Below are positions 1 to 64,000 of a DNA stretch of 64,000 nucleotides, piece after piece. The position numbers and the translations under genes were made by a program. The notes beneath the pieces were generated by a model, which worked only from the letters and a program-made list of their open reading frames with translations, had not been told where the DNA came from and made no database searches. How positions within the stretch are numbered: the stretch's first letter is position 1; every line of letters starts with the position of its first letter. Source of the stretch: Flagellimonas eckloniae (GTDB lineage: Bacteria > Bacteroidota > Bacteroidia > Flavobacteriales > Flavobacteriaceae); NCBI RefSeq assembly GCF_001413955.1, contig NZ_LCTZ01000002.1, positions 806,001 through 870,000 on the forward strand, given 5' to 3'.

Positions 1-546
1 TTGGAGTCATTAGAAAGTGCAAAACGTCGTGGTGCGGCCATTTACGGAGAAATTGTCGGTGGTGCTATTAATAGTGGTGGACAACGTGGAGGGGGAACGA
101 TGACGGCACCAAATAATGACGCGGTGGTTCGTTGCATTCAGGCCGCAATTAAAGATGCTGGTGTTAATGCGGATGAAATAGATGTAGTAAATGGGCATCT
201 GACAGCCACCACAAAAGACCCAATGGAGATACAAAACTGGTGTAATGCGCTTGGGCGATCTGGAATGGATTTTCCCTATATAAATTCTTTCAAGGGAATG
301 TTCGGACATTGTTTGGCTGCTGCCGGAAGTATTGAATGTGTTGGTACATTACTTCAATTCAAGGAGAATCAAGTTTTTGGAAACGTAAATTGTGAGGATG
401 TGCACCCAGAAATAAGTAAAATTATAGACACGTCTAGAATTCCTCAAGCTACAATCAATTTTGCTCCCAGAATTATTGCAAAAGCAAGTTTCGGTTTTGG
501 GGATGTAAATGCTTGTGTCATTTTTAAAGCTTTTGGTCAAGATTAA
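1..546 (+). CDS. Beta-ketoacyl-ACP synthase (KAS I/II family), C-terminal part
   Basis: This is the C-terminal 181 residues of a condensing enzyme whose start lies left of the window. Family members elongate an acyl chain on acyl carrier protein with malonyl-ACP. Visible active-site parts are His66 in NGHLTAT (usual form NAHGTST), Lys98 and His103 in a FKGMFGH segment, and a C-terminal FGFGDVNA loop matching the usual FGFGGTNA. The nucleophilic Cys would be upstream. The deviating first His motif suggests a specialised synthase rather than housekeeping FabF. An acyl carrier protein gene starts 17 bp downstream and a small membrane protein gene follows, so this is the tail of a dedicated acyl-chain operon. 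The family is clear; the product is unknown. Confidence 0.88.
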   Translation: MESLESAKRRGAAIYGEIVGGAINSGGQRGGGTMTAPNNDAVVRCIQAAIKDAGVNADEIDVVNGHLTATTKDPMEIQNWCNALGRSGMDFPYINSFKGMFGHCLAAAGSIECVGTLLQFKENQVFGNVNCEDVHPEISKIIDTSRIPQATINFAPRIIAKASFGFGDVNACVIFKAFGQD

Positions 547-562
547 ATTCTTAATATTGAAA

Positions 563-811
563 ATGCAAGAACGATATCAAAAATTAAAGGAAATAGTTCA
601 AATCTACCTGCCGGATGATGTTTCTGCAGATGATATACAATTGGAAAGCAACTTTACACAGGAACTGAACATTAACTCTGCAAATTTGGTGGATATTGTT
701 CTGGATGTTGAAGATGCTTTTGACATTATGTTGGAGAATGAGGATATGGACGGAATGCTAACTGTAGCAGACGCATTAAAAATCATAGACACAAAAATAG
801 CCGATAAATGA
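563..811 (+). CDS. Acyl carrier protein
   Basis: This 82-residue acidic helical protein has the size and pattern of an acyl carrier protein. The phosphopantetheine attachment residue is probably Ser39, in the sequence INSANLVDI, which replaces the usual DSLDTVEL. An open frame extends upstream to 509 inside the ketosynthase gene, but the ATG at 563 gives the normal family length and is chosen. It lies between the ketosynthase gene and a membrane-protein gene whose ATG overlaps its stop codon as ATGA, so translation is probably coupled. It likely carries the chain built by the upstream synthase. The non-standard NSA around the serine, like the altered ketosynthase motif, points to a specialised pathway. 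Confidence 0.85.
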   Translation: MQERYQKLKEIVQIYLPDDVSADDIQLESNFTQELNINSANLVDIVLDVEDAFDIMLENEDMDGMLTVADALKIIDTKIADK

Positions 812-1236
812 AGGAGTTCTTGAACTTTGTTATCCAAAAGATAAAGGTAGACAGGCGTTTGTTAGTGATATACTGTCTTGTTTATTTTTTGTGGGGCCTT
901 GGTATGAACTGGTTTGGAGCCCAGGTTGAAATTGCCAAATTTACCTTTTGGTGGCAGGTTATTAGCTGTTATATTCTTTATATGGTTCCCATTTCATTGG
1001 CACTTAGAGGGTTGCCGTTTCATGCACAGTACGCGTATGGATTGGTAGCTATGGGGCTTTTAGAGTTTGGTGGTTATGCCCTGGGGACTTCCTATGCCTA
1101 TCCCAATAACATTTTAGATCAATTCTTTAATGTGCGTAATTTTAGTTTGGGAATGGCTTTGTTTTTTGCCCTATACTTTCCATTGGGCAATTGGGGAGTG
1201 GGTAAAATTTATAAAATGTTGTTTGGGAAGAACTAG
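808..1236 (+). CDS. Small four-helix membrane protein of the acyl-carrier operon
   Basis: This 142-residue protein is almost entirely membrane-embedded, with hydrophobic segments near residues 18-37, 47-66, 75-94 and 112-132. I do not recognise a catalytic motif. The start overlaps the stop of the acyl carrier protein gene by four bases, so it belongs to the same operon and may act on or export the product. Its stop overlaps the stop of the convergent YceI gene: the bases CTAG at 1233-1236 contain both stops. The coding call is secure; the function is unknown. Confidence 0.8.
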   Translation: MKEFLNFVIQKIKVDRRLLVIYCLVYFLWGLGMNWFGAQVEIAKFTFWWQVISCYILYMVPISLALRGLPFHAQYAYGLVAMGLLEFGGYALGTSYAYPNNILDQFFNVRNFSLGMALFFALYFPLGNWGVGKIYKMLFGKN

Positions 1237-1748
1237 GGAATTATATCAAATATCATTTTAACCTTTACAAGATTGTCTTCTCTTTTTTTCTTGATTTTGA
1301 TTCCGTAATCAATGGAATATAGGCTTGTTGTTCCAACAAGTTGACTTCCCTTTCTGATAAATTTCACTGTAATTGGTTTAGTAGTTTCCTTAATTGAAAG
1401 GTTGCCCTTTACTATCAAGTCACTACCTTCAAAAACAAGATGATTGCTTTCAAATGAAATTGATGGGTAATCATCAACATCAAAATATTTTCCACTCCGC
1501 AAAGACCAGTTGCGTAATCCATTGTTGGTGTCGATGGTTTCTGAGGCAACCGAACCTTTAAAAAAAGAATTTTCCAAGTTATCCAAATCAACTTTGGATT
1601 CGGTCTTAAAACCCGCCATGGTTCCCTTTACCCCAGTGGAAACAAATTCAAACGATATTTCTGCATTACCTAGTTTCTGGGATTGACCATTGAGATTAGG
1701 AACTGAAAGTCCAATGAATAGAAAAAAGGATACCAATACAGTTTTCAT
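1233..1748 (-). CDS. YceI-family periplasmic lipid-binding-like protein
   Basis: This 171-residue protein has an N-terminal signal peptide (about residues 1-21, ending NLNGQ) followed by a YceI-type lipocalin-like barrel. Family features seen are the opening beta strands with SFEFVSTGVKGTMAGF, the central segment with YFDVDDYPSISFES, and the KGNLSIKETTKPITVKF strand pair. YceI proteins bind polyisoprenoid or similar amphiphilic molecules in the periplasm; the ligand here is not known. It is convergent with the preceding operon and transcribed alone, with about 110 bp of AT-rich spacer before the next gene. Confidence 0.85.
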   Translation of the reverse strand: MKTVLVSFFLFIGLSVPNLNGQSQKLGNAEISFEFVSTGVKGTMAGFKTESKVDLDNLENSFFKGSVASETIDTNNGLRNWSLRSGKYFDVDDYPSISFESNHLVFEGSDLIVKGNLSIKETTKPITVKFIRKGSQLVGTTSLYSIDYGIKIKKKREDNLVKVKMIFDIIP

Positions 1749-1859
1749 GATAAATACTTTGCCCTAAGGTATAAATATTAGTTAATTAACAATGAAAATT
1801 GTAAGATAATTAGTATATTATTGTGGATTTAATATAACAACATCCATAAGTAGAAAGTC

Positions 1860-2189
1860 ATGAATAACGTAACCGAAAACGGTAAGGTTCATATCCAAGA
1901 ATTACTAATTCGCATGGAACGAAACGGTAATACTATTCAAAGGCTTTTTAAACAACTTAGTTCATATACCTGTGAACCTAATAATTACTCTTGTTTTGAA
2001 AAGCTATATGATTTAAAACAAAACTTCCAAACTTTTTTTAAGGAACAAAAACATATTGTGGCTGAATTAAAAAGAGAGCATGTAGAGGCTAAACATCTGA
2101 ATAGTGATGTTCAACTTCACCTTCAAAAATTTAAGCAATTGGAAATGCAAATGGCTCAATATCTCCTGGATATGAATCAGTATTCATAG
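1860..2189 (+). CDS. Small helical protein of unknown function
   Basis: This 109-residue protein has no signal peptide or membrane segment. Its sequence is largely alpha-helical, with charged, heptad-like stretches at about residues 8-30 and 55-105. I do not recognise the family. It has its own AT-rich upstream region of about 110 bp shared with the divergent YceI gene and is followed by a further spacer of about 115 bp, so it is probably monocistronic. Coding is supported by an ATG start and ordinary flavobacterial codon use. Confidence 0.6.
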   Translation: MNNVTENGKVHIQELLIRMERNGNTIQRLFKQLSSYTCEPNNYSCFEKLYDLKQNFQTFFKEQKHIVAELKREHVEAKHLNSDVQLHLQKFKQLEMQMAQYLLDMNQYS

Positions 2190-2303
2190 GCTTAGGTAAT
2201 TCCTGAAAAAGGCGAAAATAATTTCATTTCAAAACTTATCCAAAATATATTTTTTACTCCTATAAACATGTGTAATATTGTAGTGTAATTACCAAATTCT
2301 ACA

Positions 2304-3221
2304 ATGGGAAAATCCTCAAATTCTGCACTGGTGGTCTTGGCTTTTTTTGCTATTTATGTAATCTGGGGGTCTACGTACTTATTAAATAAGATTGCTGTCC
2401 TGGAACTTCCGCCTTTTATGTTGGCATCTTTTCGGTTTACCACAGCAGGTCTTTTGATTTTTATTTTAGCCAGACTTTTAGGGATAAAAATATCCATCAC
2501 AAAAAAACAGCTTTGGAATACGATAATCGCCGGTTTTTTGTTCTTAAGCTTTGGCAATGGCGTTGTTGTTTGGGCTCTTAAGTATGTTGATTCAGGGTTT
2601 GCTGCACTGGAAATTTCTGCACAACCATTGATTATTTTGTTGTTGATGCGAATATTACAGGGAAAACGAATACAGCCCATGTCCGTTATTGGTGTTGTTC
2701 TTGGGGTAATAGGGATTTATCTTCTAGTTAGCCAAAAACAGATTATCACCAAGGAAGGCACCGTTTTGGGAATGGTGATGATATTTTTCTGTATGCTTAG
2801 TTGGGGATACGGAAGCCTCTTTGTTTCAAAAGCAGACCTACCAACAAATTACTTTGTAAACACCGGATACCAGATGTTTACCGGAGGGATTATGCTTGCT
2901 ATCATGAGCTTGGGATTTGGGGAAAATTGGTCATCTCCATTAGTATGGACAGGAAAAGTGCAAATTGTAATGATTTTACTGGTTATTTTTGGAAGTATCT
3001 TGGCCTTTACTTCCTTTAATTACCTACTGAAATCCGTTTCTCCGGAAAAAGTAGCTACTTCCACTTATGTAAATCCCATAGTCGCATTGATTCTAGGGTG
3101 GTATTTTTTAAACGAACAGATTACCACGCAATCCGTCATTGCTGCCACTGTTCTGTTAACAGGGGTCTATTTTATAAATACAAAAAAGACCTTGGCCATT
3201 TTTGAAAGGTTTAAAAGATAG
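2304..3221 (+). CDS. DMT-superfamily (EamA) transporter
   Basis: This is a 305-residue integral membrane protein with about ten transmembrane helices arranged as two EamA repeats (about residues 12-141 and 153-290). The first helix contains the FAIYVIWGSTYLLNKIA signature of drug/metabolite exporters, and the second repeat ends with the typical VNPIVALILGWYFLNEQIT segment. Such proteins export amino acids, nucleobases or other metabolites across the inner membrane; the substrate cannot be read here. The gene stands alone between spacers of about 115 and 140 bp. Confidence 0.9.
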   Translation: MGKSSNSALVVLAFFAIYVIWGSTYLLNKIAVLELPPFMLASFRFTTAGLLIFILARLLGIKISITKKQLWNTIIAGFLFLSFGNGVVVWALKYVDSGFAALEISAQPLIILLLMRILQGKRIQPMSVIGVVLGVIGIYLLVSQKQIITKEGTVLGMVMIFFCMLSWGYGSLFVSKADLPTNYFVNTGYQMFTGGIMLAIMSLGFGENWSSPLVWTGKVQIVMILLVIFGSILAFTSFNYLLKSVSPEKVATSTYVNPIVALILGWYFLNEQITTQSVIAATVLLTGVYFINTKKTLAIFERFKR

Positions 3222-3361
3222 CAACCTTGCTGTTTTTTGGTTTTTGTACAGTTCAATACATTTCTTGTCCAATTCACTACATTTCATTTTTTAAGAAAGG
3301 GATTGTGGCACATCTTTGCTGCATCAATCAAAACAAATCATCAATCAAAAAACGAACAATC

Positions 3362-4810
3362 ATGAATCAATTGTCAAAAATCCTCGCAGCCCTTCTTCTA
3401 AAGCTTCTTCTTTTTATTTTATTGTTTGGGAGCGACTCGTTACAAGGGCAAAAAAAGAGCACTTCAATAAGCATCAGCAACAAAGGAAAAACCACAATTT
3501 CGGTTAACAATGGTTTTGGAAATAGTTTTCATGTTGAATACAGAGGTGAAATTAAACTTTCGGATGATGACAGTGATGTTGTTTCCATCTCTCCCGGAGG
3601 TTATATGGAAATAAAAAAATCTGCCTTTGGAAATCGCAGGAAGATTTTTATTGAACCAAATAGCTCTGGAAAGCTTATCAAAAAATACTATGTAGGCAGT
3701 TCTGAAAGAAGTTTTGATTCTGAGGGAAGAAAATGGATGGCTGAAATTCTTTTGGAAGTGGTCCGCTCAACTACCCTTGGTTCTGAACAGCGGGTAAATA
3801 GGATTTATAGAAAAACTGGTGCATACGGTGTGCTCAAAGAAATAGATTATATAGGCGGTGACCATGTTAAAGCCAAATACATAAAGTTGCTGCTTCAAAA
3901 AGACCTTAAAAATGCAGATTACATATCCATTCTCAATGTAATTGGTGATGATATTGATTCTGACCATCACAAAGCCGATATTTTAAAAAATAACACCTCT
4001 AAATTCTTAAAAACGGAGGCAAGTGCTGCCGCTTATATTGAAGCAGCTTCTGAAATAGATTCAGATCATCATATGGCAGAGGTACTCAAAAAATCAATAA
4101 AGGATGGCAGGATAACAGATAATCAAATGAACTCACTTTTTATGATAGCAAGAAATATTGATTCGGATCATCATAAATCAAGTGTTTTATTAACGGTCTT
4201 GAAATCAAGGTCATTAAACTCCAGTAATCTAAAACTATTGATATCCAGTGCTAAGGATATTGATTCCGACCACCATAGGGCAGAGGTTCTGAGGGCGGCC
4301 CTAGACACTGAAGGGGTAGCACCAAGCAGTTTTCATGCTTTGTTAAGCTCCTTGGATGGAATGAGTTCTGACTACCATATTTCCACAGTGCTTTCCAAAT
4401 TGCTTCGAGAGGACCTAGATCCATCTTCGTTTTCCCATGCCCTTAAGCAAACGGGGCAAATCAGTTCCGATAGTCACAAAACCAGTATTCTAAAGTCTGC
4501 TGTAAAAAAAGAATTATCCAATGAAAACATTGAAATTTTAATAGATGTTTTGGATCATATGGGTTCTGATAACCATAAAGCGGATGTTTATAAACAGTTG
4601 GCAAGAAATAGTTATTCTGACATGCAACTTTCCAAAATTTTGCTGAGTATTAAAGATATTAGTTCTGATTACCATAAGGCTGATGCTTTATTAGCATTCT
4701 CTAGAATTGTCAAGGAAAAAGGAGGTACTGTTGGGGATTCCTATAACTCGGTTTGCAGAAGCATTTCATCGGACTCTCATTTTAGAAGGGCATTAAACGC
4801 AATTCGATAA
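3362..4810 (+). CDS. Exported protein with ten 34-residue SDxH repeats
   Basis: This 482-residue protein starts with a hydrophobic export signal (about residues 1-30, ending SLQGQ) and a beta-rich region to about residue 145. The rest is a tandem array with a 33-35 residue period: the motif S-D-x-H recurs with its Ser at 200, 234, 268, 302, 336, 369, 402, 435 and 470, preceded by a degenerate copy at 166 (G-D-H). The first four full copies read IDSDHH. Each copy is mostly helical, suggesting a solenoid. The ATG at 3362 is chosen because longer frames to 3227 put the signal peptide internally. Similar SDYEK-type repeats occur in Bacteroidota envelope proteins, some next to M56 peptidases. The nearest downstream gene is a sensor kinase 64 bp away. 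The function is unknown; the histidines could bind metal. Confidence 0.82.
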   Translation: MNQLSKILAALLLKLLLFILLFGSDSLQGQKKSTSISISNKGKTTISVNNGFGNSFHVEYRGEIKLSDDDSDVVSISPGGYMEIKKSAFGNRRKIFIEPNSSGKLIKKYYVGSSERSFDSEGRKWMAEILLEVVRSTTLGSEQRVNRIYRKTGAYGVLKEIDYIGGDHVKAKYIKLLLQKDLKNADYISILNVIGDDIDSDHHKADILKNNTSKFLKTEASAAAYIEAASEIDSDHHMAEVLKKSIKDGRITDNQMNSLFMIARNIDSDHHKSSVLLTVLKSRSLNSSNLKLLISSAKDIDSDHHRAEVLRAALDTEGVAPSSFHALLSSLDGMSSDYHISTVLSKLLREDLDPSSFSHALKQTGQISSDSHKTSILKSAVKKELSNENIEILIDVLDHMGSDNHKADVYKQLARNSYSDMQLSKILLSIKDISSDYHKADALLAFSRIVKEKGGTVGDSYNSVCRSISSDSHFRRALNAIR

Positions 4811-4874
4811 CCAATCCAAATTCCAACTACCGACGACTCCAACTGTATAGCGGAATAATGAGTATTTTGGTAGT

Positions 4875-5912
4875 ATGGAGCGAATAGCAAACTATTTTAT
4901 AGATAGACCAACCATGGGAAGGAACCTTTTTTTGTGTCTTCTTGGCTTCATTGTAGGCATTTTGTTCTACAGTTTTCACAATTTCAATGTAAAACCAAAC
5001 GTATCAGAACTTTTGCTGAACGGGGTACTTGGAATCACTATCAGCTACGCTTTTCATTATTCCAATTTGTTTTTGAACAAAACCATAGGCTGGAAAAAGC
5101 AAACAGGGTTCAGACTTTTATCGGGAATAATGGTGCACTTATTTATTGGCTTTGGGTTTGTTTTATTGGCTCTTAAGAGCTACGAATTTATTAGACCGGA
5201 GTATGTGTTTTTTTCCAAGGAAGGGGTTAATGTGTTGTTGGAAATAGGGATCTTACTGTTCTGCACCGTTTTAATATACAATGTCATTTATTTTGCATTC
5301 TACTCCTACCAGCAGTATACAAGGGGTCAAGTCTTGCAAGTACGTTTTGAACGAAAGCAAACGGAACTTCAATTAAAAGCATTGAAATCCCAACTCAGTC
5401 CACATTTTCTTTTTAATAGCCTTAATACCTTATCCTCTTTGTTTCAAAAGGATGTAAAAAAGGCCGACGTGTTTATACGTTCGTTGGCAAGGTCATATCA
5501 ATATACACTTACTACGTACAAAGATGTTTTGGTATCCATTAAAGATGAATTGGCTTTTGTGGATTCTTATTGTTTTATGGTAAAAACGCGTTTTGGAGAT
5601 TATTTGTCCTTAGATCTACAATTATCAGATAAAGAATTGAAAAGTAAAATACCCCCATTGACCCTTCAAATGTTAGTTGAAAATGCAGTTAAGCACAACA
5701 TTATCAATGAAGAAAACCAATTAAAAGTGGAAATTAAAGCTAAGAATGGGTTTCTGGAAATAAGCAATAATAAGACGGTAAAACGTCCGGAAGTTAAATC
5801 TTTGAAAATAGGCCTCAAAAATATTATTTCCAGGTATGAACTTCTTGGGTACAAAAAGGTTCAGGTAATTGATGATGACATTTTCACGGTAATATTACCC
5901 TTACTTGCATGA
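4875..5912 (+). CDS. LytS-type sensor histidine kinase
   Basis: This is a 345-residue kinase with four N-terminal transmembrane segments (between about residues 17 and 142) and a cytoplasmic His_kinase/HATPase region. The phospho-acceptor His177 lies in the LSPHFLFNSLNTL motif, the ATP-binding N box is VENAVKHN (Asn270, His274), and a glycine motif occurs at KIGLKNIISRY, 311-321. There is no large periplasmic domain, so the signal is probably sensed in or at the membrane. Its stop overlaps the next ATG by four bases, and the operon continues with a degenerate kinase and a LytTR response regulator. The repeat-protein gene upstream may be part of the same unit. Confidence 0.92.
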   Translation: MERIANYFIDRPTMGRNLFLCLLGFIVGILFYSFHNFNVKPNVSELLLNGVLGITISYAFHYSNLFLNKTIGWKKQTGFRLLSGIMVHLFIGFGFVLLALKSYEFIRPEYVFFSKEGVNVLLEIGILLFCTVLIYNVIYFAFYSYQQYTRGQVLQVRFERKQTELQLKALKSQLSPHFLFNSLNTLSSLFQKDVKKADVFIRSLARSYQYTLTTYKDVLVSIKDELAFVDSYCFMVKTRFGDYLSLDLQLSDKELKSKIPPLTLQMLVENAVKHNIINEENQLKVEIKAKNGFLEISNNKTVKRPEVKSLKIGLKNIISRYELLGYKKVQVIDDDIFTVILPLLA

Positions 5913-6928
5913 AAAAACTTTTTATCCATAAACCGTTTTTTAGGCTATTGAGTCCTCTGTTTAGTGGAACCTTGGTATATCTTCTCATTTTACTGATCAA
6001 TAATTCCGTTGCTGACCTTAATGAAAACTTTTTTGGACAAGAGCTATATGTGTGTATCGGACTTGCTTATCTAATTCAGGAATATGTCCGTTTCTCCATT
6101 GTAATATTTAAGCGCATTGCAAGACCTTCTTCCTTTGTGTATAGGATAGCGCTGCAGATCGTAAGCACACTTATGATCAATATCGTTTTGGTATCCTTGG
6201 CAATGCACGTTTACTTCACAAAAGTACTTTTGTATTCACTTAATAGCAGGGAGCTATTAATTTTCAATAGTATTTTCTCTGTTATTGCTTTGATTTACAT
6301 ATTGTTATACGTAAGCCATCAATTTTTATTTAAGATAAATACTGAAAAGCTGGAGAAAGAAGAGTGGGCCAGACAAGAAATAGAAGAAGATTTTGTAGAG
6401 TTCAAGAGAGATATTAATCCAATGTTGCTTTTTGAGAGCCTTGAAGCCATATTGGCCATTATGAAAGAGGACCCAGATAAAGCAGAATTGGTTACAGATC
6501 GCTTTGCGTTGGTTTACAGATATTTTTTATCAAGGAAAAAGGATGAGCTTGTCCCTGTTAAAGAAGAAGTTGAAATCCTTGAAGAGTTGATACAATTACT
6601 TTCAGAATTACCTTATAGGAAAGTAAGTTTAGGAAAAGTAGAGCTTGGAAATACGCTCACGGTACCTGGAAGTATGTTGCAACTTCTTGAGCTTATAATG
6701 CGAACCACAATACCTTCTAAAAACAAGTCATTGGTTGTTGATATTAAAGAATCTGAAAATGAAATTATATTTAAATATATACATGAAGAAAAGATAAATA
6801 AGAATTTAAATATCAATGATTTAAAATTTTTATCGAAAGAGTTTAGTTATTATGCTTCACAGCCTATACAAATACTTCATGAAGAAGACTTTAAAACCAT
6901 CCATTTACCAAAACTGACCCTAGCATGA
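5909..6928 (+). CDS. Degenerate LytS-type kinase (pseudokinase)
   Basis: This 339-residue protein matches its upstream neighbour in architecture: four N-terminal membrane segments, a linker helix, then a kinase-like region. The catalytic positions are lost. Where the partner has PHFLFNSL this protein has PMLLFESL, so the phospho-acceptor His is Met172 and the Asn is Glu. The N box VENAVKHN is replaced by LELIMRTT, and no glycine-rich G box is visible. The reading frame is intact and overlaps both neighbours by four bases, so it is not a decayed pseudogene. Likely roles are heterodimerisation with, or allosteric control of, the active kinase, or signal sensing. The homology is inferred from alignment by eye. 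Confidence 0.85.
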   Translation: MKKLFIHKPFFRLLSPLFSGTLVYLLILLINNSVADLNENFFGQELYVCIGLAYLIQEYVRFSIVIFKRIARPSSFVYRIALQIVSTLMINIVLVSLAMHVYFTKVLLYSLNSRELLIFNSIFSVIALIYILLYVSHQFLFKINTEKLEKEEWARQEIEEDFVEFKRDINPMLLFESLEAILAIMKEDPDKAELVTDRFALVYRYFLSRKKDELVPVKEEVEILEELIQLLSELPYRKVSLGKVELGNTLTVPGSMLQLLELIMRTTIPSKNKSLVVDIKESENEIIFKYIHEEKINKNLNINDLKFLSKEFSYYASQPIQILHEEDFKTIHLPKLTLA

Positions 6929-7686
6929 AAATTGCCATTATAGAAGACGAACCATTGGCAGCGGAAAAGTTACAGCGCTATCTTTTAAAATATAGTGAAG
7001 AAATTGAAGTGTTGGCCACATTGCCATCTTTAGAAACCGCCATACCGTGGATAGAGGAGCATCAACAAAAAGTGGATTTGTTTTTTATGGACATTCAATT
7101 GATAGATGGGCTTAGTTTTGAAATTTTCACAAAGACTTCAGTACAAAAACCTGTTATTTTCACAACTGCTTTTGATGAGTTTGCCATTGATGCCTTTAAG
7201 GTGAACAGTATTGACTATTTAATGAAACCGATTATGTTCACGGACTTGTCCAGAGCACTTCAGAAACTAAAATCATTGAAGGCGCAGTTTTCAAATCCGG
7301 TAGAATTGGTTCCGTTGATTCAAAAAATACAGGAAAAAGTCTTTAAGGATAGGTTTTTAGTGCGGATGGGCAATCACATCCATTCTGTTCCAAGCACTAC
7401 CATAAATGCCTTTTTTGCCGAAGGAAGAGATGTTTATTTAGTAACAGATATAGGCAAGAAGTATATCATTGAGTATAAATTGGAAGCTTTGGAAGAACTG
7501 TTGGACCCAAAACACTTTTTTAGGGTAAACAGAACATTTATTGTTCATCTAAATGCAATTACAGATGTTACGGTTTATGCCAACCGAAGATTAAAATTGG
7601 CATTGAGCTCAAAATTGGACAAGGAAGTTATCATAAGCAGGGAAAAAGTGGCCGATTTTAAAAAATGGTTTGAAGGATTGGCTTAA
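6925..7686 (+). CDS. LytTR-family response regulator
   Basis: This 253-residue regulator has a receiver domain (about residues 1-120) with acidic pocket EDE at 7-9, phospho-acceptor Asp56 in FMDIQL, and the switch region TTAFDEFAIDAF followed by Lys in YLMKPI. The C-terminal LytTR DNA-binding domain runs from about 143 to 250, including FFRVNRTFIVHLNAI. It overlaps the pseudokinase stop by four bases and is surely the output partner of the kinase pair. Its stop shares the bases TTAA with the convergent Crp-type gene. Confidence 0.93.
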   Translation: MKIAIIEDEPLAAEKLQRYLLKYSEEIEVLATLPSLETAIPWIEEHQQKVDLFFMDIQLIDGLSFEIFTKTSVQKPVIFTTAFDEFAIDAFKVNSIDYLMKPIMFTDLSRALQKLKSLKAQFSNPVELVPLIQKIQEKVFKDRFLVRMGNHIHSVPSTTINAFFAEGRDVYLVTDIGKKYIIEYKLEALEELLDPKHFFRVNRTFIVHLNAITDVTVYANRRLKLALSSKLDKEVIISREKVADFKKWFEGLA

Positions 7687-8258
7687 ATCTGGTTGTTTTT
7701 TTCTTTTAGATCTTTTAAAGCCCTGTTTAGACTTCTTACTGTAAACCCAATATAATTGGCAATATCTTTTTTGGATATCACAGAGGTAAATTCTGGAAAT
7801 ATTTTTTTTAACCGTAGCAAGTTATCTTCAATAGGGTAGGAGTGCTGGTAAGAGTGTCTCGGAGCCTTATATCTAATTTTATCTGCAAGGGCCTTCATGA
7901 CCAATTGATTAAAAAGACTGTCTTTTTCTAAAAGTTCATTAAACCCAGAGTGTGAAATGGAAAGGGTTTTTAAAGGAGTTATGGTTTCGATGGAGCATAT
8001 AGTATGTTTTTTACTAAATACCTCCAATTCTCCAAATTCCATTCCCTCACCCAAAAATTCTTGGATAAATTCCTTTCCATTTTCATCAGAAATATAACAT
8101 TTTGAAATTCCCTCAATAATAACGTAGACCCTATTATACCTTCTGTCCTGTTCAATTATTTTATGTTTGGCATTAAACTGTTCTTCTCTAATATCATAAG
8201 CTCCTTTCTTATACAGTATTTGTATATAAGCGGCTAATTCTAAGTTAGATCTAATCAT
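7683..8258 (-). CDS. Crp/Fnr-family transcriptional regulator
   Basis: This 191-residue protein has an N-terminal cyclic-nucleotide-binding-like beta roll (about residues 20-115, with YVIIEGISKCYI and FLGEGMEFGELEVF) and a short C-terminal helix-turn-helix, SKKDIANYIGFTVRSLNRAL, at about 160-180. The effector loop is not canonical for cAMP binding, as is usual in flavobacterial members. It is divergent from an MFS transporter gene about 100 bp away and may regulate it; the shared upstream region is AT-rich without a clear palindrome. Confidence 0.85.
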   Translation of the reverse strand: MIRSNLELAAYIQILYKKGAYDIREEQFNAKHKIIEQDRRYNRVYVIIEGISKCYISDENGKEFIQEFLGEGMEFGELEVFSKKHTICSIETITPLKTLSISHSGFNELLEKDSLFNQLVMKALADKIRYKAPRHSYQHSYPIEDNLLRLKKIFPEFTSVISKKDIANYIGFTVRSLNRALKDLKEKNNQI

Positions 8259-8360
8259 TTTTATGAATGGGACAAATGTCCTTTTTAGTACTGCGGAGAT
8301 GCAATTTCTTTGCCCCTAAAGTTATGGAATACCAATTGGGATATCAATAAAAGAAATCTA

Positions 8361-9536
8361 ATGCAGCCCAAAAAAAATGGAATATACACACCGAAGTTTG
8401 TACTTATCTGTCTAAGTTCTCTTTTCTTTTCGGCAAGTTATAATATGCTGATTCCTGAACTTCCATCGTACTTGAGCAGTTTGGGAGGGGCAAAATATAT
8501 AGGGCTGATTATAGCTCTTTTTACTCTTACGGCGGGTGTTTCCAGACCTTTCAGTGGTAAGTTAACGGATACTGTTGGGCGAAAACCGGTGATGCTTTTT
8601 GGTGCAATGGTCTGTTTGGTTTGTGGATTGTTTTATCCTGTACTGACCACCGTATATGGTTTCTTGTTATTACGCTTGTTTCATGGTTTTTCCACTGGGT
8701 TTACGCCAACGGCAGCTTCTACTTTTGTATCTGATGTAGTGCCAAAAGAAAGACTCGGAGAGGCAATGGGCATACAAGGAATAGCTTTTAGTACAGGCTT
8801 GGCTTTAGGTCCAGCACTGGGAAGCTATATTAAACTCTATTTTTCGTATTCAGTACTATTTTATAGCTCCTCCATTGTCGCTTTTTTAGCTCTTGTGTTG
8901 ATATTGAATTTAAAAGAGACACTACCAAAAAAAGAACGGTTTAGACTGGGAATATTAAAGATATCAAAGAATGACATTATTGCCTTTGAAGCATTACCAC
9001 CGGCAATAATCACTTTTTTAGCATACGTTGGCTTCGGAGTTATCCTGACGCTGATCCCAGATTGGACAGCGGCAGTAGGCTTTGTGAACAAAGGGGTGTT
9101 TTTTATTGTTTTTACTGTTTCGTCTTTGTTGGTTCGGTTTATGGCAGGAAGATTTTCTGACCGTTACGGTAGAGAGAAAGTAATCGTTGTGGGCCTTGTT
9201 TTGCTTTTAATTGCTTTAAGTGTAATTGGCTACGTAAACACGAAATCTGGACTGCTGATCGGGGCATCAATATATGGTCTAGCAATGGGTATAATGTCAC
9301 CAGCAATCAATGCATGGACCATAGATTTAAGCCGACCTAAACAAAAAGGAAAAGCAATGGCAACTATGTACATTGCATTGGAAACTAGCATTGGGTTAGG
9401 GGCGCTTTGTTCTGGGTGGTACTATCAAGAAGCCATTCAGCGAATTCCAGTAATAATGTATAGTTGTGCCGGATTGGCACTCCTTGGAGTGGGATATATT
9501 CTTTTACTAAAAAGAAATAATATCGCTAAATATTAA
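8361..9536 (+). CDS. MFS transporter
   Basis: This 391-residue protein has about twelve transmembrane helices. MFS motif A appears in both halves, as GKLTDTVGRKPVM after helix 2 and GRFSDRYGREKVIV after helix 8. The substrate is not evident; the family includes drug and metabolite exporters. The ATG at 8361 is preferred over a TTG at 8310 in the same frame, because the extra 17 residues are hydrophilic and the upstream site overlaps the likely promoter region. It is divergent from the Crp-type regulator gene. Confidence 0.88.
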   Translation: MQPKKNGIYTPKFVLICLSSLFFSASYNMLIPELPSYLSSLGGAKYIGLIIALFTLTAGVSRPFSGKLTDTVGRKPVMLFGAMVCLVCGLFYPVLTTVYGFLLLRLFHGFSTGFTPTAASTFVSDVVPKERLGEAMGIQGIAFSTGLALGPALGSYIKLYFSYSVLFYSSSIVAFLALVLILNLKETLPKKERFRLGILKISKNDIIAFEALPPAIITFLAYVGFGVILTLIPDWTAAVGFVNKGVFFIVFTVSSLLVRFMAGRFSDRYGREKVIVVGLVLLLIALSVIGYVNTKSGLLIGASIYGLAMGIMSPAINAWTIDLSRPKQKGKAMATMYIALETSIGLGALCSGWYYQEAIQRIPVIMYSCAGLALLGVGYILLLKRNNIAKY

Positions 9537-9615
9537 AAAATATCCCATTTAAAAGCTTCATTCATTATCTTTAGGCGATTTAATAATTCAACTAAAAAAA
9601 TTAGGAGTATATTTT

Positions 9616-10074
9616 ATGGCTAAATCGCAACAGACGTACAACAAATCTGAAAGAGAAAAAAAACGCTTAAAGAAAAGAGAAGAAAAGCAGAAAAAGAAGG
9701 AAGCCAGAAAAGCTGAAGCTAAAGAAAGCGGCAAGTCAGGCATCCAGTTTGCGTACGTAGACCATAACGGTAATTTAACCGATACTCCACCAGATCCCTC
9801 CCAAAAAATGGCTGTAGAAGCCGAAAGCATTACACTTGGTATTCCTAAAAAGGAAGAGGGTGATGAAGAAGAATTTGACCCAGTACGAAATGGAAAAGTC
9901 TCTTTCTTTGATACCTCAAAAGGTTTCGGGTTTATTATTGATACCGAAAATCAAGAAAAATATTTTTGTCATGTTAGCGGCTTAATTGATGAGATTGCTG
10001 AGAATGACAAGGTATCCTTTGAACTTGAAAAAGGAATGAAGGGCATGAATGCCGTTCGCGTCAAGAAAATATAA
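9616..10074 (+). CDS. Cold-shock domain protein with Lys-rich N-terminus
   Basis: This 152-residue protein couples a highly basic, probably helical N-terminus (residues 1-40, alternating Lys/Arg/Glu) and an acidic linker to a C-terminal cold-shock domain (about 92-152). The nucleic-acid-binding motifs are present as KGFGFI (RNP1) and YFCHVS (RNP2). Such extended proteins are common in Bacteroidota and likely bind RNA. A TATCTTTA box at 9566-9573 is a plausible promoter element, 43 bp before the ATG. It ends 15 bp before the convergent barrel-protein gene. Confidence 0.9.
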   Translation: MAKSQQTYNKSEREKKRLKKREEKQKKKEARKAEAKESGKSGIQFAYVDHNGNLTDTPPDPSQKMAVEAESITLGIPKKEEGDEEEFDPVRNGKVSFFDTSKGFGFIIDTENQEKYFCHVSGLIDEIAENDKVSFELEKGMKGMNAVRVKKI

Positions 10075-10088
10075 CTATATTCTTACAT

Positions 10089-12524
10089 CTAAATCCTTGA
10101 TTTTTCAACATCGGCGCCACTTCTAGTGTTGGTTCCTTTTACCTTTTTGTTACCAAAAGGATAGGAGAAGCTAATTCTATAAATTCTTGAAAATCCTGAT
10201 TCAGGGCTATAATTGACCAAAAATTCGTCACCAAAAGCCTCTCTGGTCAAGGTTCCTATTCTTGATTCAATATCTATGCTTTCAAAAATATCGGTTACTG
10301 AAAATTGTAGGCTACTTCCATTTTTGAATTCTTTTTTAATCCCAGCATTTAAGCTTCCAAAGCCTTCAACCCGAATACTGGCATTAAAATGTTGTGATGT
10401 ATACCATCCGGAAAGTTCCAATGAGAGATTTTTTGGAAGTAAAAAGGTTTGGTTCCCATTGAAATTATAGTGCGAATAATTATGTTTTAACTTTTCATCG
10501 GTATGTAACAATTTAAAGCTTCGTATTCCTGCAGTACCATTTAGGTTTATGTTCCACCAATTGCTAATGTTGATTGGAATGTTTGTCTGTATATCCAGAC
10601 TTCTTTGGTATTGCAAATTTACAGGTGCTATTACGGCAATAGTGCTGGCTTCATTTCTGGTAACTTGAAAACGGGCAATCTGGTTTTCTTCCTTTGAGGC
10701 CAATACAGAAAAACTAAAGGATTTATTGTTATACGTAAGGGTTATATTATCAGTTATGGCAGGCAACAATTGGGGATTTCCACTAAAAACAGATGTTGGC
10801 CCATTATAAGTAAGGGAAGACGCCAAATCGCTGTAGTTTGGTCTTGTAATACGTTTTGTATACGCTAGGCTTAAGGCAGTAGTGTCTGATAGGGCATGAG
10901 TAATAAAAATTGAGGGAAATAGTTTGCCGAAACTTCGATTTAAGCTACTATCATCAAAATTTTGGTCCCAATATTCATAGCGTAAACCAAGTTGCGCTTT
11001 TAGTTTTTTATTTAGATGGAAATCCGCAAGGGAGTATACTGCCCCAATTTTCTCCTCATTCTCTATGTTATTGATAAAACGTTCATCAGATATAAAAGTA
11101 TCTCCTTCGAGTATTTCAATTTTGGCATCATTCACCGTTTTTGAAAGTGATGTTTTAAGACCAAATTCCATTGACACATCCTTACTTAAAATGTGTTTGT
11201 AGTCTAGTTTTAATACGCCAAGGTTAATATTGGTTTCACTGAAACCACGATTCCCTTCATTATATATTTCACTTTCAGGTTGAAATTGGACGCCATCTTC
11301 ATCAAAATAGGAGCTGTTGACCCTATTTGGGGATTGATTGTTGTAATTAATGTAATCTGCGGTCACTGCAAATGTGTTTTTCTCCTTCTTTGTTTCAAAA
11401 TACATGGAAGCGTTAAGGTTTTCCCACATGCCATCGCCATCCAATCGAATTTGCGCTTCTAAAAAAGGATCAATGGTGAAATCGTACAACCCTCGATTTC
11501 TTGTTGAAGTTAATGGACTTGATTGATTGTATACCAAATTTGTACCTATTAATGAAGTTTCTGACAACTTATACTCGTATCCTACATTAAAATTATGACT
11601 GCGATTTATCTGGTACATATCGCTCTGGAAAACTATTTCCGTATTACCTCCCAAGACAGGTAAATCCGTAACACCGCGGCCAATCCAGCCATGAAAAAAA
11701 TCATCATATGAAAAAGTGTAGGAGCCAAAAAGGTTTGAGCGTTCAGAACCATAGGTTAAGGTAAACCCTGTTGTCTGTTTGGGACCTTCACCATATCCAG
11801 CACTTAAATTGATGGAGCCACGTAGCCCTAATGCTTCATTTTTAGACAGAACAATATTGATAATTCCAGCGGTGCCATCAACATCATATCTGGCAGAAGG
11901 ATTGGTCAATAGTTCAATTTTCTCAATATTGTCAGCACTCATGCCACTAAGCATGGCAATTAAATCCGCGGTTGGTATGCGTTGTGGTTTACCATTGATC
12001 ATAATCAATGTTCCACTTTTTCCATTTAAGGAAAAACTATTGTTTCGCTGATCTAAGAGAACTCCGGGAGAACGTTCAAGTAACTGCAGGGCGGAACTAC
12101 CTTTGGTAAGAATACTTTCTTGTACATTAATTACACTTCCTTCTTGAGTTCTTTGTATTAACTTTCTCTTGCCTACAACTGCAACACCTTCTAGTGATGT
12201 TACCTCTTCCAATAACGTAATGGGAGGAAAGGATAGTTGTTGTGAATTTGAGGTAATCGTAAAAGGCTCAGATTCCCAGGTTTCAAATGCAAGTAGACTT
12301 ACCCTAAAAATATAAGTTCCAGAATCTGGAAAATCAAGTTCAAACATTCCATTTTCATCAGTTATAGTTCCTGTTTGTAAAACTGCTTCGGGAGAACTAA
12401 GCAAGGTAATGTTGGCATATGGTATCTCATTTTTGTCTTTATCCTGGACGGAACCTGTAAGCTGCCCTAAAAGACTTTGAACGCAAGTGAAAAAAACTAA
12501 AAGGAATAGCCAGATTGATTTCAT
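10089..12524 (-). CDS. Outer-membrane beta-barrel protein (TonB-receptor-like)
   Basis: This 811-residue protein has a signal peptide (about 1-21), a carboxypeptidase-regulatory-like beta domain (about 22-105), a plug-like region (about 120-220, including GTLIMINGKPQRIP and DVDGTAGIINIVLSKNE) and a long C-terminal barrel of the OMP_b-brl_3 type. Members sit in the outer membrane; many take part in TonB-type uptake, but no clear TonB box is visible. The ATG at 12524 is chosen because it begins the signal peptide; the frame extends 11 residues further. It is divergent from a LytS/LytTR two-component operon that probably controls it or reads the same cue. Confidence 0.88.
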   Translation of the reverse strand: MKSIWLFLLVFFTCVQSLLGQLTGSVQDKDKNEIPYANITLLSSPEAVLQTGTITDENGMFELDFPDSGTYIFRVSLLAFETWESEPFTITSNSQQLSFPPITLLEEVTSLEGVAVVGKRKLIQRTQEGSVINVQESILTKGSSALQLLERSPGVLLDQRNNSFSLNGKSGTLIMINGKPQRIPTADLIAMLSGMSADNIEKIELLTNPSARYDVDGTAGIINIVLSKNEALGLRGSINLSAGYGEGPKQTTGFTLTYGSERSNLFGSYTFSYDDFFHGWIGRGVTDLPVLGGNTEIVFQSDMYQINRSHNFNVGYEYKLSETSLIGTNLVYNQSSPLTSTRNRGLYDFTIDPFLEAQIRLDGDGMWENLNASMYFETKKEKNTFAVTADYINYNNQSPNRVNSSYFDEDGVQFQPESEIYNEGNRGFSETNINLGVLKLDYKHILSKDVSMEFGLKTSLSKTVNDAKIEILEGDTFISDERFINNIENEEKIGAVYSLADFHLNKKLKAQLGLRYEYWDQNFDDSSLNRSFGKLFPSIFITHALSDTTALSLAYTKRITRPNYSDLASSLTYNGPTSVFSGNPQLLPAITDNITLTYNNKSFSFSVLASKEENQIARFQVTRNEASTIAVIAPVNLQYQRSLDIQTNIPINISNWWNINLNGTAGIRSFKLLHTDEKLKHNYSHYNFNGNQTFLLPKNLSLELSGWYTSQHFNASIRVEGFGSLNAGIKKEFKNGSSLQFSVTDIFESIDIESRIGTLTREAFGDEFLVNYSPESGFSRIYRISFSYPFGNKKVKGTNTRSGADVEKSRI

Positions 12525-12745
12525 TATATGATTTTGAAGGCAAGTAGGCAAAATCATTTCTGTATCGAAAAACTGAATGACAAAGTGGTTTTATTTCATT
12601 ACAAGAGGTCTTTTGGGTTTGATTTTCATGATTTTATGACCGAAAAGCGATTTAAATTCCTTTCATCAATAAATAGTAACCTGATGTCAAGTTGGAGGCT
12701 ACCATATTTGAATAACCAAGAGAGCCATCGTATCTTGTTGAATCT

Positions 12746-13897
12746 ATGACAACTGGAAGACTATCATCAAATACAGTAACCGCTTCGTTAACGTTCATAG
12801 AACGTTATAAAATACATCATGTCCTGTTTTGGGCGGTGTATCATTTTACATGGTGGACCATATTCTCCGGAAGTGTAACAGAAGTGTTTCAATCCGTTAC
12901 AGAACCTCATGGAATTGTAAAATATCTAGGATATGTCCTCTACCAAGCAGCTGGCGTTTATTTCTGCTTATATGTTTTAATTCCTAGACTACTTCAAAAA
13001 AGGAAATACATTGTTTTTTTCCTTTCTACAGTAGGTGTTGTAGTATTAATGGCCACATTGATTACCTCCAATTATTTTTTAGCGGCAAGGGTTGCAGATA
13101 TGTCGGTATACGATTTGTTTAAGATTTCACCGGAAAGCCCCATTTCAATTTTTAAATACAATGCACTTCCTTCATGTGTTGGAGCCGTGACCTTGGGTAT
13201 GAGTATAAAACTTACAAAGATTTGGATCGCTTCCCAAAAAAGGCAACAGGTCCTTGAAAAGGAAAAGCTTGAAACTGAGCTAAAATTCTTGAAATCGCAA
13301 TTTAATCCACACTTTTTATTTAATACGATCAATTCAATATTTGTATTGATCAACAAGAACCCTGAAATGGCTTCTGAGTCATTGGTCAAGTTTTCAAGTT
13401 TGCTGCGATATCAATTGTATGAATGCAACAGTAATCAAATTCCGCTGCAAAACGAATTGGCCTATATTGAAAGTTTTATGGAGCTGGAAAGCCTTCGTCA
13501 AAACAATAATTTTGAACTTACATCCAATATTTCCAAAAGGGAAGGAGAACGTTTCACCATTGCTCCATTTATATTGATTCCCTTTATAGAAAATGCCTTT
13601 AAGCATCTTTCAGAGGATTTTAAACTTAAAAAATGGATGCGTTTGGATATCTATATGGATGGGAAAAAATTACAATTTGAACTTGAGAATAGTGCAAACT
13701 TTGAATTCCAAAACACATTGGATGAGATGCATGTATATGGCGGTTTAGGATTAAAAAACGTAAAGCGAAGATTGGATATTATCTACCCAGATTCCCATAC
13801 CTTGGTCGTTACAAAAGGAAAAGATAGCTATTCGGTAAAATTGGAAATCGTTTTGCTAGGTGAAGAGGGAACCGTACTTAAAAAAGTAGGCGCATGA
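12746..13897 (+). CDS. LytS-type sensor histidine kinase
   Basis: This 383-residue kinase has four transmembrane helices in residues 25-160, a short linker helix, and the His_kinase domain with His189 in FNPHFLFNTINSIF. The ATP-binding N box is FIENAFKHL, and a G-box-like segment is YGGLGLKNVKRRLD. It overlaps the downstream response regulator gene by four bases (ATGA). The operon is divergent from the outer-membrane barrel gene, with about 220 bp between start codons. Confidence 0.92.
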   Translation: MTTGRLSSNTVTASLTFIERYKIHHVLFWAVYHFTWWTIFSGSVTEVFQSVTEPHGIVKYLGYVLYQAAGVYFCLYVLIPRLLQKRKYIVFFLSTVGVVVLMATLITSNYFLAARVADMSVYDLFKISPESPISIFKYNALPSCVGAVTLGMSIKLTKIWIASQKRQQVLEKEKLETELKFLKSQFNPHFLFNTINSIFVLINKNPEMASESLVKFSSLLRYQLYECNSNQIPLQNELAYIESFMELESLRQNNNFELTSNISKREGERFTIAPFILIPFIENAFKHLSEDFKLKKWMRLDIYMDGKKLQFELENSANFEFQNTLDEMHVYGGLGLKNVKRRLDIIYPDSHTLVVTKGKDSYSVKLEIVLLGEEGTVLKKVGA

Positions 13898-14616
13898 TTA
13901 ATTGTATCGTCATCGATGATGAACCCTTAGCGCGTGAGGGCATTATTAGCTACATTGAGCAATTGGATTTTCTGAAATGCGTAGGTACCGGAATATCTGC
14001 GCTTGATATTCCAAAGCTTTTGGGAAGTGGGGAAGTGGATTTGCTCTTCTTGGATATACAAATGCCCTTGATGAACGGTTTGGAATATTTACGATCCAAT
14101 CCAAAACCTCCAATGACAGTTTTGACCACTGCCTTTCCCAACTATGCCATTGAGGGGTTTGATTTGAACGTCTTGGATTATCTTTTAAAACCAGTTTCCT
14201 TTAATCGTTTTTTTGCGGCTGCTACCAAGGCCAAACAGCAATTCGTACTTAGGCATCAGGATACTTTCTTGGCAAAGGAAGAGGAACAAAGCTGCTTTTT
14301 TATTAAGTGTGATGGAAAATATGAAAAGATATTTTTGGAAGATATACTTTTTGTGCAGGCGTTACAGAATTATGTTATTATTCAAACCGTAAAAAGAAAA
14401 TATGTAAGTCTACTATTTTTAAAAAACGTGGAAGAAAGGTTAGATTCAACCAATTTTATTCGGGTACATAAATCATACATTGTTGCCATAGACAAAATTG
14501 AGGGGGTTGCCCAACACGAGATTCAAATAGGTTCTTATAAAATTCCCTTAAGCCGTAATTACAAGAAAGAGGTAATGCCAAAAATTTTGGGGGATAATCT
14601 TTGGAGTGGAAAGTAA
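13894..14616 (+). CDS. LytTR-family response regulator
   Basis: This 240-residue protein carries a receiver domain with acidic residues DDE at 8-10, phospho-acceptor Asp54 in FLDIQMP, Thr in TTAFPNYAIEGF and Lys in YLLKPV, then a LytTR DNA-binding domain from about 138 to 238 with FIRVHKSYIVAIDKI. It is translationally coupled to the kinase gene upstream and is its cognate partner. Likely targets include the divergent barrel gene. Confidence 0.93.
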   Translation: MINCIVIDDEPLAREGIISYIEQLDFLKCVGTGISALDIPKLLGSGEVDLLFLDIQMPLMNGLEYLRSNPKPPMTVLTTAFPNYAIEGFDLNVLDYLLKPVSFNRFFAAATKAKQQFVLRHQDTFLAKEEEQSCFFIKCDGKYEKIFLEDILFVQALQNYVIIQTVKRKYVSLLFLKNVEERLDSTNFIRVHKSYIVAIDKIEGVAQHEIQIGSYKIPLSRNYKKEVMPKILGDNLWSGK

Positions 14617-14652
14617 CTTTACGCCTATTCCGAATTAAACCCTACTTTATAT

Positions 14653-15915
14653 TTAAAGTTTGAAATCTTCATCCAGAAGTATTACTTCTTCTTTCAGGTC
14701 CGTAAGTTTTATACTGTTTATTTCCCCAGCGCCCAAAAAGCGATAGCGAATACCCGTCAGATTCCCAATAGATTCATTGTAAGTTTTTGAAAACAGCTTT
14801 TTATCTTCTGCGAAAACGGTAAGTTGTTTTTCTGCTACCTCAATTCTAATGGTTTTCTCTGTTTCCAATGTGATACCCAAACCGGATAGGTCATGTTCTT
14901 TTCCGCTCAAAAAAGTTTCACTTAACATAATTCCAATTTCTGAGACACATCCTGGAATGGAAAAAGGAATGATCAGCGAGCTCTTTGTTCCCATAATAAC
15001 AATGGATACATGCTGACAAACGGCCCATTTGTCTCGATACGCATTTTTTATTTCAGTGGCTAGTTTAAAATTGTCTCCAGAGACTTTTTCAAATGCTTCA
15101 ATAAAATGGAACGAGGAAATCAAAGGTTCATCGCTCTCCATAATTTCGTTGATGCTATGGGTGGGTAGCGATAATTTATTGGAGTTTAAATGCAGTTCCT
15201 TTACATATTTTGGAATTGGGCTATAATCAAGTGTTCCCAACCAACCATCACTTTTAATATAGAGGTCATGCTGCTTTATTCGATTACCATCAATTAATAG
15301 TCTTGCCCTAAAATAACCTGGATAATAGTAGATGCCTGTTGCTTGTTTTTGTTCAGGTTTTATTTTGATAGTTTTTGTTTTGTCCCAAAACTGTTGAATA
15401 TGGATACTGTCAGATTGCACTCCTTTTAAATCAAAATCAAAAACAACGGAATTGGGAATGCCCTCTGCAATTGGATGACTTGAAAATTTTATCTGTGAAG
15501 AATCAAAAGCAGCATTGTTGTTTCCAATGCCAATCATTGAGAAGAAGGAAATAAATACAAGTGTCATAACAGAAGCCGATATCGTAATGATTCTCATGTT
15601 TGGGGCAATCTTGCGGTCAAACCATGAGACTTTTCTAATGGTTTTATTGCTTTTAAAATCCCTCCAGTTATGATAGCCTGCAAATTGAGCCAATGCATTC
15701 AGCGTGCTGATACTTGGGGCGTTCTTATAATCTATTCTCCCCCAAACTCTCTTTAATGTGGTTGGACTTAAAAGTACATGGATTTCTTTCTCTATAGCTT
15801 CGCTTAATTCAGTGAATACTTCATTGTGCCATTTTGCTGAATTGCCCCAACCCAACTTGTCTTCAATTTGTTGAAGACACTTATCAACCGTTTTATGTTC
15901 TGCGTATAGTTTCAT
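14653..15915 (-). CDS. Membrane protein with helix-turn-helix-like N-terminus and extracytoplasmic domain
   Basis: This 420-residue protein has an N-terminal cytoplasmic region (residues 1-105) in which LLSPTTLKRVWGRI and APSISTLNALAQFAGYHNW look like a DNA-binding helix-turn-helix of a type common in Bacteroidota. One transmembrane segment follows (about 109-129), then an exported 290-residue beta-rich region whose last part (about 260-420) resembles a LamG-like jelly roll. This is the layout of a one-component transmembrane regulator that senses outside and binds DNA inside, but DNA binding is inference. It is divergent from a secreted LamG-like protein gene 117 bp away, a plausible target. 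Confidence 0.7.
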   Translation of the reverse strand: MKLYAEHKTVDKCLQQIEDKLGWGNSAKWHNEVFTELSEAIEKEIHVLLSPTTLKRVWGRIDYKNAPSISTLNALAQFAGYHNWRDFKSNKTIRKVSWFDRKIAPNMRIITISASVMTLVFISFFSMIGIGNNNAAFDSSQIKFSSHPIAEGIPNSVVFDFDLKGVQSDSIHIQQFWDKTKTIKIKPEQKQATGIYYYPGYFRARLLIDGNRIKQHDLYIKSDGWLGTLDYSPIPKYVKELHLNSNKLSLPTHSINEIMESDEPLISSFHFIEAFEKVSGDNFKLATEIKNAYRDKWAVCQHVSIVIMGTKSSLIIPFSIPGCVSEIGIMLSETFLSGKEHDLSGLGITLETEKTIRIEVAEKQLTVFAEDKKLFSKTYNESIGNLTGIRYRFLGAGEINSIKLTDLKEEVILLDEDFKL

Positions 15916-16032
15916 TTAGGGTACAAACATCCTCAAAATAAATATAATTGTCCAATAATGATTCGGATTGCACCAACTTGTTTCACTTTTTTAAGGCAAT
16001 TATTTTGAGTTTAGCTTTAAAACAAGAACAAA

Positions 16033-17148
16033 ATGAAACGAAGATCCATTTTTATCCCAAGTCTGTTTATATCGCTATTTTTCACACAAGTAATTGTCTC
16101 ACAAGAAAGTATACCATTGGATACGTTACATTGGAAAATCGAAGCCAAATCATATGTTTTGGAAACCTATAAGGACCAGGCTTCGATTTATCTTCAAAGA
16201 GGGGCGATTACACTTAAAGATGAGACTTTTTTAAACGGCACCATAGAATACGATATACATTTAAGGGAAAATGTACGGGGATTTCCAGGTGTACATTTTA
16301 GAGTGAATGATGCAAACGCCGAAGAATTTTATATTAGGCCGCATCAATCGGGTAATCCAGATGCAAATCAAGCAACGCCCATAACGAATGGAATAACCCC
16401 GTGGCAGTTCTACTTTGGCCCAAAATATTCCTTTCCCTATCACTATAAATTTGACGATTGGACGCATGTGAAATTAGTGGTGAACAATGATCGAGCACAG
16501 GTGTTTTTGGATTATTCGGATACTCCCAATCTCTCATGGAAGCTATTTCACAAGGTCAAAGCTGGGGAAATACGACTTACGGGTGGAGGTAATCAGGCGC
16601 TGCATATTGCGAACATCAGTATAGATAAGGAAAAAGATACGCTTAAGGATTTCATGCCCATTGAACGGAAACCTATTGAGGGATTAATTCCAAACTGGGA
16701 AATATCGGATAAATTTGAAGAATCATTACTAGTTGACCATACTAAACTCAACGATGTTATTGAATCAAGGACATGGGAAAAAGAAATTGTGGTAGAAGAG
16801 GGAACTGCAGCAAACATTTCAAGAAAGGTTGAGTTGCGTGATGGAAAACCGGGAAATACTGTTTTTGCAAAAATTACCATTCATTCCGATAGACCCCAGA
16901 CAAAACTATTTGATTTTGGATATTCCGATAGGGTTATGGCCATTTTAAACGGTCAGCCCATTTATAAAGGCACCAACAACTTCCGATCTAGGGACTATCG
17001 GTATTTGGGAACCATAGGTCTGTTCGATGCAATTTATCTTGACCTAAAAAAAGGAAAAAACACACTTCTCATGGCGGTCTCTGAAGATTTTGGAGGATGG
17101 CTTATTACCGGAAAATTTCAGGATAACTCGGGTATAAAAATCAAATAA
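16033..17148 (+). CDS. Secreted LamG/DUF1080-like protein
   Basis: This 371-residue protein has a signal peptide (about 1-23) and a concanavalin-like beta sandwich (about 30-205) similar to the LamG/DUF1080 group, with GTIEYDIHLRENVRGFPGVHFRV and DDWTHVKLVVNNDRAQVFL (19 residues) as typical strands. A second beta domain (about 240-365) includes DFGYSDRVMAILNGQPIYKG-like strands and resembles a carbohydrate-binding or galactose-binding fold. Relatives bind or cleave sugars outside the cytoplasm; no catalytic residues are assigned. The gene is divergent from the membrane-anchored regulator candidate. Confidence 0.68.
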   Translation: MKRRSIFIPSLFISLFFTQVIVSQESIPLDTLHWKIEAKSYVLETYKDQASIYLQRGAITLKDETFLNGTIEYDIHLRENVRGFPGVHFRVNDANAEEFYIRPHQSGNPDANQATPITNGITPWQFYFGPKYSFPYHYKFDDWTHVKLVVNNDRAQVFLDYSDTPNLSWKLFHKVKAGEIRLTGGGNQALHIANISIDKEKDTLKDFMPIERKPIEGLIPNWEISDKFEESLLVDHTKLNDVIESRTWEKEIVVEEGTAANISRKVELRDGKPGNTVFAKITIHSDRPQTKLFDFGYSDRVMAILNGQPIYKGTNNFRSRDYRYLGTIGLFDAIYLDLKKGKNTLLMAVSEDFGGWLITGKFQDNSGIKIK

Positions 17149-17284
17149 GTGAAATGGTTTTTATCTGATGTAGTAGACTTGAACATAATCCAGAAATGTA
17201 TAGTATAGCTATATAGAAAAGTTAAAGTATAGGCGATTTAAAACAACTTTGTGTAACTTAAGGTCAACGATAAATCTATGTGCT

Positions 17285-17845
17285 ATGAGAAAGTTGTTCC
17301 AATTTAGTTTTTTGCTGTTACTTGGATTGATTTTAGGCTGTTCCTCAACATTCAAAACGAATTATAACGCAGCAAAAAAGGAAGCCTTGGATACTATGGT
17401 GGCAGAAAGGACCTTTGAGATTGTGTCGCGTTCCGCATTGCCTTTGGCTACAAATAGCTTAAACAGTATCTCCAATGCAGGTTTGTTGCCGTTAGGTAGT
17501 ACAGGAAACCGGGTTGATTTAACTACCACCCCCAATTATTTACGAATTATTGGAGATAGTTTAGATGTTTTTCTTCCCTATTTTGGAGAGCGACAAATGG
17601 GAGGGGGGTACAATAACACAAATGTTGGAATAACGTTTAAGGGATTACCCAAGAAATTTGAGATAACCCAAAATGAAAAAACGCAAGGATATACCATGAG
17701 TTTTGTAATCAAGAATCAAGGGGAAAGCTACACAGTGACCACAGAATTGTTTCCAAATCATAATAGCTCAATCAATGTTATCAGTACTCATAGAACACCC
17801 ATAGGGTATAACGGAAAGATTTCTGAATATTCAGCTAACGAATGA
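17285..17845 (+). CDS. DUF4251 lipoprotein
   Basis: This 186-residue protein begins with a lipoprotein signal (LLGLILGC, acylated Cys19) and continues as a DUF4251 domain over most of its length, with the family-like DVFLPYFGERQMGGGYNNTN and GITFKGLPKKFEI. DUF4251 proteins are Bacteroidota periplasmic or outer-membrane-anchored proteins of unknown function. The ATG at 17285 gives a proper signal; a frame to 17249 adds 12 unlikely residues. It is convergent with a membrane LytTR gene three bases downstream. Confidence 0.85.
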   Translation: MRKLFQFSFLLLLGLILGCSSTFKTNYNAAKKEALDTMVAERTFEIVSRSALPLATNSLNSISNAGLLPLGSTGNRVDLTTTPNYLRIIGDSLDVFLPYFGERQMGGGYNNTNVGITFKGLPKKFEITQNEKTQGYTMSFVIKNQGESYTVTTELFPNHNSSINVISTHRTPIGYNGKISEYSANE

Positions 17846-17848
17846 TTT

Positions 17849-18583
17849 TTACCATTCAATAGGCTTAAAAGACTGCCCAATTTTCAAGCGTTCCTTTGAT
17901 TTAAGAACAATATATTCTTCTCTTTTTTCTTTCTCCATGGCAAAGATTTGATTTTTGTTCACAATATACTTTCGGTGTATTCTTATAAAATCTGGATGTA
18001 ATTGTTTTGCCAATACTCCAATACGGTTCCTTTGCAAATATTTTTCTGTTTGTGTATAAAGATTAAGGTAATGTCCTTCAGCTTCAATCCAATGAATCAT
18101 TTCCAATGGAATCGTAACCAATTTTCTGCCCTTATACACCTCAATGGTTTGTTTTTGGCTTTTTTGGAAGTAAACATATGCAGCAGATGCTAAAACAAAA
18201 AATAAATGGTATAGGGCTTCCCTTCCATAATAGTATCTGGCATAATCGGAATCTATATAATTTTCAAAATATCCTAAACTATGCAGGATAACATTTGATA
18301 GTACATAAAAAAGCAGCAAAACAAGTAATGCGAAGCCGATATTCAATATCCAATACCATTTTTTGTAGCTGTTCTTTATTTTTTTTTGAATTTGAAGGCC
18401 AAGTACAATTACGGGTATAAATAAAAGAACGGAAACACTGAGATAAATTATTGATGTCCAAATACTATAGCTTGAATGATGACTGTATCGAATGATATTC
18501 TGTACAAGAGTGATGATGAAGATTAGGGTTAGCAGTGCTATTGATAAAAAATAAAACCTTTTTTCATTGGCTATAAACTGCAT
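17849..18583 (-). CDS. Membrane-bound LytTR transcriptional regulator
   Basis: This 244-residue protein has four transmembrane segments (about 11-31, 42-64, 78-100, 125-140) joined directly to a C-terminal LytTR DNA-binding domain (about 150-241, with MIHWIEAEGHYLNLYT and FIRIHRKYIVNKNQI). It has no receiver domain, so it is a one-component regulator that senses at the membrane. No partner kinase is adjacent. Such proteins are frequent in flavobacteria and usually control nearby genes. Confidence 0.88.
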   Translation of the reverse strand: MQFIANEKRFYFLSIALLTLIFIITLVQNIIRYSHHSSYSIWTSIIYLSVSVLLFIPVIVLGLQIQKKIKNSYKKWYWILNIGFALLVLLLFYVLSNVILHSLGYFENYIDSDYARYYYGREALYHLFFVLASAAYVYFQKSQKQTIEVYKGRKLVTIPLEMIHWIEAEGHYLNLYTQTEKYLQRNRIGVLAKQLHPDFIRIHRKYIVNKNQIFAMEKEKREEYIVLKSKERLKIGQSFKPIEW

Positions 18584-18662
18584 TGAAATAGGAAATTAGG
18601 AATGACACATTGTTTCAATATCATTAATCACAAATATAGGCTATTAACGATTTTGTCCTTAT

Positions 18663-19172
18663 TTATCCAAAAATCCCCTTAAAATGAGTTTCGGTCAACC
18701 CTTTTGATTTTAACCATTTAGCCAATTCTTTGCGTTCACCTACTTCAGCATGGTGCAATAGTGTAAAGCCATGGGGTCCAGGAGCATTGAGCAAATTTGA
18801 ATGATTCTGTACTAGTTTTTTAACAATCTCGCCATACCCTAAAAAAGCGTAGTTAAAAATATCCAGTCTAGCACCTTTACCTACTAGATAATCTGCTACA
18901 TCTCGTCTACCCATATGCGATGCACCTCCAATAGCGGTTTCAAAATCTCCCTTTTTGAATTGATTGGTACAGTTAAGCAATAAAGGGTGCTTCTCAAGAA
19001 TTTTTCGGGTATCTTCAAGACTTTTATGGGCAGCGAATACAAATGCTTGAATCAATTCCTTGTCAAAAACCTCTTCCTGGTTTGTATGCGAATTTGCCAT
19101 TAATAAAGTTGGAGCACCTATGGCCATGGTTCCAATAATAAAATTGTTTTTAAGAAATTTCTTTCTGTTCAT
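18663..19172 (-). CDS. Exported ankyrin-repeat protein
   Basis: This 169-residue protein has a Tat-like or Sec signal (NRKKFLKNNFIIGTMAIGAP) and about four ankyrin-like helical repeats in residues 40-165, for example GGASHMGRRDVADYLVGKGA and GFTLLHHAEVGERKELAKWL. Ankyrin repeats mediate protein binding. The ATG at 19172 is chosen because the upstream extension (to 19319) buries the signal peptide. It lies downstream of, and codirectional with, no close gene; the divergent neighbour is the DUF1080 lipoprotein gene. Confidence 0.78.
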   Translation of the reverse strand: MNRKKFLKNNFIIGTMAIGAPTLLMANSHTNQEEVFDKELIQAFVFAAHKSLEDTRKILEKHPLLLNCTNQFKKGDFETAIGGASHMGRRDVADYLVGKGARLDIFNYAFLGYGEIVKKLVQNHSNLLNAPGPHGFTLLHHAEVGERKELAKWLKSKGLTETHFKGIFG

Positions 19173-19377
19173 GATATGTGGATTTTTGATTGAGATACAA
19201 ATAACAGGGAATCTAATAATTTGTTCGTTTCTCGAATGAACATTTGTCCTGAAGTCGTAGTAAAACGACATAAAAGTTCCCATAAAAATTTGCTCTTGGC
19301 CAGATGTTTTGAATATCAAGTTTGGAAATGCATTATGGTTTTTTGGGTATCTTTAGACAGCTCATTAAGCTTTAACC

Positions 19378-20061
19378 ATGAAAAAGTGTATTTACCTAGT
19401 ATTAGTTATCATTCCAATAATTGCCTGTAATCCTGAACCCAAAAGCCTTCTTATAGGAAATACGCTTGATGGTTGGCATATTGATGTTCCGGAAATGGAT
19501 TCCGTACCTAGTGCAAAAAATCCATTTATCATGAAGAATGGTAACCTCATAAGTCTTGGTACGCCAAGAGGACACCTTATTTCAGATGCAGTCCATAAAA
19601 ATTATCGATTAACAGTGGAGTATCGATTTACAGCTGAGCCGGGCAATTGTGGGATATTGGTACATGCGTCCACACCTAGGGCACTTTACAAGATGTTTCC
19701 AAAATCTATTGAAGTGCAAATGAAGCATAAGAACGCTGGTGACTTTTGGGTGATTGTTGAAGATATTGAGGTAGACAATATGGAGGAACGCAGAGGTCCT
19801 AAGAATGAATGGGGAATTACTGAAGGCAAAAAGCGAAGAATCACCAATTTAACTGATGATTCGGAAAAAGAATTAGGTCAATGGAACTCAATGACCATAG
19901 AATGTCTAAATGATGAGATAAAAGTTTGGGTAAATGGAGACTTCGTAAATCATGGGCATAACGCCACAGCCACGATGGGGCAAATTGCGATTCAGGCTGA
20001 AGGCTCTGAAGTGGAGTTTCGAAAAATTGATTTGGAACCTATTTCAAAACTTACCAATTAA
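19378..20061 (+). CDS. DUF1080 (3-keto-disaccharide hydrolase-like) lipoprotein
   Basis: This 227-residue protein has a lipobox (IIPIIAC, Cys17) and a DUF1080 concanavalin-like domain, with the hallmarks LDGWHI, YRLTVEYRFTAEPGNCGILVH, SIEVQMKHKNAGDFWVI and GQIAIQAEGSEVEFRKIDL-type final strand. Some family members hydrolyse 3-keto-glucosides; activity here is not proven. A PQQ-type sugar dehydrogenase gene starts 23 bp downstream, so the two are likely cotranscribed and may act on the same sugar. A TTTG (19321) with TATCTTTA (19348-19355) is a possible promoter. Confidence 0.88.
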   Translation: MKKCIYLVLVIIPIIACNPEPKSLLIGNTLDGWHIDVPEMDSVPSAKNPFIMKNGNLISLGTPRGHLISDAVHKNYRLTVEYRFTAEPGNCGILVHASTPRALYKMFPKSIEVQMKHKNAGDFWVIVEDIEVDNMEERRGPKNEWGITEGKKRRITNLTDDSEKELGQWNSMTIECLNDEIKVWVNGDFVNHGHNATATMGQIAIQAEGSEVEFRKIDLEPISKLTN

Positions 20062-20084
20062 AACCCTTCGATCCTAATAAGACT

Positions 20085-21248
20085 ATGTTTGGAAAAATCA
20101 CTTGCATACTATTGTTGACTATGTTCCTCTTTTCTTGCAATGAGAAAAAAGAAGAAACAAAGAAAAAAAATGACGAAAATCTAATAGAGACAGATTTACC
20201 GTTAATGAACCTCAATTTACCAGAAGGCTTTAAGATAAGTGTTTTTGCAGAAGGTATTGATGGAGCACGATCCATGACAATGGGGGATAATGGAACTCTT
20301 TTTGTTGGTACACGTAATGAAAAACAGGTATATGCCCTTCAAGATCTGGATGGAGATTTTAGAGCGGATACTATTATCACTTTGGATACAGATCTGGAGT
20401 CACCAAATGGAGTTGCTTTTAAAGATGGCGCTTTATACGTTGCGGAGGTAAGTAGATTACTCAAGTACCAAAACATAGAGGAACAATTATCAAATCCACC
20501 AAAGCCAGAGGTTATTTATGATGATTATCCTACTGAGTTCCATCATGGATGGAAATATATCGCTTTTGGTCCAGATGGAAAATTATATGTTCCTGTGGGA
20601 GCTCCATGCAATATTTGCGATTCCACAACGGTAGATGAACGTTATGCGACCATAACTCGAATGGACCCTGATGGAAGCAACAGGGAAATTTATGCAAAAG
20701 GCATTCGCAATACTGTTGGATTTACATGGCACCCAGAAACCGAACAGATGTGGTTTACGGATAATGGTCGAGATATGATGGGTGATGATATTCCTCCCTG
20801 TGAGCTTAACCGTGTAGACCAGGCTGGGCAACATTACGGATACCCATATTGCCATGGTGGAACAGTTAAGGATACCGAGTTTGGTAATCAATTCCCTTGC
20901 GAAGACTTTGTCCCCCCGGTACAGCAACTTGGAGCTCATGTCGCACCTTTAGGAGTAAAATTTTATACAGGAAACATGTTTCCATCCTCCTATAAAAACC
21001 AGATATTTATAGCAGAACATGGCTCATGGAACCGATCAAGCAAGGTGGGATATAAAATCTCCTTGGTACGCCTTCAGGATAATGAAGCAATAAGTTATGA
21101 GACCTTTATAGATGGTTGGTTGGATGAGGAAAGTCAAGAAAGGTTTGGCAGACCTGTGGACATTTTGTTCTTGGAAGATGGTTCAATGTTGATTTCAGAT
21201 GATTTTGGTGATGCCATTTATAGGGTGAGTTATAGCGTTGACGGCTGA
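20085..21248 (+). CDS. PQQ-dependent sugar dehydrogenase-like lipoprotein
   Basis: This 387-residue protein is a lipoprotein (lipobox LFSC, Cys18) with a six-bladed propeller of the soluble glucose/sorbosone dehydrogenase group. Characteristic segments are EFHHGWKYIAFGPDGKLYV, FTWHPETEQMWFTDNGRD, a GQHYGYPYCHGG segment and IFIAEHGSWNRSSKVGY. Relatives oxidise sugars using pyrroloquinoline quinone in the periplasm; whether this one binds PQQ is not proven, and no PQQ biosynthesis gene is in the window. It forms an operon with the DUF1080 lipoprotein gene. Confidence 0.88.
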   Translation: MFGKITCILLLTMFLFSCNEKKEETKKKNDENLIETDLPLMNLNLPEGFKISVFAEGIDGARSMTMGDNGTLFVGTRNEKQVYALQDLDGDFRADTIITLDTDLESPNGVAFKDGALYVAEVSRLLKYQNIEEQLSNPPKPEVIYDDYPTEFHHGWKYIAFGPDGKLYVPVGAPCNICDSTTVDERYATITRMDPDGSNREIYAKGIRNTVGFTWHPETEQMWFTDNGRDMMGDDIPPCELNRVDQAGQHYGYPYCHGGTVKDTEFGNQFPCEDFVPPVQQLGAHVAPLGVKFYTGNMFPSSYKNQIFIAEHGSWNRSSKVGYKISLVRLQDNEAISYETFIDGWLDEESQERFGRPVDILFLEDGSMLISDDFGDAIYRVSYSVDG

Positions 21249-21286
21249 AAGATTAAGAGGTTTACTATTGTGCGTGGTAGAGTTGA

Positions 21287-22297
21287 CTATCTTTCATAAA
21301 AACCATTGACATAGTTGTCCGCTATTCTGCTATTAGGCGTCCTACAAGTATTTGGAAAATCAAAGAAATACATGCAATCTGGAAGTCCATTGGTCAGTGT
21401 TAATCTTACCCAACCGCTACTTTGTCCACTAAAATCACTGTATCCGTATCGAGCAGACAGTTCAGAGGGTCTTCCCTTACTGTCCCGTAAGCTAACATGA
21501 ACATCTGAGGTGCTGCCAATTATAAATTCATTGGACATCCATCTTCTGGATTGGTCTTTTATCAAATCTTCCATGAACAATCTAAAATCGTGATCACCAG
21601 TGGGGCCAACTCTGACTTGCGGATTTTCCGTTTCCAAAACCTGTTGGATGGATGGATTGTCCATAGCGAACAGTCTAAGGTTTTCGGCAAACTTTTGAAG
21701 CCCAAGACCATCACATTTGTTCATTAGGAATAGTGCAGCCATATCCTGTTCGGCTTTTCGTGAATTTTTCAATAGTTCTTTTAGGTCGTCCGAAGGATTA
21801 TCATGGGCAGTGGTATGAAAAATGCTTCGGAAGGATTCCCCAGACTTAAGTTTGTCCAGAGCTAATTTTGCTTCATACATTTTCGAATCAGCATGAAGTC
21901 CTGTCCCAACAGATGTCCATTCTGCACATAATCTGTGGGTTTCAATACCATATTCATTAGTGATAACCTCTTCAGAATCACATTTTGGTATTGCAATCTC
22001 AACCTTATCTGGAGGTAAAGAACCCTTACACCCCATTCCATAGGCATTGAGATAAGCATTGTATAAAATAACGAACTTTGTATTGTCCCTACCAAAGGGA
22101 ATATCTGAAAAGTTTCCCTTGTGTATGTTGCTAAGTACATTTTCAAAATACAATCCTTTTGTTGTAAAAATATTTTGTCCATGTGTTATATATGAAATTG
22201 ATGCCATAAGGAAAAACAGGATTATCCTTAAACCAGAAAATTTCTGAAAGACTTTTTTAGTTGTTATTTCTAAATGTGGACGTATAAATTTTCCCAA
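21287..22297 (-). CDS. Exported protein of unknown function
   Basis: This 336-residue protein has a long N-terminus with a hydrophobic signal at about residues 24-40 (FLMASISYITHGQ). The mature part is of mixed helix and strand and contains six or so spaced cysteines (in GMGCKG, IPKCDSE, HRLCAEW, NKCDGLG, PDCMYF and NTCRTP), compatible with disulfides. I recognise no family. It is monocistronic, convergent with the sugar dehydrogenase gene and divergent from the hydrolase gene at 22472. Confidence 0.65.
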   Translation of the reverse strand: MGKFIRPHLEITTKKVFQKFSGLRIILFFLMASISYITHGQNIFTTKGLYFENVLSNIHKGNFSDIPFGRDNTKFVILYNAYLNAYGMGCKGSLPPDKVEIAIPKCDSEEVITNEYGIETHRLCAEWTSVGTGLHADSKMYEAKLALDKLKSGESFRSIFHTTAHDNPSDDLKELLKNSRKAEQDMAALFLMNKCDGLGLQKFAENLRLFAMDNPSIQQVLETENPQVRVGPTGDHDFRLFMEDLIKDQSRRWMSNEFIIGSTSDVHVSLRDSKGRPSELSARYGYSDFSGQSSGWVRLTLTNGLPDCMYFFDFPNTCRTPNSRIADNYVNGFYER

Positions 22298-22471
22298 GGC
22301 ACTATAAATTGTTAAACTTACCCTATAAAGATAGTTAGATTGGCATACAACCCTAAAAATATCGGAGACTAATACACCCTTAAATCAAGAAAAGAAGCCT
22401 ATATTGTTTTTAAGACTTCCCATTACATGAATTCAAAAGTGAGGGAGTTCCAAAATTGATAATTATTTGAT

Positions 22472-23605
22472 TTGAAAACGCTAAAAAAATATCTGAAACG
22501 AATGTTGGTTGTCATACTTTCTCTAATAGGAATATTAATAATCGCCTATCTCCTTTTCGTAAACTTCTACCCAAGCTTTGGAGGTGATATATCTAAAGAA
22601 AGACAAAAAGAATATGAAAAGTCAAGAAACTATAAGGATGGTAAATTTGTAAATCAGAAAGACGTCCCAAAAGATTTAAGTTTTGGCGAAACGGTCAAAC
22701 TTGCCTATGCGTTTTTTACTACCAAAGTTCCCAACGGGCGGCCAAAGCAAAACCTAGAAGTTGAGAAGTTGGACTCTCTAGAAGTTGCCGATTATAAGGG
22801 CGGTTCTCGTCTCATATGGTATGGTCATTCAGCTTTCCTACTCCAGATGGATGAAAAGAATATCCTTATTGACCCTATGTTTGGAGAGGTAGCAGCGCCC
22901 CATCCGTTGTTGGGTGAAAATCGTTTCAACAGGGAAATGCCATTAGCCATTGAGCAACTCCCAAAAATAGATGCAGTGCTTATTTCACATGATCATTACG
23001 ACCATTTAGATTATAAATCCATTATCAAGTTAAAAGATAAGGTAGAAATCTTCTATGTTCCCTTGGGTGTTGGCGTTCACTTAGAAAAATGGGGCATTAA
23101 AAAGAAAAGCGTAGTTGAATTGGACTGGTGGCAAGAAGTTAACTATAAAGGTTTGCAGTTTGTATGTACGCCAGCGCAACATTTTTCTGGACGAAAATTT
23201 GGAGGTAATCAAACTACACTATGGAGTTCTTGGGTTATAATATCTGCAACTGATAGACTGTATTTCAGTGGAGACAGTGGCTATGGAAATCACTTTAAGG
23301 AGATTGGAAAGAAATACGGACCCTTTGATTTTGCTATGATGGAGTGCGGTCAATACAACACTAGGTGGCCAGATATTCATATGTTTCCCGAAGAAACTGC
23401 CCAGGCGGGTTTGGATGTAAGTGCCAAAATAGTAATGCCTATTCACTGGGGTGCTTTTAAATTAGCCTTACATTCTTGGACAGATCCTATTGAGAGGGTT
23501 ACCCAAAAAGCAGATGAATTGGGACTTCAGCTTGTTGCCCCACAGATAGGGGAGGTGATTAGCTTAAATAAACTAGACCAAAGAGTAACAGATAAATGGT
23601 GGTAA
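22472..23605 (+). CDS. Metallo-beta-lactamase-fold hydrolase (NAPE-PLD/UlaG-like), membrane-anchored
   Basis: This 377-residue protein has one N-terminal membrane helix (about 11-30) and an MBL domain. The metal motif is HDHYDHLD (His173, His175, Asp177, His178), with further ligands in the FSGDSGYG segment and in MPIHWGAF. The layout resembles the NAPE-PLD-like Lactamase_B_2 group, which acts on phospholipid derivatives or lactones; the substrate is unknown. The start is a TTG at 22472, giving a Lys-rich leader before the helix; an ATG at 22502 is the alternative. Confidence 0.88.
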   Translation: MKTLKKYLKRMLVVILSLIGILIIAYLLFVNFYPSFGGDISKERQKEYEKSRNYKDGKFVNQKDVPKDLSFGETVKLAYAFFTTKVPNGRPKQNLEVEKLDSLEVADYKGGSRLIWYGHSAFLLQMDEKNILIDPMFGEVAAPHPLLGENRFNREMPLAIEQLPKIDAVLISHDHYDHLDYKSIIKLKDKVEIFYVPLGVGVHLEKWGIKKKSVVELDWWQEVNYKGLQFVCTPAQHFSGRKFGGNQTTLWSSWVIISATDRLYFSGDSGYGNHFKEIGKKYGPFDFAMMECGQYNTRWPDIHMFPEETAQAGLDVSAKIVMPIHWGAFKLALHSWTDPIERVTQKADELGLQLVAPQIGEVISLNKLDQRVTDKWW

Positions 23606-23789
23606 TTAGGAAAATAACACCAATTAAATAAACATCTTACACTTTTTTCTCCAATCATCAATACGCTGTGGCTTTCAATTGAATAAAAAAATATTCAAGG
23701 CATCCAAAATTGCTATACCTCCGTATATAGGACATCACATTTGTGAGATGATACAATAACGGAACACTAATTTTAAATTCATTTTTCTT

Positions 23790-25718
23790 GTGAAATCAAC
23801 CTTACGGTCATGGCCTTTAATGGTACTGATTTTCTCGATGCTATGTTTTTCACCATCCATTAAAGGACAAGAGGAATTACATTACACTGGTCCTTTTCAG
23901 GTGGGTAATTATACCGGAGAGGTAGATTACACCTATCAAATCAACAACGGGGATACACTTCTTCAGGGCCCTTTCAACTTCCGGCGATCAAATTTGGGAG
24001 CGTTATTGAATCAAAAGGACAAAACATTTTCTTTTTCTGGGGATTTTATCGATGGATACCCTAATGGTCCATGGCAGTTTCTGTTTGGGGAATTTGAATC
24101 GGACAAAAAAACAGAAGTAGTAGGCTATCAGTACCGAGTCAATATCAATGGTATTCAAAAAGAGGCCAAGGGTAACATTTCGATGGGAAAACCAGATGGT
24201 CTATGGACCATTTCGGAAGCTCTAATAGCGGATTCCAAAATAAAGGAAACCTTGTTTCGGAGTACCATCAATTATGCTGATGGTGTACCACAACAAAGTT
24301 TTCGGATTGAATATGGGAAAAGTACCCTGGTAGGACGTTTTTTAAGAAATGGATTGGCCCATGACGATTGGACCATGTTTGGGGAAGGCTCAACAGAGAC
24401 CTGGACATTTGATGATGGGGTGTTGACTGATATTCAATTGGGAACAGAGGAGGAGCGGAAGTCCATTCCAATATATCAAGAATCTTTTGGTACGTTCAAA
24501 ATCATTAATCTTGACACCCGTTTTTCACAATTGTTAAAACTACAATTGAGCGAGAATGATGCACATTCCTTACAGGAAGGCATCACCATGGTTTTGGATG
24601 AAAATGCCTCACATTACAAAAAACTGGATGATATTCTTTCCCAATTGGGGCCATCAGAATTTATGCCCATGTTTAAGGTAAAGGTACCCTATGCACCTCT
24701 TGATTCAGTAGAGAACAAACAACTTGTAAAGATTAAAAATAGCTATGAGGATGCCCAAAGATTAGCCAAAGGGCTATTGGAGAACACGCAGTTGAATCTA
24801 TTAAAACGGTCAGATAATGAAGCACAGTTTTTATATGAGGTGGTGCAGCATTTGAATACCTTTTTTGTTGGTCCATTGAAAAAACTGGTATCCTACCAAC
24901 AACAGGATGTGTTGGATTATGCAACGCGTGAACAATTAATGAATCATTTATTTCCCGAAGGTGTTCCTTCCAAGCGGGTTTCAGTGTCTCAGGGTGTAGA
25001 AGAACTACAATTCTTTGAACTTGAGGATTCTGATAATTATGAGTTTGAAGCACCAGCGTATGAAAGTCTATCGCAAATAGCCCAATACGCCAACGAAAGT
25101 TTAAGGCATATAGCCGACCTGCTGTACAAAAAGGTTGAAAATGAGCAGCAACAGCAAGAGTTTGTAACCTTAGAGGCCCGGATGATTACCCAAATTAATC
25201 AATTGAACCAAGTGATTGATAGCACGGAAGCTTCAGGCAAAGTATTGCAGGCTATGGAAAGCATTAAAACACAAGCTGAGAACAACTTAAATTCCTACTC
25301 GACCTTAGCAAAAACTGAGGGAAAATTGGAAAATGCACAATTGCTTGTAGGCTGTTTGAACACCTTTCAAAATTTGGCGCAAAATATTGGGTCGCTTCCC
25401 CAAAAAGCGTTGGAAATCCAAGAACTATATAAGGATGCGGTTTGGAATCCCTTTATGGCCAATATAATGGATGAAGAAGTAAAAAAGCGCATTACCATTG
25501 CTTATCACAACGTATTGATACCCCATATTTTGAAACAGGTCAATAGCGATCTGGGTTGTGACAAGGCAATTGTGTTAAATCGCTTGTTGGTTAATCTACA
25601 TAATCGAATGCTTCAATTGCGAGATGAAGATACCGCAAAACTGGAACGCAAGCTGCGAAAGGAAAGGAATCCAAATACCGTCATGGAATTGTTCAACCTT
25701 CAACCCTTGGAAAAATAG
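23790..25718 (+). CDS. Exported MORN-like/helical protein of unknown function
   Basis: This 642-residue protein has a signal peptide (about 1-26, ending IKGQ) and an N-terminal beta region (about 30-240) with MORN-like hairpin repeats such as GDFIDGYPNGPWQFLFGE and GNISMGKPDGLWTISE. The remainder (about 250-640) is helical and rich in Gln, Glu and Lys. The start is a GTG at 23790. The stop TAG abuts the DUF2490 gene, and a MORN protein gene follows, so the three form a cluster. I do not know the function; the arrangement suggests an envelope-associated assembly. Confidence 0.75.
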   Translation: MKSTLRSWPLMVLIFSMLCFSPSIKGQEELHYTGPFQVGNYTGEVDYTYQINNGDTLLQGPFNFRRSNLGALLNQKDKTFSFSGDFIDGYPNGPWQFLFGEFESDKKTEVVGYQYRVNINGIQKEAKGNISMGKPDGLWTISEALIADSKIKETLFRSTINYADGVPQQSFRIEYGKSTLVGRFLRNGLAHDDWTMFGEGSTETWTFDDGVLTDIQLGTEEERKSIPIYQESFGTFKIINLDTRFSQLLKLQLSENDAHSLQEGITMVLDENASHYKKLDDILSQLGPSEFMPMFKVKVPYAPLDSVENKQLVKIKNSYEDAQRLAKGLLENTQLNLLKRSDNEAQFLYEVVQHLNTFFVGPLKKLVSYQQQDVLDYATREQLMNHLFPEGVPSKRVSVSQGVEELQFFELEDSDNYEFEAPAYESLSQIAQYANESLRHIADLLYKKVENEQQQQEFVTLEARMITQINQLNQVIDSTEASGKVLQAMESIKTQAENNLNSYSTLAKTEGKLENAQLLVGCLNTFQNLAQNIGSLPQKALEIQELYKDAVWNPFMANIMDEEVKKRITIAYHNVLIPHILKQVNSDLGCDKAIVLNRLLVNLHNRMLQLRDEDTAKLERKLRKERNPNTVMELFNLQPLEK

Positions 25719-25720
25719 TG

Positions 25721-26542
25721 ATGAAAAAAATCATAAAACATTCCATGTGGGTTGTGGTCCTATTTTTATTGATAGGGACGGTGCAAGCCCAAGAAGGAGA
25801 GGTGTTGCCCTCTGAATCCGAATACAAGGACCCAAAAACCAAGATTTGGTTTAATACCTATGGAAATATTCGAATTTCCAAACGGTTGTTTTGGGATGCG
25901 CAAACCCATTTTCGATTTGAAGAGAGTAAAAATACGCCATGGATTGGTCAAATAGGGCAGGTTTATAACCGTCATGCCATTGGATATATCTATTCCAAAA
26001 AAGTAAATTTCAGTTTGGGGGGCGTGCTCCGTGTCAACTTCAATACCGATGAGGCATCGGAAGACCGTTCCGTAGTACCTGAATTTCGGATTTGGCACCA
26101 ATATCAATTTGCCATGCCGCTCTATAATTTCATGATCTATCACAGACTGCGCATAGAGCACCGTTGGACGCAGGATTTTCCAGATGAAAGCGAATATATT
26201 TTTAGAAACCGATGGCGTTATATGTTCAGGGCCAAGATTCCGTTGAGCAATTACAAACTGGAGCCCAAGACGTTATATGTGTCTCCGGAAGCAGAGCTTA
26301 TCATGCAGAGTGGCAAGGCGGTGGTGGCCAGCCCCATGGAAGATTTGCGATTGACCGCTACTTTGGGCTACATTTTAACGCCCAGACTTACGGTTGCGGC
26401 AGGTATGATGTATTCACAGGGTCAGACCTTGGAAAATGGTGGTATTTACAAACAAAATTGGACGATGCGGTTCCATGTATATTTCTCACCGGACATTCGG
26501 AAGGTAAAAAATAAGCTGCCCGCCATCCATTTTGAGGATTAA
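25721..26542 (+). CDS. DUF2490 outer-membrane-like protein
   Basis: This 273-residue protein has a signal peptide (about 1-22, ending VQAQ) and alternating aromatic beta strands typical of DUF2490, for example IWFNTYGNIRISKRLFWDAQ, a YHRLRIEHRW strand and SPEAELIMQ. Family members are predicted outer-membrane or periplasmic barrels of unknown function. The ATG at 25721 follows a GTG at 25718 that overlaps the previous stop; either start is possible. It sits between the two MORN-type genes and is probably cotranscribed with both. Confidence 0.82.
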   Translation: MKKIIKHSMWVVVLFLLIGTVQAQEGEVLPSESEYKDPKTKIWFNTYGNIRISKRLFWDAQTHFRFEESKNTPWIGQIGQVYNRHAIGYIYSKKVNFSLGGVLRVNFNTDEASEDRSVVPEFRIWHQYQFAMPLYNFMIYHRLRIEHRWTQDFPDESEYIFRNRWRYMFRAKIPLSNYKLEPKTLYVSPEAELIMQSGKAVVASPMEDLRLTATLGYILTPRLTVAAGMMYSQGQTLENGGIYKQNWTMRFHVYFSPDIRKVKNKLPAIHFED

Positions 26543-26576
26543 CATCGTATATGTAGCGTAGTCATTCAAATCCATC

Positions 26577-27443
26577 ATGAAAAAACAACATTTCCATCAG
26601 TTCCTATATCTTGTTTTAGTATTGAGCATTGGTCTTACGGTCTTTTATCAATTCAAGGCAAAAGATTTGAAAAATCAACTGCTTACATTAGAGTCTAGGC
26701 AAACAGAACAGTTTGAAAACAGTAGGGTTGATCACAACGAACTCAATGAAATAGATGCCTTAATTATTGACGGTGATGATTATAGCGGAGCCTTACGGGC
26801 ATATCAAGAAAAATATCAGGAACATCTTACTGAAGAGGAGAGAGAATTGGAACTGCGAATTGCTTTGACACAAAAAATGATGGCCTTACGAGCGCAATCA
26901 AACCAAAATTTGGAAAATGAGGAACTACAACAGAAGGTGGATTCCCTAGTTGCGCTTCAAACATCAGCTCCAAAGGAAATCCAACAATATGATTCCCTGT
27001 ATTTTGCCATGGAAAAGGCCAAGGTACAGATCGCAATGATACAAAAACAACTTAAGCATAAAACCGCTGGCGAGTATCTTACTTTTACAAATGCCAAGGG
27101 AAGTCAAATGCACTATGTGGGTCAGGTTAAAAATGGCAAGGCGAATGGCTTTGGAGTAGCTATTTTGAGTACAGGAAGCAGATATGTTGGTGACTGGAAA
27201 GACAATCAACGGAACGGAGAGGGTTCCTTTTATTGGGCAGATGGAGAATACTACACAGGACACTATGTCAACGACAAGCGATCCGGAAAAGGTACCTATC
27301 ATTGGCCAAATGGGGAAAAATTTGTTGGGTTTTGGAAAGATGATGAACGCACTGGCGAAGGCGCTTTTTATGGCAAAAAAGGTGATTTAGTGGCCAGTGG
27401 GGTCTGGAACCATGATGAATTGGTCGTTACCAATAAGCCGTAG
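26577..27443 (+). CDS. Membrane-anchored MORN-repeat protein
   Basis: This 288-residue protein has one N-terminal membrane helix (about 10-26), a long coiled-coil region (about 27-160) rich in Gln, Glu and Leu, and four C-terminal MORN repeats (about 178-275), such as YVGDWKDNQRNGEGSFYW and YTGHYVNDKRSGKGTYHW. MORN repeats form a beta meander that can bind membranes or proteins. The gene starts 34 bp after the DUF2490 gene and closes the cluster. Its signal anchor would place the repeats outside the cytoplasm. Confidence 0.82.
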   Translation: MKKQHFHQFLYLVLVLSIGLTVFYQFKAKDLKNQLLTLESRQTEQFENSRVDHNELNEIDALIIDGDDYSGALRAYQEKYQEHLTEEERELELRIALTQKMMALRAQSNQNLENEELQQKVDSLVALQTSAPKEIQQYDSLYFAMEKAKVQIAMIQKQLKHKTAGEYLTFTNAKGSQMHYVGQVKNGKANGFGVAILSTGSRYVGDWKDNQRNGEGSFYWADGEYYTGHYVNDKRSGKGTYHWPNGEKFVGFWKDDERTGEGAFYGKKGDLVASGVWNHDELVVTNKP

Positions 27444-27670
27444 GTAACATAGCAAGCTGGAAAACCATATTTTGTTGCAAGCGTTTTTCTATCCTTATCC
27501 AAAAATTCTTACTGCCTTATATTTTTTGTTTTTTTATTTCCTATCTCAGCACACTTTACGTTTCCGAAAAGCAGTAGTACTGGTATTTCCTTTAAAAAAT
27601 AAGAGTCTACCGCAAGTTTTTTCGAAAATAGTTATCTAACCATATTGAGGTTTAAACTTTAAATGGAATG

Positions 27671-28471
27671 ATGAAACTAAAATTTATTTTTCTGGTTGTA
27701 TTAGCGAGTAATTTGATGTTTTCGCAAAAGGAAAGGACTAAGGATAAAGACGAAGACAAGCTATCTTATGAGGCCTTACTTGATGGTGATATGGTCGTTG
27801 TGAAACTCAGTTCTAATCATCGAGAAACAATGATGTCTATGTTACACCGTGGGTTTAGTGTCTATTTTGATGTAAAAGGAAAAAAGAAAAAAAACGTCGC
27901 TGTAAAATATCCAGCGGAAACAGCACGTCCAGATAGAGAGCAAAGACCAGAAGGACAGACAAGAGGGCAAAGACCAGAAAGACAGACTACAGAGCAAAAT
28001 GAAGAGGAAGAAGATAAAGGTCCGGATATGATGGAGGTCATAAACAAGCTCCCCAGGACAGCCGAATACACTTTTTATGATATGACACAGGATATTCACT
28101 TGGATATCAACGCGATGAACATCGCTATAACCTATTCGTTTATAGAGCGGGAACGTATCCTGAATTACGAGTTGCGAATTCCCAAAGATGCTATTCTAAA
28201 GGATAGTCAGGACCTGTCAAAATTGACTATTGGTATTGTTTCAACAAAGCTTGAGGAAAAGGAAGGAGGTCGTCCACAAATGTCCATGAATATGGGCGGG
28301 GGCGGTAGACAAGGTGGTGGTCCTGGTGGAGGCGGCGGCCGAGGAGGAGGTTCTGGAGGTGGAATGGGTGGACCCCCATCTGGCGGAAATGGCGGAGGCT
28401 CTCAACAACAGGGACAACGTCCACAACCAGAATCATTAAATATTTGGTTTAAGGCAAACCTGAATCCTTAG
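27671..28471 (+). CDS. Exported Gly-rich protein of unknown function
   Basis: This 266-residue protein starts with a signal peptide (about 1-18, ending MFSQ). Middle residues carry two low-complexity tracts: an Arg/Glu/Gln/Pro-rich region (about 80-120) and, near the C-terminus (about 205-250), a Gly-rich region with GGG repeats and few other residues. Between them lies a short helical-beta segment. I recognise no family. The frame has two adjacent start codons (27668 and 27671). It stands alone in spacers of about 225 and 170 bp. Confidence 0.65.
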   Translation: MKLKFIFLVVLASNLMFSQKERTKDKDEDKLSYEALLDGDMVVVKLSSNHRETMMSMLHRGFSVYFDVKGKKKKNVAVKYPAETARPDREQRPEGQTRGQRPERQTTEQNEEEEDKGPDMMEVINKLPRTAEYTFYDMTQDIHLDINAMNIAITYSFIERERILNYELRIPKDAILKDSQDLSKLTIGIVSTKLEEKEGGRPQMSMNMGGGGRQGGGPGGGGGRGGGSGGGMGGPPSGGNGGGSQQQGQRPQPESLNIWFKANLNP

Positions 28472-28638
28472 ATCTCCCATGCTTTTCTAATGATTTCCTT
28501 GCCCAGTTGGGTATGATTATCAAGTAATTGTGATGTCTTATTGTTTGAATTGGATATATTTGGATTAATGGATTTCAAATAAGCCACTGTGTTTTTTAGC
28601 AAAAATATACCTAACCGTCGAACAATTTTAACCCACTA

Positions 28639-29394
28639 ATGAAAAACAAAACATTCCTCTGTCTTAACATTTTGTTACTGCTTAATTTTCATGTGGATGG
28701 CCAAATCGAAACTAAAGCCAAAGGTTTTGATATAAACAAAGAAGCTGTGTGGTTAAACCTTTTTGCACAAGGTGAACTTGGAACTACCTATGAAATCAAT
28801 GCAGACCATAATGACGCCCAGAAACTATTTGAAATAAAAGGCAATCGCACAGAAGTACTATACAATTGGCCAGATGGTGAAGCACCCTTTGGGATGATCA
28901 GCACCATGAAGGAATATAGCCGTTTTAATTTGGAGTTTGAATATAAATGGGGTAATCGCAAATTTGCTCCAAGAGATTCTGTAAAACGCGATGCAGGGGT
29001 ACTTTTTCATTGCAAGGGCCCAAAAAAAATATGGCCATCTTCCTTGGAATGTCAGGTGCAGGAAGGCGATACTGGTGACCTATGGGTCATAAAAGGCCCG
29101 AAGATTACGGTAAAGAATCCGAATGGGACCCAAAGAGAAGTAGATGCATCTGGGGAAAAAGAGTATCAACGCAATGTGAAGTTCAATGACTATGAAAAGG
29201 AAGGGTGGAACCATGTAAGGGTAGAAGTGCGTGGTGCCGAGACCGCTCGATTTTTCGTCAATGGTCACCTTGTTAATGAGATAACAGACTTTATCTCTAA
29301 AGATGGAAGTCCCTTAGATTCGGGATATATTACCTTTCAAGCTGAAGGTGCCGAATTGGTTTATAAAGAAATACGGATACAAAATTTAGAATAG
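28639..29394 (+). CDS. Secreted DUF1080 protein
   Basis: This 251-residue protein has a signal peptide (about 1-22, ending VDGQ) and a DUF1080 domain with YSRFNLEFEYKWGNRKF, GVLFHCKGPKKIWPSSLECQ, DTGDLWVIKG and a final strand with GYITFQAEGAELVYKEI. It resembles the 19378 protein in fold but not in detail, so they are paralogous rather than duplicate. Some relatives cleave 3-keto-glucosides; activity is unproven. It is monocistronic. Confidence 0.88.
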   Translation: MKNKTFLCLNILLLLNFHVDGQIETKAKGFDINKEAVWLNLFAQGELGTTYEINADHNDAQKLFEIKGNRTEVLYNWPDGEAPFGMISTMKEYSRFNLEFEYKWGNRKFAPRDSVKRDAGVLFHCKGPKKIWPSSLECQVQEGDTGDLWVIKGPKITVKNPNGTQREVDASGEKEYQRNVKFNDYEKEGWNHVRVEVRGAETARFFVNGHLVNEITDFISKDGSPLDSGYITFQAEGAELVYKEIRIQNLE

Positions 29395-29475
29395 CTTTCT
29401 CAGTTGATGATGGTTTTCTGTCATCACTCTCCTCAACTCAATTTAATGTACATACAAGAACTTGCTTAATTAGCA

Positions 29476-29491
29476 TATCGCATATGCGATA
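29476..29491. promoter_or_regulatory. 16-bp palindrome upstream of the DUF4242 genes
   Basis: The sequence TATCGCATATGCGATA is a perfect palindrome, partly flanked by the imperfect pair GC...GC and a second inverted pair TTGCTTA / TAAGCAA (29462-29496). It is 174 bases before the exported DUF4242 gene, in a 270-bp spacer, and could be an operator for the AraC-type regulator two genes downstream or for another dimeric protein. Confidence 0.4.
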
Positions 29492-29664
29492 AGCAATGAA
29501 TAAACATTTATTAACCGACCGACGAAGGTAGGAGGGGAGTATAAAGTGTGTGGAATGGTATTTACACTAAAAGGTCTGAACCAAAAGTATACTTTTTTGG
29601 ACCAAATGATAAATCCATTGATATAATGATACGGTAGTTTTGAAGTATAACTAATAAAATAGAG

Positions 29665-30045
29665 ATGATGAAAACAATCAAATTAATCTTAATCCTAACA
29701 GTAATAACTACAAATTATGCCGTAGGTCAACAAGAACAAAATCAAGAAATAACAAAAAACAACGATACTATGAAGACCTATGTAATTGAACGTATTATTC
29801 CAGGAGCAGGAGATTTAACAACAGAACAACTAAAAGGAATCTCTCAAACATCTTGTACTGTACTAAAAGAAATGGGTTCAATGATAACATGGCAACATAG
29901 CTATGTTACGGGAGATAAAGTGTACTGTGTTTACAAAGCGGAAAATAAAGAATTGATTGAAGAACATGCCAAAAAAGGAGGTTTTCCGGCAAATTCAATA
30001 AGTGAGGTGGCAACAACGATTAGCCCAGCAACAGCAAAACTGTAA
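29665..30045 (+). CDS. Exported DUF4242 protein
   Basis: This 126-residue protein has a signal peptide (about 1-21, ending YAVGQ) followed by a DUF4242 domain (about 36-120). The domain opens with YVIERIIPGAGDLTTEQLKG and contains MITWQHSYVTGDKVYCVYKA and a His in EEHAKKGGFP. DUF4242 is a small ferredoxin-like fold in which some members bind nickel or other metals. A regulator gene carrying the same domain starts 87 bp downstream in the same orientation, suggesting a functional link. A second possible start at residue 36 would give a cytoplasmic form. Confidence 0.85.
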   Translation: MMKTIKLILILTVITTNYAVGQQEQNQEITKNNDTMKTYVIERIIPGAGDLTTEQLKGISQTSCTVLKEMGSMITWQHSYVTGDKVYCVYKAENKELIEEHAKKGGFPANSISEVATTISPATAKL

Positions 30046-30132
30046 ATCAAATCGCTTTTTTCCAAGAGGTTATCGATTTTAAAGGCGGCTTCTTATTTTT
30101 TTTATTGACTACCTTAACTAAAAATTAGTCAC

Positions 30133-31224
30133 ATGCCAATATATATGGATTTGCATGATTTACCAGATGGTATTACGGCAAAAGATATTGCAGAAATGCA
30201 TCAAGAAGATTTAAAAATTGAACACAAATATAATTGTCGCGGATTAACCTATTGGTGTGATGAGCGAAGGCGAACGGCATTTTGTTTAATGGAAGCTCCT
30301 AGCGAACAAGCGGTAATAGATTTGCACCAAAAAGCACATGGTGCAATTCCGCAACGTATTCTTGAAGTAAACGAAGCTATTGTTGAATCTTTTTTGGGTA
30401 GGATACAAGACCCCGTAAAATCACAGAATACCAGCCTCAATATTATTAATGATTCAGCCTTTAGAACATTAATGGTTGTTAGCTTAAAAAAGAAGGTTTT
30501 AAGAAACAAAGAATTTGAAACCTTAAATGCTGCTATTCGGGGTTATCATAAATCAATATCCAATATCGTTAGCAATCATAACGGACGTATCGTTAAAGAA
30601 AAATCAAATACCTATTTAATGTCCTTTGATTCCGTAACGAATGCAATTCAAAGTGCGATTAAAATCCCAGAGATTCATAATTGTGTGATTACTCCGGATT
30701 TAGAATTCAAAATTGGCATAAGTGCAGGTATACCAGTAACCAAAAAAGAGAGCATTTTTGAAGACACCATAAAAAGAGCTACTAATTTGGCATTAATATC
30801 AAAAGAAAAGGTATGTATATCAAATGAAGTTAAAGACCTGTATGAAAGTGAAAATCAAAATAATTCCATTCCTAACGAAATTGACTCATTGAATGTTCAA
30901 GAAGAAAAATTTGTTGCTCAATTGATGGAATATACGGAAGATAACTGGTCCCATTCAAATATGACGGTAAGTGACTTTCAAAAAAGTTTAGGATACAGTA
31001 AATCCAAATTATATCGAACCATGATGGCAATACTGGGAAAATCACCTAATAGCTTTTTAAAGGAATACAGATTAAACGAAGCACTTCAATTATTGGACAA
31101 GCAAAATTCAAATATTTCTGAAATAGCTTATAAAACTGGATTTAGTAGCCCGGCTTATTTTTCAAAGTGCTTTCAGGAGCGATATGGTGTGCTGCCATCA
31201 AAATATAGTAAGCAAATAGCTTAG
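30133..31224 (+). CDS. DUF4242 / cyclase-like / AraC three-domain regulator
   Basis: This 363-residue protein has no export signal and three domains: DUF4242 (about 2-88), a class III nucleotidyl cyclase-like domain (about 110-238) and an AraC helix-turn-helix (about 260-361, with YRLNEALQLLDKQ and IAYKTGFSSPAYFSKCFQ). The middle domain shows cyclase-like spacing (HNGRIVKEKSNTYLMSFDS, LEFKIGISAGIPV, IKRATNLALISK), but the metal-binding aspartates are missing, so it is probably a ligand-binding or dimer module. The first domain matches the adjacent exported DUF4242 protein. It likely activates genes in response to the same ligand. Confidence 0.83.
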   Translation: MPIYMDLHDLPDGITAKDIAEMHQEDLKIEHKYNCRGLTYWCDERRRTAFCLMEAPSEQAVIDLHQKAHGAIPQRILEVNEAIVESFLGRIQDPVKSQNTSLNIINDSAFRTLMVVSLKKKVLRNKEFETLNAAIRGYHKSISNIVSNHNGRIVKEKSNTYLMSFDSVTNAIQSAIKIPEIHNCVITPDLEFKIGISAGIPVTKKESIFEDTIKRATNLALISKEKVCISNEVKDLYESENQNNSIPNEIDSLNVQEEKFVAQLMEYTEDNWSHSNMTVSDFQKSLGYSKSKLYRTMMAILGKSPNSFLKEYRLNEALQLLDKQNSNISEIAYKTGFSSPAYFSKCFQERYGVLPSKYSKQIA

Positions 31225-31378
31225 TACGATTTGCTTACCCTGTCAACGCGGTAATTCTTTTTTAGGATACAGGTTGATTTGTCGGATAGAATTATTCGCC
31301 CATCGTTTGCAAAACCTAGCCCCAAACTAGTTGGGGTCAAAAAGTAATCAATTCATGACATTTTGTTCCTAGTTTCAA

Positions 31379-31404
31379 TTTGTTTGCTGTACTTCACAAA
31401 CAAA
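31379..31404. other. Inverted repeat just before the M28 peptidase gene
   Basis: TTTGTTTG and CAAACAAA (31379-31386, 31397-31404) form a perfect 8-bp inverted repeat with a 10-base loop, ending nine bases before the ATG at 31414. It may be an operator or a leader hairpin, and supports the chosen start. Confidence 0.35.
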
Positions 31405-31413
31405 ACGCGACAT

Positions 31414-32697
31414 ATGTCATTTCGAAAATTAGCAATAGCTTCAGTTATTATCTTGCTTTCGTGTGCTAAAGCGGAAAAAGAAGCACCATCAGGAACAGGC
31501 ATTCCCAATCCAATTGAGTCAGACGAAATAATTGGCCCTTCACATGATTTTGAAATCAATACGGTTCCTATTGTAACTGAATTGCGTATTATTTCTTCTG
31601 AAGAGGGGAATACCTTTTCTTTTGATTTAGAAGATGATGATCCTGAAGTCGATGTAAAAATATATGGCCTTTCAATAGAAAATGGGGAGTACGTTGAGAT
31701 TACTTCAGATTGGGCCGGGGATGTTGGTACGGGTATAGCACCGGGAGAGAATAAGATAATCCAATGGACGCAACAGGGAAGCACAGACTACAGTAAAATC
31801 AAAGTTGTAGCAAATGATGGACGGGACCGAAGTATTCCATATTTGGTCAACCTTGTTTCAAAACAGCGGATTATAAGTGATGTAGGTCAAATGACAGGTA
31901 TACGACATTATCAAAGTGGTCCAAACCTTCTATCACAAACGAGGGACTACATAGACAAACAATTTGGGCAATATGGTTTATCTGTCGATAGACACACTTT
32001 TTCATGGCAATCCACCCAAGGAATAAATATCATTGGAAATCATCTAGGGAGTTCACCTAACTCAAATGACCTGTTAATAATTGCACATTACGATACTGTT
32101 GGAAATACCCCTGGTGCGGACGATAACTTATCTGGTACCGCCGGAATGCTCGAGGCAATGAGGGTACTTAGTCAATTTGAGTATAGTGAATCTATACGTT
32201 TTATCGGTTTTGATCTTGAGGAACAAGGCTTGATCGGAAGTAGTAGATATGTCTCAGAAATTGCCCAAAACCAAAACATCATGGGTGTCGTTAATTTCGA
32301 AATGATAGGTTATACCTGTAGAAGTCCCATTTGTGCAAATCTCCAATTAGCCGATACTTCAATATACAATATCGCCAATCCCAACTCAAGTACGTTGAGG
32401 ATAAATTTTGACGAGAAGGGAAGTTCCTACGTTTCCAATTTAGGGATAGTTTCCGTTGAAGCAGATGGAGACCCAAACTTTAGAAGAAGCGATCACGCTC
32501 TATTTTGGGATGCAGGTATTCCGGCTTTGTTCATTACTGACGGGGCCAATTTTAGAAACCCTCATTACCATAAAAGTTCAGATAGTTTTGATACGCTGGA
32601 TTTTGATTTCACCACCAAAATTGTTAAGACAGCGGTTGCAACAATTGCTTCATTAGCAGGAATCAAAACAGCGGGAGAGGCCATAATTGGTATTTAG
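31414..32697 (+). CDS. M28-family metallopeptidase lipoprotein
   Basis: This 427-residue protein has a lipobox (ILLSC, Cys17), an N-terminal beta domain (about 45-140) and an M28 zinc peptidase domain (about 150-415). Zinc and catalytic residues visible are His225 and Asp227 in AHYDTVG, Asp237 in GADDN, Glu269-Glu270 in LEEQG and His386 in HYHKSSDS. It is probably an aminopeptidase acting on exported peptides, anchored to a membrane. The ATG at 31414 is chosen; a hairpin at 31379-31404 lies just before it and the upstream in-frame extension has no signal. Confidence 0.86.
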   Translation: MSFRKLAIASVIILLSCAKAEKEAPSGTGIPNPIESDEIIGPSHDFEINTVPIVTELRIISSEEGNTFSFDLEDDDPEVDVKIYGLSIENGEYVEITSDWAGDVGTGIAPGENKIIQWTQQGSTDYSKIKVVANDGRDRSIPYLVNLVSKQRIISDVGQMTGIRHYQSGPNLLSQTRDYIDKQFGQYGLSVDRHTFSWQSTQGINIIGNHLGSSPNSNDLLIIAHYDTVGNTPGADDNLSGTAGMLEAMRVLSQFEYSESIRFIGFDLEEQGLIGSSRYVSEIAQNQNIMGVVNFEMIGYTCRSPICANLQLADTSIYNIANPNSSTLRINFDEKGSSYVSNLGIVSVEADGDPNFRRSDHALFWDAGIPALFITDGANFRNPHYHKSSDSFDTLDFDFTTKIVKTAVATIASLAGIKTAGEAIIGI

Positions 32698-32741
32698 ATT
32701 ATGTAAACGACATATTTTTTCCGATAAATTTGTTTGGGCTT

Positions 32742-33620
32742 TTAGGTTTGAGCCTCACTAAGTCTTAAATAATCTCGAATCGTATCTTTATAGGATTCAC
32801 TAATATTGACTTTATCGCCATTGGACATGATCAAAGCATACGTATTCCTGTTTCTTCTGTTTATTTCTAGAATATGATCAATATTTATCAGGGAGGACCT
32901 GTGGACTCTTCTAAATAAGGTGTTGCCCAGCTTTTCATGAAACTGCGACATGGTTTCCCTGATGTAAAAAAAAGAGGTTTTTGTATAGACACGTAGATAA
33001 TGACCATCGCTCTTTACCAAGATGATGTCTTCTAACTTTACCTTGGAGATGTTTCTCTTTAAGTCTTTAAGTAAAATAAATCTCTTGTTATTGACTTCGC
33101 TTTGCTCATACTGTTTTAAATATCTAGTTAGGTACTGGTTTCTTTCCAATACTATTTCGAACGTAATGGGTATTATACCCAATTTCAACGTGTTCCATTG
33201 AATCCTCCAAAAAATCTCCAAAAAAGATAATTTGGACATATCCATACTAGCAAACATGGCATTGAAAAAACCAATTTGAAAAAGAATAATAAAGCTCGCA
33301 ATCAATTCCAATTGATTGTTCCATTTTCCTAGTTTAAATGCTACATAGTATTTTAGAAACGAATTGACAAACACCGCTATAAATGTGATAACACCATATT
33401 TAATTCCCACTTTTATAAGCCATTCTTGTGGAGCTAAATGGAGACCAAATGGCTTATAGATTAGAAGAAAAAAGGTGACAAAAAGTCCGTAACCGAATGC
33501 AATCAAGAACCGATACCTAATTGCTTTTTTATAGCGATAAGGTTGTTTTAGAAAGTTTTTTATTGGCAATTGCCATTGGAGCTTAGGCATAATTTTGTAA
33601 TCACGTGACCTTTCAGCCAT
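32742..33620 (-). CDS. Membrane-bound LytTR transcriptional regulator
   Basis: This 292-residue protein has four transmembrane segments (about 36-55, 71-91, 104-125, 143-158) and a C-terminal LytTR domain (about 190-285) with EDIILVKSDGHYLRVYT and FRRVHRSSLINIDHI. There is no receiver domain, so it is a one-component regulator like the 17849 protein. About 90 bp upstream of its start lies a decayed fragment of another LytTR gene. It is divergent from an AraC-type gene 294 bp away. Confidence 0.87.
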   Translation of the reverse strand: MAERSRDYKIMPKLQWQLPIKNFLKQPYRYKKAIRYRFLIAFGYGLFVTFFLLIYKPFGLHLAPQEWLIKVGIKYGVITFIAVFVNSFLKYYVAFKLGKWNNQLELIASFIILFQIGFFNAMFASMDMSKLSFLEIFWRIQWNTLKLGIIPITFEIVLERNQYLTRYLKQYEQSEVNNKRFILLKDLKRNISKVKLEDIILVKSDGHYLRVYTKTSFFYIRETMSQFHEKLGNTLFRRVHRSSLINIDHILEINRRNRNTYALIMSNGDKVNISESYKDTIRDYLRLSEAQT

Positions 33621-33706
33621 TCATCAAAAAACCAGTCTTATACTAGATAGACCTTGTTCAATTTAATAAAAATAGTATTCCGATACGAAGCTGAGGCCAA
33701 AGTTAT

Positions 33707-33753
33707 TTAAACCCACTTCGCCTTTAAGTCTTTATAATTTGTTTTCCAATTGG
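33707..33753 (-). pseudogene. Decayed fragment of a LytTR response-regulator gene end
   Basis: On the minus strand this 47-bp stretch aligns with the last 16 codons of the LytTR gene ending at 36369, at roughly 41 of 47 bases by eye. It still reads YKDLKAKWV-stop (against YKDIKAKLL-stop), but a one-base deletion separates this from the upstream PIGK, so the frame is broken. Nothing else of the gene is recognisable nearby. Chance similarity is unlikely but cannot be excluded without a search. Confidence 0.5.
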
Positions 33754-33913
33754 CTACTGATAGACCAAGGCACTGCGTAATTAAAAAGATTACATATGAG
33801 CCGTCTACACCAAAACTTTAGGCTATTCTGTTTCTAAATTTATCTATCAAGCCAAATCATCTCCAATTGAATTTTATCTTTACCATCTGGAAAGTACAGA
33901 GGTATAAATTTTT

Positions 33914-34963
33914 ATGGATACTAATTTAACGTTAATAGCCGCAGGTATTGGTGCTGTTCAATCCATGTTGTTTGCGATTCTGATTATAATCAAAAAGAAG
34001 AACAAGAAACATGATTGGCTATTGGTTGTTTGGTTCTTGGTTTTTTTCATACATCTATCCCTTGCAATAAGTAAACAGTTCCAACATTTCGCATTACAGG
34101 ATGAGCTCATATTGAACATGAGTTTTTTGCACGGTCCTTTATTCCTCTTTTATGTAAAAAGCTTGAAGCAGCAAGTTTTGACAAAACTTGATTATATCCA
34201 TCTCTTGCCCTTTTTACTGTTCTTGGTACTCAGTATCCTTTTCCTAAATAAGCTACAGCAAGTTTGGGGTATGATTGTTCTCGGACCCAAGCTTGTATCG
34301 CTTACGGCTTATCCCCTTTACGTACTTACCGTTGTGTTATCAAAACCCGACCCTAAGGAGGTCTATTTACAAAATGCGCGATGGATAAGAGCTATTGCCT
34401 TTCTGTTCCTGCTCAGCACTGGAATAAGTATACTTAGGATGGTATTGGAACTTTCACTGGGTATTCAATATTTCAGATTCTGGGATACCACAAGATATGT
34501 AGTTCTAGTAATAATCATTGGTTTTTTTGGGCTTAGGTACGGAACGCTCTACCAACCGGTATCCCTTCGGCACAAAGATGCTAAAAAATATAAAACCAGC
34601 CCGCTCAGGGAATATGATATCGAAAAAGTAAAAATTGACTTAGAACGTATTTTTGATATGGATAAACCTTATCTAAATCCCGATTTTTCTTTAGAAGAAT
34701 TGGCCAACTTACTGTATATCGCCAAACATCATCTCTCACAGATCTTAAATTCTGAAATGAACACCAATTTTTACAATTTGGTCAATCAAAGAAGAATAGA
34801 ACACTCCATCGAAAAAATAAAGCAATGTACAACACTGGGTCTTACAATTGAAGGTATTGGATACGAGTGCGGTTTCAGTTCAAAATCTTCTTTTTTCAAT
34901 AATTTCAAAAAAATTGTTGGTCTTACGCCAGGTCAATATATCAGAAAAATCAGTACTGCTTAA
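33914..34963 (+). CDS. Membrane-bound AraC-family regulator
   Basis: This 349-residue protein has about seven N-terminal transmembrane helices (residues 5-215) and a C-terminal AraC DNA-binding domain (about 252-346), with LEELANLLYIAKHHLSQIL and IGYECGFSSKSSFFNNFK. This 7TM-AraC layout is common in Bacteroidota and implies a signal sensed in the membrane. A complex hairpin region follows the stop codon, between this gene and the exported epimerase-like gene. Confidence 0.88.
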   Translation: MDTNLTLIAAGIGAVQSMLFAILIIIKKKNKKHDWLLVVWFLVFFIHLSLAISKQFQHFALQDELILNMSFLHGPLFLFYVKSLKQQVLTKLDYIHLLPFLLFLVLSILFLNKLQQVWGMIVLGPKLVSLTAYPLYVLTVVLSKPDPKEVYLQNARWIRAIAFLFLLSTGISILRMVLELSLGIQYFRFWDTTRYVVLVIIIGFFGLRYGTLYQPVSLRHKDAKKYKTSPLREYDIEKVKIDLERIFDMDKPYLNPDFSLEELANLLYIAKHHLSQILNSEMNTNFYNLVNQRRIEHSIEKIKQCTTLGLTIEGIGYECGFSSKSSFFNNFKKIVGLTPGQYIRKISTA

Positions 34964-34965
34964 TT

Positions 34966-35040
34966 AAGGGCTATTCAATGCTCGAAAAAAATACACTCTT
35001 TTGTATTCAGATTACCAATGGGTATAGCCCTAATTGGTAA
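34966..35040. other. Nested, partly exclusive hairpins after the AraC-type gene
   Basis: TTACCAAT and ATTGGTAA (35012-35019, 35033-35040) form a perfect 8-bp stem extended by GGG/CCC. A longer-range stem joins AAGGGCTAT near 34966 to ATAGCCCT near 35024. The two cannot form together. No T-run follows either, so a classical terminator is not clear. Confidence 0.35.
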
Positions 35041-35177
35041 ATCGGGTTAAATAGTATTGGAAATTAATGCAATAGGTACCGACCCATTCCTTTAGGAACC
35101 GTGATTCTTTGGATGCTATCCATTCAGCAAAAAGTCCCAAATACTATATTTAAATAACAATTGATATTCTATCGAAA

Positions 35178-36335
35178 ATGAAAAAAAGAAAATTTCTCAA
35201 AGGTATGGGAGCTGCCACCGCACTTCTTTTTACAAATCCATTTGAAACTTTAGGACAAGCTGTAATGATGCCGGGCACTACAAAAAAAACAGCATTGGTA
35301 TTAGGCGGAAGGGGTTTTATTGGACCTTCAATAGTTCAATCCCTATTAGCTAATGGATATGAAGTTACCTTGTTAAACCGAAATAAGACCAATACACATC
35401 TTTTTAATAATTTACCCTTGATCGTATGTGATAGGGAAAAGGAGGATAAAGCTGGCCTAAAATCGATTGATTCCAAGTACGGAAAAACCTATTGGGATGT
35501 AGTGGTCGATACTTGGCAGAAATCACCAAAAGCAGTTTCAGATTTTTTGGATGAATTTAAAGATCAGATAGGGCATTACCATTATATCTCAACTGTTTCT
35601 GTTTATGATAAATGGAATAAAAAATTTATTGTTGAGACGGAACCCTTAAACCCCCTTCCCAATTTCCCAAAAACTATCAAAGAAGAGTATCGATATGCAA
35701 TTCGGAAAACATTGGCCGAAGAGGCTATAAGAGAACGCATAGCTAATTACACGATATATCGATCTCATGGAATGAGAGATTTTAGAAGTTCTAATCCTAA
35801 AAAACTAATTGACGAACCATTTTGGCCTATACGTTTTTATAGAGGAGGGGAAATTTTACTGCCTAATGTAAAGAATCATCACATGCAAATGACTGATGTT
35901 AAGAGTATGGTTAATTTTATTATACACTGCTCAAACCATAAAGTGTTTGGGGAATATAATATTGCTTGTCGACCAACGCTATTTAAGGATTATGTTTCCA
36001 GTTTAATACATGCAACTAAAAAGCCTGAAAAGTTGCATTGGATCGATGGAGATTTTTTAATTGAAAATGGGCTTATTCCTTATAAGGTAGTACCGTTTTG
36101 GAGGACACAACCCCAAGGCTCGTATTATTTTAATGTACAAAAGGCAATTGAGGCAGGTTTTGAGCATAGACCTTTGGTAGACATGATAACTGACCAAATA
36201 AATGGATATAGATATAGACATCCAAATGATGATGTGAGATTTGGAAAGCAGGCCGACGGTACCATGAAGTGTTATTCTCCAGACCAAGAGAAAGACATAA
36301 TTAAGAAATGGAAGTTGAAAAATGGTATTGATTGA
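35178..36335 (+). CDS. Exported NAD-dependent epimerase/dehydratase-like protein
   Basis: This 385-residue protein has a Tat-like signal (KKRKFLKGMGAATAL) and a Rossmann fold starting with ALVLGGRGFIGPSIVQSL, containing the GxxGxxG cofactor motif, of the short-chain dehydrogenase/epimerase family. A YxxxK-type catalytic pair is not clear; a Tyr and Lys occur in YRYAIRKTLAEEA. Export of a folded NAD-dependent enzyme would fit the Tat route. The substrate is unknown. It is convergent with the response regulator gene at 36369. Confidence 0.82.
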   Translation: MKKRKFLKGMGAATALLFTNPFETLGQAVMMPGTTKKTALVLGGRGFIGPSIVQSLLANGYEVTLLNRNKTNTHLFNNLPLIVCDREKEDKAGLKSIDSKYGKTYWDVVVDTWQKSPKAVSDFLDEFKDQIGHYHYISTVSVYDKWNKKFIVETEPLNPLPNFPKTIKEEYRYAIRKTLAEEAIRERIANYTIYRSHGMRDFRSSNPKKLIDEPFWPIRFYRGGEILLPNVKNHHMQMTDVKSMVNFIIHCSNHKVFGEYNIACRPTLFKDYVSSLIHATKKPEKLHWIDGDFLIENGLIPYKVVPFWRTQPQGSYYFNVQKAIEAGFEHRPLVDMITDQINGYRYRHPNDDVRFGKQADGTMKCYSPDQEKDIIKKWKLKNGID

Positions 36336-36368
36336 AAACTTCATCCTTGAAGATTAGACCAATAATAT

Positions 36369-37067
36369 TTAAAGCAACTTCGCCTTTATGTCTTTGTATT
36401 TGGTTCTTCCGATGGGGATGCGTTCGCCATTCTTCAACTCAGCCATATATTTACTTCCAGATGAAACATTAATTTCCTTTACCTCAGACATCTTCACTAA
36501 ATATGATTTATGTATCCGTTCAAAAGAATAGGATAAGAGTTGTTCCAGTTTTTCAAGGGATTTATCATGCAATTCTTTTCTTCCATCCGTTAAGAAGAGT
36601 TCGGTGTAGACGCCAGCACCTTTTATATAAATAATATCCTCAATAGGCACTAATTGCATTCTGCCCTTTTTTTTTATTCCCAAAAATCTGATTTTACTGT
36701 TTTCCACCTTTTCTTTTGCGGTTGCCCTATTAAAGGCTTGGGCCAACCTGTCTTGGTTAAAAGGTTTGGGAACAAAATCTAGAACACCATGTTCAAAGGC
36801 GGTAATAGCTTGGTCCTTATAAGCGGAAATAATAATAGTATGAAATGATTCGGACACTGCTTTTGTCAAGAGGTCAAACCCATTATCACCATTAAGATTC
36901 AGGTCCAAGAGAACCAGGTCCAACTCACTGTTTTCAATATGACGTAATGCTTCGTGTAGTGTATTTATATGTTTTAGGGATTGCAGTGTACTTCCAAAAA
37001 TGTCACGAGTCATTCGTTCAATTCTTTTGGCGATTCTTAATTCATCTTCAACAATTAAAACGTTCAT
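36369..37067 (-). CDS. LytTR-family response regulator
   Basis: This 232-residue protein has a receiver domain with EDE at 7-9, phospho-acceptor Asp55 in LLDLNL, and Lys in FVPKPF, then a LytTR domain (about 130-230) ending in KYKDIKAKLL. It starts four bases after the kinase gene upstream ends, so the pair is an operon (kinase first). A decayed copy of its last codons is found at 33707-33753. Confidence 0.92.
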   Translation of the reverse strand: MNVLIVEDELRIAKRIERMTRDIFGSTLQSLKHINTLHEALRHIENSELDLVLLDLNLNGDNGFDLLTKAVSESFHTIIISAYKDQAITAFEHGVLDFVPKPFNQDRLAQAFNRATAKEKVENSKIRFLGIKKKGRMQLVPIEDIIYIKGAGVYTELFLTDGRKELHDKSLEKLEQLLSYSFERIHKSYLVKMSEVKEINVSSGSKYMAELKNGERIPIGRTKYKDIKAKLL

Positions 37068-37071
37068 CTTC

Positions 37072-38757
37072 TTACCTATATATTTTTATGACATTTTTCC
37101 AACCGTGATGTGCAGGTTCTGAAGTAATTTCCCATTGATCATGGTAGCTTTCCGTAAGTCGGGCTTTGATGTATTTCAGTCCCGTACCTTCTTGCCTTTG
37201 AGCTGAAGCTTGTTTTATAATCTCGGCGTAGGTTAAAAATGTGTAGCAATCATAAGTACCATTTGACTCAAAAAGGAGTTTGAATTTAACGCTGTTATCT
37301 TCTAGAGGTAGACTATGTGTAATTCCGTTTTCCAATAAGGTATGCAGAATTCCAGGAGGTATTTTTTGCTCAGAATCGATGCCATCCTCTTCCCAAGAAT
37401 AGTTCACTTCTTTTCGGTATTCCATAATTTCTAAATGCGCACGGCAAAGGGCTATTTCTTGACTAATCGGTATTAAGGTTTGATTTTCTATCTGGTTCAG
37501 CAAGTCAAACTCCTTGGCCAGGGCCTCTATAAACAAGACACCTTTTTTAGGGGTTTCTTCTATCCAATCTATCAACGAAGTGAGCGTGTTCATAAGAAAG
37601 TGGGGCTGAATGTTCTTTTTAAGTAGCTCCAAGCGAAGGCGGGTAGATTGGACCAATGAATTTTCATAGGCCAATCGTTGTTCTTTGATTCGTAGGGAAA
37701 GCAAATACAACATGTTAAGCAGAATTAGACTAAAACCTGTGAAAAGACTAATGTTTAATGAAACATAATGGCGAATGAATATACAAAGGAGTAGGGTAAG
37801 CAACACCAGGAGAGCACCTTTTGCTTTTTTATAAACTCCAAAAGCTGCTATGCATAGGGAAAACAGCAATAAGATTAGCGTCATATTTAATATGGTGAGA
37901 TCAAATAAGTGGTGTTCAATAGAGAATATAAACAAAAGAACAGCGGTGTAAATACCTAAGAAGAGTTTCCATTTGGGGTAGGGGAACTGCATGGAAAAAT
38001 AGAGTGGAATCAAAAACGAAATACCGAACATTAGACTCGTAATAACTTCTAAACGTATAACGTGCAAGCTATAGTGAATTGGTATGGTTGTCCTAACAAA
38101 GTGGGTCATTGTCAAGCCAAAAAAGAGCAAACAACTGATGCTAAAAATAAGTGTGAGGTATTCTTTTTTATTTCCTAAGAATAGAAAAAGAAAATAGATG
38201 GATGCGATAAGAAAAGCTCCCGCAAAAACATGCATGTAGGAGTTTTGGATAAGTCGGTCGGTTAACAGATCATGGTAATCATCTATCCGCAACCCATAAT
38301 TGCCGATGTGATCTGGATAATAGTAATTACTCAACCTCAAGGCCATAACATGTTCACCTTTATTGGTCAAATGGGTAGGAATGTTAAAGGTTATCCATAA
38401 TTCGCCTTCAGGAGGTAAATCTGCCTCCTGTCCAGGGTTTCCGTTCTTACCGATTAAAACCCCGTCCCAAAATACTTCATACTCACCATAGGCTTCCAAC
38501 CGAAGCCCATAGGGTTTTAAGGCTTCCGGAGATTTGTGAATATCAATCTTAGTTCTGGACCAGAATATCTGTCCATCTGGCACTAATTCTAAACGATTTC
38601 CCCATAACCTATCATTCAAGTCTTTGGCAGCCCATTCTGCCTGATCTCCTATTTGAAATACCGTCCTGTATCGCGTAAAAACTGGCTCCTCGTTTTGAGA
38701 GCAAGAGGTTACTAACAACAGAGGAAATATGAAAAGAATGTATAGTAGATGTCTCAA
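37072..38757 (-). CDS. 7TM sensor histidine kinase (LytS-type)
   Basis: This 561-residue kinase begins with a lipoprotein-like signal (LLLVTSC, Cys19), followed by an extracytoplasmic beta domain (about 25-170) with FWSRTKIDIHKSPEALKPYG, seven transmembrane helices (about 175-365) and a cytoplasmic His_kinase region with His386 in IQPHFLMNTLTSL and the N box LENGITHS. The layout matches 7TMR-type sensor kinases, which bind extracellular ligands, often sugars. It is divergent from an operon of PD40/esterase genes; three GCAGTT copies lie in the shared spacer. Confidence 0.9.
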   Translation of the reverse strand: MRHLLYILFIFPLLLVTSCSQNEEPVFTRYRTVFQIGDQAEWAAKDLNDRLWGNRLELVPDGQIFWSRTKIDIHKSPEALKPYGLRLEAYGEYEVFWDGVLIGKNGNPGQEADLPPEGELWITFNIPTHLTNKGEHVMALRLSNYYYPDHIGNYGLRIDDYHDLLTDRLIQNSYMHVFAGAFLIASIYFLFLFLGNKKEYLTLIFSISCLLFFGLTMTHFVRTTIPIHYSLHVIRLEVITSLMFGISFLIPLYFSMQFPYPKWKLFLGIYTAVLLFIFSIEHHLFDLTILNMTLILLLFSLCIAAFGVYKKAKGALLVLLTLLLCIFIRHYVSLNISLFTGFSLILLNMLYLLSLRIKEQRLAYENSLVQSTRLRLELLKKNIQPHFLMNTLTSLIDWIEETPKKGVLFIEALAKEFDLLNQIENQTLIPISQEIALCRAHLEIMEYRKEVNYSWEEDGIDSEQKIPPGILHTLLENGITHSLPLEDNSVKFKLLFESNGTYDCYTFLTYAEIIKQASAQRQEGTGLKYIKARLTESYHDQWEITSEPAHHGWKNVIKIYR

Positions 38758-38810
38758 GCTTGTCTTGATGCAGTTAAAGGTGCAAGATAATCATTACAAT
38801 CCGCCTCTTC

Positions 38811-38838
38811 GAGCAGTTCACTAGCGCATAGAGCAGTT
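38811..38838. promoter_or_regulatory. Direct repeats, candidate LytTR binding site
   Basis: GAGCAGTT occurs at 38811-38818 and 38831-38838, 20 bp apart, and a third GCAGTT at 38770. Two direct repeats about two helical turns apart are the typical layout of LytTR target sites. They lie between the sensor kinase gene and the divergent PD40/esterase operon. Confidence 0.45.
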
Positions 38839-39007
38839 GGGAAAATTTAGATTGAATTCATGAAAGAAAAATTCATCTTTTGTATAACAAATGCCATGAA
38901 AAACAATTGGTGCAGACAAACGAGTTTTTTATAGGAGTAAAAAGAAATGCTTTAACCAGAAAAGCAATCATACCGGTTATAAGAAAGTAAACATGAAATT
39001 TATGTAT

Positions 39008-41047
39008 ATGAAACACTTAAAACTCTCACTTATTTTGACCTTCCTGCCTGTCATTATTGCTTATGGCCAGAATAGTGAAATACCCAAATCAACATCATAC
39101 GCGATTGGTTATACTTCATTAGAAACTGGTAACATAGAAATTTATTCAGGTGGTATAGAAGGTAAATTAACTAGTAAAAGTACCAATGAGAATGGTGGCT
39201 ATGTTGCTTGGTCTCCCGATGGAAAGCGTATTGCTTTTTATTCAAAATATGATAAAAAGAAGACTTGGTCCATTCATACAATGAATAGTGATGGCACGGA
39301 TAGAAAACGATTAACTCATTTAAAAAATAAATGGGATAATGCACCAGATTGGTCTCCTGATGGAACAAAAATTGTTTTTGCAAGAGCCTACAAAGATTCA
39401 GAAAGCGTCTGGCAACACGAAATTTGGATTATGAATTCAGATGGTAGCGAGCAGACTCAAATAAAGGGTCTAAAGGGAAGTAATCCTTATTTTACTCCAG
39501 ATGGTAGAATTGTCTTTTCTCAGGAATTTGAAGATAAGAGCAATGCAATAAGTATCGCTGATGTTGATGGAAATAACATCATTCGGTTGACGAATAATAA
39601 AGGGACTCAAGAATGGCATCCAGATGTTTCTCCTGACGGAAAGCAAATTGCTTTTATGTCTGATAGAGATGGAAATTTTGAAATTTATGTGATGGATATA
39701 GATGGCTCCAATCAAAAACGATTAACATATAGTGATGCCCGTGATTCCATGCCTTCTTGGTCACCTGATGGCTCTCAACTAATTTTTCACACAAAAATGG
39801 GTGAAGACAGGAATGTTTACATGATGAATAAGGACGGTTCTTCCGTAAAAAAAATAATCTCAAATGGGGGACAAGCGGCGTGGTTAAAAATAGCACCTGC
39901 TAGCATTGCCCAACAAAGTCATAGCAAAGCACCAGTGGCTACAGCGGCCGAAGCCGAACTCTCTTTCCGAGATATTCCCTATCTCAAAAAAGCCTTTATC
40001 GATGTAACCCCAGCAGATAGAAAAGATGGTATTTCTGTGGGGGAATTAGGTGTCGATGGTGGAAATAAAGTCATGGTTCTTGAGCTGGCAAGGGACATCG
40101 CCGATAACAATGAAGATAAGTTTGACAGCTTTCACATAGTTTATAGGGATAAACTCTTGTTTGAATCCTATTATTTAAGAGGTAGAATCGATTTACCTCA
40201 TTTCCAAGCGTCGGCAACCAAAGCATATACCTCAATGGCACTCGGTCGTGCAATCCAATTGGGATATCTGACCATGGCGGATCTTGACAAACCATTAATT
40301 AGCTTTCTAAAAGAATTAGATTCTACAAAATTTGTCGAAGGGGTAGAGCTGATTACTTTACATAAGGCGATGACCATGCGTGGGGGCCTTGGCATCACTA
40401 ATGAACAACGGGAAGAATTCGAGAAAAATCCAGCTGTATTAAAAGGCCAGCGCATGGTGCAGGCCCTTCTGGAAAATAGTGCGCCCATTACCAAGGAATC
40501 CCAAGATTTTTTATACGGCAATTACAATCCAAGGATGGTTATGCAAGTTATTGAAGCCGTTGTGCCTAGTTCTGCAAAAGACTTCATTAAAAATGAACTC
40601 CTCAATAAATTGGGCATCACGGATTATGGTTGGAGAACTGAGATTAGTGATCTGCCAACTGCAGGGTGGGGATCTAGTATCACCTCCCGTGATATGGTGA
40701 AATTAGGTATCCTAGCTAAGAACAAAGGTAAATGGAATGGCGAACAACTGGTTCCGGAGGCTTTTCTCGCCAAAGCAACCAGCAGAATTCTCTTAACCGG
40801 CGATGATGATGTCTATGGTGGAGGTAAAGATGTTTCCAACCAAGGGTATGGTTACTACTGGTGGAATGCAGATTTAAAATACGGGAATAAAAGCTATTAC
40901 AGTACATCTGCCCAAGGTGGTGGAGGACAATATATCATCTTGATTGAGGAGCTTGATTTAATGATTGTGGTTACTGCTCATAATAACGATAACCGCACCT
41001 TACAAATAATCGCAGAGCAGATTTTACCTGCATTTACCAAGAAATAA
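39008..41047 (+). CDS. PD40-propeller / serine beta-lactamase-fold fusion protein
   Basis: This protein (679 residues from the ATG at 39008; another ATG at 38993 adds five) has a signal peptide, an N-terminal TolB-like propeller of PD40/WD40 repeats (about residues 40-300, with repeated SPDGKRIAF and SPDGTKIVF blades) and a C-terminal class C beta-lactamase/S12-type serine hydrolase domain. Counting from 38993, the catalytic SATK motif has Ser407 and the YxN motif is Tyr508-Gly-Asn510. Such domains act as esterases or peptidases. It leads an operon with the PD40 lipoprotein and esterase genes, divergent from a two-component system. Confidence 0.85.
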   Translation: MKHLKLSLILTFLPVIIAYGQNSEIPKSTSYAIGYTSLETGNIEIYSGGIEGKLTSKSTNENGGYVAWSPDGKRIAFYSKYDKKKTWSIHTMNSDGTDRKRLTHLKNKWDNAPDWSPDGTKIVFARAYKDSESVWQHEIWIMNSDGSEQTQIKGLKGSNPYFTPDGRIVFSQEFEDKSNAISIADVDGNNIIRLTNNKGTQEWHPDVSPDGKQIAFMSDRDGNFEIYVMDIDGSNQKRLTYSDARDSMPSWSPDGSQLIFHTKMGEDRNVYMMNKDGSSVKKIISNGGQAAWLKIAPASIAQQSHSKAPVATAAEAELSFRDIPYLKKAFIDVTPADRKDGISVGELGVDGGNKVMVLELARDIADNNEDKFDSFHIVYRDKLLFESYYLRGRIDLPHFQASATKAYTSMALGRAIQLGYLTMADLDKPLISFLKELDSTKFVEGVELITLHKAMTMRGGLGITNEQREEFEKNPAVLKGQRMVQALLENSAPITKESQDFLYGNYNPRMVMQVIEAVVPSSAKDFIKNELLNKLGITDYGWRTEISDLPTAGWGSSITSRDMVKLGILAKNKGKWNGEQLVPEAFLAKATSRILLTGDDDVYGGGKDVSNQGYGYYWWNADLKYGNKSYYSTSAQGGGGQYIILIEELDLMIVVTAHNNDNRTLQIIAEQILPAFTKK

Positions 41048-41070
41048 TAATTAGTATCAAAATCTAAGAG

Positions 41071-41925
41071 ATGAGAAAAACGTATTTTATTTTGATGTTT
41101 ATAGGGACGCTATTATTAAATGCCTGTGGATCTGAAAATCAGAAAGAGAACGACAATGCTTCATCATCTGTGGAACTCTATTTTGGATTTAAACCACCAG
41201 GATTGGAAGCTAAACCCCTTGAATTAAATAATATGTCACAAAAAGGGTGGGAGCTAGGAGGTGTGAACGCTCCAAACATGAAAGAGTTTTACTTGACCTC
41301 TACTTTAGAGACACCTCTTCGCCCTATTGTTGTAAGTTTCCGCAAGGAAAACAGAGCTTGGAAGAAGTACGAGTTCTATGATACAGGTGGAGATGTTTTG
41401 TACTCGAAAGATAAATACATTGAACGAACCGAATCAGGGTGGTCAGCCATAAAAAGTCTTGGAGCTCCTTTTGACACGATTCCCATTATGCGTTTAACAG
41501 CTTCTTCCAAAGGAACTTTGGTTTTTGATGAAGCCACTAGAGATGGAAATGGTATTCTTCGTTATTCACGACTCATAAATGGCAAGCGTGAAGCACCAAA
41601 ACCTTTTGATGCAACGATAAACACAGGTAAATGGACGGCTCATCCTTTCATTGCTCCAGATGAATCTTACATTATTTGGGATAGTGAGCGTGAAGGTGGG
41701 TATGGTGATAGTGATATGTATATCAGTTTTCGACAGTCAGATGGTTCATGGGGAGCTGCCATTAACTTCGGGGATAAGATAAACACAGATGGCGAAGACG
41801 GTGGAGGTTACGTAACGCCAGATGGAAAATATCTTTCCTATTGCCCCCGTTGCAGCCCACCCTATGATAGAATGTGGGTGGATGCAGAGATTATTGAAAA
41901 ACTGAGACCAAAAATAGAAAAATGA
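41071..41925 (+). CDS. PD40-type lipoprotein
   Basis: This 284-residue protein has a lipobox (LLLNAC, Cys19) and a beta-propeller-like body with PD40 motifs such as FIAPDESYIIWDSEREGG and YVTPDGKYLSY. It aligns closely with the C-terminal half of the downstream esterase fusion; for example RYSRLINGKREAPKPF is identical in both. It starts 24 bp after the upstream gene and overlaps the next ATG by four bases. It probably binds an oligosaccharide or peptide at the outer surface, but this is inference. Confidence 0.82.
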   Translation: MRKTYFILMFIGTLLLNACGSENQKENDNASSSVELYFGFKPPGLEAKPLELNNMSQKGWELGGVNAPNMKEFYLTSTLETPLRPIVVSFRKENRAWKKYEFYDTGGDVLYSKDKYIERTESGWSAIKSLGAPFDTIPIMRLTASSKGTLVFDEATRDGNGILRYSRLINGKREAPKPFDATINTGKWTAHPFIAPDESYIIWDSEREGGYGDSDMYISFRQSDGSWGAAINFGDKINTDGEDGGGYVTPDGKYLSYCPRCSPPYDRMWVDAEIIEKLRPKIEK

Positions 41926-43613
41926 GAAAATTGAAGTTATTTCTGGTGCTAGCCACAGCGGCGCTCCATGCGCTCCTTGCTCAGGAGAATCAAATTAAAG
42001 AAAATGCGGGGGTAGCGAGAACCTCTAATTTTGAATTGCCAAAGATTCAGGTTGTCCCAATAACGGATACTAATGCCAATAGACAATACGAACTTTATAT
42101 TAAGCTACCAGAGGCGTATTCAGAAAGCAATGATAAATCGTATCCGGTAATTTATACAACCGATGCAATGTGGCACATGGAGATGTTATCTGGTTCCACA
42201 GAATACATGCTGGAAGATGTTATTCTAGTCGGAATTTCTTGGCAGAAAGACATCAATGATAGCCTGAAAAAAGAGTTTGGAGACCACGTAAGTCGATATA
42301 GGGATTATAGTTTTAGGAAACATGATAATCCTAAAATTCAAAAAAAAATACAGTTTGGACAAGCTAACAAACATTTAGACTTTATTCGTAATGATGTTAT
42401 TACTTATGTTGACAATACGTATCGCACTGACCCAAATAGTCGTACCTATTTCGGTTATTCAATGGGTGGTGAATTTGGTGCTTATATATTATTGTCTCAA
42501 CCTGATACCTTTAATAATTACATTCTTGGTAGTCCATCAATCAAAAATGAAGTTGAATATCTATCTGAACTTAATACGAAATTCGGAGCCTATGAAGCCT
42601 CAAAAAGAAACTCGAGTCTGAATGCCAATGTTTTCATTTCATATGGCTCATTGGAAGAAGCGATGATGGAGCCTATTGAGGCTTTTATTAAATTATTAAA
42701 TGATAGAAGAGATGCGGGTTTAACCGTACTAAAAGAAGTGATTGATGGAAATCATGGAACTGCATTCCCTATGACCGCAGTTCGCAGTATTAGCTGGCTG
42801 GCACAACTGAATAAGCCCGTATTGGGAGGTCTTTATTTGGGGCAAAAACCACCTGGTTTCACTGCTATACCTTTTGCACCCGGAATTGTTAATACAGAAC
42901 ATCGGGAACTGAGTGGATTCTTTTCACCAGATTTAAAAGAGTTTTATTTTAATAGGAATGGGGGTAGCTACGAAAAGCACGCATTGGTTGTTTTTAAAAA
43001 TATAGAAAATCAATGGAGCGAGTCGTATGTAATGCCCAGAATAGGAAGACCAGTGTTTTCACCTGACGGTAAGACCATGCATTTGGGAAAGAAATATATG
43101 GTACGTACCGAGACAGGTTGGTCTGAAGTGAAAAGTCTTGGTTCTTATTTCGATGACATTCGCATTATGCGCCTTACGTCTTCATCCAAGGGCACTTTTG
43201 TTTTTGATGAAGTAGGTTCTAAAGATGGAGATGGTGTTATTCGTTACTCTCGCTTAATTAATGGCAAGCGGGAAGCACCAAAACCATTTGGCAAAGAGAT
43301 CAACACCGGCAAATTCAATGCGCACCCATTCATTGCACCTGATGAGTCCTATATGATATGGGATGGTGAAAGAGCGAGCGGTTATGGTGATTCTGACCTC
43401 TATATCAGCTTTCAAGAGAAAGATGGTTTATGGGGTGAGGCCATTAATTTGGGAAGTAGTATAAATACAGAAGCTTGGGAGTCAACCGCGTTTGTGACGC
43501 CCGATGGAAAATATCTTTTCTTCAATAGAAATGTGGGCTCATCCGATTACGAAAATATAGATATCTTTTGGGTAGATGCTAAGGTGATTGAAGATCTTAG
43601 GCCCAAGCCATAA
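41922..43613 (+). CDS. Esterase / PD40 fusion protein
   Basis: This 563-residue protein has a signal peptide (about 1-20), an alpha/beta hydrolase domain of the putative-esterase (Fes-like) group (about 35-300; nucleophile Ser in GYSMGG, His likely in DGNHGTAFP) and a C-terminal PD40 region (about 305-560) paralogous to the whole upstream lipoprotein. The fused propeller may target the esterase to a carbohydrate or cell-wall substrate. It ends the operon begun at 39008; the next gene is separated by a spacer holding a 28-bp palindrome. Confidence 0.84.
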   Translation: MRKLKLFLVLATAALHALLAQENQIKENAGVARTSNFELPKIQVVPITDTNANRQYELYIKLPEAYSESNDKSYPVIYTTDAMWHMEMLSGSTEYMLEDVILVGISWQKDINDSLKKEFGDHVSRYRDYSFRKHDNPKIQKKIQFGQANKHLDFIRNDVITYVDNTYRTDPNSRTYFGYSMGGEFGAYILLSQPDTFNNYILGSPSIKNEVEYLSELNTKFGAYEASKRNSSLNANVFISYGSLEEAMMEPIEAFIKLLNDRRDAGLTVLKEVIDGNHGTAFPMTAVRSISWLAQLNKPVLGGLYLGQKPPGFTAIPFAPGIVNTEHRELSGFFSPDLKEFYFNRNGGSYEKHALVVFKNIENQWSESYVMPRIGRPVFSPDGKTMHLGKKYMVRTETGWSEVKSLGSYFDDIRIMRLTSSSKGTFVFDEVGSKDGDGVIRYSRLINGKREAPKPFGKEINTGKFNAHPFIAPDESYMIWDGERASGYGDSDLYISFQEKDGLWGEAINLGSSINTEAWESTAFVTPDGKYLFFNRNVGSSDYENIDIFWVDAKVIEDLRPKP

Positions 43614-43703
43614 AACTCGGATGAAGTCCCATAGGTACATGGAAGTAATCTGCTGATAACCAGTATCATTTTGACTTCCCAATTCAATACTTTATTTTAA
43701 TTG

Positions 43704-43731
43704 TCAACGTTACATATATATGTAACGTTGA
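43704..43731. promoter_or_regulatory. Perfect 28-bp palindrome upstream of the sugar dehydrogenase fusion
   Basis: The half-site TCAACGTTACATAT is repeated as an exact inverted copy with no spacer. It lies 9 bases before the GTG start at 43740 and about 90 bases after the esterase gene. Perfect symmetry of this length suggests a dimeric repressor or activator operator; it could also form a terminator stem, but no T-run follows. Confidence 0.6.
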
Positions 43732-43739
43732 TACACTAA

Positions 43740-45269
43740 GTGCTAAAATGGATAATTATGGCCCCACACACCTCAAATCTGTTTTCCAAGATAGCTTTAC
43801 CATTAAAGAACGCTTACCAATGGTTAGATACAACACCGAAATTGGTATTGTTGTTTCTTTTATCCATTCTGTTGAGCTGTAACAATTCACTGGAACCCGT
43901 GTCGTCTGAAGAAGAAATTGATCCAGGCAATGAAATTGTGGATTCAGGAGATGCTGCTCTCAATTATAGAAACAACTGTGGAGGTTGCCATGGACAAGAC
44001 CTTGGCTCATTTGTGGAACGCGAGTGGGCCTACGGCAATGCTCAGGACGATGTTATAAATTCCATAACCGATGGATACGCGAGCAATGGTATGCCAGCAT
44101 ACGGGTCTGCTTTAAGTGCGCAAGCAATCGAGGATTTGACCACTTTTATACTTACCGAGATTGATGGGAAAACCAAAGCGATGTTGGAGGAGGAGAACCC
44201 TGATTTATCAGGCTTAATCTCATCCGATGACCTTACATTTCGACTGGAAACCCTAACCGATGAGATTCCAGGCATTCCTTGGGGAATAGCACAATTGCCC
44301 ACTGGCGAAATTTTAGTGACCGAGCGTGGGGGAGGGTTATTTTTGGTTAATAATGACAAGCAACTGACAGCAATTACCGGTGTCCCAGCTGTGGTTTCAC
44401 AAGGGCAGGGGGGACTGTTGGATGTGCTGATACATCCAGATTTTGAAAACAATGCATTTGTGTATCTATCCTATTCCCGGGCTAACCCCAATAATGCATC
44501 CGAGCGGACCACTGCAGTGGCAAGGGGTAGGTTAGAGGGCAACAACTTGGTTCAAGTGGAGAACATATTTACGGCACTTCCGTATCTTGGTAGTACCCAT
44601 CACTATGGCTCAAGACTAGAATTTGATAACGATGGCTACCTATATGTTTCTGTGGGTGATCGAGGATTCAGAGAGGTTTATCCTCAGGAATTGGACAATG
44701 CTATCGGAAAAATACACCGTATCCATGACGATGGTCAAATCCCTACCGATAATCCATTTTATAATACAGCAGGAGCAGTCAATTCAATTTTCACCTACGG
44801 CACACGTAATCCCCAAGGCATGAGCTTGCACCCGGAAACCGGAGCGCTTTGGGAAGGTGAGCATGGGCCTCAGGGCGGTGATGAGATCAATATTTTGGAA
44901 GCTGGGAACAACAATGGTTGGCCGGTTATTTCATACGGTATCAATTATGATGGCACCATATTTACAGATCTTACTGCATTGGCTGGCATGGAACAACCCA
45001 TATACTATTGGACCCCTTCCATTGCTCCTTGCGGAATGACATTTGTGTCTGGCAATTTTTATGGAAATTGGAGAAATGATTTGTTCGTCAGCTCGCTCAA
45101 ATTCGAATACCTCCATCGTTTACAAATGAATGGCAACGAGGTTATTGGCCATGAAACGCTTGTGGATGGTATAGGCAGGGTACGCGACGCACATATGGGT
45201 ATAGATGGGTATCTGTACATCGTTGTAGAGGGCCCTGGTAGACTTATACGCTTGGTACCTGAACAATAG
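43740..45269 (+). CDS. Cytochrome c / PQQ-type sugar dehydrogenase fusion
   Basis: This protein of 509 residues (from GTG 43740; ATG at 43758 is the alternative) is a lipoprotein (LLSILLSC, Cys47), with a short cytochrome c domain (CGGCH, Cys80, Cys83, His84; possible Met ligand in GMPAYGS) followed by a soluble glucose-dehydrogenase propeller (about 155-507, with WGIAQLPTGEILVTERGGG and GTRNPQGMSLHPETGALWEG). It would oxidise a sugar and pass electrons to its own heme, then to the respiratory chain. A perfect palindrome lies 9 bp before the GTG. It is likely monocistronic, with a hairpin after the stop. Confidence 0.85.
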   Translation: MLKWIIMAPHTSNLFSKIALPLKNAYQWLDTTPKLVLLFLLSILLSCNNSLEPVSSEEEIDPGNEIVDSGDAALNYRNNCGGCHGQDLGSFVEREWAYGNAQDDVINSITDGYASNGMPAYGSALSAQAIEDLTTFILTEIDGKTKAMLEEENPDLSGLISSDDLTFRLETLTDEIPGIPWGIAQLPTGEILVTERGGGLFLVNNDKQLTAITGVPAVVSQGQGGLLDVLIHPDFENNAFVYLSYSRANPNNASERTTAVARGRLEGNNLVQVENIFTALPYLGSTHHYGSRLEFDNDGYLYVSVGDRGFREVYPQELDNAIGKIHRIHDDGQIPTDNPFYNTAGAVNSIFTYGTRNPQGMSLHPETGALWEGEHGPQGGDEINILEAGNNNGWPVISYGINYDGTIFTDLTALAGMEQPIYYWTPSIAPCGMTFVSGNFYGNWRNDLFVSSLKFEYLHRLQMNGNEVIGHETLVDGIGRVRDAHMGIDGYLYIVVEGPGRLIRLVPEQ

Positions 45270-45289
45270 CGCCCAACTTTATTTGATTG

Positions 45290-45317
45290 AGAATAATGAA
45301 GAAAAAATTATTCTTCA
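45290..45317. terminator. Hairpin between convergent genes, candidate bidirectional terminator
   Basis: AGAATAAT pairs with ATTATTCT (45290-45297 and 45307-45314), and TGAAGAA with TTCTTCA offers an alternative stem. It lies after the sugar dehydrogenase fusion and before the end of the convergent hydrolase gene, with A/T-rich tails on both sides. Confidence 0.45.
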
Positions 45318-45371
45318 CAAACTAGATGATTGAAGGGATGTGAAAGTGTATGGAACGGAAACGGTAGTACA

Positions 45372-46415
45372 CTATTTATTTTGGTTTATAAATTGTAGTA
45401 CTTCCTCGGCAAACTGGTTTGGTTCACTAAACATGGGTGAGTGTCCGGATCTTTCAAAAAACACAAGCTTTTTGTCACTGGAACCTAAATTATCAAAAGC
45501 TTCCTGGGCATAGAATTCTGGAACGACCATATCATGCCTTCCCCAAAGAATCAAAGAAGGAATGGTAATCTCTGAAAGTCTTTCAGTGAAGGACAATTCG
45601 CCAATGATATCTTCGTCCAAGATGGATTGAATTTTTAATAAGTTCCAGATAAAAGTGAGTACATTATAATCCGAAACCTTAACGTTTCCATTTTCTGCAT
45701 TGTTAATTATTCCGTCATCATTCAGATATTCTTCAGCATCAAACGCAAGGGTATTCAAAATGGCAAAATCGTCAAGACTCACTTCATCCGCATCTACCTT
45801 ATCCAGTTCATCATAAACCGACTCCCAAAAGAGAACACTATTTTCAAGTTCAATTTGAGCGGCCGCTACGCGCTCAAAGTTTCGTATGTACTCAAAATAG
45901 AGGTCTTTTGGGTTGTGGCTGCCATCCACGTTGATCCAACCCAAAAATTCACTTTGGTCTTTCAATAAGGTAGCCGGGCCCAATGCGCCTCCCCAGCTAT
46001 GTCCCAATAAAAAGAACCGAGAATCATTACCATAAATACGCTTTATAACTTTAACCAAGGCGAGTACATCCTCGGCCATTACATCAATCGTAACGTCATC
46101 TTCGGAATAATTTCCCTGTGACATTCCAGAACCTCGTTGGTCAAAATATACCACACCATAGTTATCCTCTATCTGATTAAATGCATTTCCCCTAAAACCT
46201 AATCCTAAACCGCCTGGGCCACCGTGTAAGGTGATAAGGAATATCTTTTCATTGGCATTCCCTTTGATATAAGCTGGCATATCGGCACCTTTATGACGTA
46301 CAAAAACTGTAGCATCAAGATTACTTAGCGTATGATCATTAGAACAGGCATTGACCAACAATGTGGCTATTGCCAGAAATCCTATTTTGATATTATTGGC
46401 AAGTGATTGCATCAT
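45372..46415 (-). CDS. Alpha/beta hydrolase lipoprotein (prolyl iminopeptidase-like)
   Basis: This 347-residue protein has a lipobox (TLLVNAC, Cys24) and an alpha/beta hydrolase fold of the S33 group: oxyanion loop HGGPGG, nucleophile Ser in GHSWGG, and a C-terminal acid and His in LWGRHDM and ERSGHSPMFSEP. It may be an aminopeptidase or general ester hydrolase on the envelope. Its start overlaps the stop of the upstream outer-membrane-like gene by four bases, so the two are cotranscribed. Confidence 0.85.
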   Translation of the reverse strand: MMQSLANNIKIGFLAIATLLVNACSNDHTLSNLDATVFVRHKGADMPAYIKGNANEKIFLITLHGGPGGLGLGFRGNAFNQIEDNYGVVYFDQRGSGMSQGNYSEDDVTIDVMAEDVLALVKVIKRIYGNDSRFFLLGHSWGGALGPATLLKDQSEFLGWINVDGSHNPKDLYFEYIRNFERVAAAQIELENSVLFWESVYDELDKVDADEVSLDDFAILNTLAFDAEEYLNDDGIINNAENGNVKVSDYNVLTFIWNLLKIQSILDEDIIGELSFTERLSEITIPSLILWGRHDMVVPEFYAQEAFDNLGSSDKKLVFFERSGHSPMFSEPNQFAEEVLQFINQNK

Positions 46416-47059
46416 TGTTTTTTATTTTTAAAATTGAACCGGAAACCATATTGCAACGAAAAGGTAGGCAAGGCTCCTGAATTGTATGGTGTTCTTAGGG
46501 TGTAGTTGATATTGAAATAGCTGCCAGAACGTACTTTTCCTTTGCGATGTTTGCCTATTCCAACAGATAACGAGGGTGCATAATATCCGCGTCCTGGCAA
46601 GAAAACCTTATCGACCGAATCGCCATTGACCTCGTAGGTCTCAGGTAAAAAAGAACGATAATATCCTAAAGGATTTAGCTCGATGTTAAACTGTTTTCCC
46701 TTTTTATTGGTACGGCGCCAGGTAAGTCCGAAATTAGTGTAGGCCCCAGTATCCGTTTTTGATGAAAAGTTAGTTACAAACCCCAAATTTCCATTAAATA
46801 GGAACTGATGGGTATTGGTTCGCTCTTTATCGTTACGGGTTTTTGTTTTTTCGTTTTCTTTCCATAGGTATTCTGCGCCTACTGACAGGCCATTGCTCCA
46901 AAACACAGTCCCCACTAACCCCACTTTAAATTCAGTTCTGTCCAAAAAAGATTCTGGGAGTTCGGTGTTTGTCGTTTTCTTTTTTGATTTGATTTGCCCG
47001 TAGCTAAAGACGGTGAATAGGAATAGACAAAGTAAGAGTAACCGTAATTTACGTCTCAT
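46412..47059 (-). CDS. Predicted outer-membrane beta-barrel protein, unknown
   Basis: This 215-residue protein has a signal peptide (about 1-21, ending SYGQ) and alternating amphipathic strands ending in an aromatic C-terminus (FSLQYGFRFNFKNK), which suggests an outer-membrane barrel. No specific family is recognised. It is the first gene of a pair with the S33-type hydrolase gene, with which it overlaps by four bases. About 260 bp of spacer separates it from the universal stress protein gene. Confidence 0.7.
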   Translation of the reverse strand: MRRKLRLLLLCLFLFTVFSYGQIKSKKKTTNTELPESFLDRTEFKVGLVGTVFWSNGLSVGAEYLWKENEKTKTRNDKERTNTHQFLFNGNLGFVTNFSSKTDTGAYTNFGLTWRRTNKKGKQFNIELNPLGYYRSFLPETYEVNGDSVDKVFLPGRGYYAPSLSVGIGKHRKGKVRSGSYFNINYTLRTPYNSGALPTFSLQYGFRFNFKNKKQ

Positions 47060-47315
47060 ATGTTTGATTGATGGAAGACAAAAATATCTTTACAAAAACC
47101 AATTACCGTTAAAGATTGTGTAATTAAAACTTAAGGAATAGATAAAAAACAGCTGAACTAATTACTCTTTCCATTGTTTGCATATATTTTACTTGGGAGT
47201 GGATACTTTATAATTCGACTGCGCTCAGCACGGGTACCACGTCAAATGTATCATAATTTATATTATGTAAAATAGAAATTATAAGAATCAATCATCCCCC
47301 ATTTGTGATTCTATA

Positions 47316-48086
47316 TTATGACATGATCAATACAGGAACATTTAGTTTTCGTATCACCTGTTTTGCATTACCACTTTGAAAACTTAATTCGCCTTTTGAA
47401 GTTTTGGGAATGCAAAGTAATTTTGTGTTCGTTCGATCCACATATGAGGCAATTGCATCCAATGCATGTGCTCCTTCTGAAAAAACGTAGGAAACGGTGT
47501 TTTCCAAATCTGTTTTTTCTTTGTGTTCCATTTGGGAATCCTTTATACTGAATATACGCACCGGTGCACTGCTTTGTCCCTTTAAATCATTGATTATTTC
47601 AAAATCACTTCCTTTTAGGTCATCGAATACCCCTAAGGAGATATCTTCAAATGAATGAAAATTATGCCCTTCATCCATTATCAACACATTAACCTTATCA
47701 TTTATAGATTTGATGAATCTTGATTTTTTCTTTGAAAGTACTAGAATATCCGGTTTAGCATCAGCAACATACTCTTTCAACTTATTTTTTATATTTCCGT
47801 AGGTCATTTGAACCGAAATAGGATAACTTTCACTTTCACTAACTTCTTCCGCTATTTTGGTAACCTTGGCCTTTGAATCACGCCTATCCTCATTAATAGC
47901 TCGCATCGCTGATAGTTGGTTGTCATATTTAACCACATCGACAGGAGTTTTCACAAAAAACACTTCTACCGTCCCATTTATGATTTTGGCTAATTGAACC
48001 GCATTGGTCAATACTGCTTCCGATGTGTTGGACAAATCCATCAATACGGATAAGCGATATTTTGAAGGGTTGTTTTTAGTTTTCAT
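47316..48086 (-). CDS. Universal stress protein-like, two-domain
   Basis: This 256-residue protein resembles two fused UspA domains. The first half contains LSVLMDLSNTSEAVLTNAVQLA and PDILVLSKKK; the second ends with LLCIPKTSKGELSFQSGNA and VPVLIMS. The glycine loop for nucleotide binding is only partly conserved. Such proteins respond to energy or stress state. It is monocistronic; a terminator hairpin of the preceding gene lies upstream at 48201-48231. Confidence 0.8.
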   Translation of the reverse strand: MKTKNNPSKYRLSVLMDLSNTSEAVLTNAVQLAKIINGTVEVFFVKTPVDVVKYDNQLSAMRAINEDRRDSKAKVTKIAEEVSESESYPISVQMTYGNIKNKLKEYVADAKPDILVLSKKKSRFIKSINDKVNVLIMDEGHNFHSFEDISLGVFDDLKGSDFEIINDLKGQSSAPVRIFSIKDSQMEHKEKTDLENTVSYVFSEGAHALDAIASYVDRTNTKLLCIPKTSKGELSFQSGNAKQVIRKLNVPVLIMS

Positions 48087-48200
48087 AGTTGCTGTTTTTT
48101 TAATTGTTGCACATCAAAACCGACATGAGTACACTTAAATATAACACGAATACTGTTAATTTACAGTGGTTTAACTTTTAATTAATAAAAATGTCAGGTG

Positions 48201-48231
48201 AAAAAAGGAGACTCTTTAAGAATCTCCTTTT
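48201..48231 (-). terminator. Terminator after the dienelactone hydrolase gene
   Basis: A 12-bp stem (AAAAGGAGATTC with GAGTCTCCTTTT, one U-G pair) with a 5-base loop and T-run sits just after the stop at 48254 on the minus strand, and before the universal stress protein gene. Confidence 0.7.
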
Positions 48232-48253
48232 ACTATTCTAAAGCCTAAAGTGG

Positions 48254-49090
48254 TTAAAAAGTCTCCTTAAGGAGTATTTGCAGACTTTCCCATGACTTTT
48301 TGTCCGCATCTGCATCATATACCAATGGCAATTGGAATTTTTCACCATTTACATCCGCATCTTTACTTGTAAAACTATGTTTTACCCCGGGATAGGAAAC
48401 ATATTCGTATTTCGCTTGGATTGAATCCATGGCAGTCTTAAATGCGACAACGGATTCAGGGCTAACAAATGGGTCATCCGCACCATTGCATACCAAAACC
48501 CTCGCCTTAAGCCCCTTATTTGGCATTACGGGAAGTTGCACCCCACTATGAAATGCAGCCACGGCATCTAAATCGGCACCGGAGTTGGCCATGGTAAGCG
48601 CAACACTACCTCCAAAACAATAACCTATTGCGGCTATTTTTTCTTCATCAACGGATTCTTGTTTTTTTAAGAGTTCCAAAGCTGCATTGAATCGAGCCTT
48701 TGCTTCAGGTAAATTGGTCATTACACTCATGGCAAATTTTCCGGCATCATCTGGGTGGTTTGCTTGCTTTCCATCGCCATACATATCAATAGCCATTGCA
48801 GTATACCCTAATTCGGCGAGCATGTCCGCACGTTTTCTGACGTAATCGTTGTGCCCCCACCATTCATGTACAATCAATATTCCAGGCCGTTTTTTCTGAT
48901 TATTTTCATCAAAAGAAACATAGCCCTTGAGATTTGTAGAGTCCGAAGCATAGGTAACCTCCTCCCCTTTTACTTTTACTGGCAGTTCTTGGTTGCTTTG
49001 CTCTGTATTGTTTTTATTTTCAGATTTCTGTTTGCAGGACGTTGTGACAATTAAAAATGCACACAACATGAAGGTGATAAAAGCTTTCAT
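48254..49090 (-). CDS. Dienelactone hydrolase-family lipoprotein
   Basis: This 278-residue protein has a lipobox (LIVTTSC) and an alpha/beta hydrolase domain of the dienelactone hydrolase family: VHEWWGHNDYVRKRADMLA near the start, nucleophilic Cys in GYCFGG, acid in CNGADDPF and His in PGVKHSF. Substrates of exported members are unknown. The ATG at 49090 is chosen because it starts the signal peptide; an in-frame extension to 49126 is less likely. A stem-loop terminator follows the stop. Confidence 0.85.
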   Translation of the reverse strand: MKAFITFMLCAFLIVTTSCKQKSENKNNTEQSNQELPVKVKGEEVTYASDSTNLKGYVSFDENNQKKRPGILIVHEWWGHNDYVRKRADMLAELGYTAMAIDMYGDGKQANHPDDAGKFAMSVMTNLPEAKARFNAALELLKKQESVDEEKIAAIGYCFGGSVALTMANSGADLDAVAAFHSGVQLPVMPNKGLKARVLVCNGADDPFVSPESVVAFKTAMDSIQAKYEYVSYPGVKHSFTSKDADVNGEKFQLPLVYDADADKKSWESLQILLKETF

Positions 49091-49167
49091 GGTATCAAAT
49101 TTTAAAATGAACCTAAAGATAACCAAAGATGAACAATGCCACTTTGTTTTGCACCTATCCAGTATGA

Positions 49168-50538
49168 CTAAAACAGATGTTTTAGCTTTTTAACCCATTT
49201 TACGGGAATGGTATATGGAGCGTATCGAATTGGAATGTCTATCCAATTGGGCTTTCTTATTATTGCTTTTTCATGAGAGAACAAGTCGAAGGAGTGTTTA
49301 CCATGATATCCTCCAATTCCGGACTGCCCTACCCCTCCAAATGGTAATTTCTTGTTGGTGATCTGCATAACAACATCATTGATGACACCTCCCCCAAAAC
49401 TATTGGAATTGATCATCCGTTTCTGAAATTTCTTGTTTGTTGAAAATACATAAAGTGCCAACGGCTTCCCGTAGCGGGATATGTGTTGATGGATATCCTC
49501 TTCGGATGAATAGGATAGTATTGGAAGTATTGGCCCAAAAATCTCTCCTTGCATAAGTTCGCTTTCCACCTTTGGTTCATCTATCAATGTGGGCTCTATA
49601 AATTGTTCTGTATCCGCGTAATTCCCTCCGAACAAAATGTTTTGCCTATCCAGCTTACTTTTTAAGCTATTGTAATGGTCAGAGGTAACTATTCTGGCAA
49701 AATCCTTTGATTTTTGTATGTCCTCGCCATAAAAGGTGGTGATGTGATGCTTCAATTCTTTTATCAAGGTTTCTTTTACGGATGCATGGACCAAAATATA
49801 GTCGGGAGCAATACAGGTTTGCCCAGCATTTAAAAATTTTCCCCATACAATTCGCTTTGCAGCAAGCTTAATGGATGCAGTCCCATCAACAATACAGGGA
49901 TTTTTACCACTTAATTCCAAAGTAACCGGGGTAAGTTTTTCGGCGGCACTTCTATAGATGATCTTACCCACTCGTGAACTTCCTGTAAAGAAGATATAAT
50001 CCCATTTCTCGGACAAAAGTGATTGTGAAACTTCCACTCCTCCTTCAACAACGGTTACATATTCGGGTGGAAATACATTTTTAATGATATCCGCTATGAT
50101 TCGTGATGTGTGCGAAGATAGCTCTGAAGGTTTGAGCAGTACTGTATTCCCTGCGGCCAAGGCTCCGATTAGTGGAGATATGGAAAGTAAAACGGGATAA
50201 TTCCATGGGGCAATAACCAATACATTTCCATAGGGCTCTTTATAGATATAGTCTGAAGAAGGAAAGTTTCCCAGTGTTGGACTTGCTTTGGTAGGTTCAC
50301 TCCAAAAAGCTACGTTCTTCAATGCATGCTTTAGTTCAGAAAGAACCAATTGGGTTTCAGTGGCAAGCGCTTCAAACTTTGGTTTTTTAAAATCAGCATA
50401 TAAGGCATCACAGATGTCATCTTCCCTTAAAACTAATTCCTTTTGTAAAAGCTTTAGGTATTTTTTCCGAAATCCAACATCCTTTGTCTTCTGTCCAGCA
50501 AAGAATTCACGTTGTCTTTTTACCAAATCTCCTATCAT
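49168..50538 (-). CDS. Aldehyde dehydrogenase
   Basis: This 456-residue NAD(P)-dependent enzyme of the ALDH family shows the catalytic Cys242 in NAGQTCIAPD and the base Glu208 in TLELSGKNP, with the cofactor loop FTGSSRVG. The short length and hydrophobic C-terminal tail resemble class 3 (fatty aldehyde) enzymes. It oxidises aldehydes to acids; the natural substrate is not evident. It is monocistronic. Confidence 0.9.
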   Translation of the reverse strand: MIGDLVKRQREFFAGQKTKDVGFRKKYLKLLQKELVLREDDICDALYADFKKPKFEALATETQLVLSELKHALKNVAFWSEPTKASPTLGNFPSSDYIYKEPYGNVLVIAPWNYPVLLSISPLIGALAAGNTVLLKPSELSSHTSRIIADIIKNVFPPEYVTVVEGGVEVSQSLLSEKWDYIFFTGSSRVGKIIYRSAAEKLTPVTLELSGKNPCIVDGTASIKLAAKRIVWGKFLNAGQTCIAPDYILVHASVKETLIKELKHHITTFYGEDIQKSKDFARIVTSDHYNSLKSKLDRQNILFGGNYADTEQFIEPTLIDEPKVESELMQGEIFGPILPILSYSSEEDIHQHISRYGKPLALYVFSTNKKFQKRMINSNSFGGGVINDVVMQITNKKLPFGGVGQSGIGGYHGKHSFDLFSHEKAIIRKPNWIDIPIRYAPYTIPVKWVKKLKHLF

Positions 50539-50632
50539 AAATACCTGTCCTTTTGAATATCAGCAACAAAAAAATAGTTAATACTACAAATATAGGATAT
50601 ATAGGAAATGGCTCCGCTGGATTACATCCAAC

Positions 50633-50659
50633 AAAAAAGCACCGGAATTACCCGATGCT
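50633..50659 (-). terminator. Rho-independent terminator after the lipoprotein gene
   Basis: On the minus strand an 8-bp stem (AGCATCGG with CCGGTGCT, one U-G pair), a 6-base loop and a run of six T follow the stop of the gene ending at 50682. It closes that transcript before the aldehyde dehydrogenase gene. Confidence 0.75.
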
Positions 50660-50681
50660 TATATTTTAAGAAATTATGTTT

Positions 50682-51476
50682 TTATAAAGTTACTTCCTGA
50701 GTATTTCCGTTTGGAAAAACAAGGGTAGCAACATTATCACAGGTACCATCACCAAAATCAATTGTAATGGTAAGCCCGTTTTTATTTACATCCATGCTTC
50801 CTGAGGTTAAATACTCACAACCAAAATTACCCGCTAAATCGGTAATGGTCTCAACAATGTAGGTGTTTCCATCAGCTTCTACCTGCCAAGTTCCTGAAAG
50901 AGTGAATATGCTTGTCTCTAAATTTTCACCAAAGGTGAATGAAAAAACCTTCGTGCCATTTTCTGAAATAACACTTTCATCTTCCATCTCAACAGACATA
51001 TTGCTAACTACAGTGAAAGCGATTGTACCTTGTTCAATATCACTACCCAAAGTGTAGCTTCGTGTTCCGTTAAGTTTTAGGGTTCCTACATAAAAGTCAA
51101 CATAAGTCGCCGTAAACGCAGAAGTTTCGTTTTCAAGATTGTATGTTACCGTCAATGTGCCATTTATGTTTTCAGTTCCATTCAGCACACAATTGTTGAA
51201 CGTTACCGTGTAGCCAGTTTGGGTGTATTCGGCCGAATAACATTCATTTGACACGCCTGTAGATTTGCTAGCTGTTGCATCCAAAGTAAACAGTTCTGCC
51301 AAGGCGCTATCTACGGCACCAGCAGCGTCATCAGTTTCTAAAATGATTTGAAGTTCTGTTTGGGAAAGCTCTACTTCTCCATTGTATGAATTTGCATCTT
51401 CGCTACATCCTTGCAAGAAGAGAAGAGCGAAAGCGGTAATTGACAATGCATGGATTATTCTAGTTAGTCCATTCAT
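50682..51476 (-). CDS. Lipoprotein of unknown function
   Basis: This 264-residue protein has a lipobox (LLFLQGC, Cys24) and a beta-rich body with many Thr, Glu and Asn residues, such as NINGTLTVTYNLENE. I recognise no family. A rho-independent terminator on the same strand, at 50633-50659, ends the transcript. Confidence 0.65.
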   Translation of the reverse strand: MNGLTRIIHALSITAFALLFLQGCSEDANSYNGEVELSQTELQIILETDDAAGAVDSALAELFTLDATASKSTGVSNECYSAEYTQTGYTVTFNNCVLNGTENINGTLTVTYNLENETSAFTATYVDFYVGTLKLNGTRSYTLGSDIEQGTIAFTVVSNMSVEMEDESVISENGTKVFSFTFGENLETSIFTLSGTWQVEADGNTYIVETITDLAGNFGCEYLTSGSMDVNKNGLTITIDFGDGTCDNVATLVFPNGNTQEVTL

Positions 51477-51596
51477 GATACTAAAGTTATGGGGTTATGC
51501 TCCACTAACGGTAAGCGGGCTTTTTTAGTGTGCATTTCTTTGTTTTATCGATGAATTGCTTCCTAGAAAACAACACAAACGCCCCCATGTTTTACT

Positions 51597-52790
51597 TTAA
51601 ATTACTTCAACAATATCTGTTTGATCAGCACTGAACTGCATTCGTTTTCCAGACCAATATGAAGCAGCAGCCAAATGGGAAGGTTTAACGGCGTTTAGTC
51701 CCACATCAATAGGCGCTGTGAGCTGTGCTCCCGTTTTAATGGCATCAAAAAAGTTTTTGACATGTGCATGGGTAAGATTTTCATCATTTTGGAAAATAAC
51801 CGGTTCACCTTTATGCGGTGTATAGATGTATCCAGCCCGAAAGAGTTCCAATTGACCTTCTGTACCATGAAAAAGAACAGAGTCGTGTTTGTTTTTTACA
51901 GGCATAACGCTACATTCAAAAGTAAAATTCCATCCTGCCTTATATTTAATAATGGTATTGACCGTATCTGGATTGGTTCTGTCATCTTTTAGGTGATAGA
52001 TACCTCCTGTTGTAACTGCATCTAAAGGATTTGTATCATCCATCATCCATTGGGCGACATCACCCCAATGGGTCAAAAGATCAGATAGAATTCCAGTACC
52101 GTATTCCTTATAATGGCGCCATCCATCGTATCTTGGCCAGTAGTAATCCATTTTTTGTGAAGGTCCAAGAAAGGTATCCCATTTGAAGTTTTTTGGCATT
52201 GGTCGCTGTTGCAACTGGCGCCTTTGCCAGCCAAAATTGCTCCAAACTGCCCTAACAAAAACCATATCCCCCAGTTTTTTGGAACCTCCAAAGAATTCTT
52301 CTTTTACTCTTTGATACATCTGTCCGCTGCGCTGTTGTGTTCCTGTTTGGCACACTACCCCACTATTGGCTACTGCTTCTTTTAGCATAGGACCTTCGTT
52401 ATAATGTAAGGTCACCGGTTTTTCCAAGAGTAGGTGCTTCCCAGCCGCTAAAATTCGGATCGCGTAATTTTTATGTAAATGGTCAGGTGTGGCCAACAAT
52501 ATCGCATCAACAGCATCATTGGATAATACTTCCTCCAAATCATAGGTCATTGGAATTTTGCCCAACTCCAAATATTCCGTTGTTCTTTTTACTTGTTCAT
52601 CCCAAACATCGCAAAACATTACCGGTCTTATCTGATTGGTCTTCAACATCTCTCCCAACACCCATCTACCCCGTCTCCCTGCTCCTACAACTGCAAGGCC
52701 TATTTTATCATTGGACCCAAGAATATTTCCATAAGATGCTGCAGTTAATGCCACTGCTCCTGTTCCTATTATAAAATCTCTTCTCTTCAC
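51597..52790 (-). CDS. Tat-exported Gfo/Idh/MocA-family oxidoreductase
   Basis: This 397-residue protein has a twin-arginine-type signal (MKRRDFIIGTGAVALTAAS), a Rossmann cofactor domain with VVGAGRRGRWVLGEML and the catalytic EKP Lys in LLLEKPVTLHY, and a C-terminal substrate domain with GTGILSDLLTHWGDVAQW. Family members use NAD(P) for sugar oxidation, dehalogenation or related chemistry; Tat export would allow a folded, cofactor-loaded enzyme in the periplasm. It is the second gene of a pair with the hydrolase gene upstream (17 bp gap). Confidence 0.86.
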   Translation of the reverse strand: MKRRDFIIGTGAVALTAASYGNILGSNDKIGLAVVGAGRRGRWVLGEMLKTNQIRPVMFCDVWDEQVKRTTEYLELGKIPMTYDLEEVLSNDAVDAILLATPDHLHKNYAIRILAAGKHLLLEKPVTLHYNEGPMLKEAVANSGVVCQTGTQQRSGQMYQRVKEEFFGGSKKLGDMVFVRAVWSNFGWQRRQLQQRPMPKNFKWDTFLGPSQKMDYYWPRYDGWRHYKEYGTGILSDLLTHWGDVAQWMMDDTNPLDAVTTGGIYHLKDDRTNPDTVNTIIKYKAGWNFTFECSVMPVKNKHDSVLFHGTEGQLELFRAGYIYTPHKGEPVIFQNDENLTHAHVKNFFDAIKTGAQLTAPIDVGLNAVKPSHLAAASYWSGKRMQFSADQTDIVEVI

Positions 52791-52806
52791 TTTATTTAGT
52801 TAGAAA

Positions 52807-54099
52807 TTAGTCGGTAGCAGGTGTTGTATGAAGTAATTCCATGCCGATAGAAGTTCTTGGTTTAAAACCCTTCCAATTTCCCGTATTTGCATCAGGTTCA
52901 AGGTCTAAGTACTCGGCATAATCCATTTCCTGTAAATGAATTCCCAAGAATGCGGTTATAAAATGTTGGTTCACATTATTGATACGGCGCATATCCCAAA
53001 CGGAATCCGCGTATCTTAAATATTCATCAATATGAAGTCCAGGTTTCATGGTATCTGGAACAGGTGGGTTTGGAGCTACATTATGTCTTGCATTTATATA
53101 GGTCAACAAATAGCGATCACTGTTTATTGCTCCTTCATAGATTGCTTTAATTCCTTTTTCATATCCAGATATGTCATCTTGACTACCCGCAACAAAAAGC
53201 GTTGGGGTTTTTAAGCCCGCCAATCCCATAGTATCCCAAACCCCATTGGTCATACCCCAAGGCGCAAGGGCAACAAAGGCTTTGATTCGTTGGTCAATTG
53301 AACTTTTATATGCTTCATTGTCCATGCCTCTTTTATCCAAAGCATCGCTTCCTCCTGTCATGGATTTAAAAAAGCCAATTGCAGCGGCACTATATCCAGC
53401 TCCGCAGGTATTGAGACCACCATATCCACCCATGGAATAACCTATTAATCCCGTTTTGGAAGTATCGACCAATCCGGCTAAAAAGCTATCGCTTGAAGGA
53501 GATGCGAGTTTTTCAATTTCATTAAGCACAAATAATTGATCAAGAGATCTATTTGCCAATGTACTGGTGAAGTTGGCCGCATCTTTATAGGTTGAATCTG
53601 TATGGTCAATAGAAACGACCACATATCCTTTTGAAGCCAAATTTTCAGCCAAATAGGTAAATAGAAAACGGGAACCTACATATCCATGGGATAAAATAAC
53701 AAGCGGATATTTTTTTTCAGTTTTTACAATTAAAGCGTTTCGTAAAGCTCTTCCTTTAAATTTAAAAGGTACAAGGGGGCGTTCCGCTCTTCCATTTGTT
53801 CCCAATACCTGTGTATAGGTTTCAATTTCATCAACATTCTGTGGAATTGTAGCTGGATACCATACTTCCACCGTAATGGGGCGGTCGTACAATTGACCTT
53901 TTCCGTCTTTGATGCTAAGAATGTCCAATTGATTTTTATTGACCAAATCCAGTGTCTGAACCCCTACTCCATTATCTCCTCTGGCAGAAAGTTCTGGGGC
54001 ATCGGGAAGGGCGTCTCCAACTAGAAAATTTTCTTGGGAGAATGTACTTTGGTGAACGGTAAAAAATGCTAGCGTAAAAAAGAAGGAAAGAAATTTCAT
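52807..54099 (-). CDS. Exported alpha/beta hydrolase (PAF-acetylhydrolase-like)
   Basis: This 430-residue protein has a signal peptide (about 1-21) and an alpha/beta hydrolase body with the opening RPITVEVWYPATIPQ, nucleophile Ser in GYSMGGYGG, and acid/His in FVAGSQDDIS and NARHNVAP. This pattern is near the platelet-activating-factor acetylhydrolase or chlorophyllase-like group. It is the first gene of a pair with the Gfo/Idh/MocA gene. Confidence 0.8.
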   Translation of the reverse strand: MKFLSFFFTLAFFTVHQSTFSQENFLVGDALPDAPELSARGDNGVGVQTLDLVNKNQLDILSIKDGKGQLYDRPITVEVWYPATIPQNVDEIETYTQVLGTNGRAERPLVPFKFKGRALRNALIVKTEKKYPLVILSHGYVGSRFLFTYLAENLASKGYVVVSIDHTDSTYKDAANFTSTLANRSLDQLFVLNEIEKLASPSSDSFLAGLVDTSKTGLIGYSMGGYGGLNTCGAGYSAAAIGFFKSMTGGSDALDKRGMDNEAYKSSIDQRIKAFVALAPWGMTNGVWDTMGLAGLKTPTLFVAGSQDDISGYEKGIKAIYEGAINSDRYLLTYINARHNVAPNPPVPDTMKPGLHIDEYLRYADSVWDMRRINNVNQHFITAFLGIHLQEMDYAEYLDLEPDANTGNWKGFKPRTSIGMELLHTTPATD

Positions 54100-54248
54100 G
54101 GAAAGAATTTAGAATTATGGTGTCAATTTCCTAAAAATAGCGATTTTTTATGCGAAAAGTTCAATTGGAAACACTCCTTTGTCAATCGGCGGTGGTTGTA
54201 AAGCTGAGTAATTACAAAATTGCTTTACTTTACAATAAAAAATGGCTT

Positions 54249-54731
54249 ATGAATCTTATTAAAAAAGTACCCCTTCTTGTTTGTTTTGTATTGCTTTTAT
54301 TTTCTTGTAGCATCGATGATGGTGAACAAGGAATAGACCCACCCAATTTTGATGTTATTGGTCTTTGGGATTTGGTTGAAGTGAATGTGAATCCAGCGCA
54401 GGATATTAATATGGATGGTACGGCTTCTACCAACTTAATTGACGAAATGGATTGTATTTCTGGAACATTATTGATTGACGGAGATTTGGTCTGGACCTAT
54501 GAACAGACAGATATCGCCGTTTCACCGATTACCAACAATCAATATGTTGTTACCTGTCTGGAAAGTGTTACTGCCACGGGCACCTGGTTTTCAGATGAAG
54601 TTGAGGCAACTTTTGATGGAAATTCAGTGTTGACAGCATTACAGATTGATGGTGAGTTGTTAGTCAATCAATTGGGTCAAGACTTGCCGGGTATTCAAAG
54701 TTACGTGTATGAGCGACGGATTGTAAATTAA
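54249..54731 (+). CDS. Small lipoprotein, lipocalin-like
   Basis: This 160-residue protein has a lipobox (LLLFSC, Cys19) and a small beta-barrel pattern starting NFDVIGLWDLVEV, with a Cys pair in EMDCISG and VVTCLES, like bacterial lipocalin-domain lipoproteins. The ATG at 54249 matches the signal; a frame to 54150 adds 33 residues without a signal. The divergent neighbour is the hydrolase gene at 52807-54099. Confidence 0.72.
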   Translation: MNLIKKVPLLVCFVLLLFSCSIDDGEQGIDPPNFDVIGLWDLVEVNVNPAQDINMDGTASTNLIDEMDCISGTLLIDGDLVWTYEQTDIAVSPITNNQYVVTCLESVTATGTWFSDEVEATFDGNSVLTALQIDGELLVNQLGQDLPGIQSYVYERRIVN

Positions 54732-54772
54732 ATTTGTTGCCCTTTTTAACATGGAATAGCCCTTGCCTTGCA

Positions 54773-54780
54773 TATATTTG
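54773..54780 (+). promoter_or_regulatory. TATATTTG promoter -7 box
   Basis: This is an exact match to the flavobacterial TAnnTTTG box, ending seven bases before the ATG at 54788, which predicts a very short or absent leader. The -33 element is weak. Confidence 0.4.
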
Positions 54781-54787
54781 AAAAGTT

Positions 54788-55411
54788 ATGAGCAGAGTAG
54801 TATTTCTTTTAATCGGTCTTTTTCTTTCGCAGCTTCAGGCTCAAGTAAACCCTATTAAGATTGTTGAAAAACCATCCAATAATAGGATGACCTTTTTTGC
54901 TGTAAACGAAACCCAAACTGATTATGACGTTCTTTTTGAAGTGAAAGGAAAAAATTTCAGACAAAGTGCCGCAAAACCAAGATGGATAAGGGTTCCCGCA
55001 ACATCTAAGGTGCACCTAAAAACTGTTATTCTTTTTAGGGATAAAAAACCGGTTTTCACAAAAAGCTTGAAAGTAAATGATAGTCTATCAAAGAGGGCGT
55101 TAAAGAAAGAGTTTGAAATTCTGGATATTCCACCTCCTAAAATCAAACCAAGAAAACAGATTACGATTTATACTACCAATACTTGTGTTGCATGTGATAG
55201 TATTGTAGCAAAACTTACCGTGGATAATCTTATTTTCAGAAGCATTAATTTGAACGAGAAGCCGGAGGTGAAAAATCAATTAAGCAAGTTTATTGCAAAG
55301 TCTCCAGAAGAAATGGATTCTATCTCTAGCCCAATAATCAGCCTAGGTGGGAAACTATATAGTTGGATAGCTTCTTATGAACAATTGCAGGAAGAATTGA
55401 ACAGGGAATGA
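54788..55411 (+). CDS. Exported protein with glutaredoxin-like C-terminus
   Basis: This 207-residue protein has a signal peptide (about 1-19, ending LQAQ), a beta-rich middle region and a C-terminal thioredoxin-fold domain (about 125-205) with TIYTTNTCVACDSI containing a CVAC dithiol and a cis-Pro in SSPIISLGG. It is probably a periplasmic thiol-disulfide protein. A TATATTTG promoter box ends only seven bases before the ATG. Confidence 0.8.
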   Translation: MSRVVFLLIGLFLSQLQAQVNPIKIVEKPSNNRMTFFAVNETQTDYDVLFEVKGKNFRQSAAKPRWIRVPATSKVHLKTVILFRDKKPVFTKSLKVNDSLSKRALKKEFEILDIPPPKIKPRKQITIYTTNTCVACDSIVAKLTVDNLIFRSINLNEKPEVKNQLSKFIAKSPEEMDSISSPIISLGGKLYSWIASYEQLQEELNRE

Positions 55412-55415
55412 TTTA

Positions 55416-56063
55416 TCAAAGCTTTTGCGCAATGATTACCCACATTTGTTTGTCTTCTTCCCATTCCCATTTCCCATGATTTTCTATTTCTGATATAATT
55501 TTGAACCCCGCTTGCTTTAGTTCTTCTCTAACATTGCCAATGCTCAACGAATGGGCCGCTACCTGTTCCTTTCTCGATTTTCCCTTTACTCTTTTTTTTA
55601 ATTTTTCCAGTATCATGATTTTTCCATTGGATTTCAAGGAATTTTTTACGAGCCGTAATACTTTTTCATGGGCGTCTATTTCATGATAGGTGTCAATAAT
55701 GTACACAATATCCAATTCGCTTTTGGGTAGTTTAGGATCATCATAATCGCCTAAAATGGTAATTATACTCGTGTGTCCTCGTTTGTTTGCATTACTGCGT
55801 AGTGTCTCCAATCGGTCATTTCTTACATCCACGGCATAAACCCTTCCATCCTTTAAGACCTTTTTTGCCAAATGTATGCTCAAATACCCTTCATGGCAGC
55901 CTATATCCGCCACTCTGTCACCGACTTTTATTCCCGATAGATTTAATAAATAATCGGTTTTCATCCATTGATCTCGTTCCGACCAATCTGCTTCCGTATA
56001 CTGTGCTGTAAGTGAAGCTATTGAAGTTATGATTGTAAATAGGACGGAAAAGATATGTTTCAT
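55416..56063 (-). CDS. Exported SAM-dependent methyltransferase-like protein
   Basis: This 215-residue protein has a clear signal peptide (about 1-20, ending SLTAQ) followed by a class I methyltransferase fold: motif I VADIGCHEGYLSIHL, motif II acidic YAVDVRNDR, and DIVYIIDTYHEID. The mature start YTEADWSERDQWM is typical of a Bacteroidota group of signal-bearing methyltransferases. S-adenosylmethionine is not known to be available outside the cytoplasm, so either the protein binds something else or the export is unusual. It is cotranscribed after the sortilin-type gene (7 bp gap). Confidence 0.85.
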   Translation of the reverse strand: MKHIFSVLFTIITSIASLTAQYTEADWSERDQWMKTDYLLNLSGIKVGDRVADIGCHEGYLSIHLAKKVLKDGRVYAVDVRNDRLETLRSNANKRGHTSIITILGDYDDPKLPKSELDIVYIIDTYHEIDAHEKVLRLVKNSLKSNGKIMILEKLKKRVKGKSRKEQVAAHSLSIGNVREELKQAGFKIISEIENHGKWEWEEDKQMWVIIAQKL

Positions 56064-56070
56064 ATACTAG

Positions 56071-59000
56071 TTAGTCTTCAATCAACCCTTGACCTTCAAT
56101 CCATGGGGCTCCGGCCTCCTTCAATTCTGATTCAATAGCTGGAAGGGTGCTTTTTACGATAACACTTAATTCTTTTTTGATGTTCTTCAATTGGTCCGTT
56201 GCTCTTTTCATAGCAGCTTTGTGGTTTCCTGTAGGGCCATATGTGTTGCTCAATGCCACAACACCAATAAAATTGCCATTCCCTGGAGACGGTGGATTTC
56301 TTTCTCCAACTTCATTTTTAGCAGGACTGCCATTCATCTGTTTCTGCAATGAATGAAGCGATACTTTAGTATTATATATTTTAGTTGATAATCCAGGGCT
56401 TGGTTTTTTGATTTCAGCCATTGCACGTCTCATGGCATCGACTTTTAACATGCTCTTAGATAGGATGGAATTTGTTGCTGCCAAATCCTGTTGAAAATGT
56501 TGGTATGTACTTCTGAACGCATCTATTTCAGAAGCTGGTTTGCCAGGTAGTGCACCTTTGCCCAATGGTTTTACTTCAAACGTTTGTGTGTTTGACAGTT
56601 GCTTTAGTTCTCCATCCACCTGTTGATATAATTCCACAGCATATGTACCTGGAGTTGCCAAGTAAGGAGAACCGAAAAAATTGTTTCCTCCTTTTGGCTT
56701 TTCCAACTTTATCCCTCTTCTAGCTGCATGAGAAAGATTCCAGGAAACTCGGTTAAACCCTTTCTTGTTTGTCCCTTTTATGGTATTTACCAAATTTCCT
56801 GCATCGTCTTTTACTAGAAGTACTATTGCCAGGTCTTCCTGATTTTTTTCATTCTCCAATGCTTCCCATCCTGGAAAAGAGATATTGCTTTTCTGCTTGT
56901 TAAGTGTTTTTTCTGATTCCGTCCGCAGCTCTTTTAACGTTTTAAGCTTCTCAGGCAAGAAGTAAGTAAACGTAGCTCCATACGGTGGGTTTTCAGCCCT
57001 ATACTCCGAATGACCTTGACTAGAGACACCACTTTTTTCGATGTACCAATACGCCGGTTTCACCTTAAAAAGAGTGGCTTTTCCCATCTTGGCCATATCA
57101 AAATCACGTAATGGCGAAATATCATCCAGAATATAGAAACCACGCCCAAAAGAAGCACCAACAAGGTCATCTTCCCTTCTTTGAATTGTAATATCCCTAA
57201 ATGAAATAGTAGGTAAACCACCATTTAAAGGTACCCAATATCCACCTCCATTGTTGGTGAAATAGATTCCAAACTCCGTTGCAGCAAATAATAACTCTCT
57301 TTTTTTATGATCTTGTACAATTCGCCAAGTAATCAATTTTTCGGGAAGGTTTCCGTTTATAAAGGTCCAACTTGCTCCTTTATTGGTACTTTTTAAAAGA
57401 TAAGGTTTATAGTCCCCTTCTTTATGGTTGTCCAAGACCAGGTATACGGTATTTGCATCATATAAATCTGCCCGTACATCATTTACAAAAGCTCTGTTTG
57501 GTACTCCTTTGATGGACCCAAGCATTATTTTTCTCCAATTTGCACCACCATCCTCGGTAACCTGCAAAATACCATCATCTGTCCCAGCATAAATGAGACC
57601 TTCCTGCAAAGGTGATTCCGCCAAAGAAGTAATCGTATTATAGGTAGACATTGCGCCAACATCCCACGCATTGTCCCAGCTTTGTTGTCTTCCCAGGATT
57701 GGCAATGTCAATCGTTCTTCATTTCTGGTTAAATCATTGGAAATTGCCGTCCAATCATCTCCCCTATTTTCAGATTTCCATACGCGATATGATGCAAAGT
57801 ATAAACGTTGGGGATTGTGTGGGCTAACTAAAATCGGTGCATCCCAATTAAAACGTTCATAGGGCTCCCCTGCTGAGGGTTGTGGTTGAATAAAAACGGT
57901 TTCTCCCGTTGTTTGATCAATTCTCCATAGCCATCCCTGTTGAAATTCTCCATAGGTGATATCTGGGTTTCCTGGCTCAATTGCTGATTGATGCCCATCC
58001 GCGCCCAATGTTTTCCACCAATCCGAATTTAAAATCCCAGCTTTGCTTCTAGTTCGCGATGGTCCACCATGGGAACCATTGTCCTGTGTGCCTCCATATA
58101 TATTATAAAACGGCTCTGTATCGTCTACGGCAACCTTATAATATTGGGTAATGGGGAGGTTACTAAAGTAATTCCATGTTTTGGTGAGGTCATACGATTC
58201 ATATAGTCCTCCATCAGTGCCAAAAAGCACATAATTTGGGTCTGATTTTTTAAAGGCCATGGCATGGCTGTCCACATGTTTTTTATCCTCGTTCATGGTT
58301 TCAAAATGCTTTCCATGATCATTAGAAATTTGCACATAGTTGCTCATTAAGTACAGTTTTCCTTCTTGATGTGGAGAGGCATAGAGCTCCTGATAATAAT
58401 GTGGGCCAGTTCCTCCGGAAACAGCGTCAGATTGTTTCGTCCATGAAGCACCTTGGTTTTTTGAAATAAATACCCCGCCCTTTTTTCGGTCCAATTCAAT
58501 AGCGGCATAAATGGTCTCGTTATTGAACGGAGAGATGGCAAGCCCAATTTTACCCAAATTGGATTTTGGGATTCCAATAGTTAGTTTAGTCCATGTTTCC
58601 CCACCATTTGTACTTTTATGAATTCCTGAACCGGGACCACCGCCCATATAGGCCGCTACTGTTCTGTGTCTATCCCAAGTGGCTGCATAAAGAATATCTG
58701 GATTTGAGTAATCCATAACAATATCTGTAACGCCTGTCCATTCACTGTTGCCCAGAGTTCTTTTCCAGGTCTTTCCACCGTCAACCGATTTATAAAAACC
58801 TCGCTCTCCTCCCTTACTCCATAATGGCCCTTGTGCAGCAACCCAAATAATGTTTGAATTTTCTGGGTGCACCATAATTTTGGAGATATGTTCCGAGGCT
58901 TCAAGTCCCATATTTTTCCAAGTCTTTCCTTCATCATGACTTACATATATTCCATCACCAAAACCGGCATGTCTTCCTCCCACATTTTCTCCTGAACCAA

Positions 59001-59313
59001 CCCAAATAGTATTGGAATTATTTGGGTCTATGGTAATGCATCCAATTGAATAGGTGGACTGTGAATCAAAAATAGGTTTCCATGTGGTTCCAGCATTAAC
59101 AGTTTTCCATACACCACCTGAACCCACGGCAACATACCATATACTCTCATTTTTTGGATGGATGGCAATATCGGCAATACGACCAGAGGTCATGGCTGGA
59201 CCAATACTTCTGAATTCCAAACCTTTAAAAGTGGTAGAATCCGATTTTTGGGATGATAATTGAAAAATGAAAAAAAATAATAGTCCGGAACAAATTTTTG
59301 AGAAGAATTTCAT
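56071..59313 (-). CDS. Sortilin/VPS10-type beta-propeller exported protein
   Basis: This 1080-residue protein has a signal peptide (about 1-22) and two propeller-like regions (about residues 25-730) with at least seven Asp-box (BNR) motifs of the SxDxGxTW type, for example SHDEGKTW, SVDGGKTW, STNGGETW, SENRGDDW and STNKGASW. A helical and beta C-terminal region follows. Such proteins bind glycans or proteins at the surface; some relatives are called glycosidase-like, but no catalytic residue is assigned. It is cotranscribed with the methyltransferase gene. Confidence 0.85.
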   Translation of the reverse strand: MKFFSKICSGLLFFFIFQLSSQKSDSTTFKGLEFRSIGPAMTSGRIADIAIHPKNESIWYVAVGSGGVWKTVNAGTTWKPIFDSQSTYSIGCITIDPNNSNTIWVGSGENVGGRHAGFGDGIYVSHDEGKTWKNMGLEASEHISKIMVHPENSNIIWVAAQGPLWSKGGERGFYKSVDGGKTWKRTLGNSEWTGVTDIVMDYSNPDILYAATWDRHRTVAAYMGGGPGSGIHKSTNGGETWTKLTIGIPKSNLGKIGLAISPFNNETIYAAIELDRKKGGVFISKNQGASWTKQSDAVSGGTGPHYYQELYASPHQEGKLYLMSNYVQISNDHGKHFETMNEDKKHVDSHAMAFKKSDPNYVLFGTDGGLYESYDLTKTWNYFSNLPITQYYKVAVDDTEPFYNIYGGTQDNGSHGGPSRTRSKAGILNSDWWKTLGADGHQSAIEPGNPDITYGEFQQGWLWRIDQTTGETVFIQPQPSAGEPYERFNWDAPILVSPHNPQRLYFASYRVWKSENRGDDWTAISNDLTRNEERLTLPILGRQQSWDNAWDVGAMSTYNTITSLAESPLQEGLIYAGTDDGILQVTEDGGANWRKIMLGSIKGVPNRAFVNDVRADLYDANTVYLVLDNHKEGDYKPYLLKSTNKGASWTFINGNLPEKLITWRIVQDHKKRELLFAATEFGIYFTNNGGGYWVPLNGGLPTISFRDITIQRREDDLVGASFGRGFYILDDISPLRDFDMAKMGKATLFKVKPAYWYIEKSGVSSQGHSEYRAENPPYGATFTYFLPEKLKTLKELRTESEKTLNKQKSNISFPGWEALENEKNQEDLAIVLLVKDDAGNLVNTIKGTNKKGFNRVSWNLSHAARRGIKLEKPKGGNNFFGSPYLATPGTYAVELYQQVDGELKQLSNTQTFEVKPLGKGALPGKPASEIDAFRSTYQHFQQDLAATNSILSKSMLKVDAMRRAMAEIKKPSPGLSTKIYNTKVSLHSLQKQMNGSPAKNEVGERNPPSPGNGNFIGVVALSNTYGPTGNHKAAMKRATDQLKNIKKELSVIVKSTLPAIESELKEAGAPWIEGQGLIED

Positions 59314-59414
59314 TTGAAGGTTTTTGATTGAATTAGCACCGTAATATAGCCAAAAGGAACAGGCGGAAATCTAAAAGAAATGTGAAAATAAAATACTTCG
59401 ACAAAAAAATAGAT

Positions 59415-59834
59415 TCAAGTTCTGTCCTTTAGTCTATATACAAACTTTAAACCGCTCCAATCTTCGTCAATAGCTGCTACTTTGGTGTCTACCAGTCCAA
59501 TTGACAATAGGTGTTCCCGCACTGGTTCTCGTTTTAAATCAGTCTTTATGCTTGAACTGCCTTTAGGCCAGGACACCCAAAGCATCCCATTCTGTTTTAA
59601 ACAGTTTTTATGTTTCTCAGCAATCTCTTCAAGTTCCTGAATTGATGTGCAAAACACATGGACAAAATCAAATTCTTTATCTATAAGTGTCTTATGAATC
59701 GAAAGATTTTCGGGTAAATCAGCAAATAGATTGAAATAGTGTTCAGGTGAATGATAAAGTAGCATGGAAAATCCTTCCTTTATTCCAAGCTTTTTTGCCA
59801 GTGGTGTTCCAGAATACCCCGATGTAGATGGCAT
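59415..59834 (-). CDS. DUF3052 protein
   Basis: This 139-residue cytoplasmic protein matches DUF3052 over nearly its full length, with GYSGTPLAKKLGIKEGF, FDFVHVFCTS and LWVSWPKGSS. The function of the family is unknown. It starts 10 bp after the stop of the DUF2652 gene, so the pair is probably an operon. Confidence 0.85.
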   Translation of the reverse strand: MPSTSGYSGTPLAKKLGIKEGFSMLLYHSPEHYFNLFADLPENLSIHKTLIDKEFDFVHVFCTSIQELEEIAEKHKNCLKQNGMLWVSWPKGSSSIKTDLKREPVREHLLSIGLVDTKVAAIDEDWSGLKFVYRLKDRT

Positions 59835-59844
59835 AAAACTAAAA

Positions 59845-60921
59845 TTAGTGTTTTTTTACAAAAGTCAACAGCTTATCTATAGCCTCGGTCACATTTTTCT
59901 TAATTGCTCTTTTCGCAACTAAAAAAATGATCATTTTTTTTAGTGGAGACTTTGCCGTCCAATATATTTCAACTTCTAACTCACAACTATTTTCCGATGT
60001 AGGCGTGAAAATGTAGAATTGATAAAATTCATCAACAGGTGGAGGACTTGTAGTGTATTCGCCATAAATTAGACTTCCAGGCTTCACCTCTTTTGTGGCC
60101 GTGGTAAAGTTTAAATGCTTTCCATTGACCACACAGATATGTTCTGTACCGGATCTAGTGACCTCATTTTCATTATATTCCAATCGGTCTATTCCTTCCG
60201 TCCATTCATATCGGTAGGCGTAGTTTGTTACGTACTCCATAAGTTGTTCTGCGGACACCGGGAATTCTTTCTTTAAATGTATTTCTGGTGATTTGTCAAA
60301 ATAAACATTGTTAGGCTTATCAAATGCGCGTAGTTTAAGCTCCGCAGGATCAATTAATGAATATATATAGCTTACCTCACTCCCATCATAGATATCCGAA
60401 CCTTGTCTGAACCTATATATTTTACTGGAGTAATATGGAGATAATTGAATATCGATAGCCAATGACCTACTAATCAAAGCATAGTTATCACTATCAACAG
60501 AATTCTTTAATAACCTATGAGCCTCTATTACCTGCTCACCAAAAGGTTTTCGGTTTCCCTGTACCTCAATGTGTTGAAGGTTGCCACAATGGGCAATAAC
60601 TTTTAGTTGAAGATTTGGAGCGGTGGCACATGCATTACAAGGGCAAATACGATTCTTTTCCAACATTTTAAGATGACTGTAAAATGCAGTAAACATGGAT
60701 TCGATTTGTGCCAATAGGTTTTCTTGGGATGGAATTTCATTCTCTTTGTAAAAGAAAAGGGCATCTCCCTCAATTTCCGCCAGTTTTAATTCTACGGTAT
60801 TGGCATTAACCAAAACCTCCAGTAGTTCGGAGATTACATGCTGACTATGTTCCACCTCGGTGGTCTGAATAAACTTGGTATATCCAGAAATATCCGGAAT
60901 AAATAAAAGGGATTTTGACAT
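59845..60921 (-). CDS. DUF2652 protein with C-terminal SRPBCC-like domain
   Basis: This 358-residue cytoplasmic protein has an N-terminal DUF2652 region (about 1-200) with FIPDISGYTKFIQTTEVEHS, the cyclase-like AEIEGDALFFY and the Cys cluster ICPCNACATAP, and a C-terminal START/SRPBCC-like region (about 205-355). DUF2652 is distantly related to nucleotidyl cyclases but lacks a proven activity. It is cotranscribed with the DUF3052 gene. Confidence 0.82.
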   Translation of the reverse strand: MSKSLLFIPDISGYTKFIQTTEVEHSQHVISELLEVLVNANTVELKLAEIEGDALFFYKENEIPSQENLLAQIESMFTAFYSHLKMLEKNRICPCNACATAPNLQLKVIAHCGNLQHIEVQGNRKPFGEQVIEAHRLLKNSVDSDNYALISRSLAIDIQLSPYYSSKIYRFRQGSDIYDGSEVSYIYSLIDPAELKLRAFDKPNNVYFDKSPEIHLKKEFPVSAEQLMEYVTNYAYRYEWTEGIDRLEYNENEVTRSGTEHICVVNGKHLNFTTATKEVKPGSLIYGEYTTSPPPVDEFYQFYIFTPTSENSCELEVEIYWTAKSPLKKMIIFLVAKRAIKKNVTEAIDKLLTFVKKH

Positions 60922-60980
60922 TTTTTGATTGAAGTTGTATGATATTGGTCACTTTGTATGGACCTAACTTACAATACAGT

Positions 60981-62564
60981 TTACTGATCGTTCTCCATTT
61001 CTTGAAGAATTTTCTTGAAGCCTACAGCCACACCATTTGTCCACCCAAATCCATCTTGAGTTTCATACTCTCCTCCTCCGGATAATAAAGATAAATCCTC
61101 CACATTATACTTTTCCATCATTTTCCCTGTGTTCTTGTACACTTTTTCATTAAGAGCCAGCCATCGATTCATTACTTCAACGGCCTCTTTTTCATAGCCA
61201 TAATTGAAAAGCCCTTTCACAGCAATCCACTGTAAGGGAGCCCAGCCATTTGGAGCGTCCCATTGTTGATCTGAGTGATTCAGGGTGGTAACCAGCCCTC
61301 CTTCTTTTAAAAAATGGGTCATTATTACGTCTTTAACCTGTTCAGCTTGTTCATTTGTGGCCAATTTAAAATACAAAGGGAAGGTGCCTGCCAATGTTAG
61401 TTCCGGTGTTATTGTCTTTTTCATGAAATTAAAGTCATGGAATAGGCCACTCTGTGGATTCCAGAAATATTTTTGAATGGCTTCTCCCCTTTTGACTGCC
61501 TTGTCATTAAAAAGTTTTCCATTGGACTGGTCTCCTTGAATAAAATAGCCTTCTGCAATTTTGTTTTCCATAAAGTATAGGAGACAGTTTAGATCAATTG
61601 GCAATATTGAAGTAGTTTCCGTACTACCAAAAGAATCATTTTCACCATACCACCTTGAGCTAAAATCCCATCCCGATGCCGCAGCAGACCTTAGATTGGT
61701 GTATAATTGTTTCTTGAGGGAATCCGTTTCCAATTCAGTGGCCAAATGTAAATCTTCTTTGTAGGCTTCCGGTCTTGGTGTGGACCCGCTATCCCAATAC
61801 CGATTTAACAGGGTGTTTTGTTCAATTCTAAGAACATGACGATTGATTTCTTCCAAATTCGAATTCTCTTCATCATTCATCCAGAAATCATACTCTTTGA
61901 TTAATTGTGGTAGATAGGATTCAAGTATTTTTTCATCATTTCTCGATATGGCATCTACCATCAGTGAAAAAAATGGTGGCTGGGACCTTGTTTTATAATA
62001 ATTTCGGGTGCCATTGGGTATAAAGCCTATCGAATCTATCAGAAAAGCAAAATTATCAACCATATTTTTGGCTAAATCATATCTATCGTCAGCCAGAAGC
62101 CCTTCTAAAGTAAAATAGCTATCCCAATAATAGATTTCCTGAAAGCGTCCTCCTGGCACAACATATTTATGAGGTAGCGCTATTCTGGAAGAGTGTGGTA
62201 TAACATCATCAGGACCTCTTGTCAGGTTATCCCACATATAGGTTATATGCTCGTACATGGTTCTAGACGTGTCGGTTTCAAACTCCAAGGCCTTCATGGA
62301 TCTATCTTCAAAATTATTTAGGACAAATGCCTTTAGTTCAAAACCTTCTTTCTCCCTCTCCAAAAGATATTTTGCTTCTAGTGTGGATGCATCTTTCTTT
62401 GGGACCAAATCCACAAAAGTTTTTGAATCTTTAAAAATACCAGCAAGCTGGACATCCGTGAAAAGTTGGGATTCATAAAAATTTACTGGTTCTATGGGTT
62501 GGATGGTCTCTTTACAGCCCAGAACGGATAAAAACAAGAATAAACTAAAAAACCAGACTTTCAT
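60981..62564 (-). CDS. Trehalase (GH37) lipoprotein
   Basis: This 527-residue lipoprotein (lipobox LSVLGC, Cys17) is a family 37 glycosidase. Both trehalase signatures are present: PGGRFQEIYYWDSY at residues 137-150 and QWDAPNGWAPLQW near 435. It hydrolyses alpha,alpha-trehalose to two glucose molecules on the periplasmic face or the cell surface. It is divergent from a GntR-family gene 88 bp away, which probably controls it. Confidence 0.92.
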   Translation of the reverse strand: MKVWFFSLFLFLSVLGCKETIQPIEPVNFYESQLFTDVQLAGIFKDSKTFVDLVPKKDASTLEAKYLLEREKEGFELKAFVLNNFEDRSMKALEFETDTSRTMYEHITYMWDNLTRGPDDVIPHSSRIALPHKYVVPGGRFQEIYYWDSYFTLEGLLADDRYDLAKNMVDNFAFLIDSIGFIPNGTRNYYKTRSQPPFFSLMVDAISRNDEKILESYLPQLIKEYDFWMNDEENSNLEEINRHVLRIEQNTLLNRYWDSGSTPRPEAYKEDLHLATELETDSLKKQLYTNLRSAAASGWDFSSRWYGENDSFGSTETTSILPIDLNCLLYFMENKIAEGYFIQGDQSNGKLFNDKAVKRGEAIQKYFWNPQSGLFHDFNFMKKTITPELTLAGTFPLYFKLATNEQAEQVKDVIMTHFLKEGGLVTTLNHSDQQWDAPNGWAPLQWIAVKGLFNYGYEKEAVEVMNRWLALNEKVYKNTGKMMEKYNVEDLSLLSGGGEYETQDGFGWTNGVAVGFKKILQEMENDQ

Positions 62565-62628
62565 TTCATTATAAATTTAAACTAAGCTAAATATAAGAGT
62601 AATACGCTAAATGAAAATCCTTAAAATC

Positions 62629-62648
62629 ATATACGATTTGTATATTTA
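62629..62648. promoter_or_regulatory. Inverted repeat and promoter box between trehalase and GntR genes
   Basis: ATATAC and GTATAT form an inverted repeat with a 5-bp spacer (62629-62645), and TATATTTA (62641-62648) ends four bases before the GntR ATG, so the transcript would be nearly leaderless. A reverse-strand TATATTTAG also precedes the trehalase gene. This layout suits autoregulation by the GntR protein; the site is not a strict match to a known operator. Confidence 0.4.
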
Positions 62649-62652
62649 GTTC

Positions 62653-63282
62653 ATGGATAATGCCCACGTTTTACGAAATCGAGTAAAAACCCATTTGTTG
62701 GAGCAAATCGAAAAAGGTGAATTAGAGGTTGGGAAAACCATTAACCTTGCAGCGCTATCCAGAAAAATAGGAATTAGTGTTACCCCAATCCGTGAGGCTT
62801 TAAGTCAATTGGAACAAGCAAGAATAATAAATGCTATTCCAAATAGGGGCTTTGTTGTCGCCAAACTTACTAAAACGGAAGCCAAGAACCTGTACAATAC
62901 CATTGCACAACTGGAGATAATGGCATTGGAAAGCTCTTCCTTTTCAGAAGATGATGTTGAATTCTTAACATTGCAACAACTCAAATTAAAGCAAGCCAGT
63001 TCCCATGCCACTAGATTGGACGCTAGGTTCGGGTTCCATGATTTGTTGGTTGCAAAGTGTGCCAATACCATTCTATTGCAAATTTTGGATGACCTTAAAG
63101 CTCGAATACTTTTTTATGAACAGGGATTTGGACAAGATGTATCTTTTTATGAAAAAGTGGATAATCAAAACGATGCTATAATCGAAGCTATAAAAGAAGA
63201 TAATATTCCTACGGCCACACTTATTCTTAAAATGAATTGGATGATGGTTTCAGAATATATAGGGGCTCAAATGAATATATGA
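62653..63282 (+). CDS. GntR/FCD-family transcriptional regulator
   Basis: This 209-residue protein has an N-terminal winged helix (about 1-75, with SVTPIREALSQLEQARIINA and NRGFVVAKLT) and a C-terminal helical FCD effector domain (about 80-205), in which metal-binding His residues occur (for example RFGFHDLLV). It probably represses itself and the divergent trehalase gene in response to a sugar or acid. An inverted repeat and TATATTTA box overlap just before the ATG. Confidence 0.88.
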   Translation: MDNAHVLRNRVKTHLLEQIEKGELEVGKTINLAALSRKIGISVTPIREALSQLEQARIINAIPNRGFVVAKLTKTEAKNLYNTIAQLEIMALESSSFSEDDVEFLTLQQLKLKQASSHATRLDARFGFHDLLVAKCANTILLQILDDLKARILFYEQGFGQDVSFYEKVDNQNDAIIEAIKEDNIPTATLILKMNWMMVSEYIGAQMNI

Positions 63283-63348
63283 AGGCCAACTTTATGTTAA
63301 ATCAAAATAAACAGATGGAGATTTCGTTATTATTTAAAATACTTCCTA

Positions 63349-63507
63349 ATGGAATTTTTGAATAAAGAAATTGAAACCTTGGTAAAGCGTAAGAAATCCA
63401 AATCTTTGGTTAAAAAGCAGATTTCCTGTGGAATATTCCAAGATTTGGGTGAGCCTGAATTAAAATCCTTAGAAAATACTGAAATCAACGAATCCTCTCC
63501 TGCTTAG
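63349..63507 (+). CDS. Possible small protein, 52 residues
   Basis: A short frame runs from ATG 63349 to a TAG, encoding a basic-then-acidic peptide beginning MEFLNKEIETLVKRKKSKSL and ending NESSPA. It has one Cys, no signal and no membrane segment. It lies between the GntR gene and a convergent amidohydrolase gene, overlapping the latter's end by four bases. No homology is recognised; coding is plausible but not proven. Confidence 0.4.
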   Translation: MEFLNKEIETLVKRKKSKSLVKKQISCGIFQDLGEPELKSLENTEINESSPA

Positions 63508-64000
63508 TATTCAAAAAGTGACCTATCCAATCCAGGGATAAGATTGATGGCATTTTTATAATATACTTTTCTTAGCACCTCGTCCGGTAAATCCAATCCG
63601 TACATAGCCCAAAAAGCATGATACTTTTTGTAGTATGGAAAATACTCATCAGCAGTTTCCAATACTCTGAAATAAGTAGGAAACTCTTCAGGTTTCCAGC
63701 TATCTTTTCCAAACAGGATTCTATCTTGATACTTTACAAAAAACTCATTGGCGCGTCGTGGTTGTCGGCCCAATTCAGCAATTATTGCACCAATACCCAC
63801 TGACATATTCGGAATCTCATCCAATAACTCCCCTAGCCTATCTAAATTATTGGCATACCAACCCATATGTGCGTTAATGAACTTTGTTTTTGGATGTTTT
63901 TTGAACATTCGGTGTTGTTCATCAATAATTTGTTGCCATGGCGCAGGATTGGTCGCGGAACGTTTTCTTCTTGGTCTTGTCTTTAATTCTAGCCAACGCT
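63504..64000 (-). CDS. Amidohydrolase-family protein, C-terminal part
   Basis: The frame ends at 63504 and runs open to the right edge of the window (about 165 residues visible), so the start is outside. Visible features are a TIM-barrel amidohydrolase (Amidohydro_2) pattern with KFINAHMGWYANNLDRLGEL, a FGKDSWKPEEF segment with a likely metal-binding or catalytic Asp, and a C-terminal YGLDLPDEVLRKVYYKNA helix pair. Such enzymes hydrolyse or decarboxylate small cyclic or aromatic compounds; the substrate is unknown. Confidence 0.8.
   Translation of the reverse strand, partial: RWLELKTRPRRKRSATNPAPWQQIIDEQHRMFKKHPKTKFINAHMGWYANNLDRLGELLDEIPNMSVGIGAIIAELGRQPRRANEFFVKYQDRILFGKDSWKPEEFPTYFRVLETADEYFPYYKKYHAFWAMYGLDLPDEVLRKVYYKNAINLIPGLDRSLFEY

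Follow-up and report, generated by a model that had tools for sequence, protein, structure and literature searches.

A conserved operon of Flagellimonas eckloniae, encoding an exported protein (X), a histidine kinase (K1), a pseudokinase (K2) and a response regulator with a LytTR DNA-binding domain (RR), is a real variant of the two-component system for which no earlier description has been found. The operon is located in a window of 64,000 nucleotides, the whole stretch of DNA that was analysed, and its organization suggests a sensor whose sensing and catalytic functions reside in separate halves; the unit apparently switches on mainly itself.

Gene content and extent of the module

Three open reading frames at 4875..5912, 5909..6928 and 6925..7686, all on the forward strand and overlapping their neighbours by 4 nt, had been recognized in a preliminary description as two kinase-like proteins followed by one LytTR regulator, a gene set on which reading frames and Pfam domains agree. 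In a Pfam profile search, K1 (345 aa, four predicted membrane helices, 4875..5912) and K2 (339 aa, four membrane helices, 5909..6928) score 77.6 and 43.9 bits against PF06580, both above the curated cut-off of 25.2. As PF06580 is the sole Pfam family above cut-off in K1 or K2 and no LytS-type membrane sensor domain was found in either, the label 'LytS-type' is appropriate for the kinase domain and not for the membrane part. RR (253 aa, 6925..7686) combines the Response_reg and LytTR domains of a LytTR response regulator in Pfam, with the acceptor D56 present in 86/86 rows. The proposed operon of K1, K2 and RR holds, except that the unit starts earlier, with X at 3362..4810 on the forward strand and an operator at 3247..3281.

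The catalytic motifs attributed to K1 were recovered in full, with H177 in PHFLFNSL and N270 in VENAVKHN. In the alignment, H177, N181, E269, N270 and G313 are kept in 84/84 K1 rows, all of which possess the acceptor His, N-box Asn and G-box Gly of an active PF06580 kinase. The acceptor His is equally retained by the 15 PF06580 proteins of the genome other than K2, K1 counted among them. One multi-TM kinase with a PHFLMN box (L015, about 37411..37635, reverse strand) has the second-lowest PF06580 score in the genome and is without the conserved Arg of the YRYxL motif.

Downstream of the module, a CRP-type regulator (7683..8258, reverse strand) is convergent with RR, the ends overlapping by 4 nt, and is followed by an MFS transporter (8310..9536, forward strand); these two genes adjoin the module in 14/81 loci. 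A further pair of LytS kinase and LytTR regulator, with catalytic motifs present, is located at 12746..14616 on the forward strand.

K2 as a maintained pseudokinase

At the alignment sites equivalent to those of K1, K2 displays PMLLFESL (171-178, within the pattern NPxLLFESLE that replaces the H-box) and LELIMRTT (260-267), which bears out the reported loss of the phospho-acceptor His and the N-box Asn. The G-box is lost as well, with Gly at that site in about 1% of K2 rows, so that K2, 20% identical to K1 over 327 aligned residues, is devoid of all three hallmarks of an active PF06580 kinase. Among 86 K2 rows, which represent about 84 distinct loci as at least L153 and L155 were reached twice, and of which L140 and L143 are truncated by the end of a contig and L147 contains a run of N, a His at the acceptor site occurs once (L131) and the N-box Asn in four other rows; both together occur in 0/86 rows, spanning Flavobacteriaceae to Saprospiraceae. 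New residues have been acquired in a K2-specific manner, namely Glu or Asp at H+4 (85/86), Glu at H+7 (86/86) and Tyr at the N298 site (78/86), and the fixed residues of K2 include E176, E179 and R204.

The frame, described as undamaged, has internal stops in none of the 47 K2 matches listed from the whole-genome samples (14 + 27 + 6, with some genomes in two samples). The dN/dS ratio of K2, defined for four out of five pairs, is 0.05-0.11, with two of these values resting on saturated dS, and resembles that of K1 (0.08-0.10 in 3/5 pairs). In a quick tree of 101 rows, K2 forms a single clade (26/26 K2 rows, support 100). The inactive form is thus neither scattered nor decaying, being one clade that spans many genera, its frames open and under purifying selection. 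A kinase fold is equally predicted for K2, with a model of moderate confidence (pLDDT 83.6, pTM 0.56) that displays four membrane helices and matches the histidine-kinase core; its first match in the PDB is the GanS kinase domain (6swj, E 3.2e-05), a partial match (TMt 0.50, TMq 0.33, rmsd 7.1), among 126 structural matches at E <= 0.001. As judged from its sequence, K2 is a maintained pseudokinase rather than a decaying one, because no row combines His and Asn, its dN/dS is K1-like and new residues have been fixed at the lost sites.

Inverted conservation of the two kinase-like proteins

Conservation was compared in 80 of the 86 rows (3160 pairs), from which L139, L140, L143, L147 and L148, cut or with N, and the duplicate L153 had been dropped, with L155, a duplicate of L145, being kept. 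The membrane part of K2 shows 53% mean pairwise identity with 28/150 columns conserved at >=95%, versus 34% and 2/106 columns for its ATPase part, with the helical core at 11/83 columns. In K1 the order is reversed, with 34% and 5/155 columns for the membrane part and 51% and 42/190 columns for the cytoplasmic part. Consequently, the membrane part is more alike than the cytoplasmic part in 94% of the K2 pairs and in 0.5% of the K1 pairs; in a control of 22 ordinary LytS proteins, with 31% identity in the membrane and 70% in the cytoplasmic part, this is the case in 0/231 pairs. From this inverted pattern, selection is deduced to maintain the membrane part of K2 and the catalytic part of K1, as far as sequences tell, which fits a role of K2 as the receptor subunit serving K1 as the catalytic subunit. 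Distances of K1 correlate with those of K2 (r 0.85) and of RR (0.81), as expected of co-inherited genes.

A set of 49 other LytS proteins, 39 of them mostly found as K2 matches and 10 encoded in this genome, has 25 conserved columns, of which K2 has lost 12 and keeps 10, and K1 has lost one, R209, with Arg in 8/84 rows, two of which are the same locus. These 49 proteins were chosen by a motif that requires the H+4 Asn as well as H or Q, and figures at those columns are partly given by construction; R209 lies outside this motif. The equivalent Arg, R204 in K2, is present in 86/86 K2 rows. Such reciprocity suggests that K1 and K2 might share an active site, although it concerns one column, would arise by chance with a probability of about 0.4 given that K2 keeps 10/25, and the same Arg is also absent from kinase L015 of this genome.

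Distribution of the module and the exported partner X

In three samples that share some genomes, K2 orthologues, separated by a distinct gap in score in the first two, have been identified in 14/99 relatives (all 14 among the 60 genomes of the same genus), in 27/397 family genomes (23/237 genera) and, at high score, in 6/395 phylum genomes. Among named genomes, the best 80 of 87 loci confirmed in a scan extend the range from Flavobacteriaceae, which include Flagellimonas, Aquimarina, Tenacibaculum, Polaribacter and Croceivirga, to Saprospiraceae, Cytophagales and Bacteroidales MAGs. The window itself is assigned by its named relatives to the Flagellimonas/Allomuricauda group. K1 adjoins K2 in all 84 loci with a readable K1 place, the reading frames overlapping in 76 of them and by exactly 4 nt in 66. 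In 18 same-genus genomes, from among the 46 without K2, no close K1 match was found, the best one being partial with 43% identity.

Co-occurrence of X and K2 is exact, as 27/397 family genomes have both and none has one alone; the same holds in 14/99 relatives and, at high score, in 6/395 phylum genomes; four genomes of the phylum sample have a remote X-like protein and lack a K2 at high score. Upstream of K1 and on the same strand, X is found in 78/81 loci (the best 80 of 87 named loci and the window), the remaining three being cut by contig ends. The gap between X and K1 is <=110 nt in 69/78 loci, with a median of 65, and additional open reading frames separate the two genes in L111 and L123. 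A hydrolase-like frame is inserted before K1 in L123 (7439..8917), a membrane-protein-like frame in the operon of L111 (7712..8839) and another hydrolase-like frame between operator and X in L130 (6365..7486), whereas X of L147 (2666..3826) is apparently shortened at the C-terminus, on the contig that has the run of N in K2. For X of the window (482 aa), the start ATG at 3362 is preferred over a longer frame from 3227, given the conservation of this start and of the leader. The structural model (pLDDT 91.8) consists of a signal-peptide-like leader helix, a beta domain (33-116) and an alpha-solenoid (118-482) with SD(H/Y) repeats; no Pfam family is above cut-off for X.

Distant X-like matches occur in nine genomes, and eight of these loci were read, all but that of G951. 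Two are located in BlaI-M56 operons with Pfam support, and three behind a sigma-factor gene and an anti-sigma-like frame; one is flanked by permease-like genes, and around the other two no regulator operon was recognised. The sigma factor is Pfam-supported in two of the three loci, those other than L222; the labels anti-sigma, permease and hydrolase derive from a reading of ORF starts, and for two anti-sigma-like frames no Pfam family was found. X-like proteins in BlaI-M56 or ECF-sigma operons were noted at L208, L209, L210, L211 and L222. Three X homologues contain an M56 domain within the same protein, and in two aligned proteins (P0105 and P0113) the X-like part is C-terminal to the M56 peptidase domain; in BlaR1, the sensor domain is located after the peptidase domain. 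Relatives in BlaI/M56 and ECF-sigma operons or fused to M56 are the reason to see a hint that the X family might be an extracytoplasmic sensor that can be reused with several signalling chassis. In a sample of 100 genomes from the class to which G662 belongs, X-like proteins were found only in two genomes already known to have them.

Operator and probable autoregulation

The direct repeats TACAGTTCAATACA and TCCAATTCACTACA at 3247..3281 on the forward strand, with a period of 21 nt and with the 9-mers ACAGTTCAA and CCAATTCAC separated by 12 nt, are predicted to be bound by the LytTR regulator of the module itself. The operator pattern has one match in the window versus 0 in 100 shuffles, and at <=3 mismatches the genome has no other site than this. 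Within the 400 nt that precede the X start as called, a period of 21 with <=4/26 mismatches is present in 73/76 loci, as compared to 0/760 control stretches from the same loci. Among the three exceptions, L123 has the operator before the true X start, L130 has it before the extra hydrolase-like frame preceding X, where it still heads the operon, and L145 has a weak repeat with 6 mismatches. In L111, which is not one of the 76 loci, the site precedes X, and L079 has too little upstream sequence for this search. In the flanks of the loci, no further sites were found at <=4/26 mismatches and period 21. At 3311..3318 on the forward strand, the promoter-like element CATCTTTG, conserved in an alignment of Flagellimonas-group upstream regions, resembles the Bacteroidota -7 element, TAnnTTTG. 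As expected for a LytTR-type operator, direct repeats with a 21-nt period are thus found upstream of a promoter-like element, and repeats of nine bases spaced by 12 bp have been published as LytTR autoregulatory sites (PMC6193735). Since the repeats have this published form and are the genome's one site at <=3 mismatches, RR most likely controls its own module; the control is probably positive in sign, because the repeats are located just upstream of the promoter-like element.

Comparison with known signalling systems

To our knowledge, LytS/LytTR systems such as BtsS/BtsR possess neither a second inactive kinase nor a separate exported partner gene. Their kinase and regulator are of the same domain types as K1 and RR (PMC5552118, PMC10653868). 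The likeness to BlaR1/BlaI resides in the X-like proteins that occur in BlaI-M56 operons or fused to M56 domains; X of the module, however, accompanies a kinase pair and not a peptidase and repressor, and no M56 or BlaI domain was found by Pfam in the four module proteins. DivL and ChrS belong to kinase families other than LytS. DivL of Caulobacter (PMC4211667) and the laboratory-evolved ChrS pseudokinase (PMC9491836) are non-catalytic and act through another kinase, as is proposed for K2, but ChrS arose from a frameshift under selection, whereas K2 is a conserved operon partner. LytTR Regulatory Systems such as HdrRM consist of a regulator and a membrane inhibitor (PMC6193735), in contrast to the kinase pair of this operon with its intact kinase and receiver-type regulator.

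Nearest in layout among known systems is FasBCA of streptococci, the operon of which, in group A Streptococcus, encodes a single regulator and two membrane proteins that resemble kinases; according to one study (PMC12675982), FasB and FasC interact with each other and neither with itself in a two-hybrid assay, and FasC has been proposed to be a pseudokinase. The active site is, however, split differently, as FasC keeps the acceptor His246 and FasB provides the kinase domain, whereas in this module the His and the ATP site are both in K1 and absent from K2. The same study describes Fas kinases with six putative transmembrane segments, no X and, as output, the separately transcribed small RNA FasX (PMC12675982), in contrast to four segments in K1 and K2 and the presence of X. 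In the literature searched, no paper was found that pairs LytS or LytTR with 'pseudokinase'; most subscription papers lie outside this search and an earlier description is possible.

Proposed mechanism and alternative explanations

The best explanation, which we consider rather probable, is a self-contained module with X as sensor, K2 as receptor, K1 as catalytic subunit and RR as autoregulator. Gene content, co-occurrence, motif loss, selection and operator-like repeats rest on sequence, and a K1:K2 heterodimer, X as its sensor, binding by RR and positive control are what we infer. The explanation is weakened by three of the eight X-like loci lying outside recognised regulator operons, by the four phylum-sample genomes in which an X-like protein is accompanied by no high-scoring K2, and by the moderate confidence and partial PDB match of the K2 model. 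X would be exported to serve as an extracytoplasmic sensor or signal carrier, to be read, or its signal, by the conserved membrane part of the receptor subunit K2, the kinase-fold tail of which would pair with K1. K1 would bind ATP and phosphorylate its own His177 in cis within the heterodimer, because K2 offers neither His nor ATP site; the phosphate would pass to Asp56 of RR, and phosphorylated RR would bind the 21-nt-period repeats and increase transcription of the module.

The preliminary description had left K2 as either a subunit that senses or gates K1 or its repressor, and the former fits better because the membrane part is the most conserved part of K2. A contact inhibitor of K1, RetS-like and relieved by X or the signal, seems unlikely to us: overlapping reading frames would suit a stoichiometric inhibitor, and K2, without ATP-site and acceptor residues, could therefore act on K1 only by contact, but a pure inhibitor has no need for a membrane part that is its most conserved portion. 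Still less credit is given to an action of K2 on RR, be it as a DivL-like reader of RR phosphorylation or as a phosphatase, as the His and the H+4 residue, which other kinases use for phosphatase chemistry, are gone from K2 and most constraint resides in the membrane part, which cannot touch RR; the partly kept helical core with the fixed E176, E179 and R204 would speak for it. A reading of K2 as a pseudogene in decay or as an artefact of annotation, which the loss of 12/25 LytS-conserved columns might indicate, is practically discounted by its low dN/dS, the absence of internal stops and the conserved new motif.

A separate alternative concerns X alone and is compatible with any reading of K2, namely that X is the regulated output, with the kinases responding to another signal. 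X, first in the operon, is driven together with the kinases by the one strong operator of the genome, and X-like genes come after regulator genes in BlaI/M56 and ECF operons, a possible place of a regulated product; however, in the two aligned M56 proteins the X-like part occupies the place of the BlaR1 sensor domain, and we regard the output role as a possibility on the doubtful side.

Beyond X as sensor and K2 as receptor, a more far-reaching version can be put forward tentatively. Histidine kinases have mostly been described as symmetric homodimers; here, the kinase might be obligately asymmetric, with K2 receptor-only, reading X across the membrane, and K1 catalytic-only, and with one composite active site to which K1 would contribute His, Asn and ATPase and K2 Arg204 and the fixed acidic residues. 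The circuit would be closed, with its own operon as the main genomic target, and the X sensor would have been passed between LytS/LytTR, BlaR1/BlaI and ECF sigma systems.

Implications

K2 has stayed non-catalytic across several Bacteroidota families while keeping its membrane part, and the separability of receptor and enzyme in a kinase therefore becomes testable. Equally, the single strong operator is a ready reporter. Through the X family, an uncharacterised exported protein is linked with three signalling systems unrelated to each other, and its ligand is a concrete question.
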